This document shows, one piece after another, positions 1 through 64,000 of a DNA stretch of 64,000 nucleotides. Within the stretch, counting starts at the first letter, position 1; each line of letters opens with the position of its first letter. The notes under the pieces were generated by a model. The model saw only the letters and a program-made list of their open reading frames with translations, was not told where the DNA came from and searched no databases. The DNA is from Miltoncostaea oceani (lineage in GTDB: Bacteria > Actinomycetota > Thermoleophilia > Miltoncostaeales > Miltoncostaeaceae), in contig NZ_CP064356.1 in the NCBI RefSeq assembly GCF_018141545.1, forward strand, positions 2,679,001-2,743,000, in the 5' to 3' direction. The position numbers and the translations under genes are program-made.

Positions 1-395
1 GGCGTCGCGGCCGAATGGCCACATGGATCGGAACGTGCGTGGCGACCGGGCTTCCGGGGACGAACCCGGCGGCGGCCGGGTGATCCGCGCTCACGGTCCA
101 AATGGACCTCGGCGTCACGGCCGAATGGTCACGCCGATCAGAACGCCCCTGGCGAACCGCATCTGGGGAACGAACCAGCGACGGCCCGCCGCGGCTCTTG
201 CGCTCATGGTCCAAATGGACCTCGGCGTCACGGCCAAGTGGCCACATCGATCGGACGCCCCTGGCGAACGGCATCCCGGGACGGAACGCGGCGGCGATGG
301 ACCCGTCTCGGAGGTCCGATTGGACCTCGGGCGGCGGTCAATTGGCCGATCACCCGCGGCCGGGGACGGACGTCCGGGGGGCCGGACCGCCGGAG
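1..395. repeat. Intergenic repeat region with ~110-base direct repeats
   Basis: I see no gene in this stretch. A segment beginning CGGCCGAATGG or CGGCCAAGTGG starts at about 8, 118 and 231, so the period is 110-113 bases. Each copy ends in a near-palindrome: GGTCCAAATGGACC at 95-108 and 208-221, GGTCCGATTGGACC at 313-326, with GGTCAATTGGCC at 336-347. These are followed by CTCGGCGTC, which is the reverse complement of the 23-base unit found at 35182-35580. The region lies just beyond the 3' end of the treS gene. The open frames across it look like by-products of the repeat. Confidence 0.75.
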
Positions 396-3300
396 TCAGG
401 CGTCGGTGGGGGCGGCGGGGGGGTTGAGGAGGAGGTCGCGGAGGCCCGTGAGGGCGACGGGGACCCACGTCGGCCGGTTGTTGAGCTCGTAGGTGAGCTC
501 GTAGACGGCCTTCTCGAGGAGGGAGGTGTCGAGCAGGAGGCTGAGGTCGGCGGGGTCGTCCGGGAGCCACGAGCCGCCGGCGGCCGCCTCGAGGTACGAC
601 CCGAGGAACGCCGCGGAGACGCCGTCGTTCCAGGCGCGCCCCCACGCCTCCAGCTCGTGGGCGGCCTCCGAGTCCGGTTCCACGAGACCACGGGCCGACT
701 GGTCGAGGAGGGCCGTCACCGTCGCGTAGTGGAACGACCGCAGCATCCCCGCCACGTCGCGCAGGGGGCTGCGCTTCACCCGGCGGTCACCGAGGGACCG
801 GGCGGGCTCGCCCTCGAAGTCGATGATCATGAAGTCGCGCCCCGTGAACAGCACCTGGCCGAGGTGCAGGTCGCCGTGGCAGCGGATGCGCATCACCGAC
901 AGCGGCCGCCCCGTCAGCGCCTGGAACCGGTCGAGGAGCGAGGCCTCCGACGACAGCAGCATCTCCGCGTCCCCCCGCGGGCCGTCGTCCAGGTCGGGCG
1001 CGGCGTGGCGCAGCATCTCCAGGGCACGGCCCGTCATGTTCCGCAGCGACTGGTACACGCCCCGCTGGAAGTGGGGGGTGAACGGCTCCGGGGTGAGCCC
1101 CGGGTCGATGCCCTCCTGGGCGAACGCCGTGTGCATCTCCGCCACCCGGCGCCCCATCAGCTGCGCCGACTGGATGTACGACCCGACCATCTCGTCGATC
1201 TCGGGCGGGACGACGGCGGCGGCGCGGTCGAGGAGCGGCGCCGACGTGTCCGGGGGACCACCGCCGCCTGCCTCGATGCGCTCCGTCACGATCCGCTCGT
1301 AGAACCGGCCGAGCGCGTCCAGCGTGTACTGCCACGAGTCGCCCTCATTCGGCACGAACTCGTGCATGATCCCGAGCGTCGCGGCCTCCGCGCCCTCCGC
1401 CTGGTAGTCGATGGAGCCCGCCACCCGCGGGGTGCTCCCGAAGCCGGACCGCTCGCTCAGGTACCGCCCCAGCTCCAGGTCGGGGTTGACGCCCGGCTCC
1501 ACCCGGCGGAACAGCTTCAGGATCAGGCTCTGGCCGAAGATCACCGACGTGTTGCTCTGCTCCGCGCGGAACGTCGACGGCTCCGGCGACTCGTCGCCCT
1601 CCAGGGCGGCGCGCAGCGCCGGGGTGGGACGGCCCGTCAGGCGCCCGCCGGCGCTGCCCTTCAATGCCCGGCGGGTGCGGACGACGTCGAGCAGCGCCCG
1701 GCAGACCTCGGGGTCGCTCAGGGCGTCCCCGAGCACCGCGAGGTCACCGCCGCGCCGGCGGATCCGCGCGACGACGCTCCGCGACCCCTCCCCGAGCATG
1801 TACTCCGCCCGCTCGCCCTCCACCAGGACCAGGGGCACCTGGTACGTCTCGGCCTCGCCCTCCGTGAACTCCACCCGCACGATGAGGATGCGGGCCCCCA
1901 TCTGGGACCGCGCGCCCGCGAGGGGCAGCGAGTCGAGGATCGCGACGTTCCGGATCGTGCGGGCCTTCCCCGCGAACCAGCGGCGCCCCGGCAGGAAGCG
2001 GGCGATCGCGCGCTCGAACTCCTCGCGCTGGCGCCCGCCGACGAGCGCGTCGATCGACCCGGTCCCCTCGATCACGGGCGGACCCACGTCGACCTCGTCC
2101 TCCGGCAGCTCGCTCCGCGGCGACTCGATCGCCAGCCAGTAGACGGCGTGGGGGCCGAGCGTCAACAGGTACGGCAGGTCGCCGATCGGCGGGAAGTGGG
2201 TCTGGCCGAACAGCTCGACGGGGGCGGACCCGCGGAACCGCGACAGGTCGAGCTCCACGTACTGCGCGAACCGCGACAGGTTCGCGACGATCAGGACGCT
2301 GCGCTCCTCGTCGCTGCGCAGGTACGCCAGCACCCGGCGGTTCTCGGGGTGGAGGAACTCGAGGTCGCCGCGGCCGAAGACGTCGTAGCGCTTGCGCAAC
2401 GCCAGCATCCGCCGCATCCACCACAGCAGCGACCCGCCGTTCTTCGCCTGCGTCTCGACGTTGACCGTCTCGTAGTGGAACTCGGGGTCGATGATCGGCG
2501 GGAGGAACAGCCGCTGGGGGTTCGCGCGGGAGAACCCGGCGTTGCGGTCGCCCGTCCACTGCATCGGCGTCCGCACCCCGTCGCGGTCACCGAGGTAGAC
2601 GTTGTCGCCCATCCCGATCTCGTCGCCGTAGTAGATGACGGGGGTGCCCGGCAGCGACAGCAGCAGCCCGTTCATCAGCTCGATCTTCGCCCGGTCGTTG
2701 CCGAGCAGCGGGGCGAGGCGGCGGCGGATGCCGAGGTTGATGCGGGCCTCGCGCTCGTGCGCGTAGACCCGGTACATGTAGTCGCGCTCCTCGTCGGTGA
2801 CCATCTCGAGCGTCAGCTCGTCGTGGTTGCGCAGGAACAGCGCCCACTGGCACCCCTCCGGCAGCTCCGGCGTCTGCTGGAGGATGTCGATGATGGGGAA
2901 CCGGTCCTCCATCTGGATCGACATGAACAGCCGCGGCATCAGCGGGAAGTGGAACGCCATGTGGCATTCGTCGCCGTCGCCGAAGTACTCGATGGCGTCC
3001 TCCGGCCACTGGTTCGCCTCGGCGAGCAGCATCCGGTTCGGGAACGCCTCGTCCACGTGGGCGCGGAGCTCCTTCAGGAACCCGTGGGTCTCCGGCAGGT
3101 TCTCGCAGCTGGTGCGCTCCCGCTCGTAGAGGTACGGCACCGCGTCGAGGCGCAGGCCGTCGATGCCTATGCGGAACCAGTGGTCCACCTGGGACATCAG
3201 GGCGCGCCGCACCTCGGCGTTCTCGAAGTTCAGGTCCGGCTGGTGGGAGTAGAAGCGGTGCCAGTAGTACTGGCCCGCCACCGGGTCCCACGCCCAGTTC

Positions 3301-3830
3301 GATGTCTCGAAGTCCTTGAAGATGATGCGCGCGTCCCGGTACAGGTCGGGCGTGTCGCTCCACACGTAGAAGTTGCGCCAGCGGCTCCCCGCCGGCGCAC
3401 GCCGCGCCCGCTGGAACCACGGGTGCTGGTCGGAGGTGTGGTTCAGCACCAGCTCGGTGATGACCCGCAGGCCGCGCTCGTGGGCGGCGCGGATGAGCCG
3501 GGCGACGTCGCGCATCGACCCGTACGACGGGTTCACCGACCGGTAGTCGGCGATGTCGTAGCCGTCGTCCCGCAGCGGCGAGGGGTAGAACGGCAGCAGC
3601 CAGATCGCCGTGACGCCGAGGTCGTGCAGGTAGTCGAGCTTCGAGATCAGCCCGCGGAAGTCGCCGATGCCGTCCTCGTCGCTGTCCATGAACGAGCGGA
3701 CGTGCAGCTCGTAGATGACCGCGTCGCGGTACCAGTCGGGCGAGTCGTCCCCCGGCGGGGTGTGCTCTCGGGGGCTCACGGCGCGCATGCTAGTCGAGCG
3801 CTGCGCGCGGTTGTCGGGCGGGGCGGGCAC
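396..3830 (-). CDS. treS: Trehalose synthase / maltokinase fusion (TreS-Pep2)
   Basis: This 1144-residue protein joins two enzymes of the trehalose-maltose-glycogen route. Residues from about 30 to 560 form a GH13 alpha-amylase-type domain that interconverts maltose and trehalose; WYRDAVIYELHVRSF opens it, RLDAV carries the nucleophile Asp, LLAEANQWPED the acid/base Glu and FLRNHDELTLE the third acid. Residues from about 600 to the end form a maltokinase: RWFAGKARTI is the N-terminal cap and RCHGDLHLGQVL with MIIDFEGEP the kinase catalytic region, which makes maltose 1-phosphate for GlgE. A shorter start at 3788 (MRAVSPREHT) is equally possible; neither start has a clear ribosome site. Trehalose synthase activity is known for this family; the fused layout is seen directly. 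Confidence 0.93.
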   Translation of the reverse strand: MPAPPDNRAQRSTSMRAVSPREHTPPGDDSPDWYRDAVIYELHVRSFMDSDEDGIGDFRGLISKLDYLHDLGVTAIWLLPFYPSPLRDDGYDIADYRSVNPSYGSMRDVARLIRAAHERGLRVITELVLNHTSDQHPWFQRARRAPAGSRWRNFYVWSDTPDLYRDARIIFKDFETSNWAWDPVAGQYYWHRFYSHQPDLNFENAEVRRALMSQVDHWFRIGIDGLRLDAVPYLYERERTSCENLPETHGFLKELRAHVDEAFPNRMLLAEANQWPEDAIEYFGDGDECHMAFHFPLMPRLFMSIQMEDRFPIIDILQQTPELPEGCQWALFLRNHDELTLEMVTDEERDYMYRVYAHEREARINLGIRRRLAPLLGNDRAKIELMNGLLLSLPGTPVIYYGDEIGMGDNVYLGDRDGVRTPMQWTGDRNAGFSRANPQRLFLPPIIDPEFHYETVNVETQAKNGGSLLWWMRRMLALRKRYDVFGRGDLEFLHPENRRVLAYLRSDEERSVLIVANLSRFAQYVELDLSRFRGSAPVELFGQTHFPPIGDLPYLLTLGPHAVYWLAIESPRSELPEDEVDVGPPVIEGTGSIDALVGGRQREEFERAIARFLPGRRWFAGKARTIRNVAILDSLPLAGARSQMGARILIVRVEFTEGEAETYQVPLVLVEGERAEYMLGEGSRSVVARIRRRGGDLAVLGDALSDPEVCRALLDVVRTRRALKGSAGGRLTGRPTPALRAALEGDESPEPSTFRAEQSNTSVIFGQSLILKLFRRVEPGVNPDLELGRYLSERSGFGSTPRVAGSIDYQAEGAEAATLGIMHEFVPNEGDSWQYTLDALGRFYERIVTERIEAGGGGPPDTSAPLLDRAAAVVPPEIDEMVGSYIQSAQLMGRRVAEMHTAFAQEGIDPGLTPEPFTPHFQRGVYQSLRNMTGRALEMLRHAAPDLDDGPRGDAEMLLSSEASLLDRFQALTGRPLSVMRIRCHGDLHLGQVLFTGRDFMIIDFEGEPARSLGDRRVKRSPLRDVAGMLRSFHYATVTALLDQSARGLVEPDSEAAHELEAWGRAWNDGVSAAFLGSYLEAAAGGSWLPDDPADLSLLLDTSLLEKAVYELTYELNNRPTWVPVALTGLRDLLLNPPAAPTDA

Positions 3831-3947
3831 GGCACGGGAGGGGTGTTACCCCACGACCGCCCGGGCTCACGCACGGACCGTGGCGCGCGACGACCGCCCG
3901 GGGTGAGAGCATGTCCCCGCCGCACCCCCACCACGCGGGATCCCGAC

Positions 3948-4562
3948 ATGAGCCGCCCGACAGCCCGCCGCGCCGCGTCCGCCGCCCTCGTGTCGCTGCT
4001 GCTCGCCCCGGGCGCGGCGGCGGCCTCCGGACCGGGCTTCATGGTCCTCGACGCCCCCCTCCCCCGGCAGGTGCTCGCCCCGGGACCCGGCGTCTGGCGC
4101 GACGCGCCGGCGGCCGCGGGTGCGCTGGAGCTCCGCGACCTGGCGTCGCGGCTGCCGCGGGCCCGCCTGCGGGTCGGGCGGCCCGCCCTCGTGCGGCTCC
4201 CGTTCGCCGCCTCCGCCGTGACGGTCACGGTGCTGCGGCCCCGCGCCGTGCTGCCCGGCACGACGGAGCTGGTCGTGACGCGCACCCGGGTGCGCGCCCG
4301 CCTCGTCGACGACGACACCGTCGCGTTCCGCATGAGCGGCACCGCCGGCGTCGTCGTGGTGTTCGCGGTCGACGCCGCCGGGCGCGGCGTCAGCTCGGGC
4401 CGGCTCCTCGCGCGGCTCGCCGACGCCCCCTCGTGCCGCGCGTGGACGCGCCAGCTGCGGCGCATCGACGACCCCGGCACCGCCCGCGCCGACGCCCTCC
4501 GTGCGCTGCTGCTGCGCCGGTGCGTCTCGCCGTTCGGGCTGCGCGCGCCCCGGGAGGACTGA
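3948..4562 (+). CDS. Secreted protein of unknown function
   Basis: The 204-residue product starts MSRPTARRAASAALVSLLL and has a typical Sec signal peptide ending near AAAAS. No domain is recognised. The mature part is rich in Ala, Arg and Val, with short beta-prone stretches such as LVVTRTRVRARLV and VVVVFAVDAAG that could form an immunoglobulin-like or beta-sandwich fold. One Cys pair (DAPSCRAW and LRRCVSPF) could make a disulfide after export. It starts 117 bases from treS in the opposite direction and is followed closely by hflX. The reading frame stays open far upstream of 3948, but that part is antisense to treS; the signal peptide fixes the start. Confidence 0.6.
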   Translation: MSRPTARRAASAALVSLLLAPGAAAASGPGFMVLDAPLPRQVLAPGPGVWRDAPAAAGALELRDLASRLPRARLRVGRPALVRLPFAASAVTVTVLRPRAVLPGTTELVVTRTRVRARLVDDDTVAFRMSGTAGVVVVFAVDAAGRGVSSGRLLARLADAPSCRAWTRQLRRIDDPGTARADALRALLLRRCVSPFGLRAPRED

Positions 4563-4589
4563 CGCCCGGCCCCCGAGAGGGCATCATGG

Positions 4590-5912
4590 GTGGACATGGG
4601 TGAGCTGCAGCGCACATACCGCGGGTCCGCGCAGCGGCCGGAGGAGGAGCTCCACCGGGTCGGGCCGGAGCGCGCGCTCGTCATCGCGTCCCTCGACTGC
4701 GACGGCGACGAGGAGCGAGACCGCCTCGACGAGCTGACCGAGCTGCTGCGCACCGCCGGCGCCGAGGTCGTCGAGACGCTCGTCCAGCACCGCGAGCGGC
4801 CGGAGCCGCGGACGTACGTGGGCACGGGCAAGCTGACGGAGCTGAAGGAGCTCGTCATCCGCCTGAAGCCGGACCTCGTGGCCGCCGAGGGCGGCCTGAC
4901 GCCCGGGCAGCAGCGGGCCCTCGAGGACCGCCTCGGCGTGCGGGTGGTGGACCGCACCGCCGTGATCCTCGACATCTTCGCCCAGCACGCGCGGTCGGCC
5001 GAGGGCAAGCTCCAGGTCGAGCTCGCCCAGCTCGAGTACTCCTACGCACGCCAGGAGGGGCTCTGGCAGCACCTCGAGCGGCTCGGCGGCGGCGTCGGCA
5101 CCCGCGGACCGGGCGAGAGCCAGCTCGAGTCCGACCGGCGCCTCGTGCGGAACCGCATGGCGACGCTGCGGCGGCGCCTGCGCGACGTCGCGCGGTCCCG
5201 CGAGACCCAGCGCGAGCGGCGGACGGGCTCGCCGATCCCCCGGATCGCCCTCGCCGGCTACACCAACGCCGGCAAGTCGAGCCTCATGAACGCCCTCACC
5301 GGCGCCGGCGTCAGCACCGACGACGCGCTGTTCGAGACCCTCGACCCCACCACCCGGCGGGTGGAGGCGGAGGGGCACGAGATCCTGCTGTCCGACACGG
5401 TGGGCTTCATCCGCCACCTGCCGCACCAGCTGGTGAAGGCGTTCTCGGCGACCCTCGAGGAGGTCCGCGACGCCGACCTGATCCTCCACGTCGCCGACGC
5501 CTCCGAGCCGGAGGCCCGCCGGGCCGACCGCGCCCGGGCGGTCGACGAGGTGCTGGAGGAGATCGGCGCGGGCGACATCCCGCGGCTCGACGTGCTCAAC
5601 AAGGTCGACCTGCTCGACGCCGCGGGTCGCGAGGCGCTCGGCTGGCGCGCACCCGACGCCGTCCAGGTGTCGGCCACGAGCGGCGAGGGCCTCGACGTCC
5701 TGTCGCACCGCCTCGCCGAGGCCGCCCGCGACCGGCTGACGCGCCTCGACGTGACGATCCCGTACGACCTCGGCAACCTGATCTCGGTCGTCTACGCCGA
5801 CGGCAGCGAGGTCGAGCAGGAGTCCACGCCCGACGGGACCCACGTCCGGGCCCTCATGCCGGCCGCGGCCGCCGCGCGCATCCGCTCCGCCCTCCAGAAC
5901 GGCCACGCCTGA
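4590..5912 (+). CDS. hflX: GTPase HflX (ribosome-splitting factor)
   Basis: This 440-residue protein is an HflX-family GTPase, which binds 50S subunits and rescues or splits stalled ribosomes. The N-terminal domain has the family signature TYVGTGKLTELK and a Gly-rich loop GGGVGTRGPGESQLE before the G domain. The G motifs are clear: GYTNAGKSSLMN (G1, about residue 223), DTVGFIRHLP (G3) and NKVDLLD (G4). The start is GTG at 4590 or ATG at 4596. Its stop codon lies inside a 10-base-pair hairpin that also holds the stop of the convergent monooxygenase gene. Confidence 0.95.
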   Translation: MDMGELQRTYRGSAQRPEEELHRVGPERALVIASLDCDGDEERDRLDELTELLRTAGAEVVETLVQHRERPEPRTYVGTGKLTELKELVIRLKPDLVAAEGGLTPGQQRALEDRLGVRVVDRTAVILDIFAQHARSAEGKLQVELAQLEYSYARQEGLWQHLERLGGGVGTRGPGESQLESDRRLVRNRMATLRRRLRDVARSRETQRERRTGSPIPRIALAGYTNAGKSSLMNALTGAGVSTDDALFETLDPTTRRVEAEGHEILLSDTVGFIRHLPHQLVKAFSATLEEVRDADLILHVADASEPEARRADRARAVDEVLEEIGAGDIPRLDVLNKVDLLDAAGREALGWRAPDAVQVSATSGEGLDVLSHRLAEAARDRLTRLDVTIPYDLGNLISVVYADGSEVEQESTPDGTHVRALMPAAAAARIRSALQNGHA

Positions 5913-5932
5913 CCCTCCAGTAGAGGGTCAGG
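5908..5932. terminator. Bidirectional hairpin over two convergent stop codons
   Basis: CCTGACCCTC and GAGGGTCAGG form a perfect 10-base-pair stem with a 5-base loop (CAGTA). The hflX stop (5910-5912) and the monooxygenase stop (5928-5930) both lie in the stem, so one hairpin can end both transcripts. There is no U-tract, as is common in high-GC actinobacteria. Confidence 0.65.
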
Positions 5933-7367
5933 GATGGGCCGGCGGGGGGAGGATCGCGACAGGTCGTCCGTCGGGGCGCGCCAGGAGGGCTCCCCCCGGG
6001 CGGATGCCCAGGGCACGGGCGGCCGCCAAGGGCAGTCGCCGTTCCACGACCGGCGGCACGGGCCTGGGTTCCGTGGGACAGGATCCCCGGGGCGGACCTC
6101 CCGGACCGCAGAAGAGCGTGAGGCCGTCCGTCAGCAGGTCGAGCGTCGAACGGCGACCGCCGCCCGTCGGCACCCAGACGTGGGCGATCCGCCCGCCCAG
6201 GTCGATGTGGAGCTCGTCCGCGGGGTCCCGCGCCAGCTCGGGCGCCGCCGATCTGGCCACGAGGTGGGATGCGACGGGCCGGCGCTCGGCCTCGTAGCTG
6301 TCCAGCAGCGCGTCCCCCGCCCATCCATGGTGGACCCAGGCCAGCTTCCAGCCGAGGTCGTGACCGTCCTGGACGGCCGCGTTGAGGCCCATCCCCCCGC
6401 GCGGAGTCATGCGATGGGCGGCGTCGCCGGCGAGGAACGCCGGCCCTGCGCGGAAGTGTGCGGCGAGGTGGGCGCCGTACGTCAGGGAGACGACGCGCTC
6501 GATCTCCACCGGGAGGTCCGGCGCCCCGGCACCGGCGCGGATGAGCGCCGTCACGCGGCTCGGGCGGTAGTCGCCGATGTCCTCGACGGCGGGGTCCCAC
6601 TCCCGGGCGTACACCCAGCGGTCCCCGCGCCCGGCCGGGATGAAGCTGCCGTGACCGTCCTGGTGGGTGACGATGTAGACGACGTGACGACGCTCGCCGA
6701 GGCGGCTCCAGAGCGGCGCCCGGAACTGGACGCCGATACGCTCGCCCAGGCCGTCCCATCGTTGCACCGGGATCCCCAGGGACCGGCGCAACCCACCGCG
6801 CACCCCGTCGGCCGCCACGAGGTGGCGTGCCCTGACGACGACCGCGCGACCGGCACGACGGTCGCGCAGCTCGGCCCGCACACCGGCGTCGTCGGCCACC
6901 ACGTCCGTCACCGCGACGCCGGTCGCGAACGTGACCGCGTCGTGGTCCCCGAGCCGCTCCACCAGGAGCCGCTCGAGGTCGGCCTGCGCCACGCACGCCG
7001 GCGCGCACGGGCTGAGCAGCGCGCTCTGGGCGCGCGTCGGTTGTCCGGCCGGGAACTCCACCCCTGAGGACGGTTCCGAGAGCACCCGCCCCATCCACGC
7101 CGTCCAGTCGATCTCCGGCGCGCCGGCGAGGAGATGCTCCTCGAGTCCCCAGGACCGGGCGAGCTCCATCGACCTCAGGCTGAGGCCCGTGGCGCGTGGC
7201 AGCGGCGACAGCACGCGGCGTCGGTCCACCAGCAGGCAGCCGACGCCGTGGCGCGCAAGGGTCAGCGCGGCGACCGCCCCCGCGGGGCCGGCCCCCACGA
7301 CGAGTACCGGGACCTCCCGCGGGATCGTCGCTCGGCCGCCCCCGGCTCGCCACGGCGTCTCCGTCAT
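5928..7367 (-). CDS. FAD-dependent aromatic monooxygenase (PheA/TfdB type)
   Basis: The 479-residue product belongs to the flavoprotein hydroxylases that use NAD(P)H and oxygen to hydroxylate aromatic or polyketide substrates. GAGPAG at residues 25-30 is the dinucleotide-binding motif, VAADGVR near 184-190 the DG motif, and LAGDAAHRMTPRGGMGLN from 312 the GD motif contacting FAD ribitol. The C-terminal extension typical of the PheA/TfdB group is present but short. Its ATG overlaps the stop of the upstream lipoprotein hydrolase by 4 bases, so the two are co-translated. Rifampicin monooxygenases fall in this family, but the substrate cannot be read from sequence. Confidence 0.85.
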   Translation of the reverse strand: MTETPWRAGGGRATIPREVPVLVVGAGPAGAVAALTLARHGVGCLLVDRRRVLSPLPRATGLSLRSMELARSWGLEEHLLAGAPEIDWTAWMGRVLSEPSSGVEFPAGQPTRAQSALLSPCAPACVAQADLERLLVERLGDHDAVTFATGVAVTDVVADDAGVRAELRDRRAGRAVVVRARHLVAADGVRGGLRRSLGIPVQRWDGLGERIGVQFRAPLWSRLGERRHVVYIVTHQDGHGSFIPAGRGDRWVYAREWDPAVEDIGDYRPSRVTALIRAGAGAPDLPVEIERVVSLTYGAHLAAHFRAGPAFLAGDAAHRMTPRGGMGLNAAVQDGHDLGWKLAWVHHGWAGDALLDSYEAERRPVASHLVARSAAPELARDPADELHIDLGGRIAHVWVPTGGGRRSTLDLLTDGLTLFCGPGGPPRGSCPTEPRPVPPVVERRLPLAAARALGIRPGGALLARPDGRPVAILPPPAHP

Positions 7368-8251
7368 CGGCCCGGGGGCGGGCCCACCAGGGCGGCGAGC
7401 ACCGAGGGGTCCGAGAGATGGACCTCGTGGGGGGCGCCCTCGACCACGGTCGGGGCGCCGGCGCCGAGCTCGGCGAGGCGGGCGACCGCCGCGCCGACCA
7501 GTTCGTTCGGCGCGTCGCCGACGGCGACAGTGACGGGTGCCGCCCGCAGCTCGGCCGCGGTGAACGGTCGCAGGGTGATCGACGGATCGTCCCTGACCAT
7601 GGCCTCGGCGTTGGCGCGGGCGGCGGCGAACGCGGGGTCGTCCACGGTCACGGGGAACCCGAGGATGTACGTCAGCAGGATCGCCTGGGCACCCGGGTAG
7701 TCGCCTGGGTGGCGCCGCAGGTGCGCCTCGACCGGCTCGAGGATCGCGGCGTTGGCGGCGGCGGCGCCGGGGAGCACGCCGGAGGCGGGCGGCTCCCAGG
7801 CGAGCACCCGATGGACCGCACCGGGGTGGCGCGCGGCGAGCGCGAGGGCGACCACCCCGCCGGAGCTGAGCCCCAGGACCGTCGCGGGCCTCGCGTCGAG
7901 GGCCTCGAGCAGGGCAGCGGCGTCATCGGCGTGCTGGTCGGCGCCGTTGCCGGGCCAGCCGTCGCGTCCGGAACCGCCGGTGCCGCGGCGGTCGTAGCTG
8001 ATCACCCGATAGCCGGCGGCGGCGAGGGCGTCCGCCTGCGCGGACAGCATGCCCGCGTCCTCCCCGGCCCCGTGGATCAGGAGCAGGGGCGGACCGTCCC
8101 CCCGTTCCTCGACGTGCAGGGTCGTGCCGGCGACGGCCAGGTTCGTGGACCGTGCCGTCGGGACCTCCCGATGGGCGGAGCCGCCGCAGGCGGTGAGCGC
8201 CATGGGCAGGGCGAGCAACACGGCGACGAGCGCCGTGCGAGGGCGGGGCAT
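7364..8251 (-). CDS. Alpha/beta-hydrolase lipoprotein
   Basis: The 295-residue protein begins with a lipoprotein signal (ALPMALTACGG, lipobox LTAC), so it should be anchored outside the membrane. The rest is an alpha/beta-hydrolase fold: LLIHGAGEDAG holds the oxyanion-hole HG motif, GLSSGGVVAL the nucleophile Ser, and APHEVHL near the end the likely catalytic His. The substrate is unknown. It overlaps the monooxygenase gene downstream by 4 bases. The insertion-sequence complex begins 65 bases upstream of its start; before that insertion the methyltransferase now at 12005 would have ended only about 59 bases upstream. Confidence 0.8.
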   Translation of the reverse strand: MPRPRTALVAVLLALPMALTACGGSAHREVPTARSTNLAVAGTTLHVEERGDGPPLLLIHGAGEDAGMLSAQADALAAAGYRVISYDRRGTGGSGRDGWPGNGADQHADDAAALLEALDARPATVLGLSSGGVVALALAARHPGAVHRVLAWEPPASGVLPGAAAANAAILEPVEAHLRRHPGDYPGAQAILLTYILGFPVTVDDPAFAAARANAEAMVRDDPSITLRPFTAAELRAAPVTVAVGDAPNELVGAAVARLAELGAGAPTVVEGAPHEVHLSDPSVLAALVGPPPGR

Positions 8252-9211
8252 GCGGTGGTCCTTTCGTGGTGGTGGCGCCGGCCCCCGGCCGGCGGCTCCG
8301 CGGGGCGCCGCTAGGTGTAGTCACCCGCAGCGTTGTTGACGGTTCCGGGTTGACGTAGCGAGGACCCCCGAGGGAGTTGTGGAGGTGACTAAGCCTTCCC
8401 AGCCCCAAGGGGGTCCTCATGGCTCACGCTAACGCCCGCCTCACCGTCCACGGAAGGATGCTGCTGGTTCAGCGGGTGGTGGCCGGCCACCGGCCAGCCG
8501 ATGCCGCCCACCAACTCGGATGCTCACGCGCCACCGCCTACAAGTGGCTGCGCCGCTTCCGTGAGGAGGGCCCCTCGGGCCTGGCCGACCGACCGAGCCG
8601 GCCGCATCGCTGCCCGCACCGCACCCCCCAAGCCACCGTGAGGCGCATCCTGTGGGCCCGGGCCACCCACCGCCGTGGCGCCGACTGGATCGGCGCTGAG
8701 CTCGGGGTGGCGGCCTCGACGGTGGGCCGGGTGATCGCCCGCCACCGCATGCCCCTCCTGCGCGACCTGGACGCCCTCACCGGGGAGCCCGTGCGCCAGG
8801 GGCCGGTCAGCCGGGTGCGCTACGAACGCGAACGGCCCGGTGAGCTGATCCACATCGACGTCAAGAAGCTCGGGCGGATCCGGGAAGGCGGAGGCTGGCG
8901 GGCCGTTGGCCGGGCGGCGGCACCCTCGGCGCGGGGGACCCTGGGTTACGACTACGTCCACTCCGCCGTCGATGACCACTCACGGCTCGCCTACTCAGAG
9001 ATCCACCCCGACGAGCGCGGAGTCACCTGCGCGGGGTTCCTCACCCGCGCCGCCGCCTTCTTCAACTCCCACGGCATCACCCGGATCGAGGCGGTGATGA
9101 GCGACAACGCCTTCTCGTACAGGCTCTCACGGGACTTCCAGGCCGCCCTCGCCGGCCTCGGCGCCCGCCACATCCTCATCTGGAGTCGCCCCGCTTTGGC
9201 GGACAGTTTTC

Positions 9212-10096
9212 CTAGGCCGCCGACTCCTGCCGGCGGTGGTGCTGTGCCTCGAACTCGGCGGGGCTGAGGTAACCGAGGCCCGAGTGCCGGCGGCGTGGGT
9301 TGTACCAACTCTCGATGTAGTCGTAGATCGCGGTCCGCGCCTGCTGGCGGGTCGGCCAGGAGCGTCGGTCGATCAGCTCGGTCTTGAGGGTCGACATGAA
9401 CGACTCGGCGAGGGCGTTGTCATAGGCATCGCCACGTGAGCCCATCGACTGGGCGATCCCCGCCTCGCGCAGGGCGCGTCCGCAGGCGAAGCTCGTGTAC
9501 TGGGATCCCCGGTCGCTGTGGTGCACCAGCTGGCCGGGCTCCACCTGGCGCCGCCACAGCGCCATCTGGATCGCATCGACGACCAGTTCGGCCCGCAGGT
9601 CCTCGCGCATCGACCAGCCGACGACGCGGCGGCTGTAGGCATCGACGACCACCGCGACATAGAGCCACCCCGCCCAGGTCCGCACGTAGGTGATGTCAGC
9701 CACCCACAACGCGTTCGGGCACTCGGCGAGGAAGCGTCGCTCCACCAGATCCGCGGCCGGGGCCCGCAGCGGGTCGCGCTCGGTGGTGCGCTGGAAGCGG
9801 CGCCGGTGGGTGCCCTCGATCCCCGCCTCGCGCATCAACCGGGCGATCCGCTTACGGCCGTGGCGGTGGCCGTCAGCACGCAGTTCGGCGTGGATGCGGG
9901 CGGCGCCGTAGGTGCCGCGGCTCATCCGATGCACCGCGCGGAGCCGCTCGAGGAGCTGTTCATCCTCGCGCCGGCGGCTCGACGGTGGTCGGGCGGCCCA
10001 CGAGTAGAAGCCCGAGCGTGAGACGCCGAGCGTCCTGCAGAGGGTGGAGACCCCGTGTGCGGCCTTCTCGGCGGCGATGAACCGGTAGAGGCTCAC
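9212..10096 (-). CDS. IS3-family transposase OrfB (DDE integrase)
   Basis: The 294-residue product has the HTH_21-like N-terminus (MSRGTYGAARIHAELRADG) and an rve integrase core. The acidic triad is visible: WVADITYVRTW (first Asp), HHSDRGSQYTS (second Asp) and NALAESFMSTLKTELI (Glu, 35 residues later as usual for IS3). It overlaps OrfA by 4 bases (ATGA) in the -1 frame. A run of six A residues on the minus strand near 10129-10134, at the KKA codons of OrfA, is the candidate slippery site for an OrfAB fusion. The sequence looks functional. Confidence 0.95.
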   Translation of the reverse strand: MSLYRFIAAEKAAHGVSTLCRTLGVSRSGFYSWAARPPSSRRREDEQLLERLRAVHRMSRGTYGAARIHAELRADGHRHGRKRIARLMREAGIEGTHRRRFQRTTERDPLRAPAADLVERRFLAECPNALWVADITYVRTWAGWLYVAVVVDAYSRRVVGWSMREDLRAELVVDAIQMALWRRQVEPGQLVHHSDRGSQYTSFACGRALREAGIAQSMGSRGDAYDNALAESFMSTLKTELIDRRSWPTRQQARTAIYDYIESWYNPRRRHSGLGYLSPAEFEAQHHRRQESAA

Positions 10097-10395
10097 CGCG
10101 TCGTCTCCGTGGCGAAGAAGGCCGCGGCTTTTTTCAGGATCTCCCGCTCCTCACGCAACACCTTGTTCTCACGCCGAAGCCGGGCGAGCTCGGCGCGTTC
10201 GTCGCTGGTGAGCCCCGGCGCCGTGCCCTGGTCGATCTGCGCCTGCTTGACCCACCGGCGTACCGCCGTCTCGCTGAGGTCGAGCTCTCGACAGACCGCC
10301 CCAATGGACTTCCCCGAGGACTCGATCAACTCGACCGTGCGGGCCTTGAACTCCTCACTGAACTCCCGCCGTGCCCGTCGCTCCCGCTGCTCCAT
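10093..10395 (-). CDS. IS3-family transposase OrfA (helix-turn-helix)
   Basis: This 100-residue protein is the DNA-binding partner of OrfB. It has the HTH_Tnp_1 pattern FSEEFKARTVELIESSGKSI then VCRELDLSETAVRRWVKQ, and a leucine-zipper-like segment ERAELARLRRENKVLREER that mediates multimerisation in this family. It ends ILKKAAAFFATETTR; the AAAAAAG in the KKA codons is where programmed -1 frameshifting occurs in many relatives. Here the phase is AAA-AAA-G, which is not the textbook A-AAA-AAG, so fusion is possible but not certain. Confidence 0.93.
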   Translation of the reverse strand: MEQRERRARREFSEEFKARTVELIESSGKSIGAVCRELDLSETAVRRWVKQAQIDQGTAPGLTSDERAELARLRRENKVLREEREILKKAAAFFATETTR

Positions 10396-10541
10396 GTGGA
10401 CCTCCTTGGAGAAGCATCATCGCCTCTCCGATGGTGTCCGCAGAAGCGGGGCGACCCCACATCCGCCCCCACTGCCCCTGGCAGAACGGGAAGGTCGAGC
10501 GGTTCAACCGCACCCTGCTCACCGAGATGCTTCTATCGGCG

Positions 10542-11591
10542 TCAAGAAGCTAATCGGGCGCTCCTCTCGAGGAAGCGGAAGAGCTGGCGAGCGACGGTGC
10601 GTTTGAGGCAGCGTTGGATCTCGCGCAGGCTGCGCCCCTCGGCGCTGCGGCGGGAGACGTAGGCACGGGTCGCCTCGTCGTGGCGCATACGCACCAGCAC
10701 GATGTTGTGCAGGGCTCGATTGAGCTGGCGATCGCCCTGGCGTGAGAGCCGGTGCCGGCTGACCTGGCCGGAGGACGCCGGGATGGGCGCCACACCAGCC
10801 AGCGCGGCGAACGCCGCCTCGCTGCGGATTCGTCCAGGGTGCGACCAGCTCACAAGCAGCTGGCTCGCGGTGATGACGCCGAGCCCGGGCAGTTCGAGCA
10901 GGGCGGGGCAGATCGCGCGGACAAGCCGCGCGAGTTCGGCCTCAAGCACAGCGGATTCACCGGTGAGGTGATCGATGCGCTGCGCGGTCGCCCGCAGCGC
11001 AAGAACCGCGGCTCGTCGTTCCTCGTCGTGGCGCTGCATCAGGTGCAGGCGAGAGCAGGTGCGGATGAGCTCGGCTCGTGTGAGACCGCGCAGCGATTCG
11101 CGCAAGACGCTCGGCGAGGTGACGACGAGCGCCCTCAGCTGATTGATGGCGGCCGTGCGTGCGGCGATGCTCGCCCTGCGGGTGGCCAGCAGGACACGCA
11201 GCGCCTCGCGAACGCCACGCGCCCGCGGGCTTGCCAGATGGGCTCGGCTGAGCGCCTCGCGCGCCGCGCGAAGGGCGTCAAGGCCGTCATCCTTGCCGCG
11301 TCGGCGCGCCGGACGCGAGGGGCGGTCGATCTCGACGACCGCCTCACCGAGGGCCACCAACAGCGCCGTGAGGCCCGCTCCGTAGCTGCCTGTTTGCTCG
11401 ATCGCCCATAGGCGCGGCCCAGGGGCGGCGGCCCTGACAGCGTCGATCAGCCGCTCGAGCCCTGGCGGGTCGGTCGTCGCCGCGAACTCGGCGCGCAAGC
11501 TGCCCGTGCGGTCGACGAGGGCGGCCGCATGAGTCTGGGAATGGGTGTCGACACCTACGACGTGGGCGAAGTCCTCTGCCACGATGGCCAT
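10542..11591 (-). CDS. IS110-family transposase (DEDD recombinase)
   Basis: The 349-residue product has the two domains of IS110 recombinases. The N-terminal RuvC-like DEDD domain shows VGVDTHSQTH (first Asp), WAIEQTGSYG (Glu) and GKDDGLDALRAAREA (the Asp pair). The C-terminal Tnp_20 domain shows LPGLGVITASQLL and AALAGVAPIPASSGQVSRHR, whose Ser is the proposed nucleophile in this family. Length and motifs are complete, so it should be active. Members act with a structured RNA encoded beside the gene; the candidate is in the leader at 11641-11853. A ribosome site AGGAAGGAG precedes the ATG. Confidence 0.95.
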   Translation of the reverse strand: MAIVAEDFAHVVGVDTHSQTHAAALVDRTGSLRAEFAATTDPPGLERLIDAVRAAAPGPRLWAIEQTGSYGAGLTALLVALGEAVVEIDRPSRPARRRGKDDGLDALRAAREALSRAHLASPRARGVREALRVLLATRRASIAARTAAINQLRALVVTSPSVLRESLRGLTRAELIRTCSRLHLMQRHDEERRAAVLALRATAQRIDHLTGESAVLEAELARLVRAICPALLELPGLGVITASQLLVSWSHPGRIRSEAAFAALAGVAPIPASSGQVSRHRLSRQGDRQLNRALHNIVLVRMRHDEATRAYVSRRSAEGRSLREIQRCLKRTVARQLFRFLERSARLAS

Positions 11592-11640
11592 GCGGTGCTC
11601 CTTCCTGGATCGAGCGCCGTCTGCGGCGCCGGCCTGGATG

Positions 11641-11853
11641 AAGACACCGTGCGGCAGGACTGTGATGGGTCACGGCTGCAGCCGGACAGGCTTCTGATCA
11701 GGCCAGCAGGCGGTTGGCCAGGCCGGCGCCGGCATCGGAGCGACATATCTCAGCGACAGGCACGCACCAGGCGGCCAATGGGCGCTATGGGTCACCTCCG
11801 ACACCGACGCCAGCCTGACAAACGGCCCGAGGACCGCCCACCCAGACTCACAA
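11641..11853 (-). ncRNA. Candidate bridge RNA of the IS110 element
   Basis: The leader upstream of the transposase has the bridge-RNA layout known from IS621. A first stem-loop is closed by 11735-11740 with 11796-11801 (TCGGAG/CTCCGA). Inside it, GCCCAUU (11777-11783) matches the left target GCCCA plus core, and UCGCUGAG (11749-11756) can pair with the core plus right target CTCGGTGA (two G-U pairs). A second loop has AGAAGC (11690-11695), equal to the element's right end, then a CGGCUGCAGCCG hairpin (11673-11684), then UCACAG (11660-11665), which pairs with core CT plus GTGA of the element's left end. The 9-mer GTGACCCAT occurs in both loops. RNA ends are not defined; the pairings are read by eye. 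Confidence 0.6.
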
Positions 11854-12004
11854 TGGGCCTACTCGCAGGTGTTCACCAGCAACACCCAGCGGGCCGGGTG
11901 CCTGCCAGACTTCCTCGAGCACTACAACACCCAACGCCGCCACAGCAGCCTCAACGGCCGCCCGCCGATCAGCCGCCTGTCAACAACGTGGTGACCAACT
12001 ACAG

Positions 12005-12805
12005 CTAGGCGGCGGTGCGGTGGGCGGTGAGGAGAAGGCGGCCGTCGCCGACGGCGAACGGCGAACCGTCCGGCCCGGCGTGGTGCTCGATGCGCGTGAA
12101 CCCGCTGTCCGCGAGCAGTCGGCGCAGGTGCGCGATGGTGTAGACGTGATGGAGGGCCGTGGCCTCGAGCCGCTGCGCGCCGCGGACGAACACGTACCGG
12201 CTGAGCAGGCGGCTCCCCGCGACGTCGTAGGCGTTGGATCCCGAGACCACGATGTCCCCGGCGGCGATGTCGCGGGGGCGCCCGTCGATGAAGCCGGGGA
12301 GCACCGACTCGGCGGCGGCGGAGTAGTCGATGACGAGACCGCCCCCCGGCCGGATGGCCGCGCCGAGCGCCGACAGGAACTCCACGAGGCCGTCGAGCGC
12401 CAGGTAGCCGAGGCTGTTGCCCATGCAGACGGCGGCGTCGAACGAGCCGTCGCGTGGGATCTCGCGCATCTCGGCGACGACCACCTCGGGCCGCAGGCCC
12501 GCCGTGCGCGCCGCCGCCCGTGCGTGGTGGACGGCCTCCTCGGAGATGTCCACGCCGACGACGTCGTGGCCGCGGGCGGATAGCGCGAGAGTGTGCCGGC
12601 CACTACCGCAGGGCACGTCCAGCACCCGCGACCCCGGCCGCAGGGCGAGGCGGTCCTCGATGAAGTCCAGCTCGGAGGCGGTCGCGTCCGCCGGGACGGC
12701 GCGCCGCCAGAACTCGTTCGGCAGCTCGGTGAAGAACTCCGTGTACCAGTCCGCCGGGACGGCGTCGTCGCTGGGGTCGTGACTGCTCATGGGCGCAGGA
12801 TGCAC
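12005..12805 (-). CDS. Class I SAM-dependent methyltransferase
   Basis: This 266-residue enzyme has a Rossmann methyltransferase core. VLDVPCGSGRHTLALSARG is motif I, VVGVDISEEAV the acidic loop that holds the SAM ribose, and FDAAVCMGNSLGYL motif IV. The substrate is unknown. The start may be at 12805 or at 12790 (MSSHDPSDD); neither has a good ribosome site. The TAG stop lies within the CTAG of the IS481 target duplication, so the insertion fell exactly on the stop codon without changing the protein. Before the insertion it would have led into the lipoprotein hydrolase and FAD monooxygenase. Confidence 0.85.
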   Translation of the reverse strand: MHPAPMSSHDPSDDAVPADWYTEFFTELPNEFWRRAVPADATASELDFIEDRLALRPGSRVLDVPCGSGRHTLALSARGHDVVGVDISEEAVHHARAAARTAGLRPEVVVAEMREIPRDGSFDAAVCMGNSLGYLALDGLVEFLSALGAAIRPGGGLVIDYSAAAESVLPGFIDGRPRDIAAGDIVVSGSNAYDVAGSRLLSRYVFVRGAQRLEATALHHVYTIAHLRRLLADSGFTRIEHHAGPDGSPFAVGDGRLLLTAHRTAA

Positions 12806-12861
12806 GCACCCCGTCGCGCGGTCATGAGCGGTGCATTACTCGATTCCCGGCACGGGCCTAC

Positions 12862-15492
12862 TCAGTCGCGCTCGCGGAGCAGGTCCGCCAGCGCCCGGCG
12901 TCCCGACACTCCGAGCTTGCGATAGACCCGCAGCAGGTGGTTGTCCACGGTGCGCACCGAGATCACCAGGCGCCCGGCGATCTCGCGACTGCTGAGACCG
13001 GCGGCGGCGAGCACGGCGATCTCGTGCTCGCGGCGGGTCAGGTCCTCGGCCGGCGCGTCCGGAAGCGTCGGGGGGGCGGCGCCCTCGCAGCGTCGCAGCA
13101 GGTGGGCGCCGCGGGTGGCCGCGGCCCGTGCCCGCGCCTCGCGTCCGTCACGGGAGTGCGCCGCGGCGGCGGCGAGCCAGGTCTCGGCGGAGACCAGCAC
13201 CGAACCGATCCCGGCGAGACTCTCCGCGACCGCCTCGAGGCCGTCGGCGTCCCCGCGGGCGAGCGCCGCCGCGTGCGCCGCCGCCGTCGCGGCGAACGGG
13301 CCCTCGACGCCCTCGGCGAGGACGGCGAGGTCCGGTGCCGCCGAGGCGGCGCCGCCCAGGCGCGCGAGCGCGTGGAGGGCCTGGACGGCGTGGACGCTCC
13401 GGCCGCCCGCCCGCGCCTCGGCCGCGGCCGCCGTGAGGATGGCGCCGGCCCGCGTGCGCTCGCCGTCCGAGGCGGCGCTCCAGGCGCGCGCGAGGTCGAG
13501 TTCGACGGAGAACGCCCGGTGCCCGAGGAGGGTGTCGTCCAGTTCGGCGACGGCGTCGCGTGATGCGAGCGTGTCGCCCCCCTGGGCGGCCGCCTGGGCG
13601 ACGCCGGCCAACGCGACCGCGCGCATCCCCACCGCATCCGCGTCCCGGAGCAGCACGGCGCTCTCCCGGAAGAGCCGTGACGCCGTCCCGACGCGGCCGC
13701 GCGCGAGCCAGATGGACGCGAGGGAGATGCCCTCGACCGCCGACGGCAGGGCCGAACCGCGCCCGAGCATCGACCGGTAGAGGGCCTCCGAGGATCGCGT
13801 CGCCTCCACCAGGCGGCCGGCGTGCCGGAGGGCGAGGCCCCGCAGGCCGAGGAGCACCACCTCGGCCTGCGGCAGCTCGTGCCGTTCCCCCCGGGCGGCC
13901 GGCAGGTTTTCGTCCACCACCTCCAGCGCGCGCGAGATCCGCCCGCAGGTCAGCAGTGCCTCGGCGGCCCCCGTCGCCGCCCGCACACGCACGACGTCCG
14001 CAACGCCCCGGCGCGCCAACAGCGGCCCGGCGGTGGCGAGGGCCTCGGCCGGACGACCTGACGCGGCCAGCAGGCGCACCTGCTCCGCCTCGATGCGGTC
14101 CCGTGCCGACCGGGAGGCCACGCGGCGGCCGACGGCCTCCAGCAGCGCCCCCGCCTCGTCGGGTCCGCCCCGGGCCCAGAACAGGTTGCCGGCCGCGCCG
14201 ATCGCGGCCGCCACCCGGCCATCGTCGCCGGGCGCATCGTCGATGAGGCGCGCGAGGAGGTCCGCCGACTCGTCGGCCATCCCCTGCGCGGCGAGCGCGC
14301 GCCCGAGCAGCAGGTGCGCGCCGAAACCCCCGTCGCGGCGGATCGCGGCACGCGCCAGGCGCTCCGCGAGGGCGGGGTCCAGGGCGGCCAGGGCCTGCGC
14401 GGCGGCCTGCTGGAACAGCGTGCTCCCCCCGCCGCCCGCCTCGAGCCTCCAGACCGCCACCCGGAGCTGGTCGCCGCCGCGCCGGGCCCCGCGGGACTCG
14501 ACGTCCTCCGCGAGCCGGGCGTGGAGGGCGTCCCGGCGGCCACCCGCCATCTGCGCGACGACGGCCTCCGCATGGAGGGGGTGCGCGACCTCGACGAGAC
14601 TCCGTCGTTCGTCGCGCCGGCGCGAGACCAGGCCGGCGTCCTCCAGGCGCGACAGCGCGTCCGCCTCCGCGGGCGCGAGCGCATCCACGCCGAGCTGCCC
14701 CGCGACCGCGACCAGTTCCAGCACGGTCCGCTCCACGGGCGTCAGGCCGTCGACCCGTACGCCCACGACGTCGGCGAGGCGTGCGCCCGGGCTCAGCCGT
14801 CCCCTCCACCGCCACACCCCGTCGTCGCGGGCGAGGGTGCCGTCGGTGCGGCCGAGCCGGACGACCTCGCGCAGGAACAGGGGGTTCCCGCGGGTGAGGG
14901 CCCAGAGCGCCTCCCTGCTGCGACCGTCCACCGGCGCGGCGAGCACATCCTCCAGCAGACGCGCCATCGCGACCGGCGTCAGCTCCTCGAGATCGACGAC
15001 GACGCAGTGCTCGTCCTTCCCGAGTGCCTGCAGGGCGTCCGGCATGGCGTGACCCGCCCGTACCGTCATGACGACGAGCGCGTCGCCGGTGACGACCAGC
15101 AGGTGGACGAGGGCGGCGGAGGCCTCGTCCAGGAGATGGCCGTCATCGACGCACAGCAGCATGCGGCGCCCGGCGGCGCGGGCCGCGAGGGACCGGCGCA
15201 CGCGACCCAGGAGATCGACGCCCTCGCCCGCCGTCTCGCTGGCGTCGAGCAGGGCGGCGACCGCCCCGAGCGGGATCGCGCGACTGGACGCCGTCGCGCG
15301 CACCCATCCGACGACCAGCCCCCGCGACCGGGCGATCCGCGCGGCCTCGGCCGCCAGCCGGGTCTTCCCCACCCCCGCCGGGCCGCTGACGATGACGCCG
15401 CCGGACGCCCGCGTCAGGGCCGCCGCGATGATCCCGAGTTCGTCCTGCCGGCCGGTGATCGGCCACGGCGTCGCCCCGTCGTGTTCCGCCAT
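12862..15492 (-). CDS. LAL-type LuxR-family ATPase regulator
   Basis: The 876-residue protein is a large ATP-binding LuxR regulator (MalT/LAL class, STAND type). GPAGVGKTRLAAEA is the Walker A motif and RRMLLCVDDGHLLDE the Walker B. The middle 500 residues are Ala-rich helical TPR-like repeats that usually sense a ligand. The C-terminal helix-turn-helix is LTRREHEIAVLAAAGLSSRE then VISVRTVDNHLLRVYRKLG. The frame opens at 15573, but the start at 15492 (MAEHDGATPWPITGRQ) places the protein start just before the conserved ATPase region. It is 56 bases from the methyltransferase on the same strand and could control that cluster. Confidence 0.88.
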   Translation of the reverse strand: MAEHDGATPWPITGRQDELGIIAAALTRASGGVIVSGPAGVGKTRLAAEAARIARSRGLVVGWVRATASSRAIPLGAVAALLDASETAGEGVDLLGRVRRSLAARAAGRRMLLCVDDGHLLDEASAALVHLLVVTGDALVVMTVRAGHAMPDALQALGKDEHCVVVDLEELTPVAMARLLEDVLAAPVDGRSREALWALTRGNPLFLREVVRLGRTDGTLARDDGVWRWRGRLSPGARLADVVGVRVDGLTPVERTVLELVAVAGQLGVDALAPAEADALSRLEDAGLVSRRRDERRSLVEVAHPLHAEAVVAQMAGGRRDALHARLAEDVESRGARRGGDQLRVAVWRLEAGGGGSTLFQQAAAQALAALDPALAERLARAAIRRDGGFGAHLLLGRALAAQGMADESADLLARLIDDAPGDDGRVAAAIGAAGNLFWARGGPDEAGALLEAVGRRVASRSARDRIEAEQVRLLAASGRPAEALATAGPLLARRGVADVVRVRAATGAAEALLTCGRISRALEVVDENLPAARGERHELPQAEVVLLGLRGLALRHAGRLVEATRSSEALYRSMLGRGSALPSAVEGISLASIWLARGRVGTASRLFRESAVLLRDADAVGMRAVALAGVAQAAAQGGDTLASRDAVAELDDTLLGHRAFSVELDLARAWSAASDGERTRAGAILTAAAAEARAGGRSVHAVQALHALARLGGAASAAPDLAVLAEGVEGPFAATAAAHAAALARGDADGLEAVAESLAGIGSVLVSAETWLAAAAAHSRDGREARARAAATRGAHLLRRCEGAAPPTLPDAPAEDLTRREHEIAVLAAAGLSSREIAGRLVISVRTVDNHLLRVYRKLGVSGRRALADLLRERD

Positions 15493-15585
15493 CGCGCGCA
15501 GTCTCCCGCGACGGAGGTGCCGCGCGCGACCCCAGGCCGGAGTCGGGGCGTCGGACCAGGGGGGATGCATCACGCCATCCCCCCG

Positions 15586-15618
15586 CGCGGTACCCGGCGG
15601 TGACCGCCGGGTACCGCG
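15586..15618 (-). terminator. Hairpin downstream of the L,D-transpeptidase gene
   Basis: CGCGGTACCCGGCGG and CCGCCGGGTACCGCG form a perfect 15-base-pair stem with a 3-base loop, 6 bases beyond the L,D-transpeptidase stop. No U-tract follows. It probably ends that transcript and insulates the LuxR gene. Confidence 0.65.
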
Positions 15619-15624
15619 GGGGCG

Positions 15625-16632
15625 TCAGCGGATGAAGACCGGCGTCCCGATCTCCACGAGCGGGTAGAGCTTCTCGACGTCCGAGATGTACATCCGGATG
15701 CAGCCGTGGGAGGCGCGGGTGCCGATCGACCCGGGTGACGGCGTGCCGTGCATGCCGATCGCCGGGGCGGACGTCCCGATCCACCGGGTGCCGAGCGGGT
15801 TGCTCACGCCGGGCGGGACGGGGCCGAGGCCCTCGGCCCACGGGGAGCTCGGCGGGAACCACGTCGGGTTCACCTGCTTCTGGATCACCTGGAAGTCGCC
15901 CGAGGGCGTCGGGTAGGCGGGCTGGCCGACCGCGATCGGGAAGCTCAGCTTGCGCGTGCCCTTGTACCAGGTGAGCCGGAAGTTGCCCCGGTCGATCACC
16001 ACGAACGCGCCGACCGAGGTGCGGGCGGGGGCGACGCGGCGCGACGCCAGCGCGTAGGCGGGGCGGTCGCGGGTCACGATCGCCGCGGCGATCTGCGTGG
16101 TCGCCTTCGGCACGTCGATGGCGATGCCCACCCGCGGCTTGCGGATGACCGGGCGGACGCCCTTCAGGGAGACGGCGGCGTCCACGGCGGACAGGTCGTT
16201 CTTCGCGGCGCGCAGCGCCAGGACCGCGCGCAGCTTCTTCTTGTTGACGGTCGCCGCGAGCGGCACGTCCACGACGCCCTCCGGCGGGAGCGGCTTCGAC
16301 CGGCCGTAGAGCAGCGCGACCTTGATCGCGTAGTCCACCTTCGCGGCGTACCCGACCTTCACCGGCTCGACCTTCAGGTTGCGCCCGCGGAAGGTGACGA
16401 GCAGGGGCGCGCGGCGCGGCACGACGTGCTGCTGGATGACGGCGGCGCGGGCGGCGGCCACGGTGGCGCCGCCGACGGGGATCCCGGCGATCGTCACGCC
16501 CGGGGCGATCACGCCCGCCGGGAGGGGGGCCGGTGCGACGGGGGCGGGCGCCTGCGCGCCCGCAACCGCCGGGATCAGAGACCCAACCGCGGCCAAGGCC
16601 GCCAGACCGATCCCCGCACGCCACTTCGTCAT
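15625..16632 (-). CDS. L,D-transpeptidase (YkuD), secreted
   Basis: The 335-residue protein crosslinks peptidoglycan between diaminopimelate residues (3-3 links) or attaches proteins to the wall. Residues 1-26 form a signal peptide (GIGLAALAAVGSLIPAVAGA). A region with a PGVTIAGIPVGGATV motif resembles the YoaR/VanW-type peptidoglycan-binding module that often precedes YkuD. The catalytic domain ends with IGMHGTPSPG and the hallmark SHGCIRM holding the Cys nucleophile. The frame opens upstream at 16965, but the signal peptide and an AGGGG ribosome site set the start at 16632. Confidence 0.93.
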   Translation of the reverse strand: MTKWRAGIGLAALAAVGSLIPAVAGAQAPAPVAPAPLPAGVIAPGVTIAGIPVGGATVAAARAAVIQQHVVPRRAPLLVTFRGRNLKVEPVKVGYAAKVDYAIKVALLYGRSKPLPPEGVVDVPLAATVNKKKLRAVLALRAAKNDLSAVDAAVSLKGVRPVIRKPRVGIAIDVPKATTQIAAAIVTRDRPAYALASRRVAPARTSVGAFVVIDRGNFRLTWYKGTRKLSFPIAVGQPAYPTPSGDFQVIQKQVNPTWFPPSSPWAEGLGPVPPGVSNPLGTRWIGTSAPAIGMHGTPSPGSIGTRASHGCIRMYISDVEKLYPLVEIGTPVFIR

Positions 16633-16673
16633 CTCTGGACCCCTGTCGCCATCGGCTGTCTCAGCGCGCGATG

Positions 16674-17384
16674 CTAGCGCGAAGGGCGGCGGGTGAGCCC
16701 CCCGGCCGGGTACGGCAGGTCGCACCGCACCAGGCGGTCCCCGGGGCCGACGCGCGCCAGGGCGATGTCGCCGGTCACGGACGGGCGGCGCAGACGCCCG
16801 AGCGTGACCGCGAGGCGGCCGTCCCCGTCGAGTCCCGCGGCCTCGACCGCGTCGAGCGGGAGGGGCCCGTAGACGCCGACGAGGCGGAGGTCCCCCGCCC
16901 CCGGGTTCGCGTCCTGCACCGCGCTCCAGGCGGCGGCGAGGCGCGGCCGCGGCAGCAGCGTCCACGGCACCCGCGCACGGCGCTGGGTGCGGAGCGCCCC
17001 GAGGCGCGCGCGGCGGGCGGCGGGCATGGCGACGGCCGCCGGGGCGGCACGCGCGACCACCGCGAGGGGCGCGACGTGGCGGGCGGCGGAGGCCGTCGCG
17101 AGCGCCGGCGCGCGCCCCGCGGTCGCGGCCACCGCGACGACGGCCCGGCGGTGACGCGCCGCGAGGGCGTCGAGGGCCGCGGAGCGGGCCGGCGACGGCG
17201 CGACCGTGCCGCCGCCGCGGGCGGCCGCGGCCGGCGGGCCGGCGGCGCGGGCGGCGACGACCGGGTGGCGCGGCGCGTTGGCGTGCGCGGCCGGCGGGTC
17301 GACGGCGCGCGCGGTGGTGCGGGCGCCGATGCGGGCGACGGCGCGCCGCAGCTCCTCCAGGGAGGAGCGCCCCGCGGGGCTCAG
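16674..17384 (-). CDS. Unknown protein, probable CTG start coupled to upstream gene
   Basis: The frame is open from 17384 and has no ATG, GTG or TTG until a GTG at 17132, which would discard the first third. A CTG at 17384 overlaps the TGA of the preceding gene (CTGA), with GGGGGAGGA 6 bases upstream as a strong ribosome site, so CTG is the likely start. The 236-residue product begins LSPAGRSSLEELRRAVARIG, has a long Ala/Arg/Pro-rich middle, and ends in a small beta-rich part (LRLVGVYGPLPLDAV, GDRLVRCDLPYPAGGL). I do not recognise the family. It closes the string of coupled genes that starts with flhB. Confidence 0.55.
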   Translation of the reverse strand: MSPAGRSSLEELRRAVARIGARTTARAVDPPAAHANAPRHPVVAARAAGPPAAAARGGGTVAPSPARSAALDALAARHRRAVVAVAATAGRAPALATASAARHVAPLAVVARAAPAAVAMPAARRARLGALRTQRRARVPWTLLPRPRLAAAWSAVQDANPGAGDLRLVGVYGPLPLDAVEAAGLDGDGRLAVTLGRLRRPSVTGDIALARVGPGDRLVRCDLPYPAGGLTRRPSR

Positions 17385-17968
17385 GTGGGGTCCTCCCCCG
17401 CCACGATCACCGCGAGGGCGTCCCGCACCCGCTCGGCGGGTTCGAGGGGGTCCATGCGCCGGCCGAGGGCGACCAGCGCCTCGGCGACCGCCGCCTCGTC
17501 GGGGGAGCCCTCGGGGAGCGTGACGCGGAGGGGGTGACCGCCCTCGGCGGCCTGCAGCAGGAACGACCCGGACCCCTGGGCGCTGCGGGCCCCGGCGGCG
17601 CCGAGCGGGTCGACCCCCGACCGGGCGACGAGCGCCACCGGGCAGAGCGCGATCGGCTCGTCGAGCAGGTCGGGGTCGTCGACGACCAGCAGCGACGGCG
17701 GGGCGTCGAGCGCCTCGATCAGGGTCCGCAGCACCACCTCGGTGCGGAGGTAACGATCGAGGACGCCCCCGTAGAGGGCGCGCTGCAGGCGGGTCGGGGT
17801 GATCGGGTCGGTGTACCGGAAGTCCACCGGCAGCCCCGACGCGTCGGTCACCATCAGGCCGCCGACGTAGGTGCCGTCGTCCTCGACCCGCACCACGAGG
17901 AAGCCGGGGCGGTGCTCGGCCTCGCGACCCGCGGCGCGCCGGTCGGCGAGGGGGCTACGCGAAGACAT
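17381..17968 (-). CDS. Unknown protein in the flhF tail operon
   Basis: The 195-residue soluble product is not recognised. It starts with a basic segment, then FLVVRVEDDGTYVGGLMVTD, DFRYTDPITPTRLQRALYGG and a strand-like SLLVVDDPDLLDE, so it is probably a compact alpha/beta protein. It overlaps the preceding small gene by 14 bases and the next gene by 4, so it is translated as part of the flhB-flhA-flhF-pilZ string. Genes in this position often affect flagellar placement or c-di-GMP response, but that is only context. Confidence 0.65.
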   Translation of the reverse strand: MSSRSPLADRRAAGREAEHRPGFLVVRVEDDGTYVGGLMVTDASGLPVDFRYTDPITPTRLQRALYGGVLDRYLRTEVVLRTLIEALDAPPSLLVVDDPDLLDEPIALCPVALVARSGVDPLGAAGARSAQGSGSFLLQAAEGGHPLRVTLPEGSPDEAAVAEALVALGRRMDPLEPAERVRDALAVIVAGEDPT

Positions 17969-18185
17969 CGACGAGCCTGCCGCTCACGCCGCTCGGGTCG
18001 GGAGCGCCGGTGGCGCCCCGCGTCAGGGCCGGCGCGCCCTGCCCGTGAGGGGCCCCGTCCGGCGTCGCCCCGCCCGACGCGGCGTCGGCGGCGGGACGAC
18101 GGGCCGCCGCGGCCGCGGCGGCCTGGGCGGCCATCGCCGCGTGGGCGGCCGGAGGGGTCGCGACGCGGTCGGCGATCGGCGTCAC
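17955..18185 (-). CDS. Small Ala-rich protein in the flhF tail operon
   Basis: This 76-residue product (MTPIADRVATPPAAHAAMAA start) is low in complexity, with an Ala-rich first half, a Gly/Pro-rich second half and a conserved-looking end SGVSGRLVDVFA. No domain is recognised. Its ATG overlaps the stop of the upstream membrane-protein gene by 4 bases, and its own end overlaps the next gene by 14. The tight coupling favours a real gene; the composition leaves some doubt. Confidence 0.5.
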   Translation of the reverse strand: MTPIADRVATPPAAHAAMAAQAAAAAAARRPAADAASGGATPDGAPHGQGAPALTRGATGAPDPSGVSGRLVDVFA

Positions 18186-18547
18186 GAGGGCTCATCCATC
18201 GCGAAGCCGCGCCCTGACGCGGCGGGGTCGGCGGCCTGGGCGGCGGCGGCCTGGGCCGCGGCGGCCTCGAGGGCCTCGCGGTTGGCCTGCGCCGCGGCGG
18301 AGCGCATCAGCGCCTGCAGCACCAGGAGCGCCGACCACCAGGCGACCAGCGACATCCCGACGGCCGCGACGAGCGCGCGGATGACCGCGTCGGCGAGCGG
18401 GAAGCCCTGGCCGCGGCAGACGTGGAAGGCGACGGCGAAGCCGACGAGCGCGCCGACCGCGCGGGCACGGCCGACCCAGAGCGCCATCGGGCTCTCCTCC
18501 GCCGCGCCGCCCTTCGCACCCTTCGCGGCCTTCTCCCCCTTCGCCAT
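18182..18547 (-). CDS. Small membrane protein in the flhF tail operon
   Basis: The 121-residue protein has a Lys/Ala/Gly-rich start (MAKGEKAAKGAKGG), two predicted membrane helices (VGALVGFAVAFHVC and VAAVGMSLVAWWSALLVLQA) and an Ala-rich cytosolic tail that could be a coiled coil. The family is not recognised. Its ATG shares one base with the TGA of the pilZ gene (TGATG). The open frame continues to 19003, but that part is antisense-like and lies over pilZ. A role in the flagellar envelope or in relaying c-di-GMP signals is inferred from position only. Confidence 0.6.
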   Translation of the reverse strand: MAKGEKAAKGAKGGAAEESPMALWVGRARAVGALVGFAVAFHVCRGQGFPLADAVIRALVAAVGMSLVAWWSALLVLQALMRSAAAQANREALEAAAAQAAAAQAADPAASGRGFAMDEPS

Positions 18548-19215
18548 CAGGCGATCCCGCTGTCGCGCGCGCGCAGCTCGCGCTGGCGCTCGAACACGAA
18601 GCGCACGAGGCGGTCCGTGTCGGCGGGCTCCATGTCGAGGAAGGCGATCGCCACGCGCCAGGGGCGTTGGTCGCCGGGGGTGCGGTCGCACCGCACGACC
18701 CGGCCCTCGACGTCGAACGTCCCGGCCTCGCCGCCGCAGCGCACGCTCACGCGCACCGCCTCGCCCTGCTCGATCGGCCGCCCGGAGCGCAGGAGCGCCC
18801 CGCCCGCCGACAGGTTCTCGGTGACCGCGCCGACGGGGGCGTTGTCGAAGTCGTCGCCGATGCTGGCGTGCGCCATCAGGTGCACCGGCACGCGCACCGC
18901 GGTGCGGCGCTGGAGCCGCCGGGTCGCGCCCGTGACCTGGGCCAGGTAGACGGCGGGGCCGTCGTCGGCCGGCCCGTCCACCAGGACCGCGTCGACCTCG
19001 CACGGCACCTCGCGGTGGGCGTACGCGACGAGGAACGGCCGGCGCAGGGGCAGCCGCACGACGCGGCCGCCGAGGCGGGGCGCGGCGAGCGACAGCACGT
19101 CCTCGCGGTGGGCGTCCACCACCGTCGGCCAGGGGCCGCCGGGGAGGCCGTCCAGCATCACGCGGTCCCCGCGCTCGGGGAGCGGCGCGCCGGATTCGGC
19201 GGGGACGGGGGTCAC
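18547..19215 (-). CDS. PilZ-domain protein (YcgR-like, c-di-GMP binding)
   Basis: The 222-residue product has an N-terminal YcgR-like beta domain followed by a PilZ domain. The c-di-GMP motifs are present: LQRRTAVRVPV (RxxxR) and TENLSAGGALL (D/NxSxxG). YcgR proteins bind c-di-GMP and act as a brake on the flagellar motor. The ATG overlaps the flhF stop by 4 bases. It lies where flhG would normally follow flhF, linking c-di-GMP to this operon. Confidence 0.9.
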   Translation of the reverse strand: MTPVPAESGAPLPERGDRVMLDGLPGGPWPTVVDAHREDVLSLAAPRLGGRVVRLPLRRPFLVAYAHREVPCEVDAVLVDGPADDGPAVYLAQVTGATRRLQRRTAVRVPVHLMAHASIGDDFDNAPVGAVTENLSAGGALLRSGRPIEQGEAVRVSVRCGGEAGTFDVEGRVVRCDRTPGDQRPWRVAIAFLDMEPADTDRLVRFVFERQRELRARDSGIA

Positions 19216-20588
19216 GGCAGGATCATCTCCGCGACGCGGCGCGCGTCGGCCGGGGCGAGCGAGCCGGGGACCGAGGTGCCGTCCGAGAGGTAGGCGAGCG
19301 GCTTGCCCATCCGCAGCGGCACGTTGACGAGGTTGCCGAGGTGGCGGGTCTCGTCGATCTTGGTGATCGCCAGCCGGTTGACGCCGACGAGGCGGAACCG
19401 GCGCTGGACGTCGCCGAGGTCGGCGAGCGGCGTGGCGAGCGGCAGCACCAGGTGGATCTCCTCGATCTTCGCGGGGCCGAGGAGGGCGGCGAGGCCCTCG
19501 ATGCCGGCGAGCTGCTGGTGCGAGCGGCCCGCGGTATCGACCACCACGAGGTCGCGGTCGACCAGGGTCGCGCGGAGCCGCGCGAGGGTGGCGGCGTCGG
19601 GCGCCCGGAAGAGCTGGACGTCGAGGCGGCGGGCGTGGGCCTCGAGCGCGTCGTGGGGGCCGTCGCCGGCGGCGATCAGCGCGACGGTGAGGCCCGCGGC
19701 GCGGTACCCGCCCGCGAGGTTGGCGGCGGCGCTCGTCTTGCCGACGCCGCTCTGGCCGACGAGGGCGACGGTGTGGCCGGCGGGACGGGCCTTCCAGTCG
19801 CGGACCACCGGCAGGCGGGCCGACAGGTGGTCGCGCATCGCGTCGCGGATGCCGTCCCCGGGGCCGACGAACGGCAGGACCGAGCGGACGAAGCCGTCGA
19901 GGAAGGGGTCGAGGTAGCGGGGGTCCACGCCGGCGCGGACCAGCTCGCCGCGGACGCCGTCGAGCGTCCCGCCACCGGTGCGGCCGGCGCGGCGGGCCGC
20001 CGGGCGCGGGTCCGCGACCGGCGCGGCCGGGGGCATCTCCAGGGCGTCCATCTCGGCGGGCGGCAGGACCGCCGCCGGCGCCGGCTCGACCGCGGCGTCG
20101 TGGGCGTCGCGCACCGCGGCGCGGGCGGCCTCGATGATCGCCTCGGTGCGCTCGCGGTCGCCCGGCGCGAAGGGGGCGCCGGCGCGGGCGTAGGCGGCGG
20201 CGGGCGAGGCGGCGGGCGCCCCGCCGGGGGCGGGCGGCAGCGTCGCCTCGGCCTCGATCGCCGCCTCGAGGCGGGTGTCGAGGTGGCGGCCGAACGGCGT
20301 CGGGACGAAGGCCTCGGCCTCGTCGTCGCCGGCGGACGCGTCGGTCGTGTCGATCGTCGGCGGCGCGACCGCCACCGAGGCCGCGGCCTCGAGGTTGGCG
20401 CGCTCGCCCTCGCCGGCGGGCATCCCCTCGGCGGCGGTGACCTCGACGCCCTCGCGGCCGAAGAAGCCGCCGATGCCGCCGGTCACGACGCGCTTGGTCT
20501 GCAGGATCACGGCCTCGTCGCCGAGCTCCTCGCGGACCTTGGTCAGCACCTCGTCGATGGTCGCTCCGGAGAACTGCTTGATCTGCAC
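19212..20588 (-). CDS. flhF: Flagellar GTPase FlhF (SRP-type)
   Basis: The 458-residue protein starts MQIKQFSGATIDEVLTKVRE, the usual FlhF N-terminus, followed by GDEAVILQTKRV. A Pro/Ala-rich linker of about 150 residues leads to the NG domain with P-loop ALVGQSGVGKTSAAANLA, the DTAGRSHQQ motif (VVVDTAGRSH) and LAITKIDETRHLGNLVNVPL. FlhF is a signal-recognition GTPase that sets the place and number of flagella. It is 43 bases downstream of flhA. No flhG follows. Confidence 0.95.
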   Translation of the reverse strand: MQIKQFSGATIDEVLTKVREELGDEAVILQTKRVVTGGIGGFFGREGVEVTAAEGMPAGEGERANLEAAASVAVAPPTIDTTDASAGDDEAEAFVPTPFGRHLDTRLEAAIEAEATLPPAPGGAPAASPAAAYARAGAPFAPGDRERTEAIIEAARAAVRDAHDAAVEPAPAAVLPPAEMDALEMPPAAPVADPRPAARRAGRTGGGTLDGVRGELVRAGVDPRYLDPFLDGFVRSVLPFVGPGDGIRDAMRDHLSARLPVVRDWKARPAGHTVALVGQSGVGKTSAAANLAGGYRAAGLTVALIAAGDGPHDALEAHARRLDVQLFRAPDAATLARLRATLVDRDLVVVDTAGRSHQQLAGIEGLAALLGPAKIEEIHLVLPLATPLADLGDVQRRFRLVGVNRLAITKIDETRHLGNLVNVPLRMGKPLAYLSDGTSVPGSLAPADARRVAEMILP

Positions 20589-20631
20589 GGCCGGTGTCTC
20601 CTGGGGGGTGGGGTGCGCCCGAGCCTCTGGC

Positions 20632-22725
20632 TCAGACGAGGGCGGCGAGCCCGACGGGCTCGATGCGCACGGACGGGAGGATCTCGTGGTACGACAGGAC
20701 GGTGAGCGTGGGGATGGCGTGGACGGTCAGCGCCTTCAGGTGGCGGCGCGTCGCGCCGGAGCAGAGGACGACCGGCGCGGCCCCGACGGCCTGCGCGTGG
20801 TCGACCTGCTCCTTGAGGGTGTCGATGAGGGCCGCGGCACGGGCGGGGTCCATGGTCACGGCGGTGCCGTCGTCGGTGCGTGCGACCGACTCCGCGATCT
20901 CGCGGTCGGCCTCGGGGTCGAGGGTGATCGCGCGGAGCGTCCCCGTCTCGTCCACGAAGCGGCCGCAGATGGCGCGCGAGAGGGCCTGGCGGCAGTACTC
21001 GGCGAGGATCGGGACGTCCTTCGTCAGCTTCGCCTTGTCGCCGAGCGTCTCGAGGATGGTGACCATGTCGCGCACCGGGACCGACTCCGCGAGGAGCGTC
21101 TGCAGCACCCGCTGCACCTCGCCGACGGTCATCAGGTCGGGGACGAGCTCCTCGACGGGGGCCGGCATGCGCTCCTTGAGGGCGTCGAGCAGGGCGCGGA
21201 CGTCCTGGCGGCCGAGCAGCTCCGCGGCGTTGCGGCGGATGACCTCGGACAGGTGGGTGACGACGAGCGAGGTCGGGTCCACGACGGTGTAGCCGGAGAT
21301 CTCGGCCTGCTCGCGCTGGGCCTCGCCGATCCAGACGGCCGGCAGGCCGAACGACGGCTCGACCGTCGGGATGCCGTCGAGCGGCAGGTCGGCGGTGCCG
21401 GGGTTCATGGCGAGGAGCTGGCCGGGCATGAGCGACCAGCGCGCCACCTCGACGCCGCGGATCTTCACGGCGTAGTCGTGCGAGCCGAGCTGGATGTTGT
21501 CGCGGATCCGGATCGGGGCGAGCGACAGGCCGAGCTCGGTCGCCATCTGGCGGCGGACCATCGCGACGCGGCCGAGCAGGTCACCGCCCTCGTCGGCATC
21601 GACGAGCGGCACCAGGCCGTAGCCGATCTCCAGCTCGAGGGGGTCGAGCGGGAGGAGCGCCGCGACGTTCTCGGGCTCCGACGGGCGGGTCGCGACGGCG
21701 GTCGCCTCGTCGGCGGCCTTCACGGCCTCCTCCTCGGCGAGCCCCCGGCGCAGCATCAGGGCCAGGCCGATGACGAGGCCGCCGATGATGAAGAACGGCA
21801 GCTTCGGCAGGCCGGGCACGAGGCCCATGCCCATCGCGACGCCGCCGGCGAGCATCAGCGCGCGGGGCTGGCGCACGAGCTGCTGGGTGAGGTCGTGGCC
21901 GAGGTTGCCGTCGCCGACGGACCGCGTGACGATGATGCCCGTCGCGACGGAGATCAGCAGGGCCGGGATCTGGGAGACGAGGCCCTCGCCGACGGTGAGC
22001 AGCGAGAAGTGCTGGATCGCCTCGGAGAAGCCCATCCCCTGCTGGAAGACGCCGACGGAGAGGCCGCCGACCAGGTTGATCATCACGATCAGGACGGCGG
22101 CGATGGCGTCGCCCTTCACGAACTTCGAGGCGCCGTCCATCGCGCCGTAGAAGTCGGCCTCCTTCGCGATCGTCTCGCGGCGCTCCTTGGCCTCCTCGTC
22201 GGTGATGACGCCGGCGTTCAGGTCGGCGTCGATCGCCATCTGCTTGCCCGGCATCGCGTCGAGGGTGAAGCGGGCGGCCACCTCGGCGACGCGCCCCGCG
22301 CCGTTCGTGATGACCACGAACTGGATCACGACGAGGATCGTGAAGACGATCAGGCCGACGACGACGTTGCCGCCGACGACGAACGAGCCGAAGGCCGAGA
22401 TGACCTCGCCCGCCTCGCCGTGCAGCAGGATCAGACGCGTGCCGGAGATGTTGAGGCCGAGCCGGAACAGCGTCGCGACCAGCAGGAGCGACGGGAAGAC
22501 GGAGAACTGGAGCGGCTCGGTGGTGTAGAGCGTGGCGAGCACGATCGCCAGGGCCGCCGAGATGTTCGCCGTGAGGAGGATGTCCAGCAGCCAGGTCGGC
22601 AGCGGGATGATCATCATCACGACGATGCCGACGACGACGACCGCGATCGCGACGTCGCTGTTCTTCAGCATGGTGTCGAGGACACCCGCGCGGCGCGGGG
22701 CGGTGGTGGCGACGGCGGTGCTCAT
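20632..22725 (-). CDS. flhA: Flagellar export gate protein FlhA
   Basis: The 697-residue protein is the ion-channel and cargo-docking part of the flagellar type III export gate. The N-terminal half has about eight membrane helices (for example VAIAVVVVGIVVMMIIPLP) and the FHIPEP loop region: GRVAEVAARFTLDAMPGKQM then MAIDADLNAGVITDEEAK. The C-terminal cytosolic half starts near DPLELEIGYGLVPL and ends SYHEILPSVRIEPVGLAALV. The open frame runs up to 24042, but the start at 22725 (MSTAVATTAPRRAG) overlaps the flhB stop by 4 bases and gives the family length. Confidence 0.97.
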   Translation of the reverse strand: MSTAVATTAPRRAGVLDTMLKNSDVAIAVVVVGIVVMMIIPLPTWLLDILLTANISAALAIVLATLYTTEPLQFSVFPSLLLVATLFRLGLNISGTRLILLHGEAGEVISAFGSFVVGGNVVVGLIVFTILVVIQFVVITNGAGRVAEVAARFTLDAMPGKQMAIDADLNAGVITDEEAKERRETIAKEADFYGAMDGASKFVKGDAIAAVLIVMINLVGGLSVGVFQQGMGFSEAIQHFSLLTVGEGLVSQIPALLISVATGIIVTRSVGDGNLGHDLTQQLVRQPRALMLAGGVAMGMGLVPGLPKLPFFIIGGLVIGLALMLRRGLAEEEAVKAADEATAVATRPSEPENVAALLPLDPLELEIGYGLVPLVDADEGGDLLGRVAMVRRQMATELGLSLAPIRIRDNIQLGSHDYAVKIRGVEVARWSLMPGQLLAMNPGTADLPLDGIPTVEPSFGLPAVWIGEAQREQAEISGYTVVDPTSLVVTHLSEVIRRNAAELLGRQDVRALLDALKERMPAPVEELVPDLMTVGEVQRVLQTLLAESVPVRDMVTILETLGDKAKLTKDVPILAEYCRQALSRAICGRFVDETGTLRAITLDPEADREIAESVARTDDGTAVTMDPARAAALIDTLKEQVDHAQAVGAAPVVLCSGATRRHLKALTVHAIPTLTVLSYHEILPSVRIEPVGLAALV

Positions 22726-23792
22726 GCGGCGGCCGGCGCCTTCCCGGTCGCCCGGTAGACGTGGGCGAGGATCTCCGCGACGGCGCCGAACGCGTCGGCC
22801 GGGATGTACTGGCCGACCTCGGCGTTGGCGAACAGGCTCCGGGCGAGCGGCGGGTCCTGGACGACGGTGACGCCGCTCTCGCGCGCCAGGGAGATGATCC
22901 GGAAGGCGACGTTGTCGGCGCCCTTCGCGACGACCTGGGGGGCGGGCAGGGCCCGCGCGTACCGCAGCGCCACCGCGAAGTGGGTCGGGTTGGTGATGAC
23001 GACGTCGGCGTCGGGGACGGCGGACATCATGCGGCGGACGGCCATCTCCCGCTGGCGGCGCTTCAGCTGCCCCTTGACCTCGGGGTTGACGTCCTGCTCC
23101 TTCGCCTCGCGCCGGACCTCGTCCTTCGTCATCCGGAGGTCCTTCTCGTGCTGCCACCGCTCGTAGACGAGGTCGGCGGCGGCGAGGACGACGTAGACCG
23201 CGACGATCGCCCAGCCGATCTTCATGATCAGGCCGCCGACCACCACGATCGCCATGCCGGGGCTCGCGCCCATCAGGCCGGTCAGGTCGGGGATGCCGGA
23301 GCGCAGCACGACGAACGCGACGACGCCGGTCACCGAGACCTTCAGGAGGTCCTTCACGAGGCCGACGGCGGAGCGGACCGAGAAGAGCCGCTTCACGCCC
23401 GAGATCGGGTTGAGCACCGAGAACCGGGGCTTCAGGACCTCGGGGGTGATCCCCGGCTTCACCTGGATCGCGGAGGCGACGACGCCGACGATGAGGCCCG
23501 CGATCGCGAACGGGGCCGTGAGGCGCATCGAGTCCCAGCCGGCGTCGGTGAGGACGCGCCAGCCGGAGGAGGCGGTGATCGGGTCGGAGTCGCCGGCCGC
23601 GCCGAGGGAGGTGCCCATGACCCGGGTCATGCCGGCGAGCATCCAGCCGCCCGAGAAGGAGAGCATGGCGAAGACCGCGAGCAGCCCGAGACCGGTGTTG
23701 ATCTCGCGGCTGCGCGCGACCTGGCCGCGCTTGCGCGACTCGTCGCGCTTGCGCGGTGTGGCCCTCTCCGTCTTGTCGCCCGAGCCGGCCAT
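22722..23792 (-). CDS. flhB: Flagellar export switch protein FlhB
   Basis: The 356-residue protein sits with FlhA in the export gate and switches the apparatus from rod/hook to filament substrates. It starts MAGSGDKTERATPRKRDESR, the family signature, has four membrane helices, and carries the self-cleaving NPTH motif in VVITNPTHFAVALRY. A start at 23846 adds 18 non-conserved residues and is unlikely. It is the first gene of the flhB-flhA-flhF operon. A sigma-28-type promoter lies about 290 bases upstream. Confidence 0.97.
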   Translation of the reverse strand: MAGSGDKTERATPRKRDESRKRGQVARSREINTGLGLLAVFAMLSFSGGWMLAGMTRVMGTSLGAAGDSDPITASSGWRVLTDAGWDSMRLTAPFAIAGLIVGVVASAIQVKPGITPEVLKPRFSVLNPISGVKRLFSVRSAVGLVKDLLKVSVTGVVAFVVLRSGIPDLTGLMGASPGMAIVVVGGLIMKIGWAIVAVYVVLAAADLVYERWQHEKDLRMTKDEVRREAKEQDVNPEVKGQLKRRQREMAVRRMMSAVPDADVVITNPTHFAVALRYARALPAPQVVAKGADNVAFRIISLARESGVTVVQDPPLARSLFANAEVGQYIPADAFGAVAEILAHVYRATGKAPAAA

Positions 23793-24126
23793 GAGGCGCC
23801 GCCCACCTTGATGCGGGCCATCCGTGACTCCGTGACCCGCGAGCATCCGGCGCGCGGCGAACCTGGTGCGGCACCCTCCGGGGCCGCCACGCCCCTTCCT
23901 TCGTCACGGAGGGGCCGAAGGTTGAGCCCCGTCGCCACATCCGTGCGCGGCGGGTCGGTCGGCGCCGGTCGCGTCCGCGACGGTGGACGTCGCTGCGGGA
24001 CGGCGAGCGTTCCGGACGGGACGGCGGGTGGGCACCTCCCACGCGTCCCGGGCGCGGCCGCGACCGGCGTCACCCGCTTATCGGACCCTCCGCGTCAGAA
24101 ATGAGCGGGAGGCCGCGATGGGTCGG
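23793..24126 (-). other. Intergenic leader between cheD and flhB
   Basis: This 334-base stretch holds no gene I can support. The sigma-28-like promoter at 24079-24104 would give a 5' leader of roughly 280 bases before flhB. A GC-rich dyad around 23880-23920 (GGCCCCTCCG and CGGAGGG) could fold. I looked for c-di-GMP riboswitch signatures and found none. Confidence 0.5.
24079..24104 (-). promoter_or_regulatory. Sigma-28-like promoter of flhB operon
   Basis: On the minus strand TCAT-N16-CCGATA, followed by AGC. The spacing equals that of the flagellar sigma-28 consensus (TAAA-N16-CCGATAA). The -35 differs by one base from the TCAA seen at the other sites. Confidence 0.6.
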
Positions 24127-24612
24127 TCAGAGCGAGGTCTCGTCGCGGCCCACGGCGCGCACCGAGACGGCGCCGGTGGCGACCTGCACGCGCAGGCTGC
24201 GCCCGAGGGAGCCGCCGGTGTCGTGCGCGCGCAGGCGCAGGCCGGCGGTGCGCAGGGCGGCGCGGACGGCCTCCTCGTTGCGCTCGCCGATGCGGAGCAC
24301 CCCGCCGCCCGAGCCCGAGCTGAACATCTGGGCGCCGCCGGCGATGGCGGCGACGAGGGCGGTGCGCTCCGCGCCGAGCCGGCAGACCTCCGCCACGAGC
24401 GCCGGGACGGCGGTGTCCGCGAACTTGCCGGGAGGGCCGGCGGCGCGGGCCGTCGTCGAGTCGGGGAGCATCACGTGGGCCATGCCGGCGACCTTCCGCC
24501 GGGGGTCCGTCAGCACCAGGCCGATGCACGACCCGAGGCCGAGCGCCGAGATGACGTCACCGGGGTCGGCGCTCGCGACGAGCTGGCCGATCCCGACGGG
24601 CAGGCCGCTCAC
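24127..24612 (-). CDS. cheD: Chemoreceptor glutamine deamidase CheD
   Basis: The 161-residue enzyme deamidates Gln residues of chemoreceptors and forms a complex with CheC. GLGSCIGLVLTD carries the catalytic Cys and GMAHVMLPDS the catalytic His; KFADTAVPALV and a Gly-rich AAIAGGAQMF follow as usual. The length fits the family. It is last in the cheA-cheC-cheD run, 25 bases after cheC. Confidence 0.95.
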   Translation of the reverse strand: MSGLPVGIGQLVASADPGDVISALGLGSCIGLVLTDPRRKVAGMAHVMLPDSTTARAAGPPGKFADTAVPALVAEVCRLGAERTALVAAIAGGAQMFSSGSGGGVLRIGERNEEAVRAALRTAGLRLRAHDTGGSLGRSLRVQVATGAVSVRAVGRDETSL

Positions 24613-24637
24613 CCGCCGGCCGGGGTCCGCACCGCGT

Positions 24638-25270
24638 TCACGCGGGCAGGCCGAGGGAGCGGAGCACCGTGTCGAGCGCGTCGGGCGTCGGCATGTAGAG
24701 CACCTCGCCGAGCGACCCGATGCCGGGGGCGCCGAAGCCGGAGTCGATCAGCAGCGCCCGGGGGGCGAGCATCGCCACCTCGGCGAGCGCGGCGCCGAGC
24801 AGGGCGCCGGCCATGTCGACGCCGACGGCCGGCGGGGTCGGCTCGACGTGCAGGCCGGTGAGGGCGGAGAGGGCGCCGAGGTACGCGCTGGCGAGCACGT
24901 TGCCCACCTCCTGCAGCGCCGACAGCTCCATCTCCGTGAACGGCGCGTCGCCGGTGGCGACGGCGCCGCCGGCCCGGCCCATCAGGGTGTCCACGAGGGC
25001 GCGGGCGGAGGCCTCGCGCATCAGCACCAGCATGTGCCCGGGCGCGTCGCCGACGACCCCGAGGAAGACGGCGGCGACGACGTCCTCGCCCCCGCCGACC
25101 TCCTCCGGCACCTGCTCCACCGGCACGAGCGACACGCGCGGGATCCCCATGTCGACGGGGCCCCCGACCATCGCGCTGAGGGCCGTGGCGGCGGTGCCGG
25201 CGCCGATGTTGCCGACCTCCCGCAGGACGTCGAGCTGCCGCTCGCCCAGGGCCTCCGGGACCGTGGTCAC
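24638..25270 (-). CDS. cheC: CheY-P phosphatase CheC
   Basis: The 210-residue protein dephosphorylates CheY-P and is stimulated by CheD. Two phosphatase centres of the ExxN type are present: LREVGNIGAGTAATALS near residue 20 and LQEVGNVLASAYLGALS near 115. The start is GTG at 25270, overlapping the cheA stop by 4 bases; the frame is open far upstream only because it is antisense-like over cheA. With FliY at 44347 the cell has a second CheC-like protein. Confidence 0.93.
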   Translation of the reverse strand: MTTVPEALGERQLDVLREVGNIGAGTAATALSAMVGGPVDMGIPRVSLVPVEQVPEEVGGGEDVVAAVFLGVVGDAPGHMLVLMREASARALVDTLMGRAGGAVATGDAPFTEMELSALQEVGNVLASAYLGALSALTGLHVEPTPPAVGVDMAGALLGAALAEVAMLAPRALLIDSGFGAPGIGSLGEVLYMPTPDALDTVLRSLGLPA

Positions 25271-27318
25271 GGCAGGAGCCCGGCGAACGCGGCGACGGCG
25301 GCGACGTCCACGATCAGCGCGACGGAGCCGTCGCCGAGGATGGTCGCCCCCGCCACGCCGGGGACGTCCCCGAGGTAGTCGGGGAGGTGCTTGATGACGA
25401 CGTCCTGCTTGCCGACGAGCCCCTCGACCACCAGGCCGAGGCGCGTCGCGCCGATCGTGACGACGACGACGTCGAGGCGGTCCGCGTCGTCGGGGGGCGC
25501 CATCCCGAGGCACTCGCCGAGCCAGACGAGGGGCACGATCGCGTCGCGCAGCACCAGGCACGGGCGGCCGTTGACCGGGCGTGCCTCGTCGCGGTCGACC
25601 ATGACGGTCTCCTCGATCGCCTCGAGCGGGACCGCGAACACGTGCTCGGGCCCGCCGGCCGCGCCGGAGGACACCAGCAGCGCCTGGATGATCGCGAGCG
25701 TCAGGGGGATGCGGATCGTGAAGACGCTGCCGGATCCGACGGTGCTCGCGATGGCGACCTCGCCGTTGAGGTCGGCGATGGCGTTGCGGACGGCGTCCAT
25801 GCCCACGCCGCGACCGGAGACGTCGGTCGTCTGGGCGGCGGTCGAGAACCCGGGGAGGAACACCAGCTCCAGCGCCTGCTCGTCGCTGAGCGCGGCGGCG
25901 GCCTCGGCGTCCATCAGGCCCTTGCGCACCACCGACGCCCGCAGGGCCTCGGGGTCCATCCCCTTGCCGTCGTCGCGGACCTCGATGACCACGTGGTTGC
26001 CGGCGTGCCGCGCCGAGAGGTGGACGTGGCCGACGGGGTCCTTGCCCGCCGCCTCCCGCTCCTCCGGCGACTCGAGCCCGTGGTCGACCGCGTTGCGCAG
26101 CATGTGCACCAGCGGGTCGCCGAGGCCGTCGATGATCGTGCGGTCGAGCTCGGTGTCCTCGCCGGTGATGACCAGCTCGAGGCGCTTGCCGAGGGTGTTC
26201 GCGAGGTCGCGGACCATGCGCGGGAACCGCAGGAACACGGCCTCCACCGGCATCATCCGCACCTGCATGATCAGCGTCTGCAGGTCGTTCGTGACGCGGC
26301 TCATCTCCTCGACCGCGCCGCGGAGGTCGCCGAGGGCGTGGCGGTGGGCGAGCTGCTCCAGGCGGGTGCGCTGGATGACCATCTCCCCCATCAGGTTCAT
26401 GAGGGCGTCGAGGCGGTCGACGCCCACCCGGACCGTGGCGGCGGCCCGCGACGGCGAGCGCTCGGCGGCGGGCGGTGCGGGGGCGCCGGCGACCGGGGCG
26501 TCGGGCGTGGGGGCGGCCGGGGCGTCCTCCACCGGCGCCTCCTCCGCCGGGGCGGCGGGCTCGACGACGGAGACGTCGCACCGGGCGACCTCGCTCACGC
26601 CGAGCGCCGCCGCGGCGGCGACGTCGGGGGCGGCGTCCGTGACGATCCAGAAGACGACGCCGTCCTCGCCGGCCTCACCGCTCTCGATGGCCTCGGTCGT
26701 GGGGTCGCTGCGGATCAGGTCGCCGAGGCCCTCGAGCTCCTGCACCACCATGAAGGCGCGGGCGGCGACGAGCTGGCAGCCCTCGTCGAAGCCGACGTCG
26801 ACGCGCAGCACGGACAGGCCGCGCTCGTGCGCCTCGGCGACCACCATGCGCTCGTAGTCGCTGAGGACCTCGCCGGCCGGGGCGGCGGCGGGCGCCGGGG
26901 GGGCGACGGTCGCGGCCGTCTGCGCGACCGCGGCGGCGGCGCCGGAGGAGATCGCGTCGAGGCGGGCGAGCACCGCGGAGGCGTCGACCTGCTCGGTGTC
27001 GCCGGCGGCGACGCGGTCGACCATCTCCTGCAGCGTGTCGAGGCAGGCGAAGAGGGCGTCGCTCACCGCGGGGGTGACGGGGGCGCCGTCGTCGCGCATC
27101 GCGGCGAGGACCTCCTCCATGCGGTGGGTGAGGCCCGCCATCGACTCGAAGCCCATCGTCGCGCTCATCCCCTTGAGGGAGTGCGCGACCCGGAAGATGA
27201 CCGTCAGCGGCTCCGGATCGGCGGGGGCGCGCTCGAGGTCGAGCAGTGACGCGTTCAGCGTCTGGAGGCTCTCACCGCTCTCATCCAGGAAGAGCCCGAG
27301 GTACTCGGAGGTGTCCAC
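25267..27318 (-). CDS. cheA: Chemotaxis histidine kinase CheA
   Basis: The 683-residue kinase has all five domains. P1 is an HPt domain with His46 in AHSLKGMSATMGF; P2 is a variable domain around residues 160-230 that docks CheY; P3 is the dimerisation helix pair starting TVRVGVDRLDALMNLMGEM; P4 is the ATPase with the N box RNAVDHGLESPEER, DDGKGMD and GRGVGMDAVRNAI; P5 is CheW-like. It passes phosphate to CheY and CheB. A sigma-28-like promoter lies at 27446-27471. Confidence 0.97.
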   Translation of the reverse strand: MDTSEYLGLFLDESGESLQTLNASLLDLERAPADPEPLTVIFRVAHSLKGMSATMGFESMAGLTHRMEEVLAAMRDDGAPVTPAVSDALFACLDTLQEMVDRVAAGDTEQVDASAVLARLDAISSGAAAAVAQTAATVAPPAPAAAPAGEVLSDYERMVVAEAHERGLSVLRVDVGFDEGCQLVAARAFMVVQELEGLGDLIRSDPTTEAIESGEAGEDGVVFWIVTDAAPDVAAAAALGVSEVARCDVSVVEPAAPAEEAPVEDAPAAPTPDAPVAGAPAPPAAERSPSRAAATVRVGVDRLDALMNLMGEMVIQRTRLEQLAHRHALGDLRGAVEEMSRVTNDLQTLIMQVRMMPVEAVFLRFPRMVRDLANTLGKRLELVITGEDTELDRTIIDGLGDPLVHMLRNAVDHGLESPEEREAAGKDPVGHVHLSARHAGNHVVIEVRDDGKGMDPEALRASVVRKGLMDAEAAAALSDEQALELVFLPGFSTAAQTTDVSGRGVGMDAVRNAIADLNGEVAIASTVGSGSVFTIRIPLTLAIIQALLVSSGAAGGPEHVFAVPLEAIEETVMVDRDEARPVNGRPCLVLRDAIVPLVWLGECLGMAPPDDADRLDVVVVTIGATRLGLVVEGLVGKQDVVIKHLPDYLGDVPGVAGATILGDGSVALIVDVAAVAAFAGLLP

Positions 27319-27445
27319 GCTTCTCCCGATCCGTCGTCGCGCCGGTCAAAAGGACGGGAGCGCTTGGTCGCCCGGCTCCCGGCCGCTACCCGTTCGGGTG
27401 GCACCCGGCGCGAGGCCCGGCCGTACGCTCCATCTCGTATTCGGA

Positions 27446-27471
27446 TATCGGCCCACGACGGGAGGAATTGA
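27446..27471 (-). promoter_or_regulatory. Sigma-28-like promoter of cheA operon
   Basis: Minus strand TCAA-N16-CCGATA, a full match to the set found in this window. It lies about 130 bases before cheA. Its -35 overlaps the sequence just before the GTG start of the divergent yyaC-like gene, so the two may interfere. Confidence 0.75.
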
Positions 27472-27472
27472 G

Positions 27473-28057
27473 GTGAGAGCACTCTGCGAGGTGCGGCGCG
27501 AGGACCCGGCGGCGCTCGCGACGTTGTCGCTGGCGCTGGAGCGGGAGCTGATCGCGCTGGGGGCCGCCGACCGGCCGGTCGCGTTCGCCTGCATCGGCAC
27601 CGACCGCTCCACCGGCGACGCCCTCGGACCCCTCGTGGGTCAGCGCCTCCTGAAGCTCGGCTTCGACCCCGAGGGGGTCATCGGGACCCTCGAGGAGCCG
27701 CTCCACGCCCTCAACCTGGAGGAGCGCGTGCAGCCGCTGCGGGCGCACCCGTCGCGGCCCCTGGTGGTGGCGGTCGACGCGGCCCTGGGGTCGACGGCGG
27801 GCGTCGGCTCGGTGAACCTCCGTCGCGGCGGCCTGCTGCCCGGCCAGGGGGTGGGGAAGGCGCTGCCGGCCGTCGGCGAGCTGTCGGTCACGGCCACCGT
27901 CAACGTGCAGGCCGGCGCCCTCGACGTGCAGATCCTGCAGTCGACGCGCCTCTACCTGGTGCAGGAGCTCGCCGAGCTCATCGGCGTCGCCTGCTGGTGG
28001 GCCCACCGCAACGTGCGGCGCGCCGCGGTCGCCCCGGCGCAGGCCCTGGCGGTCTGA
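27473..28057 (+). CDS. YyaC/DUF1256 family protein
   Basis: The 194-residue protein matches the YyaC (DUF1256) family, known mainly from spore-forming Firmicutes and related by fold to the germination protease GPR. The core is CIGTDRSTGDALGPLVG, followed by IGTLEEPLHALNL and VVAVDAALGS. The conserved Asp residues of GTDRSTGD are intact. The start is GTG at 27473 with GGAGG seven bases upstream. It is divergent from cheA and convergent with cheW, alone in orientation within the chemotaxis block. A sporulation role is not supported here; its substrate is unknown. Confidence 0.82.
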   Translation: MRALCEVRREDPAALATLSLALERELIALGAADRPVAFACIGTDRSTGDALGPLVGQRLLKLGFDPEGVIGTLEEPLHALNLEERVQPLRAHPSRPLVVAVDAALGSTAGVGSVNLRRGGLLPGQGVGKALPAVGELSVTATVNVQAGALDVQILQSTRLYLVQELAELIGVACWWAHRNVRRAAVAPAQALAV

Positions 28058-28087
28058 CCCGGCCGGTCCGCGCGGGCCGGCCGGGTC
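28056..28087. terminator. Hairpin between convergent yyaC-like gene and cheW
   Basis: GACCCGGCCGG and CCGGCCGGGTC form a perfect 11-base-pair stem with a 10-base loop, starting in the stop codon of the yyaC-like gene and ending 10 bases before the cheW stop. It is placed to end both transcripts. Confidence 0.65.
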
Positions 28088-28096
28088 CCCGCGGCG

Positions 28097-28543
28097 TCAG
28101 CCGCGGCCGAGCAGGCGCTCCGGGTCGAGGATCACGAGGAGGCCGTCGTCGAGCTTGGCGACCGACTCGATCGCCCCGCCGGCCCCGCCGACCACGTTCG
28201 CGGGCGGCGGCTCGGTGATCGCCAGGTCGATGGTGGCGACCTCGCGGACCTCGTCGACGACGATCCCGACGGTCGCGTCGCGCAGCTCGATGATCACGAC
28301 CTTCGCGTCGGCGGGGTCGCCGGTGGCGACGCCGAGGCGCTCGCCGAGGCTGAGCACCGGGATCAGGCGGCCGCGGAGGTTGATGACCCCCTCGACGCCG
28401 CGGGGGCTCTCCGGCATCGGGCGCGGCGGCGTGTGACGGATGATCTCCTGCACGCTCGTGATCGGCACGCCGTACATCTCGTCGCCGAGCCGGAAGATGA
28501 CGAGCTGGCGGGTTGCGGCGACGGTCTCTGCGGTCGTGCTCAT
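28097..28543 (-). CDS. cheW: Chemotaxis adaptor CheW
   Basis: The 148-residue protein links receptors to CheA. It is a single CheW domain: RQLVIFRLGDEMYGVPI, the conserved GVINLRGRLIPVLSLGERLG loop, and VGIVVDEVREVATI. Its ATG overlaps the cheR stop by 4 bases, so hemAT-cheR-cheW form one coupled unit. Confidence 0.96.
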   Translation of the reverse strand: MSTTAETVAATRQLVIFRLGDEMYGVPITSVQEIIRHTPPRPMPESPRGVEGVINLRGRLIPVLSLGERLGVATGDPADAKVVIIELRDATVGIVVDEVREVATIDLAITEPPPANVVGGAGGAIESVAKLDDGLLVILDPERLLGRG

Positions 28544-29397
28544 CGGTTCGGACCCTCCTGGGTGACGGCCGGGCCATCGGGCCGGCGGTAGAAGAACATC
28601 CCCTGCTTCTCCCAGCCGAGCTCGTCCGAGCGCGCGATGCGCTCGGTCGCGCCGACGAAGAGGACGCCGCCGGGTCGCAGCGCCTGGAGGAAGCGCGAGT
28701 AGAGGCGTTCCTTCGCGTCCTCCGTGAAGTAGATGACGACGTTGCGGCACAGGATCAGGTCCTGTCCGGCCGGGAAGCGGTCGGCGAGCAGGTCGAGGCG
28801 CGAGAACCGGATCGACCGCCGCAGCGCGTCGTCGGCCCGCACGCCCCCGTCCGCCTCGGTCCGGAACCAGCGCTCCCGGCGGGCCCGGGTCACGGCGCGC
28901 ATGTCGGCCTCGGTGAACCGGCCCTCACGCGCCCGGGCGAGCACGCGCTCGTCCAGGTCGGTGGCCGTGATCTCGTGCCGGGCGCCGGGGTCGGCCTCGG
29001 CGAGCAGGACGCCGAGCGAGTAGGGCTCGGCGCCGTACGAGCAGCCGGCGCTCCACACCTTCAGGCCCCGCCGTCCCGCGGTCGCCACGAGGCCCGGCAG
29101 GATGTCCCGCTCGAGCTCGGCGAAGCGCTCCGGGTTCCGGAAGAGCTCGGAGACGTTGATCGTCATGTGGTCGAGGAACGCCTCGCGGGCCGCGACGTCG
29201 CGGCGGAGCCGCTCCAGGTACGCGTCGAGGTCGCCGTCGCCGGAGCGCCGCGCGAACGACCGGAGGCGCCGCTCCATCTGACCGCGGCGGTAGTCGTCGA
29301 GGTCGATCCTGAGCAGCGACCGGACGCCCCCGCAGAAGCGGGCGTAGTCCGCCGCCGCGGGACCCTCCGGCGTGCGCGCGTCGGTGGAGGTGCTCAC
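28540..29397 (-). CDS. cheR: Chemoreceptor methyltransferase CheR
   Basis: The 285-residue enzyme methylates receptor Glu residues with SAM. The N-terminal helical domain includes YRRGQMERRLRSFARRSG, and the catalytic domain has ITINVSELFRNPE-like TINVSELFRNPERF, KVWSAGCSYGAEPYSLGVLL (SAM motif), ITATDLDERVLARAREG and DLILCRNVVIYFT. The GTG start at 29397 overlaps the hemAT stop by 4 bases. Confidence 0.96.
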   Translation of the reverse strand: MSTSTDARTPEGPAAADYARFCGGVRSLLRIDLDDYRRGQMERRLRSFARRSGDGDLDAYLERLRRDVAAREAFLDHMTINVSELFRNPERFAELERDILPGLVATAGRRGLKVWSAGCSYGAEPYSLGVLLAEADPGARHEITATDLDERVLARAREGRFTEADMRAVTRARRERWFRTEADGGVRADDALRRSIRFSRLDLLADRFPAGQDLILCRNVVIYFTEDAKERLYSRFLQALRPGGVLFVGATERIARSDELGWEKQGMFFYRRPDGPAVTQEGPNR

Positions 29398-30677
29398 GAG
29401 GCGCTCATGTCGTCGGCGACGCGGCGGACGTCCTCCGCGAGCCGGGCGACCTCGGTGGCCGCGCGTCCGGTCTCGCCGGCGGCGGCGGCGACCTCCTGGG
29501 AGGCGGCGGCGATGCTCTGCAGCGAGCCGCTCGTGGCGGAGACCGCCTCGGCGATGCCGGTGAACTCGGTGGCGACGGACGCGTTGGCCCGGTCGAGCTC
29601 GCCGACCTGGTCGGAGGCGGCGCGCTCGGCCTCGCGGACGCGGCCGATGCTGCGCTGCATCTCGGCGACGGCGGTGTTCGCCTCGCCGAGGCGCTGCTGG
29701 GTGGCCTCCGCCAGCTTGCGCACCTCGTCGGCGACGACGGCGAACCCACGGCCGGCCTCGCCGGCGCGGGCGGCCTCGATCGCCGCGTTGAGGGCGAGCA
29801 GGTTGATCTGCTCCGCGGTCTGGGCGAGCCCCGCCGCGATGTCGCCGATGCGACCGGAGCTCTCCTCGAGCTCCTCCGCCGAGCCGGCGAGGGTGACCGT
29901 CGTGTCGCGGACGGCGGCGAGCGACTGCTCGGCCGCCCGGATCGCGCCGAGGCCCTCGTCGGTGCGGCGCGCGGCCTCCTGCGACTGCTGGGCGGCGGCG
30001 GTGACGTCGGACGCGACCTGCTCCGACGTCGAGCCCATCTGCTCGACGCTGGCGGACGACTGCTGCGCGGCGGCGGCGACCTGGCCGGCGAGCTCGTTCA
30101 GCTCGGCCTGCACGACGGCCTGCGCGGCCTGCTGGCGCTCGACCTCGGCGAGGGCGTCCTCGGCGCGCGACTGCCGGGTGTTCGTGAACGACTGCGTGAC
30201 GAGGCACTCGTCGAAGGCGAGCACCTTGTCCAGCGCCGTGATCAGGGCGGCCGTCTCCTCGGGCCCGCGCTTCGCCCTCTTCGCGGAGGTGACGCACGCG
30301 TGGACCCAGACCTCCCGGATCGTGGCGATCTGCGCCAGGTAGGCGTCGATCGGCAGGTCGATGCGATCGTGGACGTCCGCGATCCGCGTGCGGGACGCGA
30401 CGTGGTCGGCGTCGAGGCGCGTGGTGAGGAAGTCGAGGAGGTAGACCCGCAGCGTCCGCGACAGCCGGTCCGTGGTGCTGTGCCGGTTCACCAGGTCGCT
30501 GAGCCCGCGGCTCTCGCCGACCCGCTGGTAGAAGCGGGCGACCATCTCGTCGACGGTCGACTCCAGCAGCTCACGACCGCCGGTCTGCAGCACCCGGAGC
30601 ATGGCCGCGTCGATCCCGAGCAACCGCTTCCGGTCGTCCTCGGTGAACCACGCGGTACCGCTCGCCTCACCCGCCAT
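29394..30677 (-). CDS. HemAT-like globin-coupled chemoreceptor
   Basis: The 427-residue soluble receptor lacks membrane helices. Residues 10-170 are a protoglobin sensor domain; His103 in RIADVHDRIDLPIDAYLAQ is the likely proximal haem ligand, so it should sense oxygen. The rest is an MCP signalling domain with the hairpin tip INLLALNAAIEAARAGEAGR, then GFAVVADEVRKLAE. The ATG at 30677 has GGGAGGAT just upstream. The gene starts the hemAT-cheR-cheW unit, so aerotaxis is a local input of this cluster. Confidence 0.9.
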   Translation of the reverse strand: MAGEASGTAWFTEDDRKRLLGIDAAMLRVLQTGGRELLESTVDEMVARFYQRVGESRGLSDLVNRHSTTDRLSRTLRVYLLDFLTTRLDADHVASRTRIADVHDRIDLPIDAYLAQIATIREVWVHACVTSAKRAKRGPEETAALITALDKVLAFDECLVTQSFTNTRQSRAEDALAEVERQQAAQAVVQAELNELAGQVAAAAQQSSASVEQMGSTSEQVASDVTAAAQQSQEAARRTDEGLGAIRAAEQSLAAVRDTTVTLAGSAEELEESSGRIGDIAAGLAQTAEQINLLALNAAIEAARAGEAGRGFAVVADEVRKLAEATQQRLGEANTAVAEMQRSIGRVREAERAASDQVGELDRANASVATEFTGIAEAVSATSGSLQSIAAASQEVAAAAGETGRAATEVARLAEDVRRVADDMSAS

Positions 30678-30789
30678 CAGATCCTCCCTCGCTGTCCGTG
30701 GCGGCCGGTCGGGTCGCCTGGTCCTGGTCTCGGCCCCCGGGGGGGTCGTCATGAGTTCCGCGTCACCACCGGATCGTTAATCCGTGGGT

Positions 30790-31857
30790 TCACCCGGCGC
30801 GGCGCAGCGCGCGCGGGGCGGCGACCGCCTCGGCGATCGCCAGGGGCATGGCGTCGAGCGGCACGACGGCCTCGGTGAGGCCGGCGGCGACGGCGGCGCG
30901 GGGCATCCCCCACACCACGCAGCTGCTCTCGTCCTCGGCGATCAGGGTGCCGCCGGCGGCGCGCACGTCGCGACCGCCGGCGGTGCCGTCGTCGCCCATC
31001 CCGGTGAGGACCACGGCCAGCACGCGCTCGCCGTAGTGGCGGGCGGCCGTCGTGAACATGATGTCCGCCCGGGGCCGGAGGGCCCCGACGGGGGGTGCGT
31101 CCGACAGCGCGACGCGGCCGACGCCGGAGACCTCGAGGTGCAGGCCGCCCGGCGCGATCAGCGCCGTGTCGGGGCGGATGGCGTCACCGTCGCGCGCCTC
31201 GCGGACCTCGAGCGCCGACACCGCGTCGAGCCGCTGTGCGAGGGGCGCGATGAACCCGGGGGGCATGTGCTGCACGATCAGGACGCCGGCGCCGAGCGGC
31301 GACGGGAGGCGGGGCACGAGCGCCTGGAGCGCCCGGGGGCCCCCGGTGGACGTCGCGATGACCACGAGCCGTCCGTTCGCGCCACCGGCGCGCGCCGCGA
31401 GGCCCGCGCTCGGCCGGGCCGGCCGCGGCGCGCGCGCGAGCGCGGACAGGCGGGCGCCGCCCGCCGAGCGGACCTTCGCGACGAGCTCGTCGCGCGCGGC
31501 GCCCCAGCGGGCGGGGTCGAGCCGGAGGGCGGGCTTCTGGACGACGTCGACCGCGCCGGCGGCGAGGGCCTCGACGCTCGCCGCGCTGCCGGCGCCGGTG
31601 AGCGTGGAGACCATCACCACGGGCGTCGGGCGGACCCGCATCAGCTCCCGCAGGCCGTCGAGGCCGTTGCGCCGCGGCATCTCCACGTCGAGCGTGACGA
31701 CGTCGGGCGAGAGCTCGCGGACGCGGTCGATCAGCTCGATGCCGTCGCGGGCCTCCCCGACGACGGTGAGGCCGCCGTCGGTCAGCAGGTCGATCAGCAC
31801 CCGCCGCAGCAGCGGCGAGTCGTCGCACACCAGGACGCGCGGACCGGTGGCCGCCAT
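30790..31857 (-). CDS. cheB: Chemotaxis methylesterase CheB
   Basis: The 355-residue protein has an N-terminal receiver domain (VCDDSPLLRRVL, phospho-Asp57 in TLDVEMPRRNG, Lys in VVQKPAL) and a C-terminal methylesterase with the triad TSTGGPRAL (Ser), VQHMPPGF (His) and TGMGDDGTAG (Asp). It removes receptor methyl groups after phosphorylation by CheA. It follows cheY by 25 bases and shares that promoter. Confidence 0.97.
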   Translation of the reverse strand: MAATGPRVLVCDDSPLLRRVLIDLLTDGGLTVVGEARDGIELIDRVRELSPDVVTLDVEMPRRNGLDGLRELMRVRPTPVVMVSTLTGAGSAASVEALAAGAVDVVQKPALRLDPARWGAARDELVAKVRSAGGARLSALARAPRPARPSAGLAARAGGANGRLVVIATSTGGPRALQALVPRLPSPLGAGVLIVQHMPPGFIAPLAQRLDAVSALEVREARDGDAIRPDTALIAPGGLHLEVSGVGRVALSDAPPVGALRPRADIMFTTAARHYGERVLAVVLTGMGDDGTAGGRDVRAAGGTLIAEDESSCVVWGMPRAAVAAGLTEAVVPLDAMPLAIAEAVAAPRALRRAG

Positions 31858-31882
31858 CGTCGTCCCCCCGCCCCGCCGGCGG

Positions 31883-32242
31883 CTAGGCCAGGGCCTTCGT
31901 GACGGCCTCGAGGACGCGGTCCGGCTGGAACGGCTTCACGATGAAGTCACGCGCCCCCGCCTGGATCGACTCGATCACCATCGACTGCTGGCCCATCGCC
32001 GAGCACATCACCACCCGCGCCGACGGGTCGGCGCCGCGGATCTCCTTGAGGGCCGCGAGGCCGTCCATCTCCGGCATCGTGATGTCCATCGTCGTCAGGT
32101 CCGGCGACAGCTCCCGGTACTTGGCGACGGCGACCTGGCCGTTCTCGGCCTCGCCGACGATGTCGTAGCCGGCCTCGGTGAGGATGTTCTTGATCATCAT
32201 CCGCATGAAGGCGGCGTCATCGGCGATCAGGACACTGGGCAT
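31883..32242 (-). CDS. cheY: Chemotaxis response regulator CheY (copy 1)
   Basis: This 119-residue single receiver has the acidic pair Asp8-Asp9 in IADDAAFMRM, phospho-Asp53 in TTMDITMPEMDG, Ser/Thr switch residue in CSAMGQQ and Lys in FIVKPFQPDRV. It carries the CheA signal to the motor. By eye its protein is identical to the copy at 43902, with only a few silent base changes in the gene. It is followed by cheB and preceded by a sigma-28-like promoter at 32280-32305. Confidence 0.96.
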   Translation of the reverse strand: MPSVLIADDAAFMRMMIKNILTEAGYDIVGEAENGQVAVAKYRELSPDLTTMDITMPEMDGLAALKEIRGADPSARVVMCSAMGQQSMVIESIQAGARDFIVKPFQPDRVLEAVTKALA

Positions 32243-32279
32243 CGCATGGCTCCGTGGGTTTCGTTCGGGACAGGTTCGA

Positions 32280-32305
32280 TATCGGTCGGCGCGATCACGA
32301 CTTGA
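32280..32305 (-). promoter_or_regulatory. Sigma-28-like promoter of cheY-cheB
   Basis: Minus strand TCAA-N16-CCGATA with GTC after TCAA and GCCGA before CCGATA. It lies 38 bases before cheY. The promoter of the other cheY copy (44304-44329) has the same GTC and CGCCGA bases. Confidence 0.8.
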
Positions 32306-32476
32306 CGCGATCGCCACGTGCCGGGGCGGCGGTGCGCGGGCATCCCGGGACGGGGGGCCCGGCGTGTCCGAGAGACGTCCGCGAGCGCAGGGCACGCGCG
32401 TCGAGCGTCGTCTCGATCGGACCGCCGGGCATGCAGCGGTCATCGGCCGGCGACCTGAAGGCGGCGTCAAGCACGT

Positions 32477-32524
32477 CTCAAGATGTCGGCCTTGAGCGTT
32501 CCCTGAGGTTCCGTTGAGCGTGTC
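32477..32524 (+). promoter_or_regulatory. Possible PhoB/OmpR-type binding box
   Basis: TGAGCGT, TGAGGTT and TGAGCGT start at 32493, 32504 and 32515, exactly 11 bases apart, the spacing used by OmpR/PhoB winged-helix dimers. A dyad CTCAAG-N8-CTTGAG (32477-32496) overlaps it. It is 70-100 bases before the gene for a protein with such a winged-helix domain, so autoregulation is plausible. The rest of 32306-32596 shows nothing else. Confidence 0.45.
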
Positions 32525-32596
32525 GTGACGGTCCCGGACGATGATGACCCGGTCGCCAGGACGGCGACGTCAACGCGCGGACCAGAGACGGCAGCC

Positions 32597-33784
32597 ATGA
32601 CCACGAGCGCAGACGAGCACGGAGCGGGACGGCGGGTGCCCCGGCCGGGGGACGTGCCCCGGCGACGCGAGGGGATGCTGCGCCCGCTCGACGAGGTGCC
32701 CCGCCCGCTGCGCGCGGTGATCGTTGGCGCCGGCGTCGTGGTGGCCGTCGCCTACCTGCTGCACCTGGCCCAGACCGGCCTGTCGATCGGCGGCCCCGGC
32801 CTCGACGGCCTCGCGGCCGGGTGGGGGATGAACGCCCTCCTCATCGCCGCCGCCCTCGCCGCGGGGTCCCGGGCGGTGCTCGTCCGCCACGAGCGCCTCG
32901 CCTGGTCCTTCCTCGCCTCGGCCCTCGGCATCTGGGCCGTCGGCGAGGTCTACTGGTACGAGGTGCTGCTGCCGCAGGACCCCGCCCCCTACCCCAGCCT
33001 CGCGGACGCCTGCTGGCTCGCCTTCTTCCCCCTCTGCTACACGGGCCTCGTCCTGCTGGTCCGCAGCCGGGTCAGCCGCTTCCCGCGGTCCCTGTGGTTC
33101 GACGGGGTGATCGGGGCGCTCGGCGTCGCGACGCTCAGCGCCGCGTTCGTGCTGCGGCCCATCCTGGAGTCCACGACCACGACAACGGCGGCGACCCTCA
33201 CCAACCTCGCGTACCCCGTCGGCGACCTCACCCTCCTCGCGATCGTCCTGTGGGCGGTCGCCCTGACGGGCTGGCGGCCGAGCCCCGGCTGGACGGCGCT
33301 CGCCGTCGGCATCGTCATCGCCTGCGTCGCCGACAGCATCTTCCTGGTGCGTGTCGCCGAGGGGATGGGGTTGGCCGCCGGCGCGGACGACTACGTCGTG
33401 AAGCCGGCCTCGGGGCGGCTGGTGGTCGCCCGCGCCCGGGCGATGCTGCGCCGCCCGCGGCGTGCGGACCCGCAGGGGCCGGGGGAGGTGTCGGGGGCGT
33501 GGCGCCACGGTGACCTGACGGTCGACGGCCCGGCGCGCGAGGTGCACGTGGCGGGCCGGCCGGTCGACCTGACGCGCATCGAGTTCGACATCCTCGCGGC
33601 GTTGATCGCGTCGCCCCGCATCGTCATCACCCGCGAGGCGATGGTGGACGCCGTGTGGGGGGCGAACTGGTACGGCGACGACCACGTCCTCGAGGTCCAC
33701 GTCTCGAACCTCCGGCGGAAGATCGGGGCGGGCTGGGTGCGGACGGTCCGCGGGGTGGGGTACCGGATCGGCGACGGCGGGTGA
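32597..33784 (+). CDS. Chimeric membrane protein with partial receiver and OmpR-type winged helix
   Basis: The 395-residue product has about seven membrane helices over residues 35-255, with YPSLADACWLAFFPLCYTGL as seen in sensory domains of diguanylate cyclases. It then jumps to AEGMGLAAGADDYVVKPASG, the last third of a response-regulator receiver, and to a full winged-helix DNA-binding domain (LTRIEFDILAALIASPRIVI, VHVSNLRRKIGAGWVRTVRG). The phospho-Asp part of the receiver is missing. An in-frame deletion that fused two neighbouring genes would explain it; a working membrane-bound one-component regulator is the alternative. A GTG at 32525 is another possible start. Confidence 0.75.
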   Translation: MTTSADEHGAGRRVPRPGDVPRRREGMLRPLDEVPRPLRAVIVGAGVVVAVAYLLHLAQTGLSIGGPGLDGLAAGWGMNALLIAAALAAGSRAVLVRHERLAWSFLASALGIWAVGEVYWYEVLLPQDPAPYPSLADACWLAFFPLCYTGLVLLVRSRVSRFPRSLWFDGVIGALGVATLSAAFVLRPILESTTTTTAATLTNLAYPVGDLTLLAIVLWAVALTGWRPSPGWTALAVGIVIACVADSIFLVRVAEGMGLAAGADDYVVKPASGRLVVARARAMLRRPRRADPQGPGEVSGAWRHGDLTVDGPAREVHVAGRPVDLTRIEFDILAALIASPRIVITREAMVDAVWGANWYGDDHVLEVHVSNLRRKIGAGWVRTVRGVGYRIGDGG

Positions 33785-34131
33785 GCGGCGACGCCGTGGA
33801 CCGGGCGGTGCTGGCCGCCCTGGCGGAGGACACGGCGGATGTCAGGGTGGCGCGCGAGATCGTCGCGATCTACCTCAGCCGCCTCCATGACCGCCGTGAC
33901 GCCCTCGTGGGCGCCCGGGGCGCGGCGGCGCTGCTGCGCGCGGCGCACGGCCTGCGCTCGCCGAGCGAGCTCGTCGGGGCCGTCGGCCTGGGGGCCCGGT
34001 GCGCGGCGATCGAGCGCGCCGCGCGGGGCGGGCGCCTGCTCGACGACGCCACGGCCGACGAGGTGCGGCGCGAGTGCGACCGGGTCGAGCGGGAGCTGTG
34101 GAGCCACCTGGAGGGTGGGGCCCCCGGCTGA
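33781..34131 (+). CDS. HPt-domain protein
   Basis: The 116-residue protein resembles a histidine phosphotransfer domain: a four-helix bundle with AAHGLRSPSELVGA, where His56 is the likely phospho-site (family pattern AHxLKGSSxxxGA). The GTG start overlaps the stop of the preceding winged-helix gene by 4 bases, so the two are translated together. It would have linked a hybrid kinase to the response regulator upstream; whether that relay still works is unclear because the receiver next door is truncated. Confidence 0.72.
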   Translation: MSGDAVDRAVLAALAEDTADVRVAREIVAIYLSRLHDRRDALVGARGAAALLRAAHGLRSPSELVGAVGLGARCAAIERAARGGRLLDDATADEVRRECDRVERELWSHLEGGAPG

Positions 34132-34187
34132 CGGCGGCCCGGCGCGTCGGCGACGGCGCGGGACGGCGCGGGACGGCGTGGGGGATC

Positions 34188-35126
34188 ATGAGCGGGATGG
34201 ACGACCTCGATCAGCGGATCGACGCCCTCTTCGGCGGTGCCCCCGGGGACTTCACGGCGGGCCGGGACGCGTTGGCGAAGGAGTTGCGTGCCGCGGGCGA
34301 CCGGGAGGGCGCGGACCGTGTGCGTGCGTTGCGCCGGCCGACGCGGCTGGCGGCCGAGCTGAACCGCATCGCACGGGACGCCCCGGACGGGCTCGCCGCG
34401 GTGTTCGCGGCGGAGGGGGACCTGGCCACCGCGCAGGCGGCGGTGCTGGACGGCACCGGGGACGCGGGGGCCCTCGGTGCCGCGGGCGCCGCGGAGAACG
34501 CGGCGGTCGCGGCGTTGTCCGACGATCCCGCCGTGCGCGCCGCGTTGCGGACGGCGGCGCGCGACGAGGGGCTGCGGGACGACCTCCGGGCAGGGCGCCT
34601 CTCGGCGGATCCCGAGGCCGGCGGCGGGGACGGCCTCTTCGCGTTCGGGCCCCCGCCGTCGGGTCCGCGCACGACGCGTGGCGGTGCGAAGGCCGGGGCG
34701 GCGAAGGGGGGTGCGGGGAAGAAGGCCGACGCCCCCGAGCCGGCGGAGGCCCGGGAGGACGGCGGGGACGGGGACGGGGACGAGCTCGCGACGGCGCGGG
34801 CGCGGCGGGCGCGGCGGGCCGCCCTCGAGGAGGCACGGGGGCTGGTGGAGCGGGCGGAGGAGGCCGAGCGGGAGGCGGCGGACGCGCACGCGTCGGCCGC
34901 CGAGGAGGCGGCGCGGGCGCGCAAGGCGCGCGACGCGTGCGCCGCGGCCCTGGAGGACGCGCGCGCCGCCCTGGAGGCGGCGGAGGCGGAGGATGCCGAC
35001 GCCCGCCGCCGCGCCGAGGCCGCCGACGCCGACGAGGCGCGAGCGAAGGACGCGGCCGACGCCGCCGCCCGACTCGCCACCGACGCCCGGGAGGCCCTCA
35101 CCGCCGCCGAGGCCGACGACCCCTGA
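34188..35126 (+). CDS. Ala/Glu-rich coiled-coil protein of unknown function
   Basis: The 312-residue product starts MSGMDDLDQRIDALFGGAPG. Residues 1-110 are helical and may form a small domain (FTAGRDALAKELRAAGDREG). A Gly/Lys-rich linker follows and the last 110 residues are almost wholly Ala, Glu, Arg and Asp in a heptad-like pattern, a long coiled coil (EEARGLVERAEEAEREAAD). It has no membrane helix or signal. The family is not recognised; similar proteins in actinobacteria are annotated only as hypothetical. The 23-base repeat array begins 56 bases after its stop. Confidence 0.65.
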   Translation: MSGMDDLDQRIDALFGGAPGDFTAGRDALAKELRAAGDREGADRVRALRRPTRLAAELNRIARDAPDGLAAVFAAEGDLATAQAAVLDGTGDAGALGAAGAAENAAVAALSDDPAVRAALRTAARDEGLRDDLRAGRLSADPEAGGGDGLFAFGPPPSGPRTTRGGAKAGAAKGGAGKKADAPEPAEAREDGGDGDGDELATARARRARRAALEEARGLVERAEEAEREAADAHASAAEEAARARKARDACAAALEDARAALEAAEAEDADARRRAEAADADEARAKDAADAAARLATDAREALTAAEADDP

Positions 35127-35181
35127 GCCCACGGGTCGGACCGTGGCCCCGGGAGCCGCCTCCCCCAATCCCGTTCCATCG

Positions 35182-35580
35182 TCCACTTGGCCGTTGCGCC
35201 GAGGTCCATCTGGACGCGACGCCGAGGTCCGATTGGACGCGACGCCGAGGTCCACTTGGCCGCGTCCCGAAGGTCCATTTGGCCGTGGCCCCGAGGTCCA
35301 CTTGGCCGTGGCCCCGAGGTCCACTTGGCCGTGGCTCCGAGGTCCATTTGGATGCGACGCCGAGGTCCGGTTGGACGCGACGCCGAGGTCCACTTGGTCC
35401 CGAAGGTCCAATTGGCCGCGCCCCCGACGTTCATTTGAACGCGATGCCGAGGTCCATTTGGACGCGATGCCGAGGTCCACTTGGCCGTGGCCCCGCGGTC
35501 CACTTCGCCGGTCGCGTCGCCGAGGTCCACTTGGACGCGACGTCGAGGTCCAATTGGACCCGACCCCGGATCCCGTCGCC
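35182..35580. repeat. 23-base tandem repeat array (about 17 units)
   Basis: Units begin at 35182, 35205, 35228, 35251, 35274, 35297, 35320, 35343, 35366, 35389, 35407, 35430, 35453, 35476, 35499, 35526 and 35549; nearly all steps are exactly 23. The unit is TCCANNTGG followed by A or C and a 13-base GC-rich segment ending CCGAGG. Two types alternate: TGGA with CGCGACGCCGAGG, and TGGC with CGTGGCCCCGAGG. One unit reads TTCATTTGAA, both arms changed together. The array lies between convergent genes. The 23-base period keeps all frames partly open, so long frames crossing it are not genes. Confidence 0.92.
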
Positions 35581-35659
35581 GTGCGGTTCTCGGGGAGGAC
35601 CTTCAGTCGGGCGGCGGTCGTGGTCCGTTCGGATCCCGACGACGGGTGGGCTACCCCTC

Positions 35660-35684
35660 CCCCGCCGCGACGTCCGCGGCGGGG
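35660..35684 (-). terminator. Hairpin after the enoyl-CoA hydratase gene
   Basis: CCCCGCCGCG and CGCGGCGGGG form a 10-base-pair stem with loop ACGTC, 13 bases beyond the stop of the hydratase-family gene on the minus strand. It separates that gene from the repeat array. Confidence 0.6.
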
Positions 35685-35697
35685 TCGGGGACGGGGG

Positions 35698-36507
35698 TCA
35701 CCCGGGTTCGGGGCCTTCCCCGCCACGGAACTTGCGCCAGTCGGCGGGGCGCTTCTCCTGGAAGGAGGCGATCCCCTCCGCCGGCTCGACGCCGTGGACG
35801 TGGTTGAGGGCCACCAACTCCAACCCATGCTGGACGGCGCCATAGAGCTGGTCGGTCTGGGCGTTCAACGCGATCTTCGCCAACCGCAGGCCCTGGGGGC
35901 TGCGGCGGAGGATCTGGTCGCACCACGCATCGACCTCGGCGTCGAGGTCCCCGTCGGGGACGACCTTGTTCACCAGGCCCATCTGGAGGGCCTCCTCGGC
36001 GGTGTACTGGCGGGTGAGGTAGAGGATCTCCCGGGCCTTCTTCTCCCCGACCGTCGCGGGCAGGAGCTGGCACCCCCACCACAGGGGGGCCGACCCGATC
36101 TTCGGGCCCGCCTGGCCGAAGCGGCCGGACTCCCCCGTGATCGTGAGGTCGCACAACACATTGAGTTCGTTGCCGCCGCCGATGCAGTAGCCGCGGACCT
36201 TCACCACGATCGGCTTGCCGTTGTTGCGGATCGCCAGGCCCAGGCGGTCGTGGAGGTGGTGCAGGGCCCGCTTCTGGGCGAGGGTGCGGGTCGGGTCGCG
36301 GACGTCGCCGCCGACGCAGAACGCCCGGTCCCCCGCCCCGGTGAAGACGATCACCCCGACCGCCTCGTCGTCGGCGGCGGCCTCGAAGGCCTCGGCGAGT
36401 TCCCGGATCGTCTGGGAGCGGAACGCGTTCAGGCGGTCGGGCCGGTTGATGGTGATCGTCGCCCGGCCACCTGCGACCTCGTAGAGGATGTCCTCGAAAT
36501 CGGGCAC
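35698..36507 (-). CDS. Enoyl-CoA hydratase/isomerase family protein (BadI/MenB-like)
   Basis: The 269-residue protein is a crotonase-fold enzyme acting on acyl-CoA. The CoA-binding and oxyanion parts are VFTGAGDRAFCVGGDV and VVKVRGYCIGGGNELNVLCD. The later region FGQAGPKIGSAPLWWGCQLL and EKKAREILYLTRQYTAEEAL resembles ring-opening or ring-closing members such as BadI (2-ketocyclohexanecarboxyl-CoA hydrolase) and MenB. Which reaction it performs cannot be told. It is divergent from the 36639 gene across a region with two palindromes. Confidence 0.85.
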   Translation of the reverse strand: MPDFEDILYEVAGGRATITINRPDRLNAFRSQTIRELAEAFEAAADDEAVGVIVFTGAGDRAFCVGGDVRDPTRTLAQKRALHHLHDRLGLAIRNNGKPIVVKVRGYCIGGGNELNVLCDLTITGESGRFGQAGPKIGSAPLWWGCQLLPATVGEKKAREILYLTRQYTAEEALQMGLVNKVVPDGDLDAEVDAWCDQILRRSPQGLRLAKIALNAQTDQLYGAVQHGLELVALNHVHGVEPAEGIASFQEKRPADWRKFRGGEGPEPG

Positions 36508-36569
36508 CGCGCCCTCCTTGTGACAGAGATGACGATCCGCCCGTTGACGGACCGCCGGACGCGGCGTAG

Positions 36570-36607
36570 CTTACAGCTGTAGACCGGACTTACAAGCGTA
36601 GGCTTGT
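36570..36607. promoter_or_regulatory. Tandem operator-like repeats between divergent genes
   Basis: CTTACAGCTGTAGAC (36570) and CTTACAAGCGTAGGC (36590) are direct copies 20 bases apart, 11 of 15 positions equal. The first holds the palindrome TACAGCTGTA (36572-36581), the second ACAAGC-GTAG-GCTTGT (36592-36607). They look like binding sites for a TetR-type dimer, most simply the TetR gene at 38070, controlling both divergent genes. Confidence 0.55.
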
Positions 36608-36638
36608 GCCGTAACCCGACCCGGAGACCGAGGGACCC

Positions 36639-38066
36639 ATGACGACCTCCGCGACGCCACCCCCCGCCGGACCCGACCCGGGCGCACTCGCCCAGGGACA
36701 CCCCGCCGGCCTGCACGACGCGCTCGCCTACCCGTACTTCCAGTCGGTCTTCGACCGCAAGAGCCGGCGGATGGGCCTCGGGATGCACATGCCCGGGACG
36801 CTCGAGTACCAGAGCCCCTACGAGCCGGTCGCGCTGACGGAGCTCGAGGAGGCCCTCCTGCTCGTGGCGGGCACCGGCCTCACGGGCCTCAACCTCGGCG
36901 ACATCGACCCGTCGATGGGCGCCGACGCGATGGTCCAGTGGACGGCCCGCACGTGGCCGTCGTCGTGCTCGAACCACGGCACCGAGCTCTTCTTCACGAA
37001 CGACACCGGCACGTACTTCCTGGACATGTGGAACCTCATGCCGGAGCCCGGTGAGCTGTCCACGCTCCAGGGCAAGTCCGTCGAGGCGCAGGTCGACTGG
37101 ATCCTGCAGCTCGTCGGCCGGGCCAAGCGCCAGCTCGACCCGCAGCGGGCCCAGATGCCGACCGGCCTCCCCGGCCTGTTCGTCTTCAACCACTGGAACG
37201 CGAACAAGCCCGGCACCACGCTGTTCCTGCCCGTCTCGAACATGACGCTCGAGTACATCAACCTGCTGTTCATCTACTTCTCCCCCGAGTACCGCTTCAC
37301 GCTCGTGGACGAGACGAACGGCTACGCGCCGTGCGGGCTGCAGAAGTGGATCGACTCGGGCCGCCTCGACGCCAACCGCCAGATGGGGATCGTCGAGATC
37401 GAGCAGCGCGTGCTGTCGATGCAGGTCGTCGAGCAGGCGTTCATCTGCCAGAACATCAACCTCGCGCTCCAGGCGATGGGCCTCGGCGGCTGGACGTACA
37501 CCGGGTACATCGCCCGTTACGCGCTCGGCGGCATGGACGTCCCCGGCCTCGGCTTCCGCTTCGCCGACGCGAAGCGCGGCCCGTCCGTCCCCGTCGGCCG
37601 CGACGGCGTCTTCGAGGCGTTCACGCCCCCGTACCACCAGGACATGTCGGCCGCGGTCGACGCGTTCCTCGAGCGCAAGTGGTCGCAGTACGAGCCCGAC
37701 ATGCCGAAGGCGTACCTCGAGCCCGACAAGGTGACGTCGCAGATCGAGCGTCCCTCCGAGGACACCATCCAGATCGTCAAGGACTACTGCACGTACGTGC
37801 ACGAGACCTACGGGCGGTTCCCGGCGTACCTCGACCCGATGTACCAGCGCCTCACCTGCCAGGCCCAGCACGTCGACCCTGACTTCTACGCGCAGTACTA
37901 CCCGCCGGGCGCGGTCACCCCGCAGCACCACGCGCACTTCGACCGCTGGCACCCGGAGCTCGTCGGCCCTGACGGCAAGCCGCCCCGCGCCGAGGGCACG
38001 CCCCCGTCCGCGAACGGCGGCAACGGCGGCAACGGCGGCGCGCCCAGCCCGCCGGGGGCGCTCTAG
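36639..38066 (+). CDS. Unknown protein, possibly nitroreductase-like
   Basis: The 475-residue soluble product is not confidently recognised. It has conserved-looking segments such as WTARTWPSSCSNHGTELFFT, GLPGLFVFNHWNANKPGTTL and YFSPEYRFTLVDETNGYAPC. The stretch VVEQAFICQNINLALQAMGL, then GWTYTGY, resembles the helix and loop of nitroreductase-fold flavoproteins where bound FMN packs. The C-terminus is a disordered Gly/Asn/Pro-rich tail. It is well away from a standard nitroreductase in length. It is followed after 3 bases by a TetR gene and is divergent from a crotonase, suggesting an inducible catabolic or detoxifying role. Confidence 0.7.
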   Translation: MTTSATPPPAGPDPGALAQGHPAGLHDALAYPYFQSVFDRKSRRMGLGMHMPGTLEYQSPYEPVALTELEEALLLVAGTGLTGLNLGDIDPSMGADAMVQWTARTWPSSCSNHGTELFFTNDTGTYFLDMWNLMPEPGELSTLQGKSVEAQVDWILQLVGRAKRQLDPQRAQMPTGLPGLFVFNHWNANKPGTTLFLPVSNMTLEYINLLFIYFSPEYRFTLVDETNGYAPCGLQKWIDSGRLDANRQMGIVEIEQRVLSMQVVEQAFICQNINLALQAMGLGGWTYTGYIARYALGGMDVPGLGFRFADAKRGPSVPVGRDGVFEAFTPPYHQDMSAAVDAFLERKWSQYEPDMPKAYLEPDKVTSQIERPSEDTIQIVKDYCTYVHETYGRFPAYLDPMYQRLTCQAQHVDPDFYAQYYPPGAVTPQHHAHFDRWHPELVGPDGKPPRAEGTPPSANGGNGGNGGAPSPPGAL

Positions 38067-38069
38067 GCC

Positions 38070-38744
38070 GTGGGCCAGCCGGCGCAGCCGGCCGTCGTCG
38101 CACCGCGCCGCGAGCCGCTCGACCGGCGGCGGATCCTCGAGGCGGCCCTGCGGCTCATCGACGAGCACGGCGTCGCCGAGCTGTCGATGCGCCGGCTCGG
38201 GGCCGAGCTCGGCGTCCAGGCGATGTCCCTCTACCGCCACCTGCCCAACAAGCAGGCGGTGGTGGAGGGCGTGCGCGACCTCATCTTCGAGGAGCTCGCC
38301 CGGCTCCGTCCCACGACCCCGCCGGACGAGCCGTGGGACGCGGGACTCCTGGCGATGGCGCAGGCGTTCCGCGGCATCTGCCGCCGCCACCCCCACGCCC
38401 TCGCCCTGTTCGCCACCGACGTCGACCGGGCCTACGCCGCGTCGTCGTCGTTCTACGAGCCGGTGCTCGACAGCCTCGTCCGGGCCGGCTTCGACGAGGG
38501 CGACGCCGCCGAGGCGGTGCGCATCGTCATCCGGTACGTCCTGTCGTCCGAGCTGCTGACCGCCGCGGTCACCACGATGCGCAACCCCCTCGGGCCGGGC
38601 GAGATCGGCGACCTCGAGCGGGACCGGCCCCTGACGGGGCGGCTCGTGCGGACGCTGACGGAGCGGCCGCCCGGCACCTTGGAGCAGCCGGGCCTGGAGC
38701 TGATCGTCGCGGGGCTCCGGACGCGCCTGGCCGGCACGCCCTAG
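38070..38744 (+). CDS. TetR/AcrR-family repressor
   Basis: The 224-residue regulator has the N-terminal TetR helix-turn-helix (ILEAALRLIDEHGVAELSMR then LGVQAMSLYRHLPNKQAVVE) and a C-terminal ligand domain of the TetR_C type. The start is GTG at 38070, 3 bases after the 36639 gene, so the two form an operon. Its probable targets are the paired repeats at 36570-36607. Its stop overlaps that of convergent efeB by 4 bases. Confidence 0.92.
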   Translation: MGQPAQPAVVAPRREPLDRRRILEAALRLIDEHGVAELSMRRLGAELGVQAMSLYRHLPNKQAVVEGVRDLIFEELARLRPTTPPDEPWDAGLLAMAQAFRGICRRHPHALALFATDVDRAYAASSSFYEPVLDSLVRAGFDEGDAAEAVRIVIRYVLSSELLTAAVTTMRNPLGPGEIGDLERDRPLTGRLVRTLTERPPGTLEQPGLELIVAGLRTRLAGTP

Positions 38745-39973
38745 GCGAGCAGCGACTCCCCGAGGTACCCGCCGCGGGCGGGGCCGGGCAGGGCGAAGAA
38801 GAACCCGCCGCCCTCGGGGCGGATGTACTCCTCCAGCCGCTCGCCGGTCAGCCGCGACTGGACCGCGAGGAACCCCCGGCCGAGGCTGCGCTGGTAGCTG
38901 ACGAACGCGAGGCCCTGGTCGAGCTGGCCGGCGCCGTCGTAGCCGCGGGTGTACGAGAACCCACGACGCAGGATCAGGTTGCCCTCGGTCCCGGGCGTGC
39001 GCGGGTTGGCGAGGCGGATGTGGGCGTCGAGGGGCGTCCGCTCGCCGTCGGGGTCGGCGGCGAAGTCGGGGACGTCGGTCTCATGGACCCCGTCGAGGGG
39101 GGCGCCGTCGGACTTGCGGCGGCCGATCAGGGCCTCCTGCTCCGCGAGCGGGGTGCGGTCCCAGAACTCGACGAGCATCCGGATGACGCGGACGACGTGG
39201 TACGACCCCCCGGCGGTCCACGCCGGTTCGCGGTCGGCCCGGCCGGCCGTCCAGACGTACCGGCCGAGCGCCTCCGCCCCGGTGCCGAGGTTCGCCGTCC
39301 CGTCGACGAAGCCGAGCAGGTTGCGGGGTGAGCCCGTGGTCCTCTCCCCCGCGTTCGAGCGCCGGTTGAAGCCCTCCACCACCCACTTCAGCGTCAGGGT
39401 GCGCCGGGTGCGCCGCATCAGCTGGCGCAGGGCGAACAGCACCGTGTCGGGGTGCTGCGCCTGCACGGTGAGCAGCAGGTCGCCGTGGCTCCGGTCGGGG
39501 TCGAGGCGGTCGTTGGCGAGGAACGGCATCTCGACCAGCTCGACCGGGCGGCGGTCCTCCAGCCCGAACCGGCCGTCGAAGAGGGAGGCGCCGACGCTGA
39601 CCACGATCGACAGGTCGTCGGGTGCCGGGTCGGGACCGAGGATCCCCGAGTCGGCGGGGGGGAACGCCGGGTCCCGCGGCGTGATCGGGCGTCCCGACAT
39701 CAGTCCCTCCACCTCGTCGGAGAGCTCGCGGAACATCTCCTCCAGGTGGGGCCGGTCCCGGGCGAGCACCGTGAACGAGGCCATCAGGCCCCGGGCGGGC
39801 GCCGGGTGGGTCGTGATGCCGACCTGGTGCGGCCCGTGGAACGGCAGGAGGGCGCCGGCGGGGACGTCGTCGCCCGACGCCCCCGCGGCCCACCCGGCCC
39901 CGAAGGAGCCGGCGCCGACGGCGATGCCGCCCGCGCCGGCGATGAACGCCCGGCGCGAGATGCGGTGCCCCAC
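38741..39973 (-). CDS. efeB: Dye-decolorising peroxidase EfeB (Tat-exported)
   Basis: The 410-residue haem peroxidase has a twin-arginine signal (ISRRAFIAGAGGIAVGAGSF) and the DyP family motif GXXDG in NLLGFVDGTANLGT, with Asp as the acid-base residue. A later conserved segment is LNPRTPGTEG-like ANPRTPGTEGNLILRRGFSY and the end is typical (RLTGERLEEYIRPEGGGFFF). EfeB works with EfeO in ferrous iron uptake or haem iron release outside the membrane. It lies 12 bases after efeO. Confidence 0.95.
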   Translation of the reverse strand: MGHRISRRAFIAGAGGIAVGAGSFGAGWAAGASGDDVPAGALLPFHGPHQVGITTHPAPARGLMASFTVLARDRPHLEEMFRELSDEVEGLMSGRPITPRDPAFPPADSGILGPDPAPDDLSIVVSVGASLFDGRFGLEDRRPVELVEMPFLANDRLDPDRSHGDLLLTVQAQHPDTVLFALRQLMRRTRRTLTLKWVVEGFNRRSNAGERTTGSPRNLLGFVDGTANLGTGAEALGRYVWTAGRADREPAWTAGGSYHVVRVIRMLVEFWDRTPLAEQEALIGRRKSDGAPLDGVHETDVPDFAADPDGERTPLDAHIRLANPRTPGTEGNLILRRGFSYTRGYDGAGQLDQGLAFVSYQRSLGRGFLAVQSRLTGERLEEYIRPEGGGFFFALPGPARGGYLGESLLA

Positions 39974-39985
39974 GCCCCGACGCCC

Positions 39986-40972
39986 CTACTGCAGGCCGAG
40001 GGTGCCCGGCACGAGCGCCAGGTCCTCGGAGAGGCCTGCGAGCTGGCCCTTCAGCGTGTCGATCTGCGCCCGCGTGACGGTCGTCGCGGGGCACAGGTCG
40101 GGCGCCGGGTAGGGGTCGTCCTCCTGGCAGAACAGGACGAACCCGTCGCCGTCGCGCAGCTCGTCGAGGCTCGCGTCCAGCTCGGTGAAGCCCTCGTCGA
40201 TGCGGGCCAGCAGCTCCGGGTCGGCCGCCTCGAGCGCCGGCGTCAGCAGCTCGATGATCTTCTCCGCGCCCTCGACGTTCGCGGCGAAGTCCCAGAGGTC
40301 GGTCTTCGAGTAGCGGTCCTCCTCGCCGGTGATCTTGCCCTCCGAGACCTCCTGGATCAGCTCGGAGGCGCCGAGCGCCATGGCGGCGGGCGGGATCTCC
40401 AGGTCGTCGAGGCCCGCCTGCAGGGTCGCGAGGTCCCGGTCGAGCCGGTTCGCGAACCGTGCGGCGCCGCGCGTGCCGTCGGTCGTCCAGAGGATGTACT
40501 CGAGGCGGTGCCACCCGGTGAACTCCGGGTCGGTGGGGCCGGAGAAGTCGTCGACGCGGGAGTCGACCGCGCCGTCGGTCGCCTCGATCAGGCCGGCGAT
40601 CGGCTCGATGCGCTCCCACGGCTCGCGGCTCGGCGCGAAAGCCGCCTTCGCGGCGTCCACGTCCCCGGCGCGCACCGCATCGGTCAGGACCGTCGTCTTC
40701 GCGACGATGTCCGCCGCCTGCGCCGTCACGTAGGCCTTGTACCCGGCGACGGCGGCCGTGACGGCGGCGTCGTCGGTCTGGACCGTCAGCGTGTCGTCGA
40801 GCGACAGGCCGGTCCCCGAGCCGGAGCCCGAACCGGACCCCGAGGCCGAGCCGGACGCCGAGGCGTCCGTGCCGACGGCGCGGACGTCGGCCCCGTCGTC
40901 GGAGCCGCATGCCGCCGCGAGCAGCGCGAGGGGGACCGTGACGGCGATGGCGGCGATGAGCACGCGGCGCAA
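39986..40972 (-). CDS. efeO: Iron-uptake lipoprotein EfeO (imelysin family)
   Basis: The 328-residue lipoprotein has a lipobox (LLAAACGS) and then a low-complexity Ser/Gly repeat (residues 37-56) from a short tandem repeat of AGCCGG-type bases. The imelysin domain follows, with the metal motif HRLEYILW in FTGWHRLEYILWTTDG. The N-terminal cupredoxin found in some EfeO proteins is absent, so it is of the short EfeM type. It is likely controlled by the iron box at 41005-41024. No efeU permease gene is next to it. Confidence 0.9.
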   Translation of the reverse strand: MRRVLIAAIAVTVPLALLAAACGSDDGADVRAVGTDASASGSASGSGSGSGSGTGLSLDDTLTVQTDDAAVTAAVAGYKAYVTAQAADIVAKTTVLTDAVRAGDVDAAKAAFAPSREPWERIEPIAGLIEATDGAVDSRVDDFSGPTDPEFTGWHRLEYILWTTDGTRGAARFANRLDRDLATLQAGLDDLEIPPAAMALGASELIQEVSEGKITGEEDRYSKTDLWDFAANVEGAEKIIELLTPALEAADPELLARIDEGFTELDASLDELRDGDGFVLFCQEDDPYPAPDLCPATTVTRAQIDTLKGQLAGLSEDLALVPGTLGLQ

Positions 40973-41004
40973 GGTGACCTCCGGGTGGAGCGGGAGACGG
41001 AACG

Positions 41005-41024
41005 AGCCGGGTTAGGCTATCCGA
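41005..41024 (-). promoter_or_regulatory. IdeR/DtxR-like iron box before efeO
   Basis: GGTTAGGCTATCCGAA matches the core of the 19-base IdeR consensus (TTAGGTTAGGCTAACCTAA) at 14 of the last 16 positions. It lies about 35 bases before the efeO start, where repressor would block transcription in iron-rich cells. The stretch 41025-41271 between it and fliR shows no gene I can support. Confidence 0.6.
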
Positions 41025-41271
41025 ACATCGGAGCGTCGGTGGGACTTGCTACCCGTCGCCTGCCGGGCCGAAGGCGCTCCGCCACCAATGTGTTCGGGAC
41101 GCCTCGATCGCGGCCCACCGGTGGCACCGCCCCCACGACGAGCTGCTCGACGCGGTGGCCCGGTGAGCCGGGTGCGTGTCCCAGGTGGGCGACGGCCCAC
41201 CCACCGCACCGGCGCGCGCTTTCGGCAGGGCGTGCGCCGGTGCCACGCCCGGAGGAGGGCGGGCCGGTCGC

Positions 41272-42060
41272 CTACCCCGCTCCCGCGGCCCGCATGATGT
41301 CGCTCATGTCGGAGAACATCTGACCGGCGAGCGAGTTGGTGAGGGTGATGAACGCCGGCAGCAGGATGGCGCTGCCGGCGAGCGCGACGATGATCTTCAG
41401 CGGCAGGCCGACGATGAAGATGTTCATCTGCGGCACCGAGCGCGAGATCACGCCGAGCGTGACGTCGGTGACCAGCAGGGCACCGATGATCGGCGCCCCG
41501 ATCTGGACGACGACGAGGAGGATGTCGTCGGCCTGCTCCAGCACCCCGGCGACGACCGCTCCGAGGTCCGGGTCGGAGAGCGGCGGGGCGAGCGTGAAGC
41601 TGCGCACGACGCCCGCGACCAGCAGCTGGTGGCCGCCGAGGGCGAGGAACGACGACACCGCGATCAGGTTGTACCAGCGGCCGAGGATCGAGATGTTCGC
41701 GTTCGAGGTGGGGTCGAGCGTCTGGGAGATCGCGAAGCCCGCGGTGACGTCGATGAACGCGCCGGCGGTCTGGATCGCCGCGAACAGGAACTGGGCGACC
41801 AGGCCGAACGCGAAGCCGATGATCGCCTCCTTCATCGTCAGCACCGCGAGGGCGACGAGGCCGTCGGGCACGGTGCCGCCCTGCTCGGCGACGAGGGGCA
41901 GGCTGATCCAGCTGATCAGGATGATCAGGCCCGCCTTCACCCGGACGGGGATGGAGCGGGAGCTGAAGACGGGGGCGACGACCATCATCGCGGAGAGGCG
42001 GGTGGCGATCAGGACGAACAGCGCCGCCTGGGGGGCGAGGTCGGCGAGCAGCCGCTCCAC
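41272..42060 (-). CDS. fliR: Flagellar export gate protein FliR
   Basis: The 262-residue membrane protein closes the FliP-FliQ-FliR core of the export gate. It has about six helices and family segments such as VFSSRSIPVRVKAGLIILIS, EAIIGFAFGLVAQFLFAAIQ and AGAFIDVTAGFAISQTLDP. It is the last gene of the fliO-P-Q-R run, 7 bases after fliQ. Confidence 0.95.
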   Translation of the reverse strand: MERLLADLAPQAALFVLIATRLSAMMVVAPVFSSRSIPVRVKAGLIILISWISLPLVAEQGGTVPDGLVALAVLTMKEAIIGFAFGLVAQFLFAAIQTAGAFIDVTAGFAISQTLDPTSNANISILGRWYNLIAVSSFLALGGHQLLVAGVVRSFTLAPPLSDPDLGAVVAGVLEQADDILLVVVQIGAPIIGALLVTDVTLGVISRSVPQMNIFIVGLPLKIIVALAGSAILLPAFITLTNSLAGQMFSDMSDIMRAAGAG

Positions 42061-42067
42061 GGACCCG

Positions 42068-42343
42068 TCAGTTCTTCGGGCCGATGGACGGGATGCCCGC
42101 CCACAGGTCGATCGTGAAACTGAGGAGCGTGTTCATCATCCACGGCCCCGCCACCACGATCACGACCACCACCGCGAGGATCTTCGGGATGAAGGTGAGG
42201 GTCGGCTCCTGGAGCTGCGTGACCGCCTGGAAGATCGACACCAGCAGGCCGACGACGAGGCTGACGCCGAGCACCGGCATCGAGATCTGCAGGGTCACCC
42301 ACATCGCCCGCGCGCCGATCTCCATGATCTGGCCCTGGTCCAT
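42068..42343 (-). CDS. fliQ: Flagellar export gate protein FliQ
   Basis: This 91-residue protein has two membrane helices with the family pattern VLGVSLVVGLLVSIFQAVTQ, LQEPTLTFIPKILAVVVVIV and GPWMMNTLLSFT. The ATG at 42343 shares a base with the fliP stop (TGATG). It assembles with FliP and FliR. Confidence 0.95.
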   Translation of the reverse strand: MDQGQIMEIGARAMWVTLQISMPVLGVSLVVGLLVSIFQAVTQLQEPTLTFIPKILAVVVVIVVAGPWMMNTLLSFTIDLWAGIPSIGPKN

Positions 42344-43122
42344 CAGGTCACGAATCCGCGGACGAGGGATTCGGAGACCAGATGCCATCCGTCGACCAGG
42401 ACGAACAGCAGGATCTTGAACGGCAGGGAGATGATCACCGGGGGCAGCATCACCATGCCCATGCTCATCACGGTCGACGCGATGACCATGTCGATGATGA
42501 GGAACGGGATCAGGATCAGGAAGCCGATCTCGAAGGCCGTCTTCAGCTCGGAGAGCACGAACGCCGGGATCAGGACGGTGGTCGGGACGTCGGCCCGGGT
42601 CTTCGGGCGCTCCTCCTTCGAGAGCTCGGTGAACAACGCCAGGTCGCGCTGGTCGACCTGCTTGAACATGAAGTCGCGGATCGGCGCCTCCGCCCGCTTC
42701 AACGCCTCGCCCTCGTCGATCTTCTTCTCGAGCAGGGGCTGGAGGGCCGTGTCGTTGATGGCCGTGAACGTCGGGCCCATCACGAACAGGCTGAGGAACA
42801 ACGCGATGCCGACGAGCACCTGGTTCGGGGGCATCGACGGCGTGCCGAGGGCGTTCCGGACGAAGCCGAGCACGATGATGATCCGCGTGAAGCTGGTCAT
42901 CATGATCAGGATCGACGGCGCGAGGCTGAGGACCGTGAGCAGCGCGAGGAGCTGGAGGGAGGTCGAGACCTCCCCGTCCCGGCTGTCGAGGTTCAGGTTG
43001 ATGCCGGGGGCCGCGGCCGCGACGGCGGGCCAGACGATGCAGGCCAGCGCCATCAGGACCGGCGACAGGTAGAAGCCGCGGCGCAGCCAGCGGCGGCGAC
43101 GGGTCTTCGGCGGCGGGGGCAT
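42343..43122 (-). CDS. fliP: Flagellar export gate protein FliP
   Basis: The 259-residue protein has a basic start and cleavable-looking signal (VLMALACIVWPAVAAAAP), then the FliP core: LSLAPSILIMMTSFTRIIIV, LGTPSMPPNQVLVGIALFLS and the C-terminal KTAFEIGFLILIPFLIIDMV. The frame also runs back in high-GC3 codons to a CTG at 43203 that overlaps the fliO stop as CTGA; 27 more residues would result. ATG at 43122 is kept because no ribosome site precedes the CTG. Confidence 0.95.
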   Translation of the reverse strand: MPPPPKTRRRRWLRRGFYLSPVLMALACIVWPAVAAAAPGINLNLDSRDGEVSTSLQLLALLTVLSLAPSILIMMTSFTRIIIVLGFVRNALGTPSMPPNQVLVGIALFLSLFVMGPTFTAINDTALQPLLEKKIDEGEALKRAEAPIRDFMFKQVDQRDLALFTELSKEERPKTRADVPTTVLIPAFVLSELKTAFEIGFLILIPFLIIDMVIASTVMSMGMVMLPPVIISLPFKILLFVLVDGWHLVSESLVRGFVT

Positions 43123-43199
43123 CGCCGCGACGATCCGCTCGCGCAGCGTCGGCAGCGGGTGCCGCAGCCGGGCCGCCGGGGGGATGGCGCCGCCGGTGC

Positions 43200-43859
43200 T
43201 CAGCGTCGCGTGGTGAGCGCGCGGAGGCGCTCGACGAGGGTGGCGTCGGTGGCGGCGGCCGCCGCGCGGGCGCGGGTGTCGGTGCCTCCCCCCCAGGGGG
43301 CGGAGGGGCCGGCGCCGGGGCGCTCCGGTGGCGTCGCCATGTCGACCAGCGCGGCCGACTCCTCGATGCCGAGCCGCGCGAGGGAGGTGACGCTCTGGTC
43401 GGTCGAGCCGATCAGGACGAGCTCCTCACCGACGCGCACGAGGTGGAGGGAGCGGTTCGGCCCGAGGGGGGTGGTGGTGACCACGTCGATCAGCGACGGG
43501 CCCTTCTCCTCCAGGGCGGGGTACCGCGAGCGCTGGATGCGCTTCAGCACGAACCAGACGACGGCGATGAGCCCCATGACGACGACGAGGCCGATGCCGA
43601 GGCGCAGCATGGTGCCGCCGCCCTCGCCCGACAGGGCGGTGGGGGCGGCCGAGCCCTCGGGGATCGGGAGGGTCTCGGGGTCGACGGGGGTCGTGCCGGT
43701 CCCCCCCTGCGCCGCCGCGGGGAGGGCCGAGAGCGCCATCGCCATGAGGAACGCGGCGATCGCGAGGGCCCACCCGGCCGCGGTCCGCGGGGGTGAGGGG
43801 CGCATCCGGCGCCGCAGGGGTGAAGGCGATCCGTGCCTGGTCGGGGTGGGGGTGACCAT
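43200..43859 (-). CDS. fliO: Flagellar biosynthesis protein FliO
   Basis: The 219-residue protein has a signal-like first helix (AAGWALAIAAFLMAMALSAL), a periplasmic linker, a second helix (MLRLGIGLVVVMGLIAVVWF) and the cytosolic FliO domain with NRSLHLVRVGEELVLIGST. FliO helps assemble the FliP ring. The start is GTG at 43859 or ATG at 43805 (MRPSPPRTAAG). It follows the second cheY by 42 bases. Confidence 0.85.
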   Translation of the reverse strand: MVTPTPTRHGSPSPLRRRMRPSPPRTAAGWALAIAAFLMAMALSALPAAAQGGTGTTPVDPETLPIPEGSAAPTALSGEGGGTMLRLGIGLVVVMGLIAVVWFVLKRIQRSRYPALEEKGPSLIDVVTTTPLGPNRSLHLVRVGEELVLIGSTDQSVTSLARLGIEESAALVDMATPPERPGAGPSAPWGGGTDTRARAAAAATDATLVERLRALTTRR

Positions 43860-43901
43860 GGCGGTGGGCGCCGGCGAGCCGGCGCGGGCGGGGCTGGGGC
43901 G

Positions 43902-44261
43902 CTAGGCGAGCGCCTTCGTGACGGCCTCGAGGACGCGGTCCGGCTGGAACGGCTTCACGATGAAGTCACGCGCCCCCGCCTGGATCGACTCGATCACCAT
44001 CGACTGCTGACCCATCGCCGAGCACATCACCACCCGCGCCGAGGGGTCGGCGCCGCGGATCTCCTTGAGGGCCGCGAGGCCGTCCATCTCCGGCATCGTG
44101 ATGTCCATCGTCGTCAGGTCCGGCGACAGCTCCCGGTACTTGGCGACGGCGACCTGGCCGTTCTCGGCCTCGCCGACGATGTCGTAGCCGGCCTCGGTGA
44201 GGATGTTCTTGATCATCATCCGCATGAAGGCGGCGTCATCGGCGATCAGGACACTGGGCAT
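43902..44261 (-). CDS. cheY: Chemotaxis response regulator CheY (copy 2)
   Basis: The 119-residue protein is identical by eye to the copy at 31883, with the same Asp8-Asp9 pair, phospho-Asp53 and Lys in FIVKPFQ. The genes differ only by a few silent changes near the 3' end and at two inner codons, while the upstream leaders have diverged except for the promoter core. It sits between fliY and fliO and has its own sigma-28-like promoter. Such identity suggests recent duplication or ongoing gene conversion. Confidence 0.96.
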   Translation of the reverse strand: MPSVLIADDAAFMRMMIKNILTEAGYDIVGEAENGQVAVAKYRELSPDLTTMDITMPEMDGLAALKEIRGADPSARVVMCSAMGQQSMVIESIQAGARDFIVKPFQPDRVLEAVTKALA

Positions 44262-44303
44262 TCGACGTGACCTCGGTCGTGTTCGGGGCGGGGCTGACTG
44301 CGG

Positions 44304-44329
44304 TATCGGTCGGCGCGGGCCGGACTTGA
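44304..44329 (-). promoter_or_regulatory. Sigma-28-like promoter of second cheY
   Basis: Minus strand TCAA-N16-CCGATA, with the flanking bases GTC and CGCCGA shared with the promoter of the other cheY gene. It lies 43 bases before the start and between the fliY stop and cheY, so cheY-fliO-fliP-fliQ-fliR can be read from it. Confidence 0.8.
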
Positions 44330-44346
44330 CCCCGGGGCGCGCACGT

Positions 44347-45459
44347 TCACTCGTCGCCGGCGGCGAGGCCCCGGAGGCGCTTGGCCTGGCTGGCGACGTC
44401 GGTGATGCGGACGCCGAACTCCTCGTCGATCACGACGACCTCGCCGCGGGCGATCTGCTTGCCGTTGACGAGGACGTCCACCGGCTCGCCGGCGAGCTTG
44501 TCGAGCTCGACGATGGAGCCGGGCACCAGCTCGAGGACGTTGCGGATGCGCATCTGGGCGCGTCCCAGCTCGACCGTGACCTGGAGGGGGACGTCGAGCA
44601 GGAGGCTGATGTCGCTCCCTCCCGGCGACGAGGGCATCTCGTCGAGCGACGGGAACGTGACGGGCTGGGCGACGGGGACCGGCACGGCGTGCAGGTGGCG
44701 GTCGTCGTCGCCGGGCTCCCCGGCCGGCGCGGCGTCGGGCGCCGTGGCGGCGGCGGGGGCGGCGGCGGGCTGCAGCAGGCCGTCCACGAGGGACCGGGCG
44801 AACGGCACCGGCATGAGCTGCATCAGCGTCGTGTCGAGGAGGTCCTCGACGCGGAGCTGGAAGGAGCAGCGGACGATGTCGCCCTCGAGGCCGAGGTCGA
44901 GGCCGCCGGCCTCGGAGGCGAGGTCGATGATCGCCACCGACGGCGCGGAGATGTCGACGCGGTGCCCGGCCATCTCGGCCATGGCGGTCGAGGCGCTCCC
45001 CATCATCTGGTTCATCGCCTCGCCGATGGCGGAGGTGTGGAGCTCGGACAGCTCGTCCGACGCGACGCCGGCGCCGCCCATCATGAGGTCGGCGACGACC
45101 GACGCGTCGCGCTGGGTGAGCACGAACACGTTGCGGCCCGCGAGGCCCTCGGTGTACTCGATGACGACGACGACCGCGGGGGTGTCGAAGTGGGTGCGCA
45201 GCTCGTCCTCGTCGACCTTCGCCACGGTGGGCGTGGTGATCTGGACCTGGTGCCCGAGGAGCGTGCTGAGCGCGGTGGCGGCGCTCGACATGCAGATGTT
45301 GCCGACCTCGCCGATGGTGTCGATCTCGCTCGGGGTGAGCCAGTCGGCGTCGGGGGCGTCGGCGGCCTCCGGGGTGTCGGACGCGTCCGGGTCGGCGCCG
45401 GCGGCGGCCCCGGCCATGAGGGCGTCGATCTCCTCCTGGGAGAGGCTTCCCTCGCTCAT
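44347..45459 (-). CDS. fliY: Flagellar switch protein FliY (CheC-FliN fusion)
   Basis: The 370-residue protein starts with the CheY-P docking peptide SLSQEEIDALMAG, then a CheC-like phosphatase domain (IDTIGEVGNICMSSAATALS and IGEAMNQMMGSASTAMAEMA, both with ExxN centres), a Pro/Ala linker, and a C-terminal FliN (SpoA) domain (LLLDVPLQVTVELGRAQMRI, KLAGEPVDVLVNGKQIARGE). It forms the motor C ring and removes phosphate from CheY-P at the switch. Its start overlaps the fliM stop by 4 bases. Confidence 0.94.
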   Translation of the reverse strand: MSEGSLSQEEIDALMAGAAAGADPDASDTPEAADAPDADWLTPSEIDTIGEVGNICMSSAATALSTLLGHQVQITTPTVAKVDEDELRTHFDTPAVVVVIEYTEGLAGRNVFVLTQRDASVVADLMMGGAGVASDELSELHTSAIGEAMNQMMGSASTAMAEMAGHRVDISAPSVAIIDLASEAGGLDLGLEGDIVRCSFQLRVEDLLDTTLMQLMPVPFARSLVDGLLQPAAAPAAATAPDAAPAGEPGDDDRHLHAVPVPVAQPVTFPSLDEMPSSPGGSDISLLLDVPLQVTVELGRAQMRIRNVLELVPGSIVELDKLAGEPVDVLVNGKQIARGEVVVIDEEFGVRITDVASQAKRLRGLAAGDE

Positions 45460-46451
45460 GTCAGCGTCCTTTCGAGGTCCTCGATGCGACCGGTGATCTG
45501 CACGGCGGCGTGGCGGCCGCGTACCCCGGGCTGGGCGTGGAAGGCCTCGCGGCGACCGATGCGGACGACCGCGTCGGAGCCGGGGGCCACGGAGAGGGGG
45601 ATGACGTCCCCGGGGGCGAGGGCGAGCAGGTCGCCGACGTTCAGCTCGGCGGCGCCGAGCTCGACGCTGACGGGGATGCTGACCGAGCCGAGCTCGGTGG
45701 CGATGCCCTCGCGCATCTCGGGCGACGGGCCGGCGGTCAGCGCCGAGAAGTAGCTCTGGGCGGTGAACCGGTCCATCACCGGTTCGAGCACGAGGTACGG
45801 CACGCAGAGCGAGATCGACCCGGTCTGGGCGCCGATGCGCAGCTCGAAGGTGATCAGCACGACCATGTCCGACGGCGCGACGATCTGGGCGAACTGGGGG
45901 TTCATCTCGGTGCCGACCTTGCGGAACCGGGCGGGCACGACCGTCGACCAGGCCTCGCTGAACCCGCGGAGGAGGGTCTCGATGACGCCCCCGACGAGGG
46001 CGTGCTCGATCTCGGTGAGCTCCCGCGGCTTGGGCCGGTGGGTGCCGGGCCCGCCGACGAGGCGGTCGATGATCGAGAAGACGATGGGGAGGTTGACCTC
46101 GACGACGGCGTTGCCCTCGAGGGGCTCCATCGTCACGATCGTGATGAGGCTGGGGGCGGGCATCGAGTTGACGAACTCGCCGTAGGTCACCTGGTCGGCG
46201 GTGACCACCTCGATCTCCACCATCGCCCGGAGGGCGCCGGAGAGCTGGGTCTGCGCGGACCGGCAGAAGGTGTCGTGGAGCAGCTCGATGGTGCGGAGCT
46301 GGTCCTTCGAGAACTTGCTCGGGCGCAGGAAGTCGAAGGGGCGCACCTGTGGCTCGTCGGCCACCTCGTGCATCTGGGTCGTGTCGAGGTCCCCGCTCGA
46401 CATCGCCGACAGCAGGGCATCGATCTCGCTCTGTGAGAGGACCTCCGACAC
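45456..46451 (-). CDS. fliM: Flagellar switch protein FliM
   Basis: The 331-residue protein begins with the CheY-P binding peptide VLSQSEIDALLSAMSSG, then the middle CheC-like domain (VRPFDFLRPSKFSKDQLRTI, the family hallmark) and a C-terminal SpoA domain (ISVELGAAELNV-like PVSVELGAAELNVGDLLAL). The frame opens at 46520, but the docking peptide sets the start at GTG 46451. A sigma-28-like -10 ends only 8 bases before this GTG, so the mRNA may be leaderless. Confidence 0.95.
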   Translation of the reverse strand: MSEVLSQSEIDALLSAMSSGDLDTTQMHEVADEPQVRPFDFLRPSKFSKDQLRTIELLHDTFCRSAQTQLSGALRAMVEIEVVTADQVTYGEFVNSMPAPSLITIVTMEPLEGNAVVEVNLPIVFSIIDRLVGGPGTHRPKPRELTEIEHALVGGVIETLLRGFSEAWSTVVPARFRKVGTEMNPQFAQIVAPSDMVVLITFELRIGAQTGSISLCVPYLVLEPVMDRFTAQSYFSALTAGPSPEMREGIATELGSVSIPVSVELGAAELNVGDLLALAPGDVIPLSVAPGSDAVVRIGRREAFHAQPGVRGRHAAVQITGRIEDLERTLT

Positions 46452-46459
46452 GATCTCAC

Positions 46460-46485
46460 CATCGGCCGGACCCCCGGATAGTTGA
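46460..46485 (-). promoter_or_regulatory. Sigma-28-like promoter of fliM-fliY
   Basis: Minus strand TCAA-N16-CCGATG, one base off at the last -10 position. It lies so near the fliM GTG that transcription would begin at or next to the start codon. Confidence 0.6.
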
Positions 46486-46574
46486 GCCCCCGGCCCCCGC
46501 GGACGGGGGTCCTCCGACACGGTCGCGGGGCGTTACCCTTCCGTCCGATACGCAGCGGCGAGTTCGAGGGCGGC

Positions 46575-47003
46575 ATGTCGACGCAGCGGGCCGGTGTGGA
46601 CGGAGCAGAGCGGTACTTCACAGCACTCGGGGCCGATCCCGCCGAGATCGCCGAGGTGCGATCGGCCGTGCGCGGGATCGCGGAGCGCGGCGGCTTCTCC
46701 GATCGCGCCGCCGATCTGGTGCTCGCCCTCGACGAGGTGCTCGCGAACGCCCAGGAGCACGGGCGCCCGCCGATCGAGGTGAGCTGCTGGATCGACGGGC
46801 GCGTCGTCGTCGAGGTGACGGACGTCGGCGGCGGCTTCGACCGCGCCCGGGTGTGGGGCACGCACCCCCCCGAGCCGTACGGCCCCCGCGGCCGCGGGTT
46901 GTGGATCACCCGTCAGCTCACCGACCTCGTGTCGATCCTGTCCGACGGCGGCGGCACCCGGGTCCGCCTCGAGCTGTCCCCCGACCCCCACATCGGGGCC
47001 TGA
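46575..47003 (+). CDS. Anti-sigma-factor-type serine kinase (RsbW-like ATPase)
   Basis: The 142-residue protein has a GHKL ATPase fold of the RsbW/SpoIIAB type: the N box VLALDEVLANAQEHGRPPIE, the G1 box VEVTDVGGGFD and the G2 region GPRGRGLWITRQLTD. Such proteins bind a sigma factor or phosphorylate an anti-anti-sigma partner; no partner gene is adjacent. GAGGG lies 5 bases before the ATG. It is divergent from fliM, so a link to flagellar sigma control is possible but only from position. Confidence 0.82.
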   Translation: MSTQRAGVDGAERYFTALGADPAEIAEVRSAVRGIAERGGFSDRAADLVLALDEVLANAQEHGRPPIEVSCWIDGRVVVEVTDVGGGFDRARVWGTHPPEPYGPRGRGLWITRQLTDLVSILSDGGGTRVRLELSPDPHIGA

Positions 47004-47013
47004 CGGGCGGGGT

Positions 47014-47946
47014 CTAGCGGTAGCGGCGCAGCAGGGCCCGCAGCGTCGAGCCGTTCGCGAACCCCACCCGGGGTGCGATCTGGTCGACCCCGTCGCCCGT
47101 CGTCGCCTGCAGGTGCGCCGCCCGCTCGACGCGGAGGCGCTGCACGAGGCCCAGCGGTGACAAGCCGAGCATGCGCTGCACGCGGCGCTCCAGCGTCCGC
47201 CGGCTGGTGCCGATCGCCCGTGCCGCGGCGGCGATGTCCATGGGCGCGCCGAGGTGCGCCCGGACGTGGTCCTCGAAGGCACGCACGATCGGGTCGTCGT
47301 GTTCCAGGTGGCCGATGGCGATGTACGCGCTCTGGGCGGGTCGCTGGTCGGCCAGCATCATCCGGCTCGTCAGGTCGGCGAGCGCCGGGCTGTGGCGGCG
47401 CAGGAGCGCGAGGGCGAGGTCGATGTGACCGAAGGCCGCCCCGGCCGTCATCGCCCGGCGGTCCGTGACGACCATGGCGTCGAGGTCGAGGTCGACCCGG
47501 GGGTAGCGCGTGCGGAAGCCTGCGCCGAGCCACCAGCTGGTGGTGGCCCGGCCGCCGTCGAGCAGGCCGGTCTCCGCGAGGACGAACGCCCCGGTGCACG
47601 CCGCCGCGAGCCGCACCCCGCGCGCGCCCGCGTCCGTGACCGCGCCCACGAGGCTCCGGACGTCGGGGCGCGCCAGGGCCGCGACGGTGTCGTCGGTGGT
47701 GAACGTCCCGAGGGCGCAGACGACGACCACGTCGAACGAGGGGAGGTCGCCGAGTCCCGCGTCGGCGACGAGCACCATCCCGGAGCTGGTCGCGACCCGC
47801 GAGGTCACCCCGACCACGCGGACGTCGATCGCCGGGATCGCCGGGTCGAGCCGGGCGCGGAGCGCGTCGGCCGTCTGGAGGACGTCGAGGACCGACATCA
47901 CACCGATGCCGATGCAGCCGTCCACCGCCGCGAGGCCGATGCGCAT
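47014..47946 (-). CDS. GlxA-like AraC-family regulator (DJ-1/PfpI domain)
   Basis: The 310-residue regulator has an N-terminal glutamine-amidotransferase-like DJ-1 domain (LAAACTGAFVLAETGLLDGG with Cys in the nucleophile-elbow position) and a C-terminal AraC helix-turn-helix pair (IAAAARAIGTSRRTLERRVQ, PLGLVQRLRVERAAHLQATT). The frame opens at 48246, but ATG at 47946 (MRIGLAAVDG) is the domain start. It is divergent from the small monooxygenase at 48052 and may control it. Confidence 0.9.
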   Translation of the reverse strand: MRIGLAAVDGCIGIGVMSVLDVLQTADALRARLDPAIPAIDVRVVGVTSRVATSSGMVLVADAGLGDLPSFDVVVVCALGTFTTDDTVAALARPDVRSLVGAVTDAGARGVRLAAACTGAFVLAETGLLDGGRATTSWWLGAGFRTRYPRVDLDLDAMVVTDRRAMTAGAAFGHIDLALALLRRHSPALADLTSRMMLADQRPAQSAYIAIGHLEHDDPIVRAFEDHVRAHLGAPMDIAAAARAIGTSRRTLERRVQRMLGLSPLGLVQRLRVERAAHLQATTGDGVDQIAPRVGFANGSTLRALLRRYR

Positions 47947-48051
47947 GGCGCAAACGATAGCGGAGCAGTCGTATACGCCACTCGACCGCCCCGCCCCGGT
48001 GCGCGACGCTGCTCGCCGGGGGCACCCGCCCCCGCAACCGAGGAGATCCAA

Positions 48052-48345
48052 ATGATCACCGTCGCACTCGTCGTCAAGCTCACCGCGAAGCCGGAGACCG
48101 CGGAGGAGGTCGGTCGCTTCCTCGCCGGCGCGTTGCCGCTCGCCCAGGACGAGCCGGGCACGACCGTGTGGTACGCGTTGAGGACCGATGACGTGACGTT
48201 CTGGATCGTCGACGCCTTCCCGGGGGACGCGGAGCGGCAGACGCACCTGTCGGGCCCGATCGCGGAGGCGCTGATGGCGAACGCCGATCGCCTGCTCGCC
48301 GCCCCCCCCGAGATCCTCCCCGCCGACGTGCTCGCCGCGAAGTGA
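48052..48345 (+). CDS. Antibiotic biosynthesis monooxygenase-type (ABM) protein
   Basis: This 97-residue dimeric ferredoxin-like protein matches the ABM/YgiN family: ITVALVVKLTAKPETAEEVG, EPGTTVWYALRTDDVTFWIV, then DAFPGDAERQTHLSG with the conserved His. Members oxidise quinols or small aromatics without cofactor, or simply bind them. A strong AGGAG ribosome site precedes the ATG. It is divergent from a GlxA-like regulator. Confidence 0.88.
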   Translation: MITVALVVKLTAKPETAEEVGRFLAGALPLAQDEPGTTVWYALRTDDVTFWIVDAFPGDAERQTHLSGPIAEALMANADRLLAAPPEILPADVLAAK

Positions 48346-48351
48346 GCGGCG

Positions 48352-48383
48352 CCTCCCCGGCGGCGCGTCAGTCGCCGGGGAGG
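48352..48383. terminator. Hairpin between convergent ABM and SDR genes
   Basis: CCTCCCCGGCG and CGCCGGGGAGG form a perfect 11-base-pair stem with a 10-base loop that spans the SDR stop and lies 6 bases after the ABM stop. It is placed to end both transcripts. Confidence 0.65.
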
Positions 48384-49258
48384 GGCAGCGCCACGCCGGT
48401 CATCGCCTCGGACGCCTCCCAGAGGCGCCGGGCCACGTCGGGGTCGAGGGCGCGTGACGCGGGCACCTCGAGGCGGGGGGCGCCCGCGCGCGCACCGGGA
48501 CCGTCGGGGCCGTAGAGCCCGCCGGGGAGGACGTCGGGGTCGGTGGCGGCGTGGAGGAGGGGGCGCGCCCCGCCCGCGGGGGTCTGGCCGCGGAGGCGCA
48601 GCAGGAGCGCGAGCCCCCACCCGGCGGGGCCGGCGCCGTGGCCGCCGAGGCCGGTCGACGCGAGGCCGGGGTGGGCGGCGACGCTGACGATGCCGAGGCC
48701 CGCGGCGGCGCAGCGGCGTTCGAGCTCGACGGCGAAGAGGAGGTTGGCGAGCTTCGACGCGCGGTAGGCGGGCCACGCCCGGCCGCGCCGTGGGCCGGCG
48801 AGGCGTTCCGGGTCGACGCGGCCGCGGCGGTGGACGACGCTCGTGACCGTCACGACGCGGCCGCCGGGGCGGCGGAGCAGCGCCGGGGCGAGCAGGAGCG
48901 TGAGGGCGAAGTGGCCGAGGTGGTTCACTCCCATCGCGACGTCGGCCCCCCACGCCGTCGCCCCCCGGGCGCCGCCGACGACGCCCGCGTTGGCGACGAG
49001 GAGGTCGAGCGGGCCGTCACCCCATGCCGCGACGAGGGCGTGCACGGAGGCGGGGTCGCCCAGGTCGAGGGCCAGGGCGACCGGTGGCGGGGCGGCGGGG
49101 GCGGCGGCGCGCACCCGCGCGGCGGCGTGCCGGCCGCGCTCCACGTCGCGGCTCGTCATCAGCACGCGGTAGCCGGCCGTCGCCAGGCCCTCGGCGGTCG
49201 CGAGGCCGATGCCCGAGGAGGCGCCCGTGACGAGTGCGACCCGGGCCGGGGCCGTCAC
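48368..49258 (-). CDS. Short-chain dehydrogenase/reductase
   Basis: The 296-residue enzyme has the SDR cofactor motif TGASSGIG at residues 13-20, the NAG motif (LLVANAGVVGG), catalytic Ser in VTVTSVVHRRG and the YxxxK pair in YRASKLANLLF. The pattern resembles retinol-dehydrogenase-like SDRs that use NADP(H). Its start overlaps the stop of the MFS transporter gene by 4 bases, so the two are coupled. The substrate is unknown. Confidence 0.9.
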   Translation of the reverse strand: MTAPARVALVTGASSGIGLATAEGLATAGYRVLMTSRDVERGRHAAARVRAAAPAAPPPVALALDLGDPASVHALVAAWGDGPLDLLVANAGVVGGARGATAWGADVAMGVNHLGHFALTLLLAPALLRRPGGRVVTVTSVVHRRGRVDPERLAGPRRGRAWPAYRASKLANLLFAVELERRCAAAGLGIVSVAAHPGLASTGLGGHGAGPAGWGLALLLRLRGQTPAGGARPLLHAATDPDVLPGGLYGPDGPGARAGAPRLEVPASRALDPDVARRLWEASEAMTGVALPLPGD

Positions 49259-50622
49259 GCGGGCGTTCGCCGCAACGTGGGAGCGTCGTCGCGCCCCCGC
49301 CCCGCCCGCGACGTGGAGAGCGCCGCCGCGGTGACCAGGGACAGCAGGGCGGCCGCGAGCAGCACGACGAAGCCCGCCCGGAAGTCCCCCGACGCGGCGA
49401 CCGCGGCCGCCACGCCCGCCGCGGCGATGCCGCCCGTGTACCGCGAGGTCATGAAGACGCCGCTCGCGACGCCCACCATCCCGGCGGGGGCGGCCTCCGC
49501 CGCCGTCGTCTGCAGGGACGCCCCGGCCAGGCCGACGCCGAGCCCGGCGAGCGCGACGAGCGCGGCCGTCGAGGCCGTGGACGGCGACGCCGCCGCGATC
49601 ACGAGCCCCGCCGTCGCCGCGACGGTCATCGCCCCGCCCGCCAGCACGGGCGCCCGCCGTCCGAGGCGGTCGCTGAGGGCCCCCCCGACGGGCGAGACGA
49701 CCATCATCCCGACGGTCATCGCGCCGATCAGCAGCCCCGCGCCCGAGGGTCCCAGCCCCAGCTCGCGCTCAGCGAGTATCGGGACGATCAGCAGGAGCGA
49801 GTACATCACGAGGTTGTGCAGGAGGATGGTGGCCGTGGCGCCCACGTAGGGGCGGCGCGCGAACAGCGACAAGGCGACGAACGGGTCCCGGGCGCGCCGC
49901 TCGACGGCGACGAACAGCACGAGGAAGCCCACCGCGCAGGCCGCGGCCGGCAGCCACCGCTCCGGACCCTCCGTGACGAGGGTGAGGGTCGCGACCACCG
50001 CGCCCACGAAGCCCGTGAACGCCGCCGCACCCGGCAGGTCGATCCTCAGCCCCCGCACGGACGGTCCGGCCGCGTCGCGGGGCAGGGCCCGCAGGGACAG
50101 GAGGACCGCGACCCCGCCGACGACGATGTTGACCAGGAAGATCGCGCGCCAGCCCGACAGGGCGACGAGCCCGCCGCCGAGGACGGGCCCGATGGCCGCG
50201 GCGAGTCCCATGACGGTCCCGAACCACCCGAACATGCGCCCGCGGCTCCCCGACGGGACGATGTCGCGCAGCAGCGCGACCGCGCTGGGAGACATCAGCC
50301 CGCCGAAGAGCGCCTGCGCCATCCGGAGGGCGACGAGCGCCGCGAACCACGGCGCGGCGGCGGCGAGCGCGGACGCCGTCAGGAACGCGCCGAGGCCGAG
50401 GAGGAACGCGCGGCGGTGCCCCAGCGCGTCGCCGATGCGGCCCCCGAGCGGCTGCGCGATCGCCATCACCACGAGGTAGCCGCTGACGAGCCACGTCGCG
50501 GCCCCCACCGAGACGTCGAGGTCGTCCTCGATGTCCAGCAGGGCGACCGCGATCATCGTCGAGTTGAGCGGCATGAGGGCGGCGGCGGTGCAGAGGCCCG
50601 CCGCCGCCCGGCCCCGGCTCAC
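49255..50622 (-). CDS. MFS drug exporter (DHA2/EmrB-QacA type)
   Basis: The 455-residue membrane protein has the MFS motif A region GGRIGDALGHRRAFLLGLG after helix 2 and motif-C-like GLAAAIGPVLGGGLVALSGW in helix 5, the antiporter signature. The start segment LMPLNSTMIAVALLDIEDDL is typical of the 14-helix DHA2 drug exporters. It is upstream of and coupled to the SDR gene, and 28 bases downstream of the PEP-utilising gene, so export and modification of a toxic compound may be linked. Confidence 0.92.
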   Translation of the reverse strand: MSRGRAAAGLCTAAALMPLNSTMIAVALLDIEDDLDVSVGAATWLVSGYLVVMAIAQPLGGRIGDALGHRRAFLLGLGAFLTASALAAAAPWFAALVALRMAQALFGGLMSPSAVALLRDIVPSGSRGRMFGWFGTVMGLAAAIGPVLGGGLVALSGWRAIFLVNIVVGGVAVLLSLRALPRDAAGPSVRGLRIDLPGAAAFTGFVGAVVATLTLVTEGPERWLPAAACAVGFLVLFVAVERRARDPFVALSLFARRPYVGATATILLHNLVMYSLLLIVPILAERELGLGPSGAGLLIGAMTVGMMVVSPVGGALSDRLGRRAPVLAGGAMTVAATAGLVIAAASPSTASTAALVALAGLGVGLAGASLQTTAAEAAPAGMVGVASGVFMTSRYTGGIAAAGVAAAVAASGDFRAGFVVLLAAALLSLVTAAALSTSRAGRGRDDAPTLRRTPA

Positions 50623-50650
50623 GGCCGGCGCCCCCGCAGGGTGCGGGGCC

Positions 50651-52285
50651 TCAGGCGATGAGCACCTCGCCGGCGTCGCCGTCGACCGTGATCCGCTGGC
50701 CGTCGGCGATCACCTGTGTCGCGATCTTCGTCCCCATGACCGCCGGGATGGCGTACTCCCGGGCCACGATCGCGCCGTGCGCGAGGACGCCACCGGTGTC
50801 GGTGACGAGCCCGGCGATCGAGGCGAAGACCGGCGTCCACGGCGGGGTCGTCGAGCGGCACACGAGGATCTCGCCGGGCTGGACGAGGTGCAGCTCGTCG
50901 ACGGAGCGCACGACGCGTGCCACGCCCTCCACCCGGCCGCGCGACCCCGCCGACCCGCGGAGGACGGCGCCCTCGACCACGGGCGGCCCCGGTGTCCCGA
51001 AGAACTTCGTGAGGCCCGGGTCGACCGGGGCGTCCGGGTCGGGCGGCACGCCGAGGAGGGGCGGCGCCTCGAGCAGGCTGTCCTCGGCGTGGGCGCGCCG
51101 TCCCGCCTGGGCGCGGGCCGTCAGGTCCGCGCCGGCGACGCCGTCGCGGAGCGCGTCGAGGTCCAGGTACCAGACGTCGTCGGTCGCCCCCAGGCGGCCG
51201 CGGCCCACGAGGTCGACCGCGAGGCGCTGGAACGCCCGGCGGGTCGCCCCCGCCAGGGAGCGCTGGTCGATGTGGAAGGCGTGGTCCTCCTCCAGCGGCC
51301 AGGCCGCCCGCGCCGTGTCGAGCGCGTGGTCGAACGCGGCGCGCAGCCCGGCGTCGTCCCCGATCCGCGCGCGTGCCGCGTCGACCAGCGCCTCCGCCTC
51401 CGCCAGGTGGGCGGCACGCTGCCCCTCGGGGTCGGCGGCCTCGGCCGCGAGGTAGCGGCGCAGGTTCTCCACGGCGAACGACGGCTCCTCGATCCAGGTG
51501 GGCGCCGCGAGCTCGAGCGCCTGGGCGCGGTGGCCGTACTCGGCGAGGAACGCCTCGAAGCGCTCCCGCCATGCGCGCCCCTCGGGGCTGTGGTCGAGGG
51601 CGTCGAGCGCGGCACCGGGCGTGCCGCCGGCGAGCGCCTGCGCCACGGCCGGTGTGCGCCGCGCCTCCTGGGCGAGGTCCCACAGGGCGCGGTCGGCCTC
51701 GAGGCTCTTGTTCGGGATGCCCTGGAGGCAGCGGTACGGCTCCATCTCCTCGGTGGTGCCGGTCACCTGCGTGTAGATGCCCGAGAAGCGCTCCCCGGCG
51801 GCCAGCTTGGGGAACACGACGAGGAAGTGGATGCGCCAGATCTCGATCTCGATCTCGACGAGGCGGTCGAGCGCCGCGCGCGCGGAGTCGGCGTCGCCCG
51901 AGAAGTCGAGCGACTCGATCTCGTCGGTCAGGCGCCGGACGGCGGGCAGGTACTCGGTCTCCCACCGTCGCCCCAGGTTGTCCATGTGGTCGCCCATCAC
52001 GGGCATGTGCTGCTCCATGCGCGCGCCCAGCTCCCCGGGCGGCACGGCGAGCACCGGGCTGTTGTAGACCCAGCCGTTGAACGCCGTGTGCCGCAGGGTG
52101 GCGAGCGGCGAGACCATCGCCTCGCAGGCGGCGGCCACGCCGGGCTCGAGGCACTCGCGCAGGAACGCCGACGTGAGGGGCGTCACCGGCGCGGGGAAGT
52201 GCATCGGGTCGCGGAACCAGGTGAGGCCCGCGTCGGCCGGGTCGCGCCAGGCGACGGGGAATGAGGTGGTGGCCTGCGACGTCAT
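50651..52285 (-). CDS. PEP-utilising enzyme, swivelling His domain (Rph C-terminal half-like)
   Basis: The 544-residue protein has a long helical first part resembling the drug-binding domain of rifampicin phosphotransferase and ends with the PEP-utiliser swivelling domain: GEILVCRSTTPPWTPVFASI, then TDTGGVLAHGAIVAREYAIP, whose His would carry phosphate. No ATP-grasp domain is present; that is encoded by the next gene upstream (52305-53192). The two together would equal one full-length phosphotransferase of the PEP synthase/Rph type. The substrate is an inference. Confidence 0.82.
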   Translation of the reverse strand: MTSQATTSFPVAWRDPADAGLTWFRDPMHFPAPVTPLTSAFLRECLEPGVAAACEAMVSPLATLRHTAFNGWVYNSPVLAVPPGELGARMEQHMPVMGDHMDNLGRRWETEYLPAVRRLTDEIESLDFSGDADSARAALDRLVEIEIEIWRIHFLVVFPKLAAGERFSGIYTQVTGTTEEMEPYRCLQGIPNKSLEADRALWDLAQEARRTPAVAQALAGGTPGAALDALDHSPEGRAWRERFEAFLAEYGHRAQALELAAPTWIEEPSFAVENLRRYLAAEAADPEGQRAAHLAEAEALVDAARARIGDDAGLRAAFDHALDTARAAWPLEEDHAFHIDQRSLAGATRRAFQRLAVDLVGRGRLGATDDVWYLDLDALRDGVAGADLTARAQAGRRAHAEDSLLEAPPLLGVPPDPDAPVDPGLTKFFGTPGPPVVEGAVLRGSAGSRGRVEGVARVVRSVDELHLVQPGEILVCRSTTPPWTPVFASIAGLVTDTGGVLAHGAIVAREYAIPAVMGTKIATQVIADGQRITVDGDAGEVLIA

Positions 52286-52304
52286 GGTGCGGTGTCCCCC
52301 TCGG

Positions 52305-53192
52305 TCATGGGTGTCCCGCGGGCATCGCGTCGATGCGGGCGGGATCCGGTCCGCCGAGGGCCGTCATCGGGCGGCACTGCAGCCACACGACACGGCCGTC
52401 GACGATGCTGAACTCGCAGTCGGCGGGGAGGCCGAGCGCCTCCTCGCAGCGCACCAGCCCGTCGTGCACGGCGGCGAGCTGCGCCTCCCCGAGGACGCGT
52501 GCGCCGCGGCGCACGTCCGGCACCGCCACCTCGGCGACGCCGTCGCCCCCCATCACGAGCATGGTGTCCATGTCACCCGGCGTGAACCCGGCGAGCCGGC
52601 CGTCGCGGGTGAGCCGGTAGTCGTCGGGCGTCACGAGGCCGCTCACGAGCAGCTCGCCGAGCCCCCACGCCGCGTTCACCACCATGGTCCCCGGGTCGCC
52701 CGTGACGGGGTCGCGGCTCATGCCGACGCCGGACGCCTCGCCGCAGGCGAGGCGCTGCACGATCACGGCCATCGCGACGTCGCCGGCGTGGCCGCGATGG
52801 GCGCGGTACGCCACCGCGCGCGGGTCGGACGCCGACGCCCAGCACTCCTCGATCGCGGCGAGCGTCCCATCGACGCCGCGGACGCCGAGTCGGGTGAGGT
52901 ACTGGCCGGCGTGGGAGTGCTCGACGCCGTCCTCGGCCGTCGCCGACGAGCGGACCGCGAGCGGCGCGTCCCCCATCGCGCCGACGAGGTCGGCGACGAC
53001 GCGCGCCGCCGCGCCGGGGAGCCGGCCCGCGGCCGCGGCGCGGTGCACGGTGGTCGTGACCACGAACCCCTCGGGCGCCGTCAACCCCGCCCGGGCGATC
53101 GTGGCGAACCCGCGCGCCTTACCGCCGATGAGGTCGGGAGGGGTCCCGCCCACCTGCGAGAGGGGGATCACGTCGGGCGTCGCGCGGCTCAT
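52305..53192 (-). CDS. PEP/pyruvate-binding ATP-grasp protein (Rph N-terminal half-like)
   Basis: The 295-residue protein is the ATP-binding (PPDK_N) half of a PEP-utilising enzyme: GGKARGFATIARAGLTAPEG, LAVRSSATAEDGVEHSHAGQ, AVIVQRLACGEASGVGMSRD and CEFSIVDGRVVWLQCRPMTA are the family landmarks. ATG at 53192 is preferred over GTG at 53198. It ends 19 bases before the swivelling-domain gene, so the pair forms a split phosphotransferase. A TetR gene is divergent and the operator at 53281-53296 lies between. Confidence 0.87.
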   Translation of the reverse strand: MSRATPDVIPLSQVGGTPPDLIGGKARGFATIARAGLTAPEGFVVTTTVHRAAAAGRLPGAAARVVADLVGAMGDAPLAVRSSATAEDGVEHSHAGQYLTRLGVRGVDGTLAAIEECWASASDPRAVAYRAHRGHAGDVAMAVIVQRLACGEASGVGMSRDPVTGDPGTMVVNAAWGLGELLVSGLVTPDDYRLTRDGRLAGFTPGDMDTMLVMGGDGVAEVAVPDVRRGARVLGEAQLAAVHDGLVRCEEALGLPADCEFSIVDGRVVWLQCRPMTALGGPDPARIDAMPAGHP

Positions 53193-53280
53193 GTTCACAC
53201 GAACGTAACACCGGTCCCCGCTCCGGCGATACCGCGGATCGACGCGGAGGACCGCGCCCCGGCCCCCTCCCCTCCCATTC

Positions 53281-53296
53281 GTGAACTGTGATTCAC
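53281..53296. promoter_or_regulatory. TetR operator-like palindrome
   Basis: GTGAA-CTGTGA-TTCAC is a perfect 5-base inverted repeat with a 6-base spacer, 7 bases before the GTG of the TetR gene and between it and the divergent split-phosphotransferase operon. It is the natural operator for that repressor. Confidence 0.55.
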
Positions 53297-53303
53297 TAAC
53301 GGG

Positions 53304-53894
53304 GTGTCCCGGCCCCGCACCGTCTCCGACGAGCACCTCCTGAGCGCCGCGTCGGCGGCGATCGGGCGGCACGGGCCGTCGTTCACGCTCGCCGACGTCG
53401 GGCGCGAGGCGGGGGTGGCGGCGGCGACGCTCGTGCAGCGGTTCGGGTCGAAGGTGGCGATGCTCGCCGCGCTCGCCGAGGCCGGGTCGGCACAGGGGCT
53501 CGCGGCGATGCGCGACGCCGCCTCCTCCTCGCCCCCGGGCGCCCCCGCCGTCGCCGCCGCCCTCCGCGCCGCCGCCGCCGGCCTCGACGACCCCGCGACC
53601 GCCCCGAACCACCTCGCGCAGCTCGGCGCCGACCTCGCCGACCCCGTCCTCCGCGCCTCCGTCCGCGACGACCAGCGGGCCGTCCGCGACGAGGTCGCCC
53701 GCCTCGTCGCCGACGCCCCAGGCCTCGGCCGCGCCCCCTCCCCCGCCGACGCCGCCGACGCCCTCGTCGCGATGTGGAACGGGACCCTCCTCGCCTGGTC
53801 CCTCGACCCGGCGGGCGCACTCGGCGACCGCCTCGACGCGGCGCTCGGCCACCTCATGGCCGCCTGGGCCGACACCACGGAGGCACGCGCATGA
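53304..53894 (+). CDS. TetR-family repressor
   Basis: The 196-residue regulator has the TetR helix-turn-helix (LLSAASAAIGRHGPSFTLAD then GREAGVAAATLVQRFGSKVA) and an Ala-rich ligand-binding domain. The start is GTG at 53304. It overlaps the following SDR gene by 4 bases (ATGA) and is divergent from the PEP-utilising operon, which it likely controls with its own unit. Confidence 0.92.
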   Translation: MSRPRTVSDEHLLSAASAAIGRHGPSFTLADVGREAGVAAATLVQRFGSKVAMLAALAEAGSAQGLAAMRDAASSSPPGAPAVAAALRAAAAGLDDPATAPNHLAQLGADLADPVLRASVRDDQRAVRDEVARLVADAPGLGRAPSPADAADALVAMWNGTLLAWSLDPAGALGDRLDAALGHLMAAWADTTEARA

Positions 53895-54799
53895 CCGACG
53901 CACCACGGGTGGCCGTCGTCGCCGGGGCGACCCGGGGCGCCGGCCGCGCGATCGCCATCGCCCTCGGGGCCCTCGGCGCCACCGTCTACTGCACCGGCCG
54001 GAGCACCCGCGAGGGCCGCTCCGAGATGGACCGGCCCGAGACGATCGAGGGCACCGCGGACCGCGTGGACGCCGCCGGCGGGCGCGGCGTCGCGGTGCGC
54101 TGCGACCACACCGCACCCGCCGCCGTCGCCGCGCTCCGCGACCGCATCCTCCGCGACGAGGGCGGGCGGCTCGACGTGCTCGTCAACGACGTCTGGGGCG
54201 GCGACCACCTCGTCCAGTGGGACGGCCCCTTCTGGGAGCACGACCTCGAGCGCTCCCTGAAGGCGGTCCGCAACGGCATCGAGAGCCACCTCGTCACCTC
54301 CCACGCCCTCGCCCCCCTGATGGTCGGCGCGGGCTCCGGCCTGGTGGTGGAGGTGACCGACGGCGTCCGCGACGACTACCGCGGGTCCCTCTACTACGAC
54401 CTCGTGAAGGCGGCGGTCATCCGCCTCGCCCGGGCGCAGGCCCACGAGCTCGGCCCGCGCGGCGTCACCGCCGTCGCGCTCACCCCCGGCTTCCTGCGCT
54501 CCGAGGCGATGCTCGAGCACTTCGGCGTCACCGAGGAGACGTGGCGGGACGCCGTCGCCGCCGACCCCCACTTCGCGGTCTCCGAGAGCCCCGCCTATGT
54601 CGGCCGCGCCGTCGCCGCCCTCGCGACCGACCCCGACGTCGCCCGCCACGCCGGGGGCGCCCTCTCGTCGTGGGGCCTCGCCGCCGAGTACGGCATCGAC
54701 GACGTCGACGGCTCGCGACCCGACTGGGGCCGCTGGCACGCCGAGGTGCTCGACGGCGGCCGCGACCCCCGCGCGACGGACCCGGCCGCCTACCGGTGA
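53891..54799 (+). CDS. Short-chain dehydrogenase/reductase
   Basis: The 302-residue enzyme has the SDR motif AGATRGAGRAIAIALG, close to the GxxxGxG pattern, an NDV segment (LVNDVWGGD) in place of NAG, and the YDLVK pair in YYDLVKAAVIRLARAQ with the Tyr and Lys of the active site. Before them VVEVTDGVRDDY lacks the usual Ser at that exact place. The long C-terminus is typical of DHRS1-like SDRs. It forms an operon with the TetR gene. The substrate is unknown. Confidence 0.88.
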   Translation: MTDAPRVAVVAGATRGAGRAIAIALGALGATVYCTGRSTREGRSEMDRPETIEGTADRVDAAGGRGVAVRCDHTAPAAVAALRDRILRDEGGRLDVLVNDVWGGDHLVQWDGPFWEHDLERSLKAVRNGIESHLVTSHALAPLMVGAGSGLVVEVTDGVRDDYRGSLYYDLVKAAVIRLARAQAHELGPRGVTAVALTPGFLRSEAMLEHFGVTEETWRDAVAADPHFAVSESPAYVGRAVAALATDPDVARHAGGALSSWGLAAEYGIDDVDGSRPDWGRWHAEVLDGGRDPRATDPAAYR

Positions 54800-54824
54800 C
54801 CGGCGGCGCCCGGGTCCGCGGCGG

Positions 54825-55271
54825 CTACTGGACGGCGAACTCCGTGTAGTACACGTCGAGGATCTTCAGGTCCGTGTGCTTGTTGACCTCGGCGACGATC
54901 TGCTTCTTCACCGACGCGCGCCCCCTCGGGTGGGACAGCTCCGCGCTGGTGTGCTTCTGGAGGGTCGCGATGACGATGTCGCGCAGCTCCGGGTCGGCCT
55001 CGATCACGACGGGGTCGGCGCCCTCGGAGGCCGGGACCTCCGCCGCCGACAGCATCGACACCCGCAGCGCGATGCCGACCTTCGCGAAGTGGGGGGCGTC
55101 GCCGCCGTCGGCGAGGTTCACCACGAACGGCTCGCTCATGGTGTAGATCGGCCCCGGCTCCTTCGCGAGCGCCTTCTCGTCCGGCGGCGCGGGGGCGAGC
55201 AGGAACATCTTCGCGACCACGGCCAGGACCAGCAGCAGCACCGGGCCGATGATCAACAGCTTCTTCTTCAC
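54825..55271 (-). CDS. fliL: Flagellar basal body protein FliL
   Basis: The 148-residue protein has one N-terminal membrane helix (KLLIIGPVLLLVLAVVAKMF) and a periplasmic FliL domain ending in LKILDVYYTEFAVQ. FliL stabilises the stator ring around the motor. It is last in the flbD-motA-motB-fliL operon. Confidence 0.93.
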   Translation of the reverse strand: MKKKLLIIGPVLLLVLAVVAKMFLLAPAPPDEKALAKEPGPIYTMSEPFVVNLADGGDAPHFAKVGIALRVSMLSAAEVPASEGADPVVIEADPELRDIVIATLQKHTSAELSHPRGRASVKKQIVAEVNKHTDLKILDVYYTEFAVQ

Positions 55272-55295
55272 GACGGGGCTCCTGCGGGGTCGGGG

Positions 55296-56114
55296 CTAGC
55301 CGCCGAGGGAGGCGGCGGGGGACTGGTCGGGGGCGCCCTGCAGCCGCAGGACGTAGATCTCGACGCGGCGGTTCCGTGAGCGGCCGTCTGCCGAGTCGTT
55401 GTCGGCGATCGGGCGGGTGTCGCCGTACGCGGCGCCCTGGAGGCGCGAATCGGGGACGCCGGCGGCGATCAGGGTCCGCACCACGGCGCTCGCGCGGATC
55501 GCGGAGAGGTCCCAGTTCGAGGGGAACTGCGCCGTCGCGATGGGGGTGTCGTCGGTGTGGCCCTCGACCCGGATCGGGTTCGGCAGGCCCCGCAGCGACG
55601 CGGCGATCGGGGCGAGGACGCGGGCGCCCTCGGCGCGCAGGACCGCCTGGCCCGGGTCGAATAGGACGCCGTCGGTCTCAAGCCGCACGCCGAGGCCCCG
55701 CTCGTTGACCTCCAGCTTCACGTTGTCGGCGAGCCCCGCCTCCTTCAGGCGCTTCTCGATCGCCTCGCCGGCGGCCTTCAGCTGCGCGGACTCGAGGATC
55801 TGGCCGGGCGAGGCGTCGGTGAGGTTGACGCCGCCGACCGACGGGACCTCGGGGGCGATCTGGCTCGTCGGCGTGTCCACCACCGGCGACGGCGACCCCG
55901 GGGAGGTGGTGAGGACGCTCGCCCCGCCGCTCGCGAGGCCGCTGTTGAAGGCGTCGGTGAGGCTCTCCTTGAGGACCTCGAACTTCGCGGTGTTCACGAC
56001 GGAGATCGAGAACAGCACCATGAAGAGCACGTACATCAGCGTGAGGACGTCGGCGTACGTGATCAGCCAGCGCTCGTCGGGGTGCTCCTCGTGGCGCTGC
56101 TTGCGCTTCGCCAC
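55296..56114 (-). CDS. motB: Stator protein MotB
   Basis: The 272-residue stator subunit has the single membrane helix with the proton-binding Asp in ITYADVLTLMYVLFMVLFSI, a plug/linker region, and a C-terminal OmpA-like peptidoglycan domain (IRVEGHTDDTPI, LSAIRASAVVRTLIAAG). It begins 3 bases after motA. Confidence 0.96.
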   Translation of the reverse strand: MAKRKQRHEEHPDERWLITYADVLTLMYVLFMVLFSISVVNTAKFEVLKESLTDAFNSGLASGGASVLTTSPGSPSPVVDTPTSQIAPEVPSVGGVNLTDASPGQILESAQLKAAGEAIEKRLKEAGLADNVKLEVNERGLGVRLETDGVLFDPGQAVLRAEGARVLAPIAASLRGLPNPIRVEGHTDDTPIATAQFPSNWDLSAIRASAVVRTLIAAGVPDSRLQGAAYGDTRPIADNDSADGRSRNRRVEIYVLRLQGAPDQSPAASLGG

Positions 56115-56117
56115 GGG

Positions 56118-56933
56118 TCAGGCCGCCTCGGCGACGGGCTCGCGCGCCCCGGACGGGGCGTCGGCGCCGGCCTCGTCGCCCTCGGTGTCGCGGGCGGCGG
56201 GCGGGAGGAAGCTCCACAGCTTCTCCGCGAGGATGCGCGGGTTGTCGCCGCTCTGGATCGAGAGGACGCCCTCGATGACGAGCAGTCGCTCGCTGGCCTC
56301 CTGGGCCGTCTTCTTCTTCAGGGCGTTCGCGATCGGCAGGAACACCACGTTCGCGGCGGCGACGCCGTAGAACGTCGCGAGGAACGCCGCGGAGATCGAC
56401 GGGCCGAGGGTGTCGGGCTTGTCGAGGTGCTGGAGCACGCCGACGAGCGAGAGGACGGTGGCGAGGATGCCGATCGTCGGCGCGAACGCGCCGCCCTGCT
56501 TGAACATGTCCTGGTTCTTGTGGTGGCGCTCGTCCATCGCGTCGAGCTCGGTCTCGAGGATGTCCTTGACCAGCTCGGGGTCGGTGCCGTCCACCACCAG
56601 GCGGATGCCCTTGCCGAGGAACTTGTCCTCCGAGTTGCGGGCGTCCTCCTCGAGCACCAGCAGCCCCTCGCGGCGGGCCTTCTCGCTGAAGCCGACGAGC
56701 GTCCGGATCAGCTCCGGCCGGTTGTCCGGCAGCTCCTTCAACGACGCCATCGTCAGCTTGATCATCGAGATCGTCTCCTTCATCCCGAAGGAGGCGATCA
56801 GGATGCAGGCGGTGCCGCCGACGACCATGAGGAAGGCCGGCGGGCTGATGATGCCCGCGATCGTGCCGCCCTTCATGATCATCCCGACGATGATGAAGAC
56901 CCAGGCGCCGACCAGTCCGATCAGGGGGGACAT
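56118..56933 (-). CDS. motA: Stator protein MotA
   Basis: The 271-residue protein has four membrane helices, with VGAWVFIIVGMIMKGGTIAG first and TIGILATVLSLVGVLQHL and ISAAFLATFYGVAAANVVFL last, the ion-channel pair. The cytosolic loop that touches FliG contains EKARREGLLVLEEDAR. With MotB it drives rotation. It follows flbD by 19 bases. Confidence 0.96.
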   Translation of the reverse strand: MSPLIGLVGAWVFIIVGMIMKGGTIAGIISPPAFLMVVGGTACILIASFGMKETISMIKLTMASLKELPDNRPELIRTLVGFSEKARREGLLVLEEDARNSEDKFLGKGIRLVVDGTDPELVKDILETELDAMDERHHKNQDMFKQGGAFAPTIGILATVLSLVGVLQHLDKPDTLGPSISAAFLATFYGVAAANVVFLPIANALKKKTAQEASERLLVIEGVLSIQSGDNPRILAEKLWSFLPPAARDTEGDEAGADAPSGAREPVAEAA

Positions 56934-56952
56934 GTGTGGTGCTCCCCCGGAC

Positions 56953-57171
56953 CTAGGCCGTCAGCTGCGGGATGCGCGAGAGGTGGTTGCCGCTCGCGAC
57001 GAGGCGCCGGTACTCGATGGCGGCGTCGACGACCTCGCCGACGGACTCCATCACCAGGATCTGGCGGCGGTCCATCATGATGATGTGGGTGTCCGGCGTG
57101 GCCTCGATGGTGAGGATGAGATCCGCGTTGAGCGTCATCTCGTCGCCGTTGAGGCGGTGAAGGGTGATCAC
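56953..57171 (-). CDS. flbD: FlbD family flagellar protein
   Basis: This 72-residue protein matches the small FlbD family found just before motA in Firmicutes and related bacteria: MITLHRLNGDEMTLNADLIL then IEATPDTHIIMMD and a helical tail. It is not the FlbD transcription factor of Caulobacter. Its function is not established. It is the first gene after the sigma-28-like promoter at 57229-57254. Confidence 0.9.
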   Translation of the reverse strand: MITLHRLNGDEMTLNADLILTIEATPDTHIIMMDRRQILVMESVGEVVDAAIEYRRLVASGNHLSRIPQLTA

Positions 57172-57228
57172 GGTGTCCTCCGGTGCGAGGGCGGGCCGGG
57201 GCCGGCGGGGGCGGTCGCGCCCCCCGTC

Positions 57229-57254
57229 TATCGGTCTCCCGGCCCGCCGGTTGA
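57229..57254 (-). promoter_or_regulatory. Sigma-28-like promoter of flbD-motA-motB-fliL
   Basis: Minus strand TCAA-N16-CCGATA, a full match, about 58 bases before flbD and 21 bases after the flgE stop. It marks the motor genes as a separate late unit within the larger string. Confidence 0.8.
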
Positions 57255-57274
57255 GCGGTTGGGCCGTCCGGGGC

Positions 57275-58132
57275 CTAGCGCTTCAGGTTGACCAGCTCGC
57301 TGAGCATCTCGTCGGACGTCGTGATCGCCCGTCCGTTCGCCTGGAAGCCGCGCTGCGCGATGATCATGTTGGTGAACTCGAGCGCCAGGTCGACGTTGCT
57401 CATCTCGAGGGCGCCCGGCACGACGGCGCCGTGACCGGCGACGCCGCCCGGCGCGCCGACGACGGCGGGGCCGGAGTTGTTCGAGACGCGCCACATGTTG
57501 TCGCCGGCGCGCTCCAGGCCCGGGGCGTTCGCGAACTTCGCGAGGCTCAGCGTCCCGATGAGGGTGGCGACGCCCGCCGTCGAGACGGCGGTGACGCCGC
57601 CGGCCGCGTCCACGTTGATGGCGGCGGTGGTGGCGGGGTCGACCTGCAGGCGGCCGACGTTGCCCGTGGCGTCCACGATGCCGAGGACGTACTGGCCCTT
57701 CGTGGTGACGAGGTGGCCGGCGCTGTCGAACGAGAAGTTCCCGGCGCGGGTGTACTGCTCGCCGCCGGCGGTCTGGTCGTTGCCGCCCGCGCCGCCGAAA
57801 GTGGAGCCGGCGGCCGCGACGCGGAAGAACCCGTCGCCCTGGATCATCATGTCGGTGACGACGCCGGTGGACTGGGCGTTGCCCTGCGTCATCAGCGTGT
57901 CGATCGAGTTGAGCGACATCCCGAGGCCCACCTGGCGCGGGTTGGTGCCGCCGATGCTCGGGGGCACCGGCGCGCCCGCGCCGGAGAGGTTCTGGTAGAG
58001 CGAGTCCTTGAAGGACGTGCGCTGCGCCTTGAAGCCGAACGTGTTGACGTTCGAGATGTTCGAGGCGAGCGTGTCCATCATCGTCTGGTGGTTACGCAGG
58101 CCCGACACCGCGGCGAACATGGAGCGCATCAT
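57275..58132 (-). CDS. flgE: Flagellar hook protein FlgE-type
   Basis: The 285-residue protein has the rod/hook N-terminus (FAAVSGLRNHQTMMDTLASN then ISNVNTFGFKAQRTSF) and C-terminus (NVDLALEFTNMIIAQRGFQA then NGRAITTSDEMLSEL), the helices that pack into the hook tube. It is short for FlgE, so the outer domains are small; FlgG-like rod protein is the alternative. Position after flgD supports hook protein. Confidence 0.9.
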   Translation of the reverse strand: MMRSMFAAVSGLRNHQTMMDTLASNISNVNTFGFKAQRTSFKDSLYQNLSGAGAPVPPSIGGTNPRQVGLGMSLNSIDTLMTQGNAQSTGVVTDMMIQGDGFFRVAAAGSTFGGAGGNDQTAGGEQYTRAGNFSFDSAGHLVTTKGQYVLGIVDATGNVGRLQVDPATTAAINVDAAGGVTAVSTAGVATLIGTLSLAKFANAPGLERAGDNMWRVSNNSGPAVVGAPGGVAGHGAVVPGALEMSNVDLALEFTNMIIAQRGFQANGRAITTSDEMLSELVNLKR

Positions 58133-58222
58133 GGGGGTGGGTTTCCTTTCCCTGGGTGTGTCTGCCCCGGACCCCCTCCATGAGGTCCAGCCCGGGACGG
58201 GGTGTCGCGAGGTGCCTCGGGG

Positions 58223-58621
58223 CTAGCTGAGGACCGCGCTGTCGATGTTGGTGAAGACCTGGTCGCGCATGCCGGCCTGGTCGACCGCGGTGATGACGGT
58301 GCGGTTCGCGACCGAGACGACGAACGCCATGCGGTCCATGAGCACGACGCTCTCGCGTCCGCCCTTCGCCGCAAGCTTGTCGACCGCACCCTCGAGGCGC
58401 TGCTGCATCTCGGGGGTGATGCTGATCTCGCGCTGCGACAGCCGCTGGACCGCGTGGGCGCTCCACTTGAGTGCCCCGGCCTGACCGGCGGGCTGCAGCT
58501 TCGTGCTGAGCAGCCGGTCGAAACCCGGTGCGGCGGCCGTGTCGGCCCGGCGCGCCGGGGTGGTGGCGGCCGCGCCCCCGAGGGGGCCGGCCGGCGCGAT
58601 GCGGTGGGCCTCGACGCTCAC
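58223..58621 (-). CDS. Flagellar operon protein, TIGR02530 family
   Basis: The 132-residue protein fits the TIGR02530 family of conserved flagellar-operon proteins found between flgD and flgE: ALKWSAHAVQRLSQREISIT, then GGRESVVLMDRMAFVVSVAN, RTVITAVDQAG and VFTNIDSAVLS at the end. The molecular role is not known. It overlaps flgD by 4 bases. Confidence 0.9.
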   Translation of the reverse strand: MSVEAHRIAPAGPLGGAAATTPARRADTAAAPGFDRLLSTKLQPAGQAGALKWSAHAVQRLSQREISITPEMQQRLEGAVDKLAAKGGRESVVLMDRMAFVVSVANRTVITAVDQAGMRDQVFTNIDSAVLS

Positions 58622-59046
58622 GGCCCCACCGTGGTGACGCGCGAGACGTCCACGGACACGCCGCCGACGATGAGGCTGAGCGAGCGGCCGTCACCACCGA
58701 CCCGCAGGCTCTCGACCGTCCCGCTGACGGGGGTCGTGGAGCCCTCGGGCGTGTAGGTGACGTTCTTGCCGATCAGCGACGCGCCCTGGGAGAGCTGGCT
58801 GCTCATGGACATGGCCTTCATGTCCTTCGCCAGGTTCGTGATCTGCTCGAGCTGCGAGAACTGCGCCATCTGGGCGATGAACTCGGTGTCCTTCATCGGC
58901 TCGAGCGGGTTCTGGCCCTTGATCTGACCGGCGAGGATCTTCAGGAAGCCGTCCGACGAGAAGATGTCGGTCTGCTCCTTCGGGGCCGGGGTGGTCGGGG
59001 CCGGCACGTACGGGCCGGTGACGGCGGGCGTGGTGATGGGCGGCAT
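58618..59046 (-). CDS. flgD: Hook capping/assembly protein FlgD
   Basis: The 142-residue protein has the FlgD N-terminus (FLKILAGQIKGQNPLEPMKD then TEFIAQMAQFSQLEQI), which is the scaffold for hook subunit addition, and a short C-terminal beta domain (LIGKNVTYTPEGSTTPVSGT). It lacks the longer FlgD Ig-like domains. The frame opens at 59172; ATG at 59046 has a TAGGAGGG ribosome site that contains the fliK stop. Confidence 0.92.
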   Translation of the reverse strand: MPPITTPAVTGPYVPAPTTPAPKEQTDIFSSDGFLKILAGQIKGQNPLEPMKDTEFIAQMAQFSQLEQITNLAKDMKAMSMSSQLSQGASLIGKNVTYTPEGSTTPVSGTVESLRVGGDGRSLSLIVGGVSVDVSRVTTVGP

Positions 59047-59056
59047 CCGTGCCCTC

Positions 59057-60337
59057 CTATGCGAGCAGGTCGAGCCGGCCGGGGTCGCCGGCGACGGCTG
59101 CGGTGGTGGACGGTGCGGCGGCGACGTCGCCGTCGGACCCGGTGGAGTCGTCGCGCCCGGCGCCGGTCCCACGCGACGACGACTGCGCGTCCCGCGGGTC
59201 CTGGCCGCTGTACGCCACGTCGAGGGAGTCGAGCGAGTAGCCGAGGTCCCCCAGCGAGGAGTCGAGGTGGGCGAGCGACTGCTGCAGCAGGCGGGCCGCC
59301 TCGGGGCGGTCCGCGATGATCTGGGCCTGCATGACGCCCTCGGTCATCGTGACCCGGATCGTCAGGTGGCCGAGGTCCGGCGGGCGCAGGTTGATGAGGA
59401 GCTCCCGCCCGCCCTCCCGGACGGCCATCTGGACCCGGTGGCCGAGCTCGCGGGCGAGCTCGTGGGCGGTGGTCATGCCGCCGGCGCGCGTCAGCCCGTC
59501 GAGCGGGTTGGCGTGCGGGGGCGTCGGGGGGCCGTTCACGGCCAGCGGCGTCGGCGTCGTGCCGGCCGTGGCCTCCGCCGCCTTCGGTGCCGCGGTCGCG
59601 ACGTCCTGTGCGACCGGGCGGGGGGCCGCGACCGGGGCGGCCGGGGCGTCGCCGTCCGCGACGGGGGTCGCGACGGGGGTGGCGGTCGCGCCGTCGGCGA
59701 GGGCGGGGTCGATCCGGCTGAGCGTCAGCGTGAGCTGCGCCGCCGGGGCCGGCCCGGTCGGCGTCGCCGCGGCCGGCGTCGTGCCGGTCGCGGGCGCCGC
59801 GTCGCCGGCCGCGTCCGCCACGGGGGCGGCGACGGCGGCGGGTGCCGGGGCGGGTGCCACGGACCCGTCGCCGTCCACTATTGCCGGCACGACGCCGGAC
59901 GGGAGCGGGGCGGGGGTCGCCGGCATCGTGCCGGTCGTGGCGGTGGCCGTCACGGTCCCGGCGGCGGCCGCGGTCCCCGAGGGGGTCGCGGCGACGGGGA
60001 TCGCCTCGACGGCGGCCGGCGCCGCGACGACGACGGCGGCCGCGATCACGGCCGCGACGTCCGCCGCGAGGACGGTCGTGACGGGTGAGGCGTCGGCATC
60101 GGCGACGTCCTCGCTGGGCAGCTCCCCGGAGGGTCCGGCTGCGTCTGGGTTCTGGGCCTTCGGGGCGGCGTCCGAGGCGGGGGGTGCGCTGCGGCGGTCG
60201 AGCACCGCGGTGAAGCCCCCCTCGTCCGACTCCACCAGGTGGCCCTGCGCGCTGTCACCAGCGCCACGGCTCCCGGATGGGGCGGATCCCCCTCGGCTCG
60301 CGGCCACCGGCGGCGGCCCGAGCTGTGCGGTCGTCAT
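59057..60337 (-). CDS. fliK: Hook-length control protein FliK
   Basis: The 426-residue protein has a long Ala/Pro/Thr-rich N-terminal ruler of low complexity and a C-terminal Flg_hook domain: ELGHRVQMAVREGGRELLIN, LRPPDLGHLTIRVTMTEGVM and ADRPEAARLLQQSLAHLDSS. The C-terminal part signals FlhB to change substrates. Length of the ruler varies in the family. Confidence 0.9.
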   Translation of the reverse strand: MTTAQLGPPPVAASRGGSAPSGSRGAGDSAQGHLVESDEGGFTAVLDRRSAPPASDAAPKAQNPDAAGPSGELPSEDVADADASPVTTVLAADVAAVIAAAVVVAAPAAVEAIPVAATPSGTAAAAGTVTATATTGTMPATPAPLPSGVVPAIVDGDGSVAPAPAPAAVAAPVADAAGDAAPATGTTPAAATPTGPAPAAQLTLTLSRIDPALADGATATPVATPVADGDAPAAPVAAPRPVAQDVATAAPKAAEATAGTTPTPLAVNGPPTPPHANPLDGLTRAGGMTTAHELARELGHRVQMAVREGGRELLINLRPPDLGHLTIRVTMTEGVMQAQIIADRPEAARLLQQSLAHLDSSLGDLGYSLDSLDVAYSGQDPRDAQSSSRGTGAGRDDSTGSDGDVAAAPSTTAAVAGDPGRLDLLA

Positions 60338-60518
60338 CTCATCAACACCGGTCCTTCCCTGTCGGTGGTCCTCCCGGGGCGCGTCCCGCGCCCCGTGCGT
60401 GTGACCCCGGCGCGCCCGGTCTCCCGGGTCGTGCGGGGTACGACATCGGTATCGGCACGCAGGCCGCCGTCCCCGAGCGGGGCGGCAGCGGTGCGGTGCC
60501 GGACGGGCGGGTGCCCGC

Positions 60519-60980
60519 TCACGCGGCGGCGCCGACGCGGGGGCGCCGGGCGCGCCGCATGGCGAGCTCGTCCATGGCGACGCCCTCGAGGCGCAGCTCC
60601 TCCACCCGGTGGCGCTCCTGCGCGCGGACGCGCAGCTGGGCGATCGCCTCGCGGTCCTGGCTGGCCGACACGAGCGCCGCGCGGCGTTCGTCGGCGACGA
60701 CCTCGAGCTGCTGGACCACGAGGCGCTCGTGGGCGGCGCGCTGCCGCGCGAAGGCGAGCTCTTCGTGGCCGGCGCGGAGGGCGTCGAGGTCGGTCGGGCC
60801 GCGCATCCGGCCGCGCAGGGCCGCGAGGGCGGCGAGGACGGCGTCGTCGGCGCGGACGGCGCGCATCTGCTGGTCGGCGACGGCCGCCATCGACTGGGCG
60901 AGCTCCTGGCGGGCCAGGTCCTCCCGGCGCACGCGGTGCTCGAGCACCTGCTCGAGACGGAAGCGGAAGCGGGTGCTCAC
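60519..60980 (-). CDS. fliJ: Flagellar export chaperone FliJ
   Basis: The 153-residue protein is a coiled coil with the FliJ start FRFRLEQVLEHRVRREDLAR and a regular heptad pattern throughout. FliJ sits in the FliI ATPase ring and activates the export gate. The 180 bases between it and fliK show no gene. Confidence 0.85.
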   Translation of the reverse strand: MSTRFRFRLEQVLEHRVRREDLARQELAQSMAAVADQQMRAVRADDAVLAALAALRGRMRGPTDLDALRAGHEELAFARQRAAHERLVVQQLEVVADERRAALVSASQDREAIAQLRVRAQERHRVEELRLEGVAMDELAMRRARRPRVGAAA

Positions 60981-61087
60981 GCCTCCTTCATCGGCCTCCC
61001 GCCGTGGATCTTGACCGCGGGCGGGGGCGGCGGGTACGCGACGCGGGACCCGGGGGCGTCGCCCCCGGGTCCCGGGAACCGCGTGGG

Positions 61088-61495
61088 CTAGGCGCTCGCG
61101 GCCGCGGCCGCCGCCGACGCCTCGGCCAGGCCGCCGACGCGCACGACGTCGCGCATGGACAGGATGCCCACGAGCTCGCTGCCCTCGAAGACCAGGACGT
61201 GCCGCACGCCGTGCTTCACCATGGTCGCGGCGGCCTCGCCGATGGGCCAGTCGGGGGCGGCGGTGACGACCTCGCCGGTCATGTGGTCCTCGACGTACGC
61301 CTCCCCGGGGTCGCGGCCGGCGGCGACGGCGCGGAGCAGGTCGCGCTCGGTGACGACGGCCGGCCCGGGGAGGCTCACGTCGAGCACGACGGCCGCCCCC
61401 GTCTTGTGCTGCACCATCCGCTTCGCGGCCTGCTGGAGCGTGTGCTCGGGTCCGACGATCGCGCTGATCGGGCTCATCGCATCCTTGACGCGCAT
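61088..61495 (-). CDS. CBS-domain pair protein
   Basis: The 135-residue protein is two CBS motifs: VKDAMSPISAIVGPEHTLQQ, then LPGPAVVTERDLLRAVAAGR, and VEDHMTGEVVTAAPDWPIGE with VLVFEGSELVGILSMRDVVR. CBS pairs bind adenosyl nucleotides such as AMP or ATP. The start at 61495 (MRVKDAMSP) has GAGGGAGAGG upstream. Its place between fliI and fliJ is unusual, so it may sense energy state for export or motility, or be a chance neighbour. Confidence 0.9.
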   Translation of the reverse strand: MRVKDAMSPISAIVGPEHTLQQAAKRMVQHKTGAAVVLDVSLPGPAVVTERDLLRAVAAGRDPGEAYVEDHMTGEVVTAAPDWPIGEAAATMVKHGVRHVLVFEGSELVGILSMRDVVRVGGLAEASAAAAAASA

Positions 61496-61632
61496 CGGGC
61501 CTCTCCCTCGTGCGGATTGTTGCGAGGAGGGTAGGTTGGCACGGCGCACAGGTCGTTTCAACCGACGATCGGCCAGGTGGTGACGTCCCCCGCCGGCCCT
61601 GACGGCGTACGTGACGGACGGACCCCGCCGGG

Positions 61633-63060
61633 CTAGGCGGGGACCACCTGCACGCCCGGGGGCAGCGGGTCGAACGCCCCGGTGAGCCCCCCGGCGGGGA
61701 CGGGGATGCCGAGGCCGAGGTCGTCGACGACGCCGGCGGGGGTGCCGGTCAGCGCGAGCAGGCGGCCGAGGGCCTCGTCCCGCGAGTAGGGGTCGTGGGT
61801 GCCCTGGGTGAGGAACGCGTCGATGTCGCCGAGCTTCGCGCGGGCCTCGTCGACCGTGGCGTCGGAGCCGGGGATGTAGGCGCCGATCGCGATCAGGTCC
61901 TCCGCCCGCCGGTGCGCGGCGAGCAGGGTGCGCAGGCGGCCGCCCGCGTCGAGGTGCTCGCGGGACAGGAGCTGCGGCGCGAGCCGCGACACCGACTGGA
62001 GCACGTCGATCGCGGGGTAGTGGTTGCGGTGCGCCAGCTCCCGCGACAGCACGATGTGGCCGTCGAGGATCGACCGGACCGCGTCGGCGACGGGTTCGTT
62101 CATGTCGTCGCCGTCCACGAGGACGGTGTAGAGCGCGGTGATGCTCCCGACGGGCGCGGTGCCGGCCCGCTCCAGCAGGCGCGGGAGCATCGCGAACACC
62201 GACGGCGTGTACCCGCGCGTCGCGGGCGGCTCGCCGATGGCGAGGCCGACCTCCCGCTGGGCGGTCGCCAGCCGGGTCACCGAGTCCATCATCAGGAGCG
62301 CGTCGGCGCCCTGGTCGCGGAAGTACTCCGCGATGGTCGTCGCCACGAACGCCGCCTTGATGCGGACGAGGGCGGGCTGGTCGGAGGTCGCGACGACGAC
62401 GACGCTGCGGGCGAGGCCCTCCGGCCCGAGGTCGTGCTCGATGAACTCGCGCACCTCCCGGCCACGCTCGCCGACGAGGGCAATCACGTTCACGTCCGCG
62501 CCGGACGCCCGCGCCATCATGCCGAGGGTCGTGCTCTTGCCGACGCCGGAGCCCGCGAAGATGCCGATGCGCTGGCCGCGTCCGCAGGGCATGAGGCTGT
62601 CGATCGCCCGCACGCCGAGGGGCAGGGGCGTGCGGATCGTGGGGCGGCCGAGCAGGTCGGGTGGCGCCGCGTCGATGGGGCGGCGCGCCTCGACGTGGAT
62701 CGGGGGGCCGCCGTCGATCGGGCGGCCGAGGCCGTCGAGGACGCGGCCGAGGAGCCCCTCGCCCAGGTCGACGCGCAGCGACCCGCCGGTGGCGACGACG
62801 GTCTGGCCGGGGCCGATGCCCGCCGAGTCGCCGAGCGGCATCAGCAGCGTCTTGCCCTCGCGGAACCCGACGACCTCGGCCTGGAGCGGGGGGCGCCCGG
62901 CGCGGTGGCCGGGGACCATGATCTCGCAGCGCTCCCCCACGCTCGCCTCCGGCCCGCGGCTCTCCACCACCAGGCCGATCAGCTGGCTGACGCGCCCGTT
63001 CAGGCGGTACGGGTCGAGGGTGCGCAGGCGCTCGCGCGCGGGGGCGAGGTCGATGCTCAC
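61633..63060 (-). CDS. fliI: Flagellum-specific ATPase FliI
   Basis: The 475-residue ATPase resembles F1-beta: GRVLDGLGRPIDGGPPI, the P-loop GIFAGSGVGKSTTLGMMA, VIALVGERGREVREFIEHDL, Walker B ALLMMDSVTRLATAQREVGL and GEPPATRGYTPSVFAMLPRL. It powers or times substrate release at the export gate. The GTG start at 63060 overlaps the fliH stop by 4 bases. Confidence 0.96.
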   Translation of the reverse strand: MSIDLAPARERLRTLDPYRLNGRVSQLIGLVVESRGPEASVGERCEIMVPGHRAGRPPLQAEVVGFREGKTLLMPLGDSAGIGPGQTVVATGGSLRVDLGEGLLGRVLDGLGRPIDGGPPIHVEARRPIDAAPPDLLGRPTIRTPLPLGVRAIDSLMPCGRGQRIGIFAGSGVGKSTTLGMMARASGADVNVIALVGERGREVREFIEHDLGPEGLARSVVVVATSDQPALVRIKAAFVATTIAEYFRDQGADALLMMDSVTRLATAQREVGLAIGEPPATRGYTPSVFAMLPRLLERAGTAPVGSITALYTVLVDGDDMNEPVADAVRSILDGHIVLSRELAHRNHYPAIDVLQSVSRLAPQLLSREHLDAGGRLRTLLAAHRRAEDLIAIGAYIPGSDATVDEARAKLGDIDAFLTQGTHDPYSRDEALGRLLALTGTPAGVVDDLGLGIPVPAGGLTGAFDPLPPGVQVVPA

Positions 63061-63734
63061 GCGGGGTGCGCGACGAGCGACTCGTCGGGCGGCGCCGACA
63101 GCGCCTCGAGCACGCGGCCGAGCTGGCTCTCGAAGGTGGCGTCGACGTCGCCGGCGGCGGTCTGCAGCACGCAGGAGCCGGCGCCGACGCGGGGGTCGTC
63201 CACCACCTCGAGCCGGCCGATGCCGCCCATCTCCTCCAGGATCCGGGGCGCCGCGGCGCGGCACGCGGCGAGGTCCGCCGGGTTGACGTAGGCGGTGAGG
63301 GCGCTGCGGTCCGCGGCGCGGCGGATGGCGCCGCGGATGACGTCGGCGACCCGCTCCGGGTTGACGGACACCTCGGCGCGGACGAGGCGGGCCGCGATCT
63401 CCACCGCGAGCGCCGTCGCCTCGCGCTCGGCGTCGCGGGCGAGCACCTCGCGGTGGTCGTCGAGGGCGCGGGCGGCGTCGGCGAGGGCCGACAGGGCCCC
63501 GGCGACCTCGTCGCGGGCGTCGGCGTGGCCGGCGGCGTACCCCTCCTGGCGGGCGGCGGCGAGCAGCGTGTCCGCGTCGGAGCGCGCGGCGGTCAGCATC
63601 CGCTCCGCGTCGCGGCGGGCGTCGGCGAGCAGGCCCTCGGGGCTGTCCGGCACGGCGGGGCGCAGCGGACGGCTGCGCAGCGGGACCGCGACGGGGCTGT
63701 CCGACACCACCGTGCCGCGCAGGAGGCTAGGCAA
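63057..63734 (-). CDS. fliH: Flagellar export regulator FliH
   Basis: The 225-residue protein has a helical N-terminal half rich in Ala/Arg/Asp (LLAARQEGYAAGHADARDEV-like segment) and the C-terminal FliH/HrpE domain (ALAVEIAARLVRAEVSVNPE, DPRVGAGSCVLQTAAGDVDA). It forms a dimer that binds FliI. It overlaps fliG by 8 bases and fliI by 4. Confidence 0.9.
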   Translation of the reverse strand: MPSLLRGTVVSDSPVAVPLRSRPLRPAVPDSPEGLLADARRDAERMLTAARSDADTLLAAARQEGYAAGHADARDEVAGALSALADAARALDDHREVLARDAEREATALAVEIAARLVRAEVSVNPERVADVIRGAIRRAADRSALTAYVNPADLAACRAAAPRILEEMGGIGRLEVVDDPRVGAGSCVLQTAAGDVDATFESQLGRVLEALSAPPDESLVAHPA

Positions 63735-64000
63735 CGAGCTGGTCCTCGCCGCCGCGGACGATCACGATGGTGCCGTCCTCCTCGAGGCGGCGGATCACCG
63801 CGACCACCTTCTGCTGGGCGTCCTCGACGTCCTTCACCCGGACCGGTCCCATGAACTCGAGGTCCTCCTTGATGTTCAGCGCGGCGCGCTCGCTCATGTT
63901 GCGGAAGATGGCGTCCTGGACCTCGGCGGGGGTCCCCTTCAGGGCCATCGCGAGCTCCTTGGTGTCGACCTCGCGGAGCACCTGCTGGATGTTGCGGTCG
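63727..64000 (-). CDS. fliG: Flagellar switch protein FliG (C-terminal end only)
   Basis: Only the last ~90 codons are in the window; the gene runs off the right edge. The end of the FliG C domain is clear: NIQQVLREVDTKELAMALKG, IFRNMSERAALNIKEDLEFM and GPVRVKDVEDAQQKVVAVIR, with the charged residues that meet MotA. It is the first visible gene of the fliG-fliH-fliI string. Confidence 0.93.
   Translation of the reverse strand, partial: DRNIQQVLREVDTKELAMALKGTPAEVQDAIFRNMSERAALNIKEDLEFMGPVRVKDVEDAQQKVVAVIRRLEEDGTIVIVRGGEDQLVA

Follow-up and report, generated by a model that had tools for sequence, protein, structure and literature searches.

Site-specific markers of large chromosome regions (MatP, SlmA, Noc, ParB) are known from few bacteria. 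The matS consensus, read by MatP, is GTGACRNYGTCAC. Noc sites are dispersed palindromes with a chromosomal position bias, and both SlmA and Noc sites avoid the terminus. Among repeats, REP/BIME elements are stem-loop units with a GTAG-type signature and a RAYT, and plasmid iterons and centromere repeats are direct repeats in tandem, bound by proteins and about two helical turns long. In Escherichia coli, matS is reported to be a 13-bp site present in 23 copies over 800 kb (PMC3330122), and SlmA sites are reported to be dispersed palindromes with biased positions (PMC3116907). The BrickBuilt MITE of Porphyromonas gingivalis has a 23-nt tandem unit with the consensus AGAYCATARTATCCTCTCRTRTG, IS5-like terminal inverted repeats and a leader and tail, and it is found in about 19 intergenic copies per genome (PMC4596501).

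We analysed a window of 64,000 nucleotides from the chromosome of Miltoncostaea oceani (genome G000), in which an earlier note had pointed out about 17 palindromic units, nearly all 23 bases apart, first seen at 35182-35580. With genes called by our own codon-bias script, the array and its surroundings are the following:

34188..35126, + strand: array-flanking gene, Ala/Glu-rich, with about 56 bp between its 3' end and the first core
35177..35566, + strand: type I array, unit approximately GAGGTCCANNTGG[AC]CGNNNCNCC, in the gap between two convergent genes
35425..35447, + strand: double-change unit TTCATTTGAA of this array
35698..36507, - strand: convergent array-flanking gene, enoyl-CoA hydratase/isomerase (PF00378)

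The 17 units have a period of 23, and 14 of the 16 steps between them measure exactly 23 bases, the other two being 18 and 27. Tandem Repeats Finder gave the same period, with 16.9 copies, and we found 23 pairs of sites at 23 bp with at most 3 mismatches in the window, against 0.07 expected from dinucleotide shuffles; the regular spacing is therefore real. The exact motif TCCANNTGG is present in 13 of the 17 units, the remaining four reading TCCGATTGG, TCCGGTTGG, TTCATTTGA and TCCACTTCG. Eight of the 17 have a dyad that fails at the +5/-5 pair, where TCCA (or TCCAxTTC) stands opposite GC or CC (right side TGGC or CGCC). The linked variation of arms and spacers that had been noticed earlier is also real, the TGGA units mostly having a CGCGAYG-like spacer, and it is a residue of local duplication. 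A coding origin of the array was rejected, because the period of 23 is not divisible by 3 and the units sit in a gap. In a global three-unit scan, repeats of period 21 and 24, which are probably coding, dominate among the matches listed. A Pfam search with the gene at 34188..35126 returned no match.

The same unit had also been reported as inverted at positions 1-350. Copies are indeed present there in the opposite orientation, but they form 23-bp pairs about 110 bp apart and not a continuous array:

19..26, no strand assigned: lone CCACATGG core at the left edge of this left-edge cluster
95..131, - strand: 23-bp palindrome pair, GGTCCAAATGGACC and a degenerate CGGCCGAATGG
208..244, - strand: 23-bp palindrome pair, GGTCCAAATGGACC and CGGCCAAGTGGCC
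312..350, - strand: GGTCCGATTGGACC and GGTCAATTGGCC, a degenerate pair recognised by eye, with one member also detected as a site
396..3788, - strand: gene adjoining the cluster, an alpha-amylase/maltokinase-type fusion

The convergent partner of this last gene is a TetR regulator just to the left of the window (L087:8335-8922).

Sites of M. oceani and of the sister species G003 have the core CCA-NN-TGG in common, and their arms are of two types: type I, GKCCANNTGGMC, to which the window array belongs, and type II, GCGCCANNTGGCGC, with GCGCC arms. Of 259 array cores, 232 (90%) have AA, AT, TT, CT or AG as their centre, a set without pyrimidine-purine steps, compared with 17 of 409 other CCANNTGG occurrences in the same DNA (4%; Fisher p ~1e-124). 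This preference suggests that a stiff centre with a narrow groove is read indirectly. No earlier description of the motif turned up in our literature searches.

A genome-wide search, as proposed in the earlier note, revealed about 27 intergenic clusters of similar arrays with 23-base spacing on the 3.68-Mb chromosome (C1; dnaA at base 66). Strict CCANNTGG pairs at 23 bp number 81, every one of them on C1; none was found on the 816-kb (C2) and 47-kb (C3) replicons, and none of the 81 places, all of which were listed, lies between 2.84 and 3.68 Mb of C1. The density peaks at 2.52-2.84 Mb, with 12 of the 27 loci, and one gap holds at most about 20 sites. Of the 24 G000 loci that could be classified, 14 lie in convergent gaps; in evenly spaced sample stretches, used as background, this is so for 10 of 116 gaps of at least 100 bp (Fisher p 3e-7). 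Many G003 sites are in tandem or divergent gaps. The genes flanking the sampled loci are unrelated housekeeping genes. Such scattered chromosomal loci, with none on the two smaller replicons, differ from plasmid iterons and centromeres, and the iteron-type setting of a plasmid replication initiator or partition gene as neighbour was not found at the sampled loci. At L073:4275-4830, and also at the G003 loci L097, L100 and L101, we observed that 23-bp pairs recur every 80-105 bp, which is a second, higher-order period. A 14-unit array lies beside L078 (G000:C1:1623500-1632500), a stretch with a GC content of 58%, compared with about 74% elsewhere, and likely a foreign island.

We then considered the spacing itself. 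In a sample partly fetched with 23-bp patterns, exact A-tract-centred sites of G000 are 23 bp apart at 23 loci, 22 bp at six and 24 bp at four; elsewhere the distance is solely 23 bp, at 14 loci of G003, 14 of G001 and G002 together and five of other genera. The clean evidence comes from spacing-blind scans: a scan for single GGTCCANNTGG sites in G000 again gave 23-bp steps, and one for single GCGCCANNTGGCGC sites in G003 gave a distance of 23 at four separate loci and of 46 at one. Multiples of 23 bp are also over-represented in G000. Since the spacers between paired sites are unrelated from locus to locus, the common 23-bp step does not come from slippage, and slippage alone was rejected as an explanation for an equal step at independent loci. 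The suggestion that the sites would lie on one face of the DNA is only approximately correct, as 23 bp corresponds to 2.19 turns, each unit being rotated by about 69 degrees relative to the last.

The array is not confined to one genome, which excludes the combination of absence from relatives and slippage only that the earlier note had named as its refutation; sites are present in three other species of the genus, repeatedly in the orthologous gap. Indeed, the three sister species hold 20, 19 and 15 strict CCANNTGG pairs at 23 bp, where a reversed-pattern control gave zero (0-2 with G000 counted in), and other families mostly have chance numbers. The stiff-centred exceptions are G007 of the same family, which has four pairs, and three genomes of another family, namely G214, G194 and G216, the last with a four-unit array; four of the five G214 pairs are inside called genes and these may be due to chance. 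Among 396 genomes sampled from the phylum, none was a further clear case of the type II pair. A gene of another genus in the family is immediately followed by three 23-bp units related to GGTCCAGATGTATCGTTGAACGT (L106:4830-4900, G009:C86). Arrays of 22 bp such as TCCAACTGGGAAATAAAAATTTTCCAACTGG, on several Bacteroidaceae MAG contigs (L113, L146, L162, L175, L189, L214), look alike, with no evidence of kinship.

Several array gaps are orthologous between species (L083/L101, L085/L099, L088/L104/L361, L079/L350 and L354/L357), and L074/L351 and L090/L345 probably are as well. Between G000 and G003, we observed five coincidences of orthologous gaps, two of them less certain, against about 0.16 expected. 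At L079/L350 and L354/L357, the arms are of type I in one species and of type II in the other, and the core pair and the 23-bp distance are kept. Array gain and loss also occur, since the array occupies another gap at L073/L103 and L080/L356, and so does copying between loci, since some of them, such as L073 and L082, have inter-pair sequence in common. At L079:2200-4250 (G000:C1, about 1.660-1.662 Mb), an insertion of about 2 kb that looks like an integrated element separates a tRNA-Pro gene from the site pair and is accompanied by a repeat of the tRNA 3' end; it is absent in G003 (L350).

Such data could also be read in terms of dispersed extragenic repeats, REP/BIME- or MITE-like as in BrickBuilt, which would have been copied into tolerant convergent gaps and grown by slippage, with any function, such as gyrase binding or a role in transcript ends, being secondary. 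The intergenic and convergent bias fits this explanation, as convergent placement could simply reflect insertion tolerance; in addition, spacers are locally homogenised within arrays, inter-pair sequence is partly common to different loci, L080/L356 and L073/L103 likely include empty sites, and BrickBuilt is likewise a 23-nt intergenic minisatellite (PMC4596501). By its many-copy intergenic tandem array, BrickBuilt is the closest structural analogue of the arrays described here. However, its consensus, terminal inverted repeats, leader and tail are all lacking here, and the masked flanks of the arrays share scattered short matches only. The REP/BIME of E. coli are also palindromic repeats of convergent and 3' gaps, but the present sites are without hairpin constraint and have a fixed 23-bp pairing. 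Moreover, orthologous loci at about 58-94% protein identity keep the pair with changed arms and spacers, the 23-bp step is found with unrelated spacers, and the site types depend on position. We consider this explanation rather unlikely, though a serious one.

The earlier note had also envisaged a structured 3' element, with compensatory changes that keep the dyad, and tandem hairpins could end or stabilise convergent transcripts. Consistent with this, the arrays occupy convergent gaps, near 3' ends in G000, and the window array folds somewhat better than its shuffles on both strands (z -2.8 and -3.2), as is expected of any palindrome array. A comparison of Rfam models with the window gave 0 matches. 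When we examined the base next to the core, the left side had K and the right side M, each independently of the other in G000 (TA 58, GA 51, TC 44, GC 38; z=0.0), so that the ±5 pairing is missing in about half of the sites. Degenerate units located exactly 23 bp from a good one mostly have changes on one side only, and their double changes are no more frequent than independence predicts (11 seen for 15.7 expected at ±2, 3 seen for 8.7 expected at ±4). The TTCATTTGAA double change of the window has a single counterpart in the sample, whereas one-sided C-to-T or G-to-A changes at that pair number 36. The proposed compensation is thus not borne out. At ±6 the two sides covary, matching the split between type I and type II arms. 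Extended hairpins formed by the whole pair gave a weak signal in G003 and G001/G002 (z 3.3-3.5) and the reverse in G000 (z -5.6); they were rejected, since symmetric arm types can explain the weak signal and G000 shows the opposite. In a 3' hairpin, the unpaired loop would be formed by the constrained ANNT centre, and the tandem and divergent gaps of G003 also speak against such hairpins. The independence at ±5 and the lack of an excess of double changes in G000 argue against an RNA hairpin, which we regard as very improbable, and for half-site recognition by a DNA-binding dimer: the dyad would be present because a dimer reads two like half-sites and not because pairing is preserved.

On balance, the array is probably a cluster of candidate sites for a dimeric or higher-order chromosome-binding protein, whose most likely job would be chromosome organisation. 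The protein-binding array that had been proposed earlier is supported by the 23-bp step at dozens of independent loci, the unrelated spacers, the stiff centre, the half-site variation and the conservation in orthologous gaps. The sites, their exact spacing, their conservation and their intergenic and positional bias are observed; the protein, its cooperative binding and its organising function are inferred. A dimer (or a higher-order form) would read the half-site KCCA and would need a stiff, A-tract-like 2-bp centre, and neighbouring dimers would dock 23 bp apart, presumably in contact with each other. The minimal site would then be a pair, and long arrays would be expanded pairs. Type I would cluster between genes along the chromosome arms and type II, with its GCGCC arms, would mark the terminus region. 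The neighbours are unrelated housekeeping genes, and the role is probably tied to chromosome position and not to them; domain marking, bridging or segregation, as for MatP-matS, SlmA or Noc sites, would be the most likely job, not regulation of the neighbouring genes.

Operators of a single transcription regulator with a wide regulon would also be palindromes with half-site degeneracy, as is typical of HTH dimers, but the sites are in convergent gaps far from promoters, beside unrelated genes and as many as about 20 per gap, which makes such operators very improbable. Unrelated genomes have similar TCCANNTGG arrays of 22-23 bp, which had suggested terminal repeats of IS21-type or other transposons; this reading was rejected as extremely improbable, since the best match to the IS21 transposase (IstA/IstB) in G000 scored 41.8 bits against a cut-off of 160, ten candidate ORFs near the look-alike arrays have no transposase domain and a paired-end pattern is absent.

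The two types of site differ in position. We placed the terminus from dnaA and gene-strand bias, the GC skew being weak. In G003, the strand bias changes direction in the stretch from about 1.55 to 1.72 Mb, with the dnaA antipode at 1.685 Mb. Stiff-centred type II sites occupy 13 non-coding loci of this genome, 11 of which are in 1.33-1.86 Mb (530 kb, 16% of G003; p ~1e-7, the positional windows being chosen after the data were seen); a fourteenth locus is near the origin, in a coding region. Paired type I sites are confined to 0.55-1.12 and 2.42-2.64 Mb, and the two types differ in their distance from the dnaA antipode (p=1.4e-5). Loci less than 500 kb from dnaA are depleted (1 of 30, against 8.9 expected). 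In G000, only two loci are stiff-centred type II, at 1.80 and 1.93 Mb (antipode 1.84), and the zoning is much weaker than in G003, blurred because type I also comes near the terminus, reaching within 70-200 kb of the antipode. The zoning was tested in these two genomes only, the MAG relatives being unordered.

Like matS, a short palindrome found some 20-25 times around the terminus, the type II sites of G003 are dispersed and largely independent of the function of neighbouring genes. Confinement to the terminus holds for type II (the 11 of 13 loci in G003 and both loci in G000, near the antipode) but not for type I, including the window array. The matS consensus is not found in these sites, which read GKCCANNTGGMC or GCGCCANNTGGCGC; matS occurs neither in pairs 23 bp apart nor in arrays, and in the present case the arms are covered by a second type of site. 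SlmA and Noc sites are also dispersed palindromes biased in position along the chromosome, but without long arrays at a fixed 23-bp step. By analogy, matS, SlmA and Noc sites would be the closest functional analogues.

We tentatively propose, as a possibility that goes further, that the two related palindromes encode chromosome position and may be read by the same or paralogous proteins as dimer pairs 23 bp apart, one for the terminus and the other for the arms, with hardly any near the origin. Macrodomains might thus be marked in a manner unlike MatP-matS, the 23-bp pair being shared with a few other genera of the class. A conserved, position-zoned palindrome system with a fixed 23-bp pair would give a direct handle on chromosome organisation in this lineage, and the split into arm and terminus types makes it testable how the cell discriminates terminus from arm. 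A search for dif on the main chromosome found none; on the 816-kb replicon, a dif-like site, CGCTAATATGCATTATGTCAAG, lies near the middle (L393, G000:C2:441033-441054).
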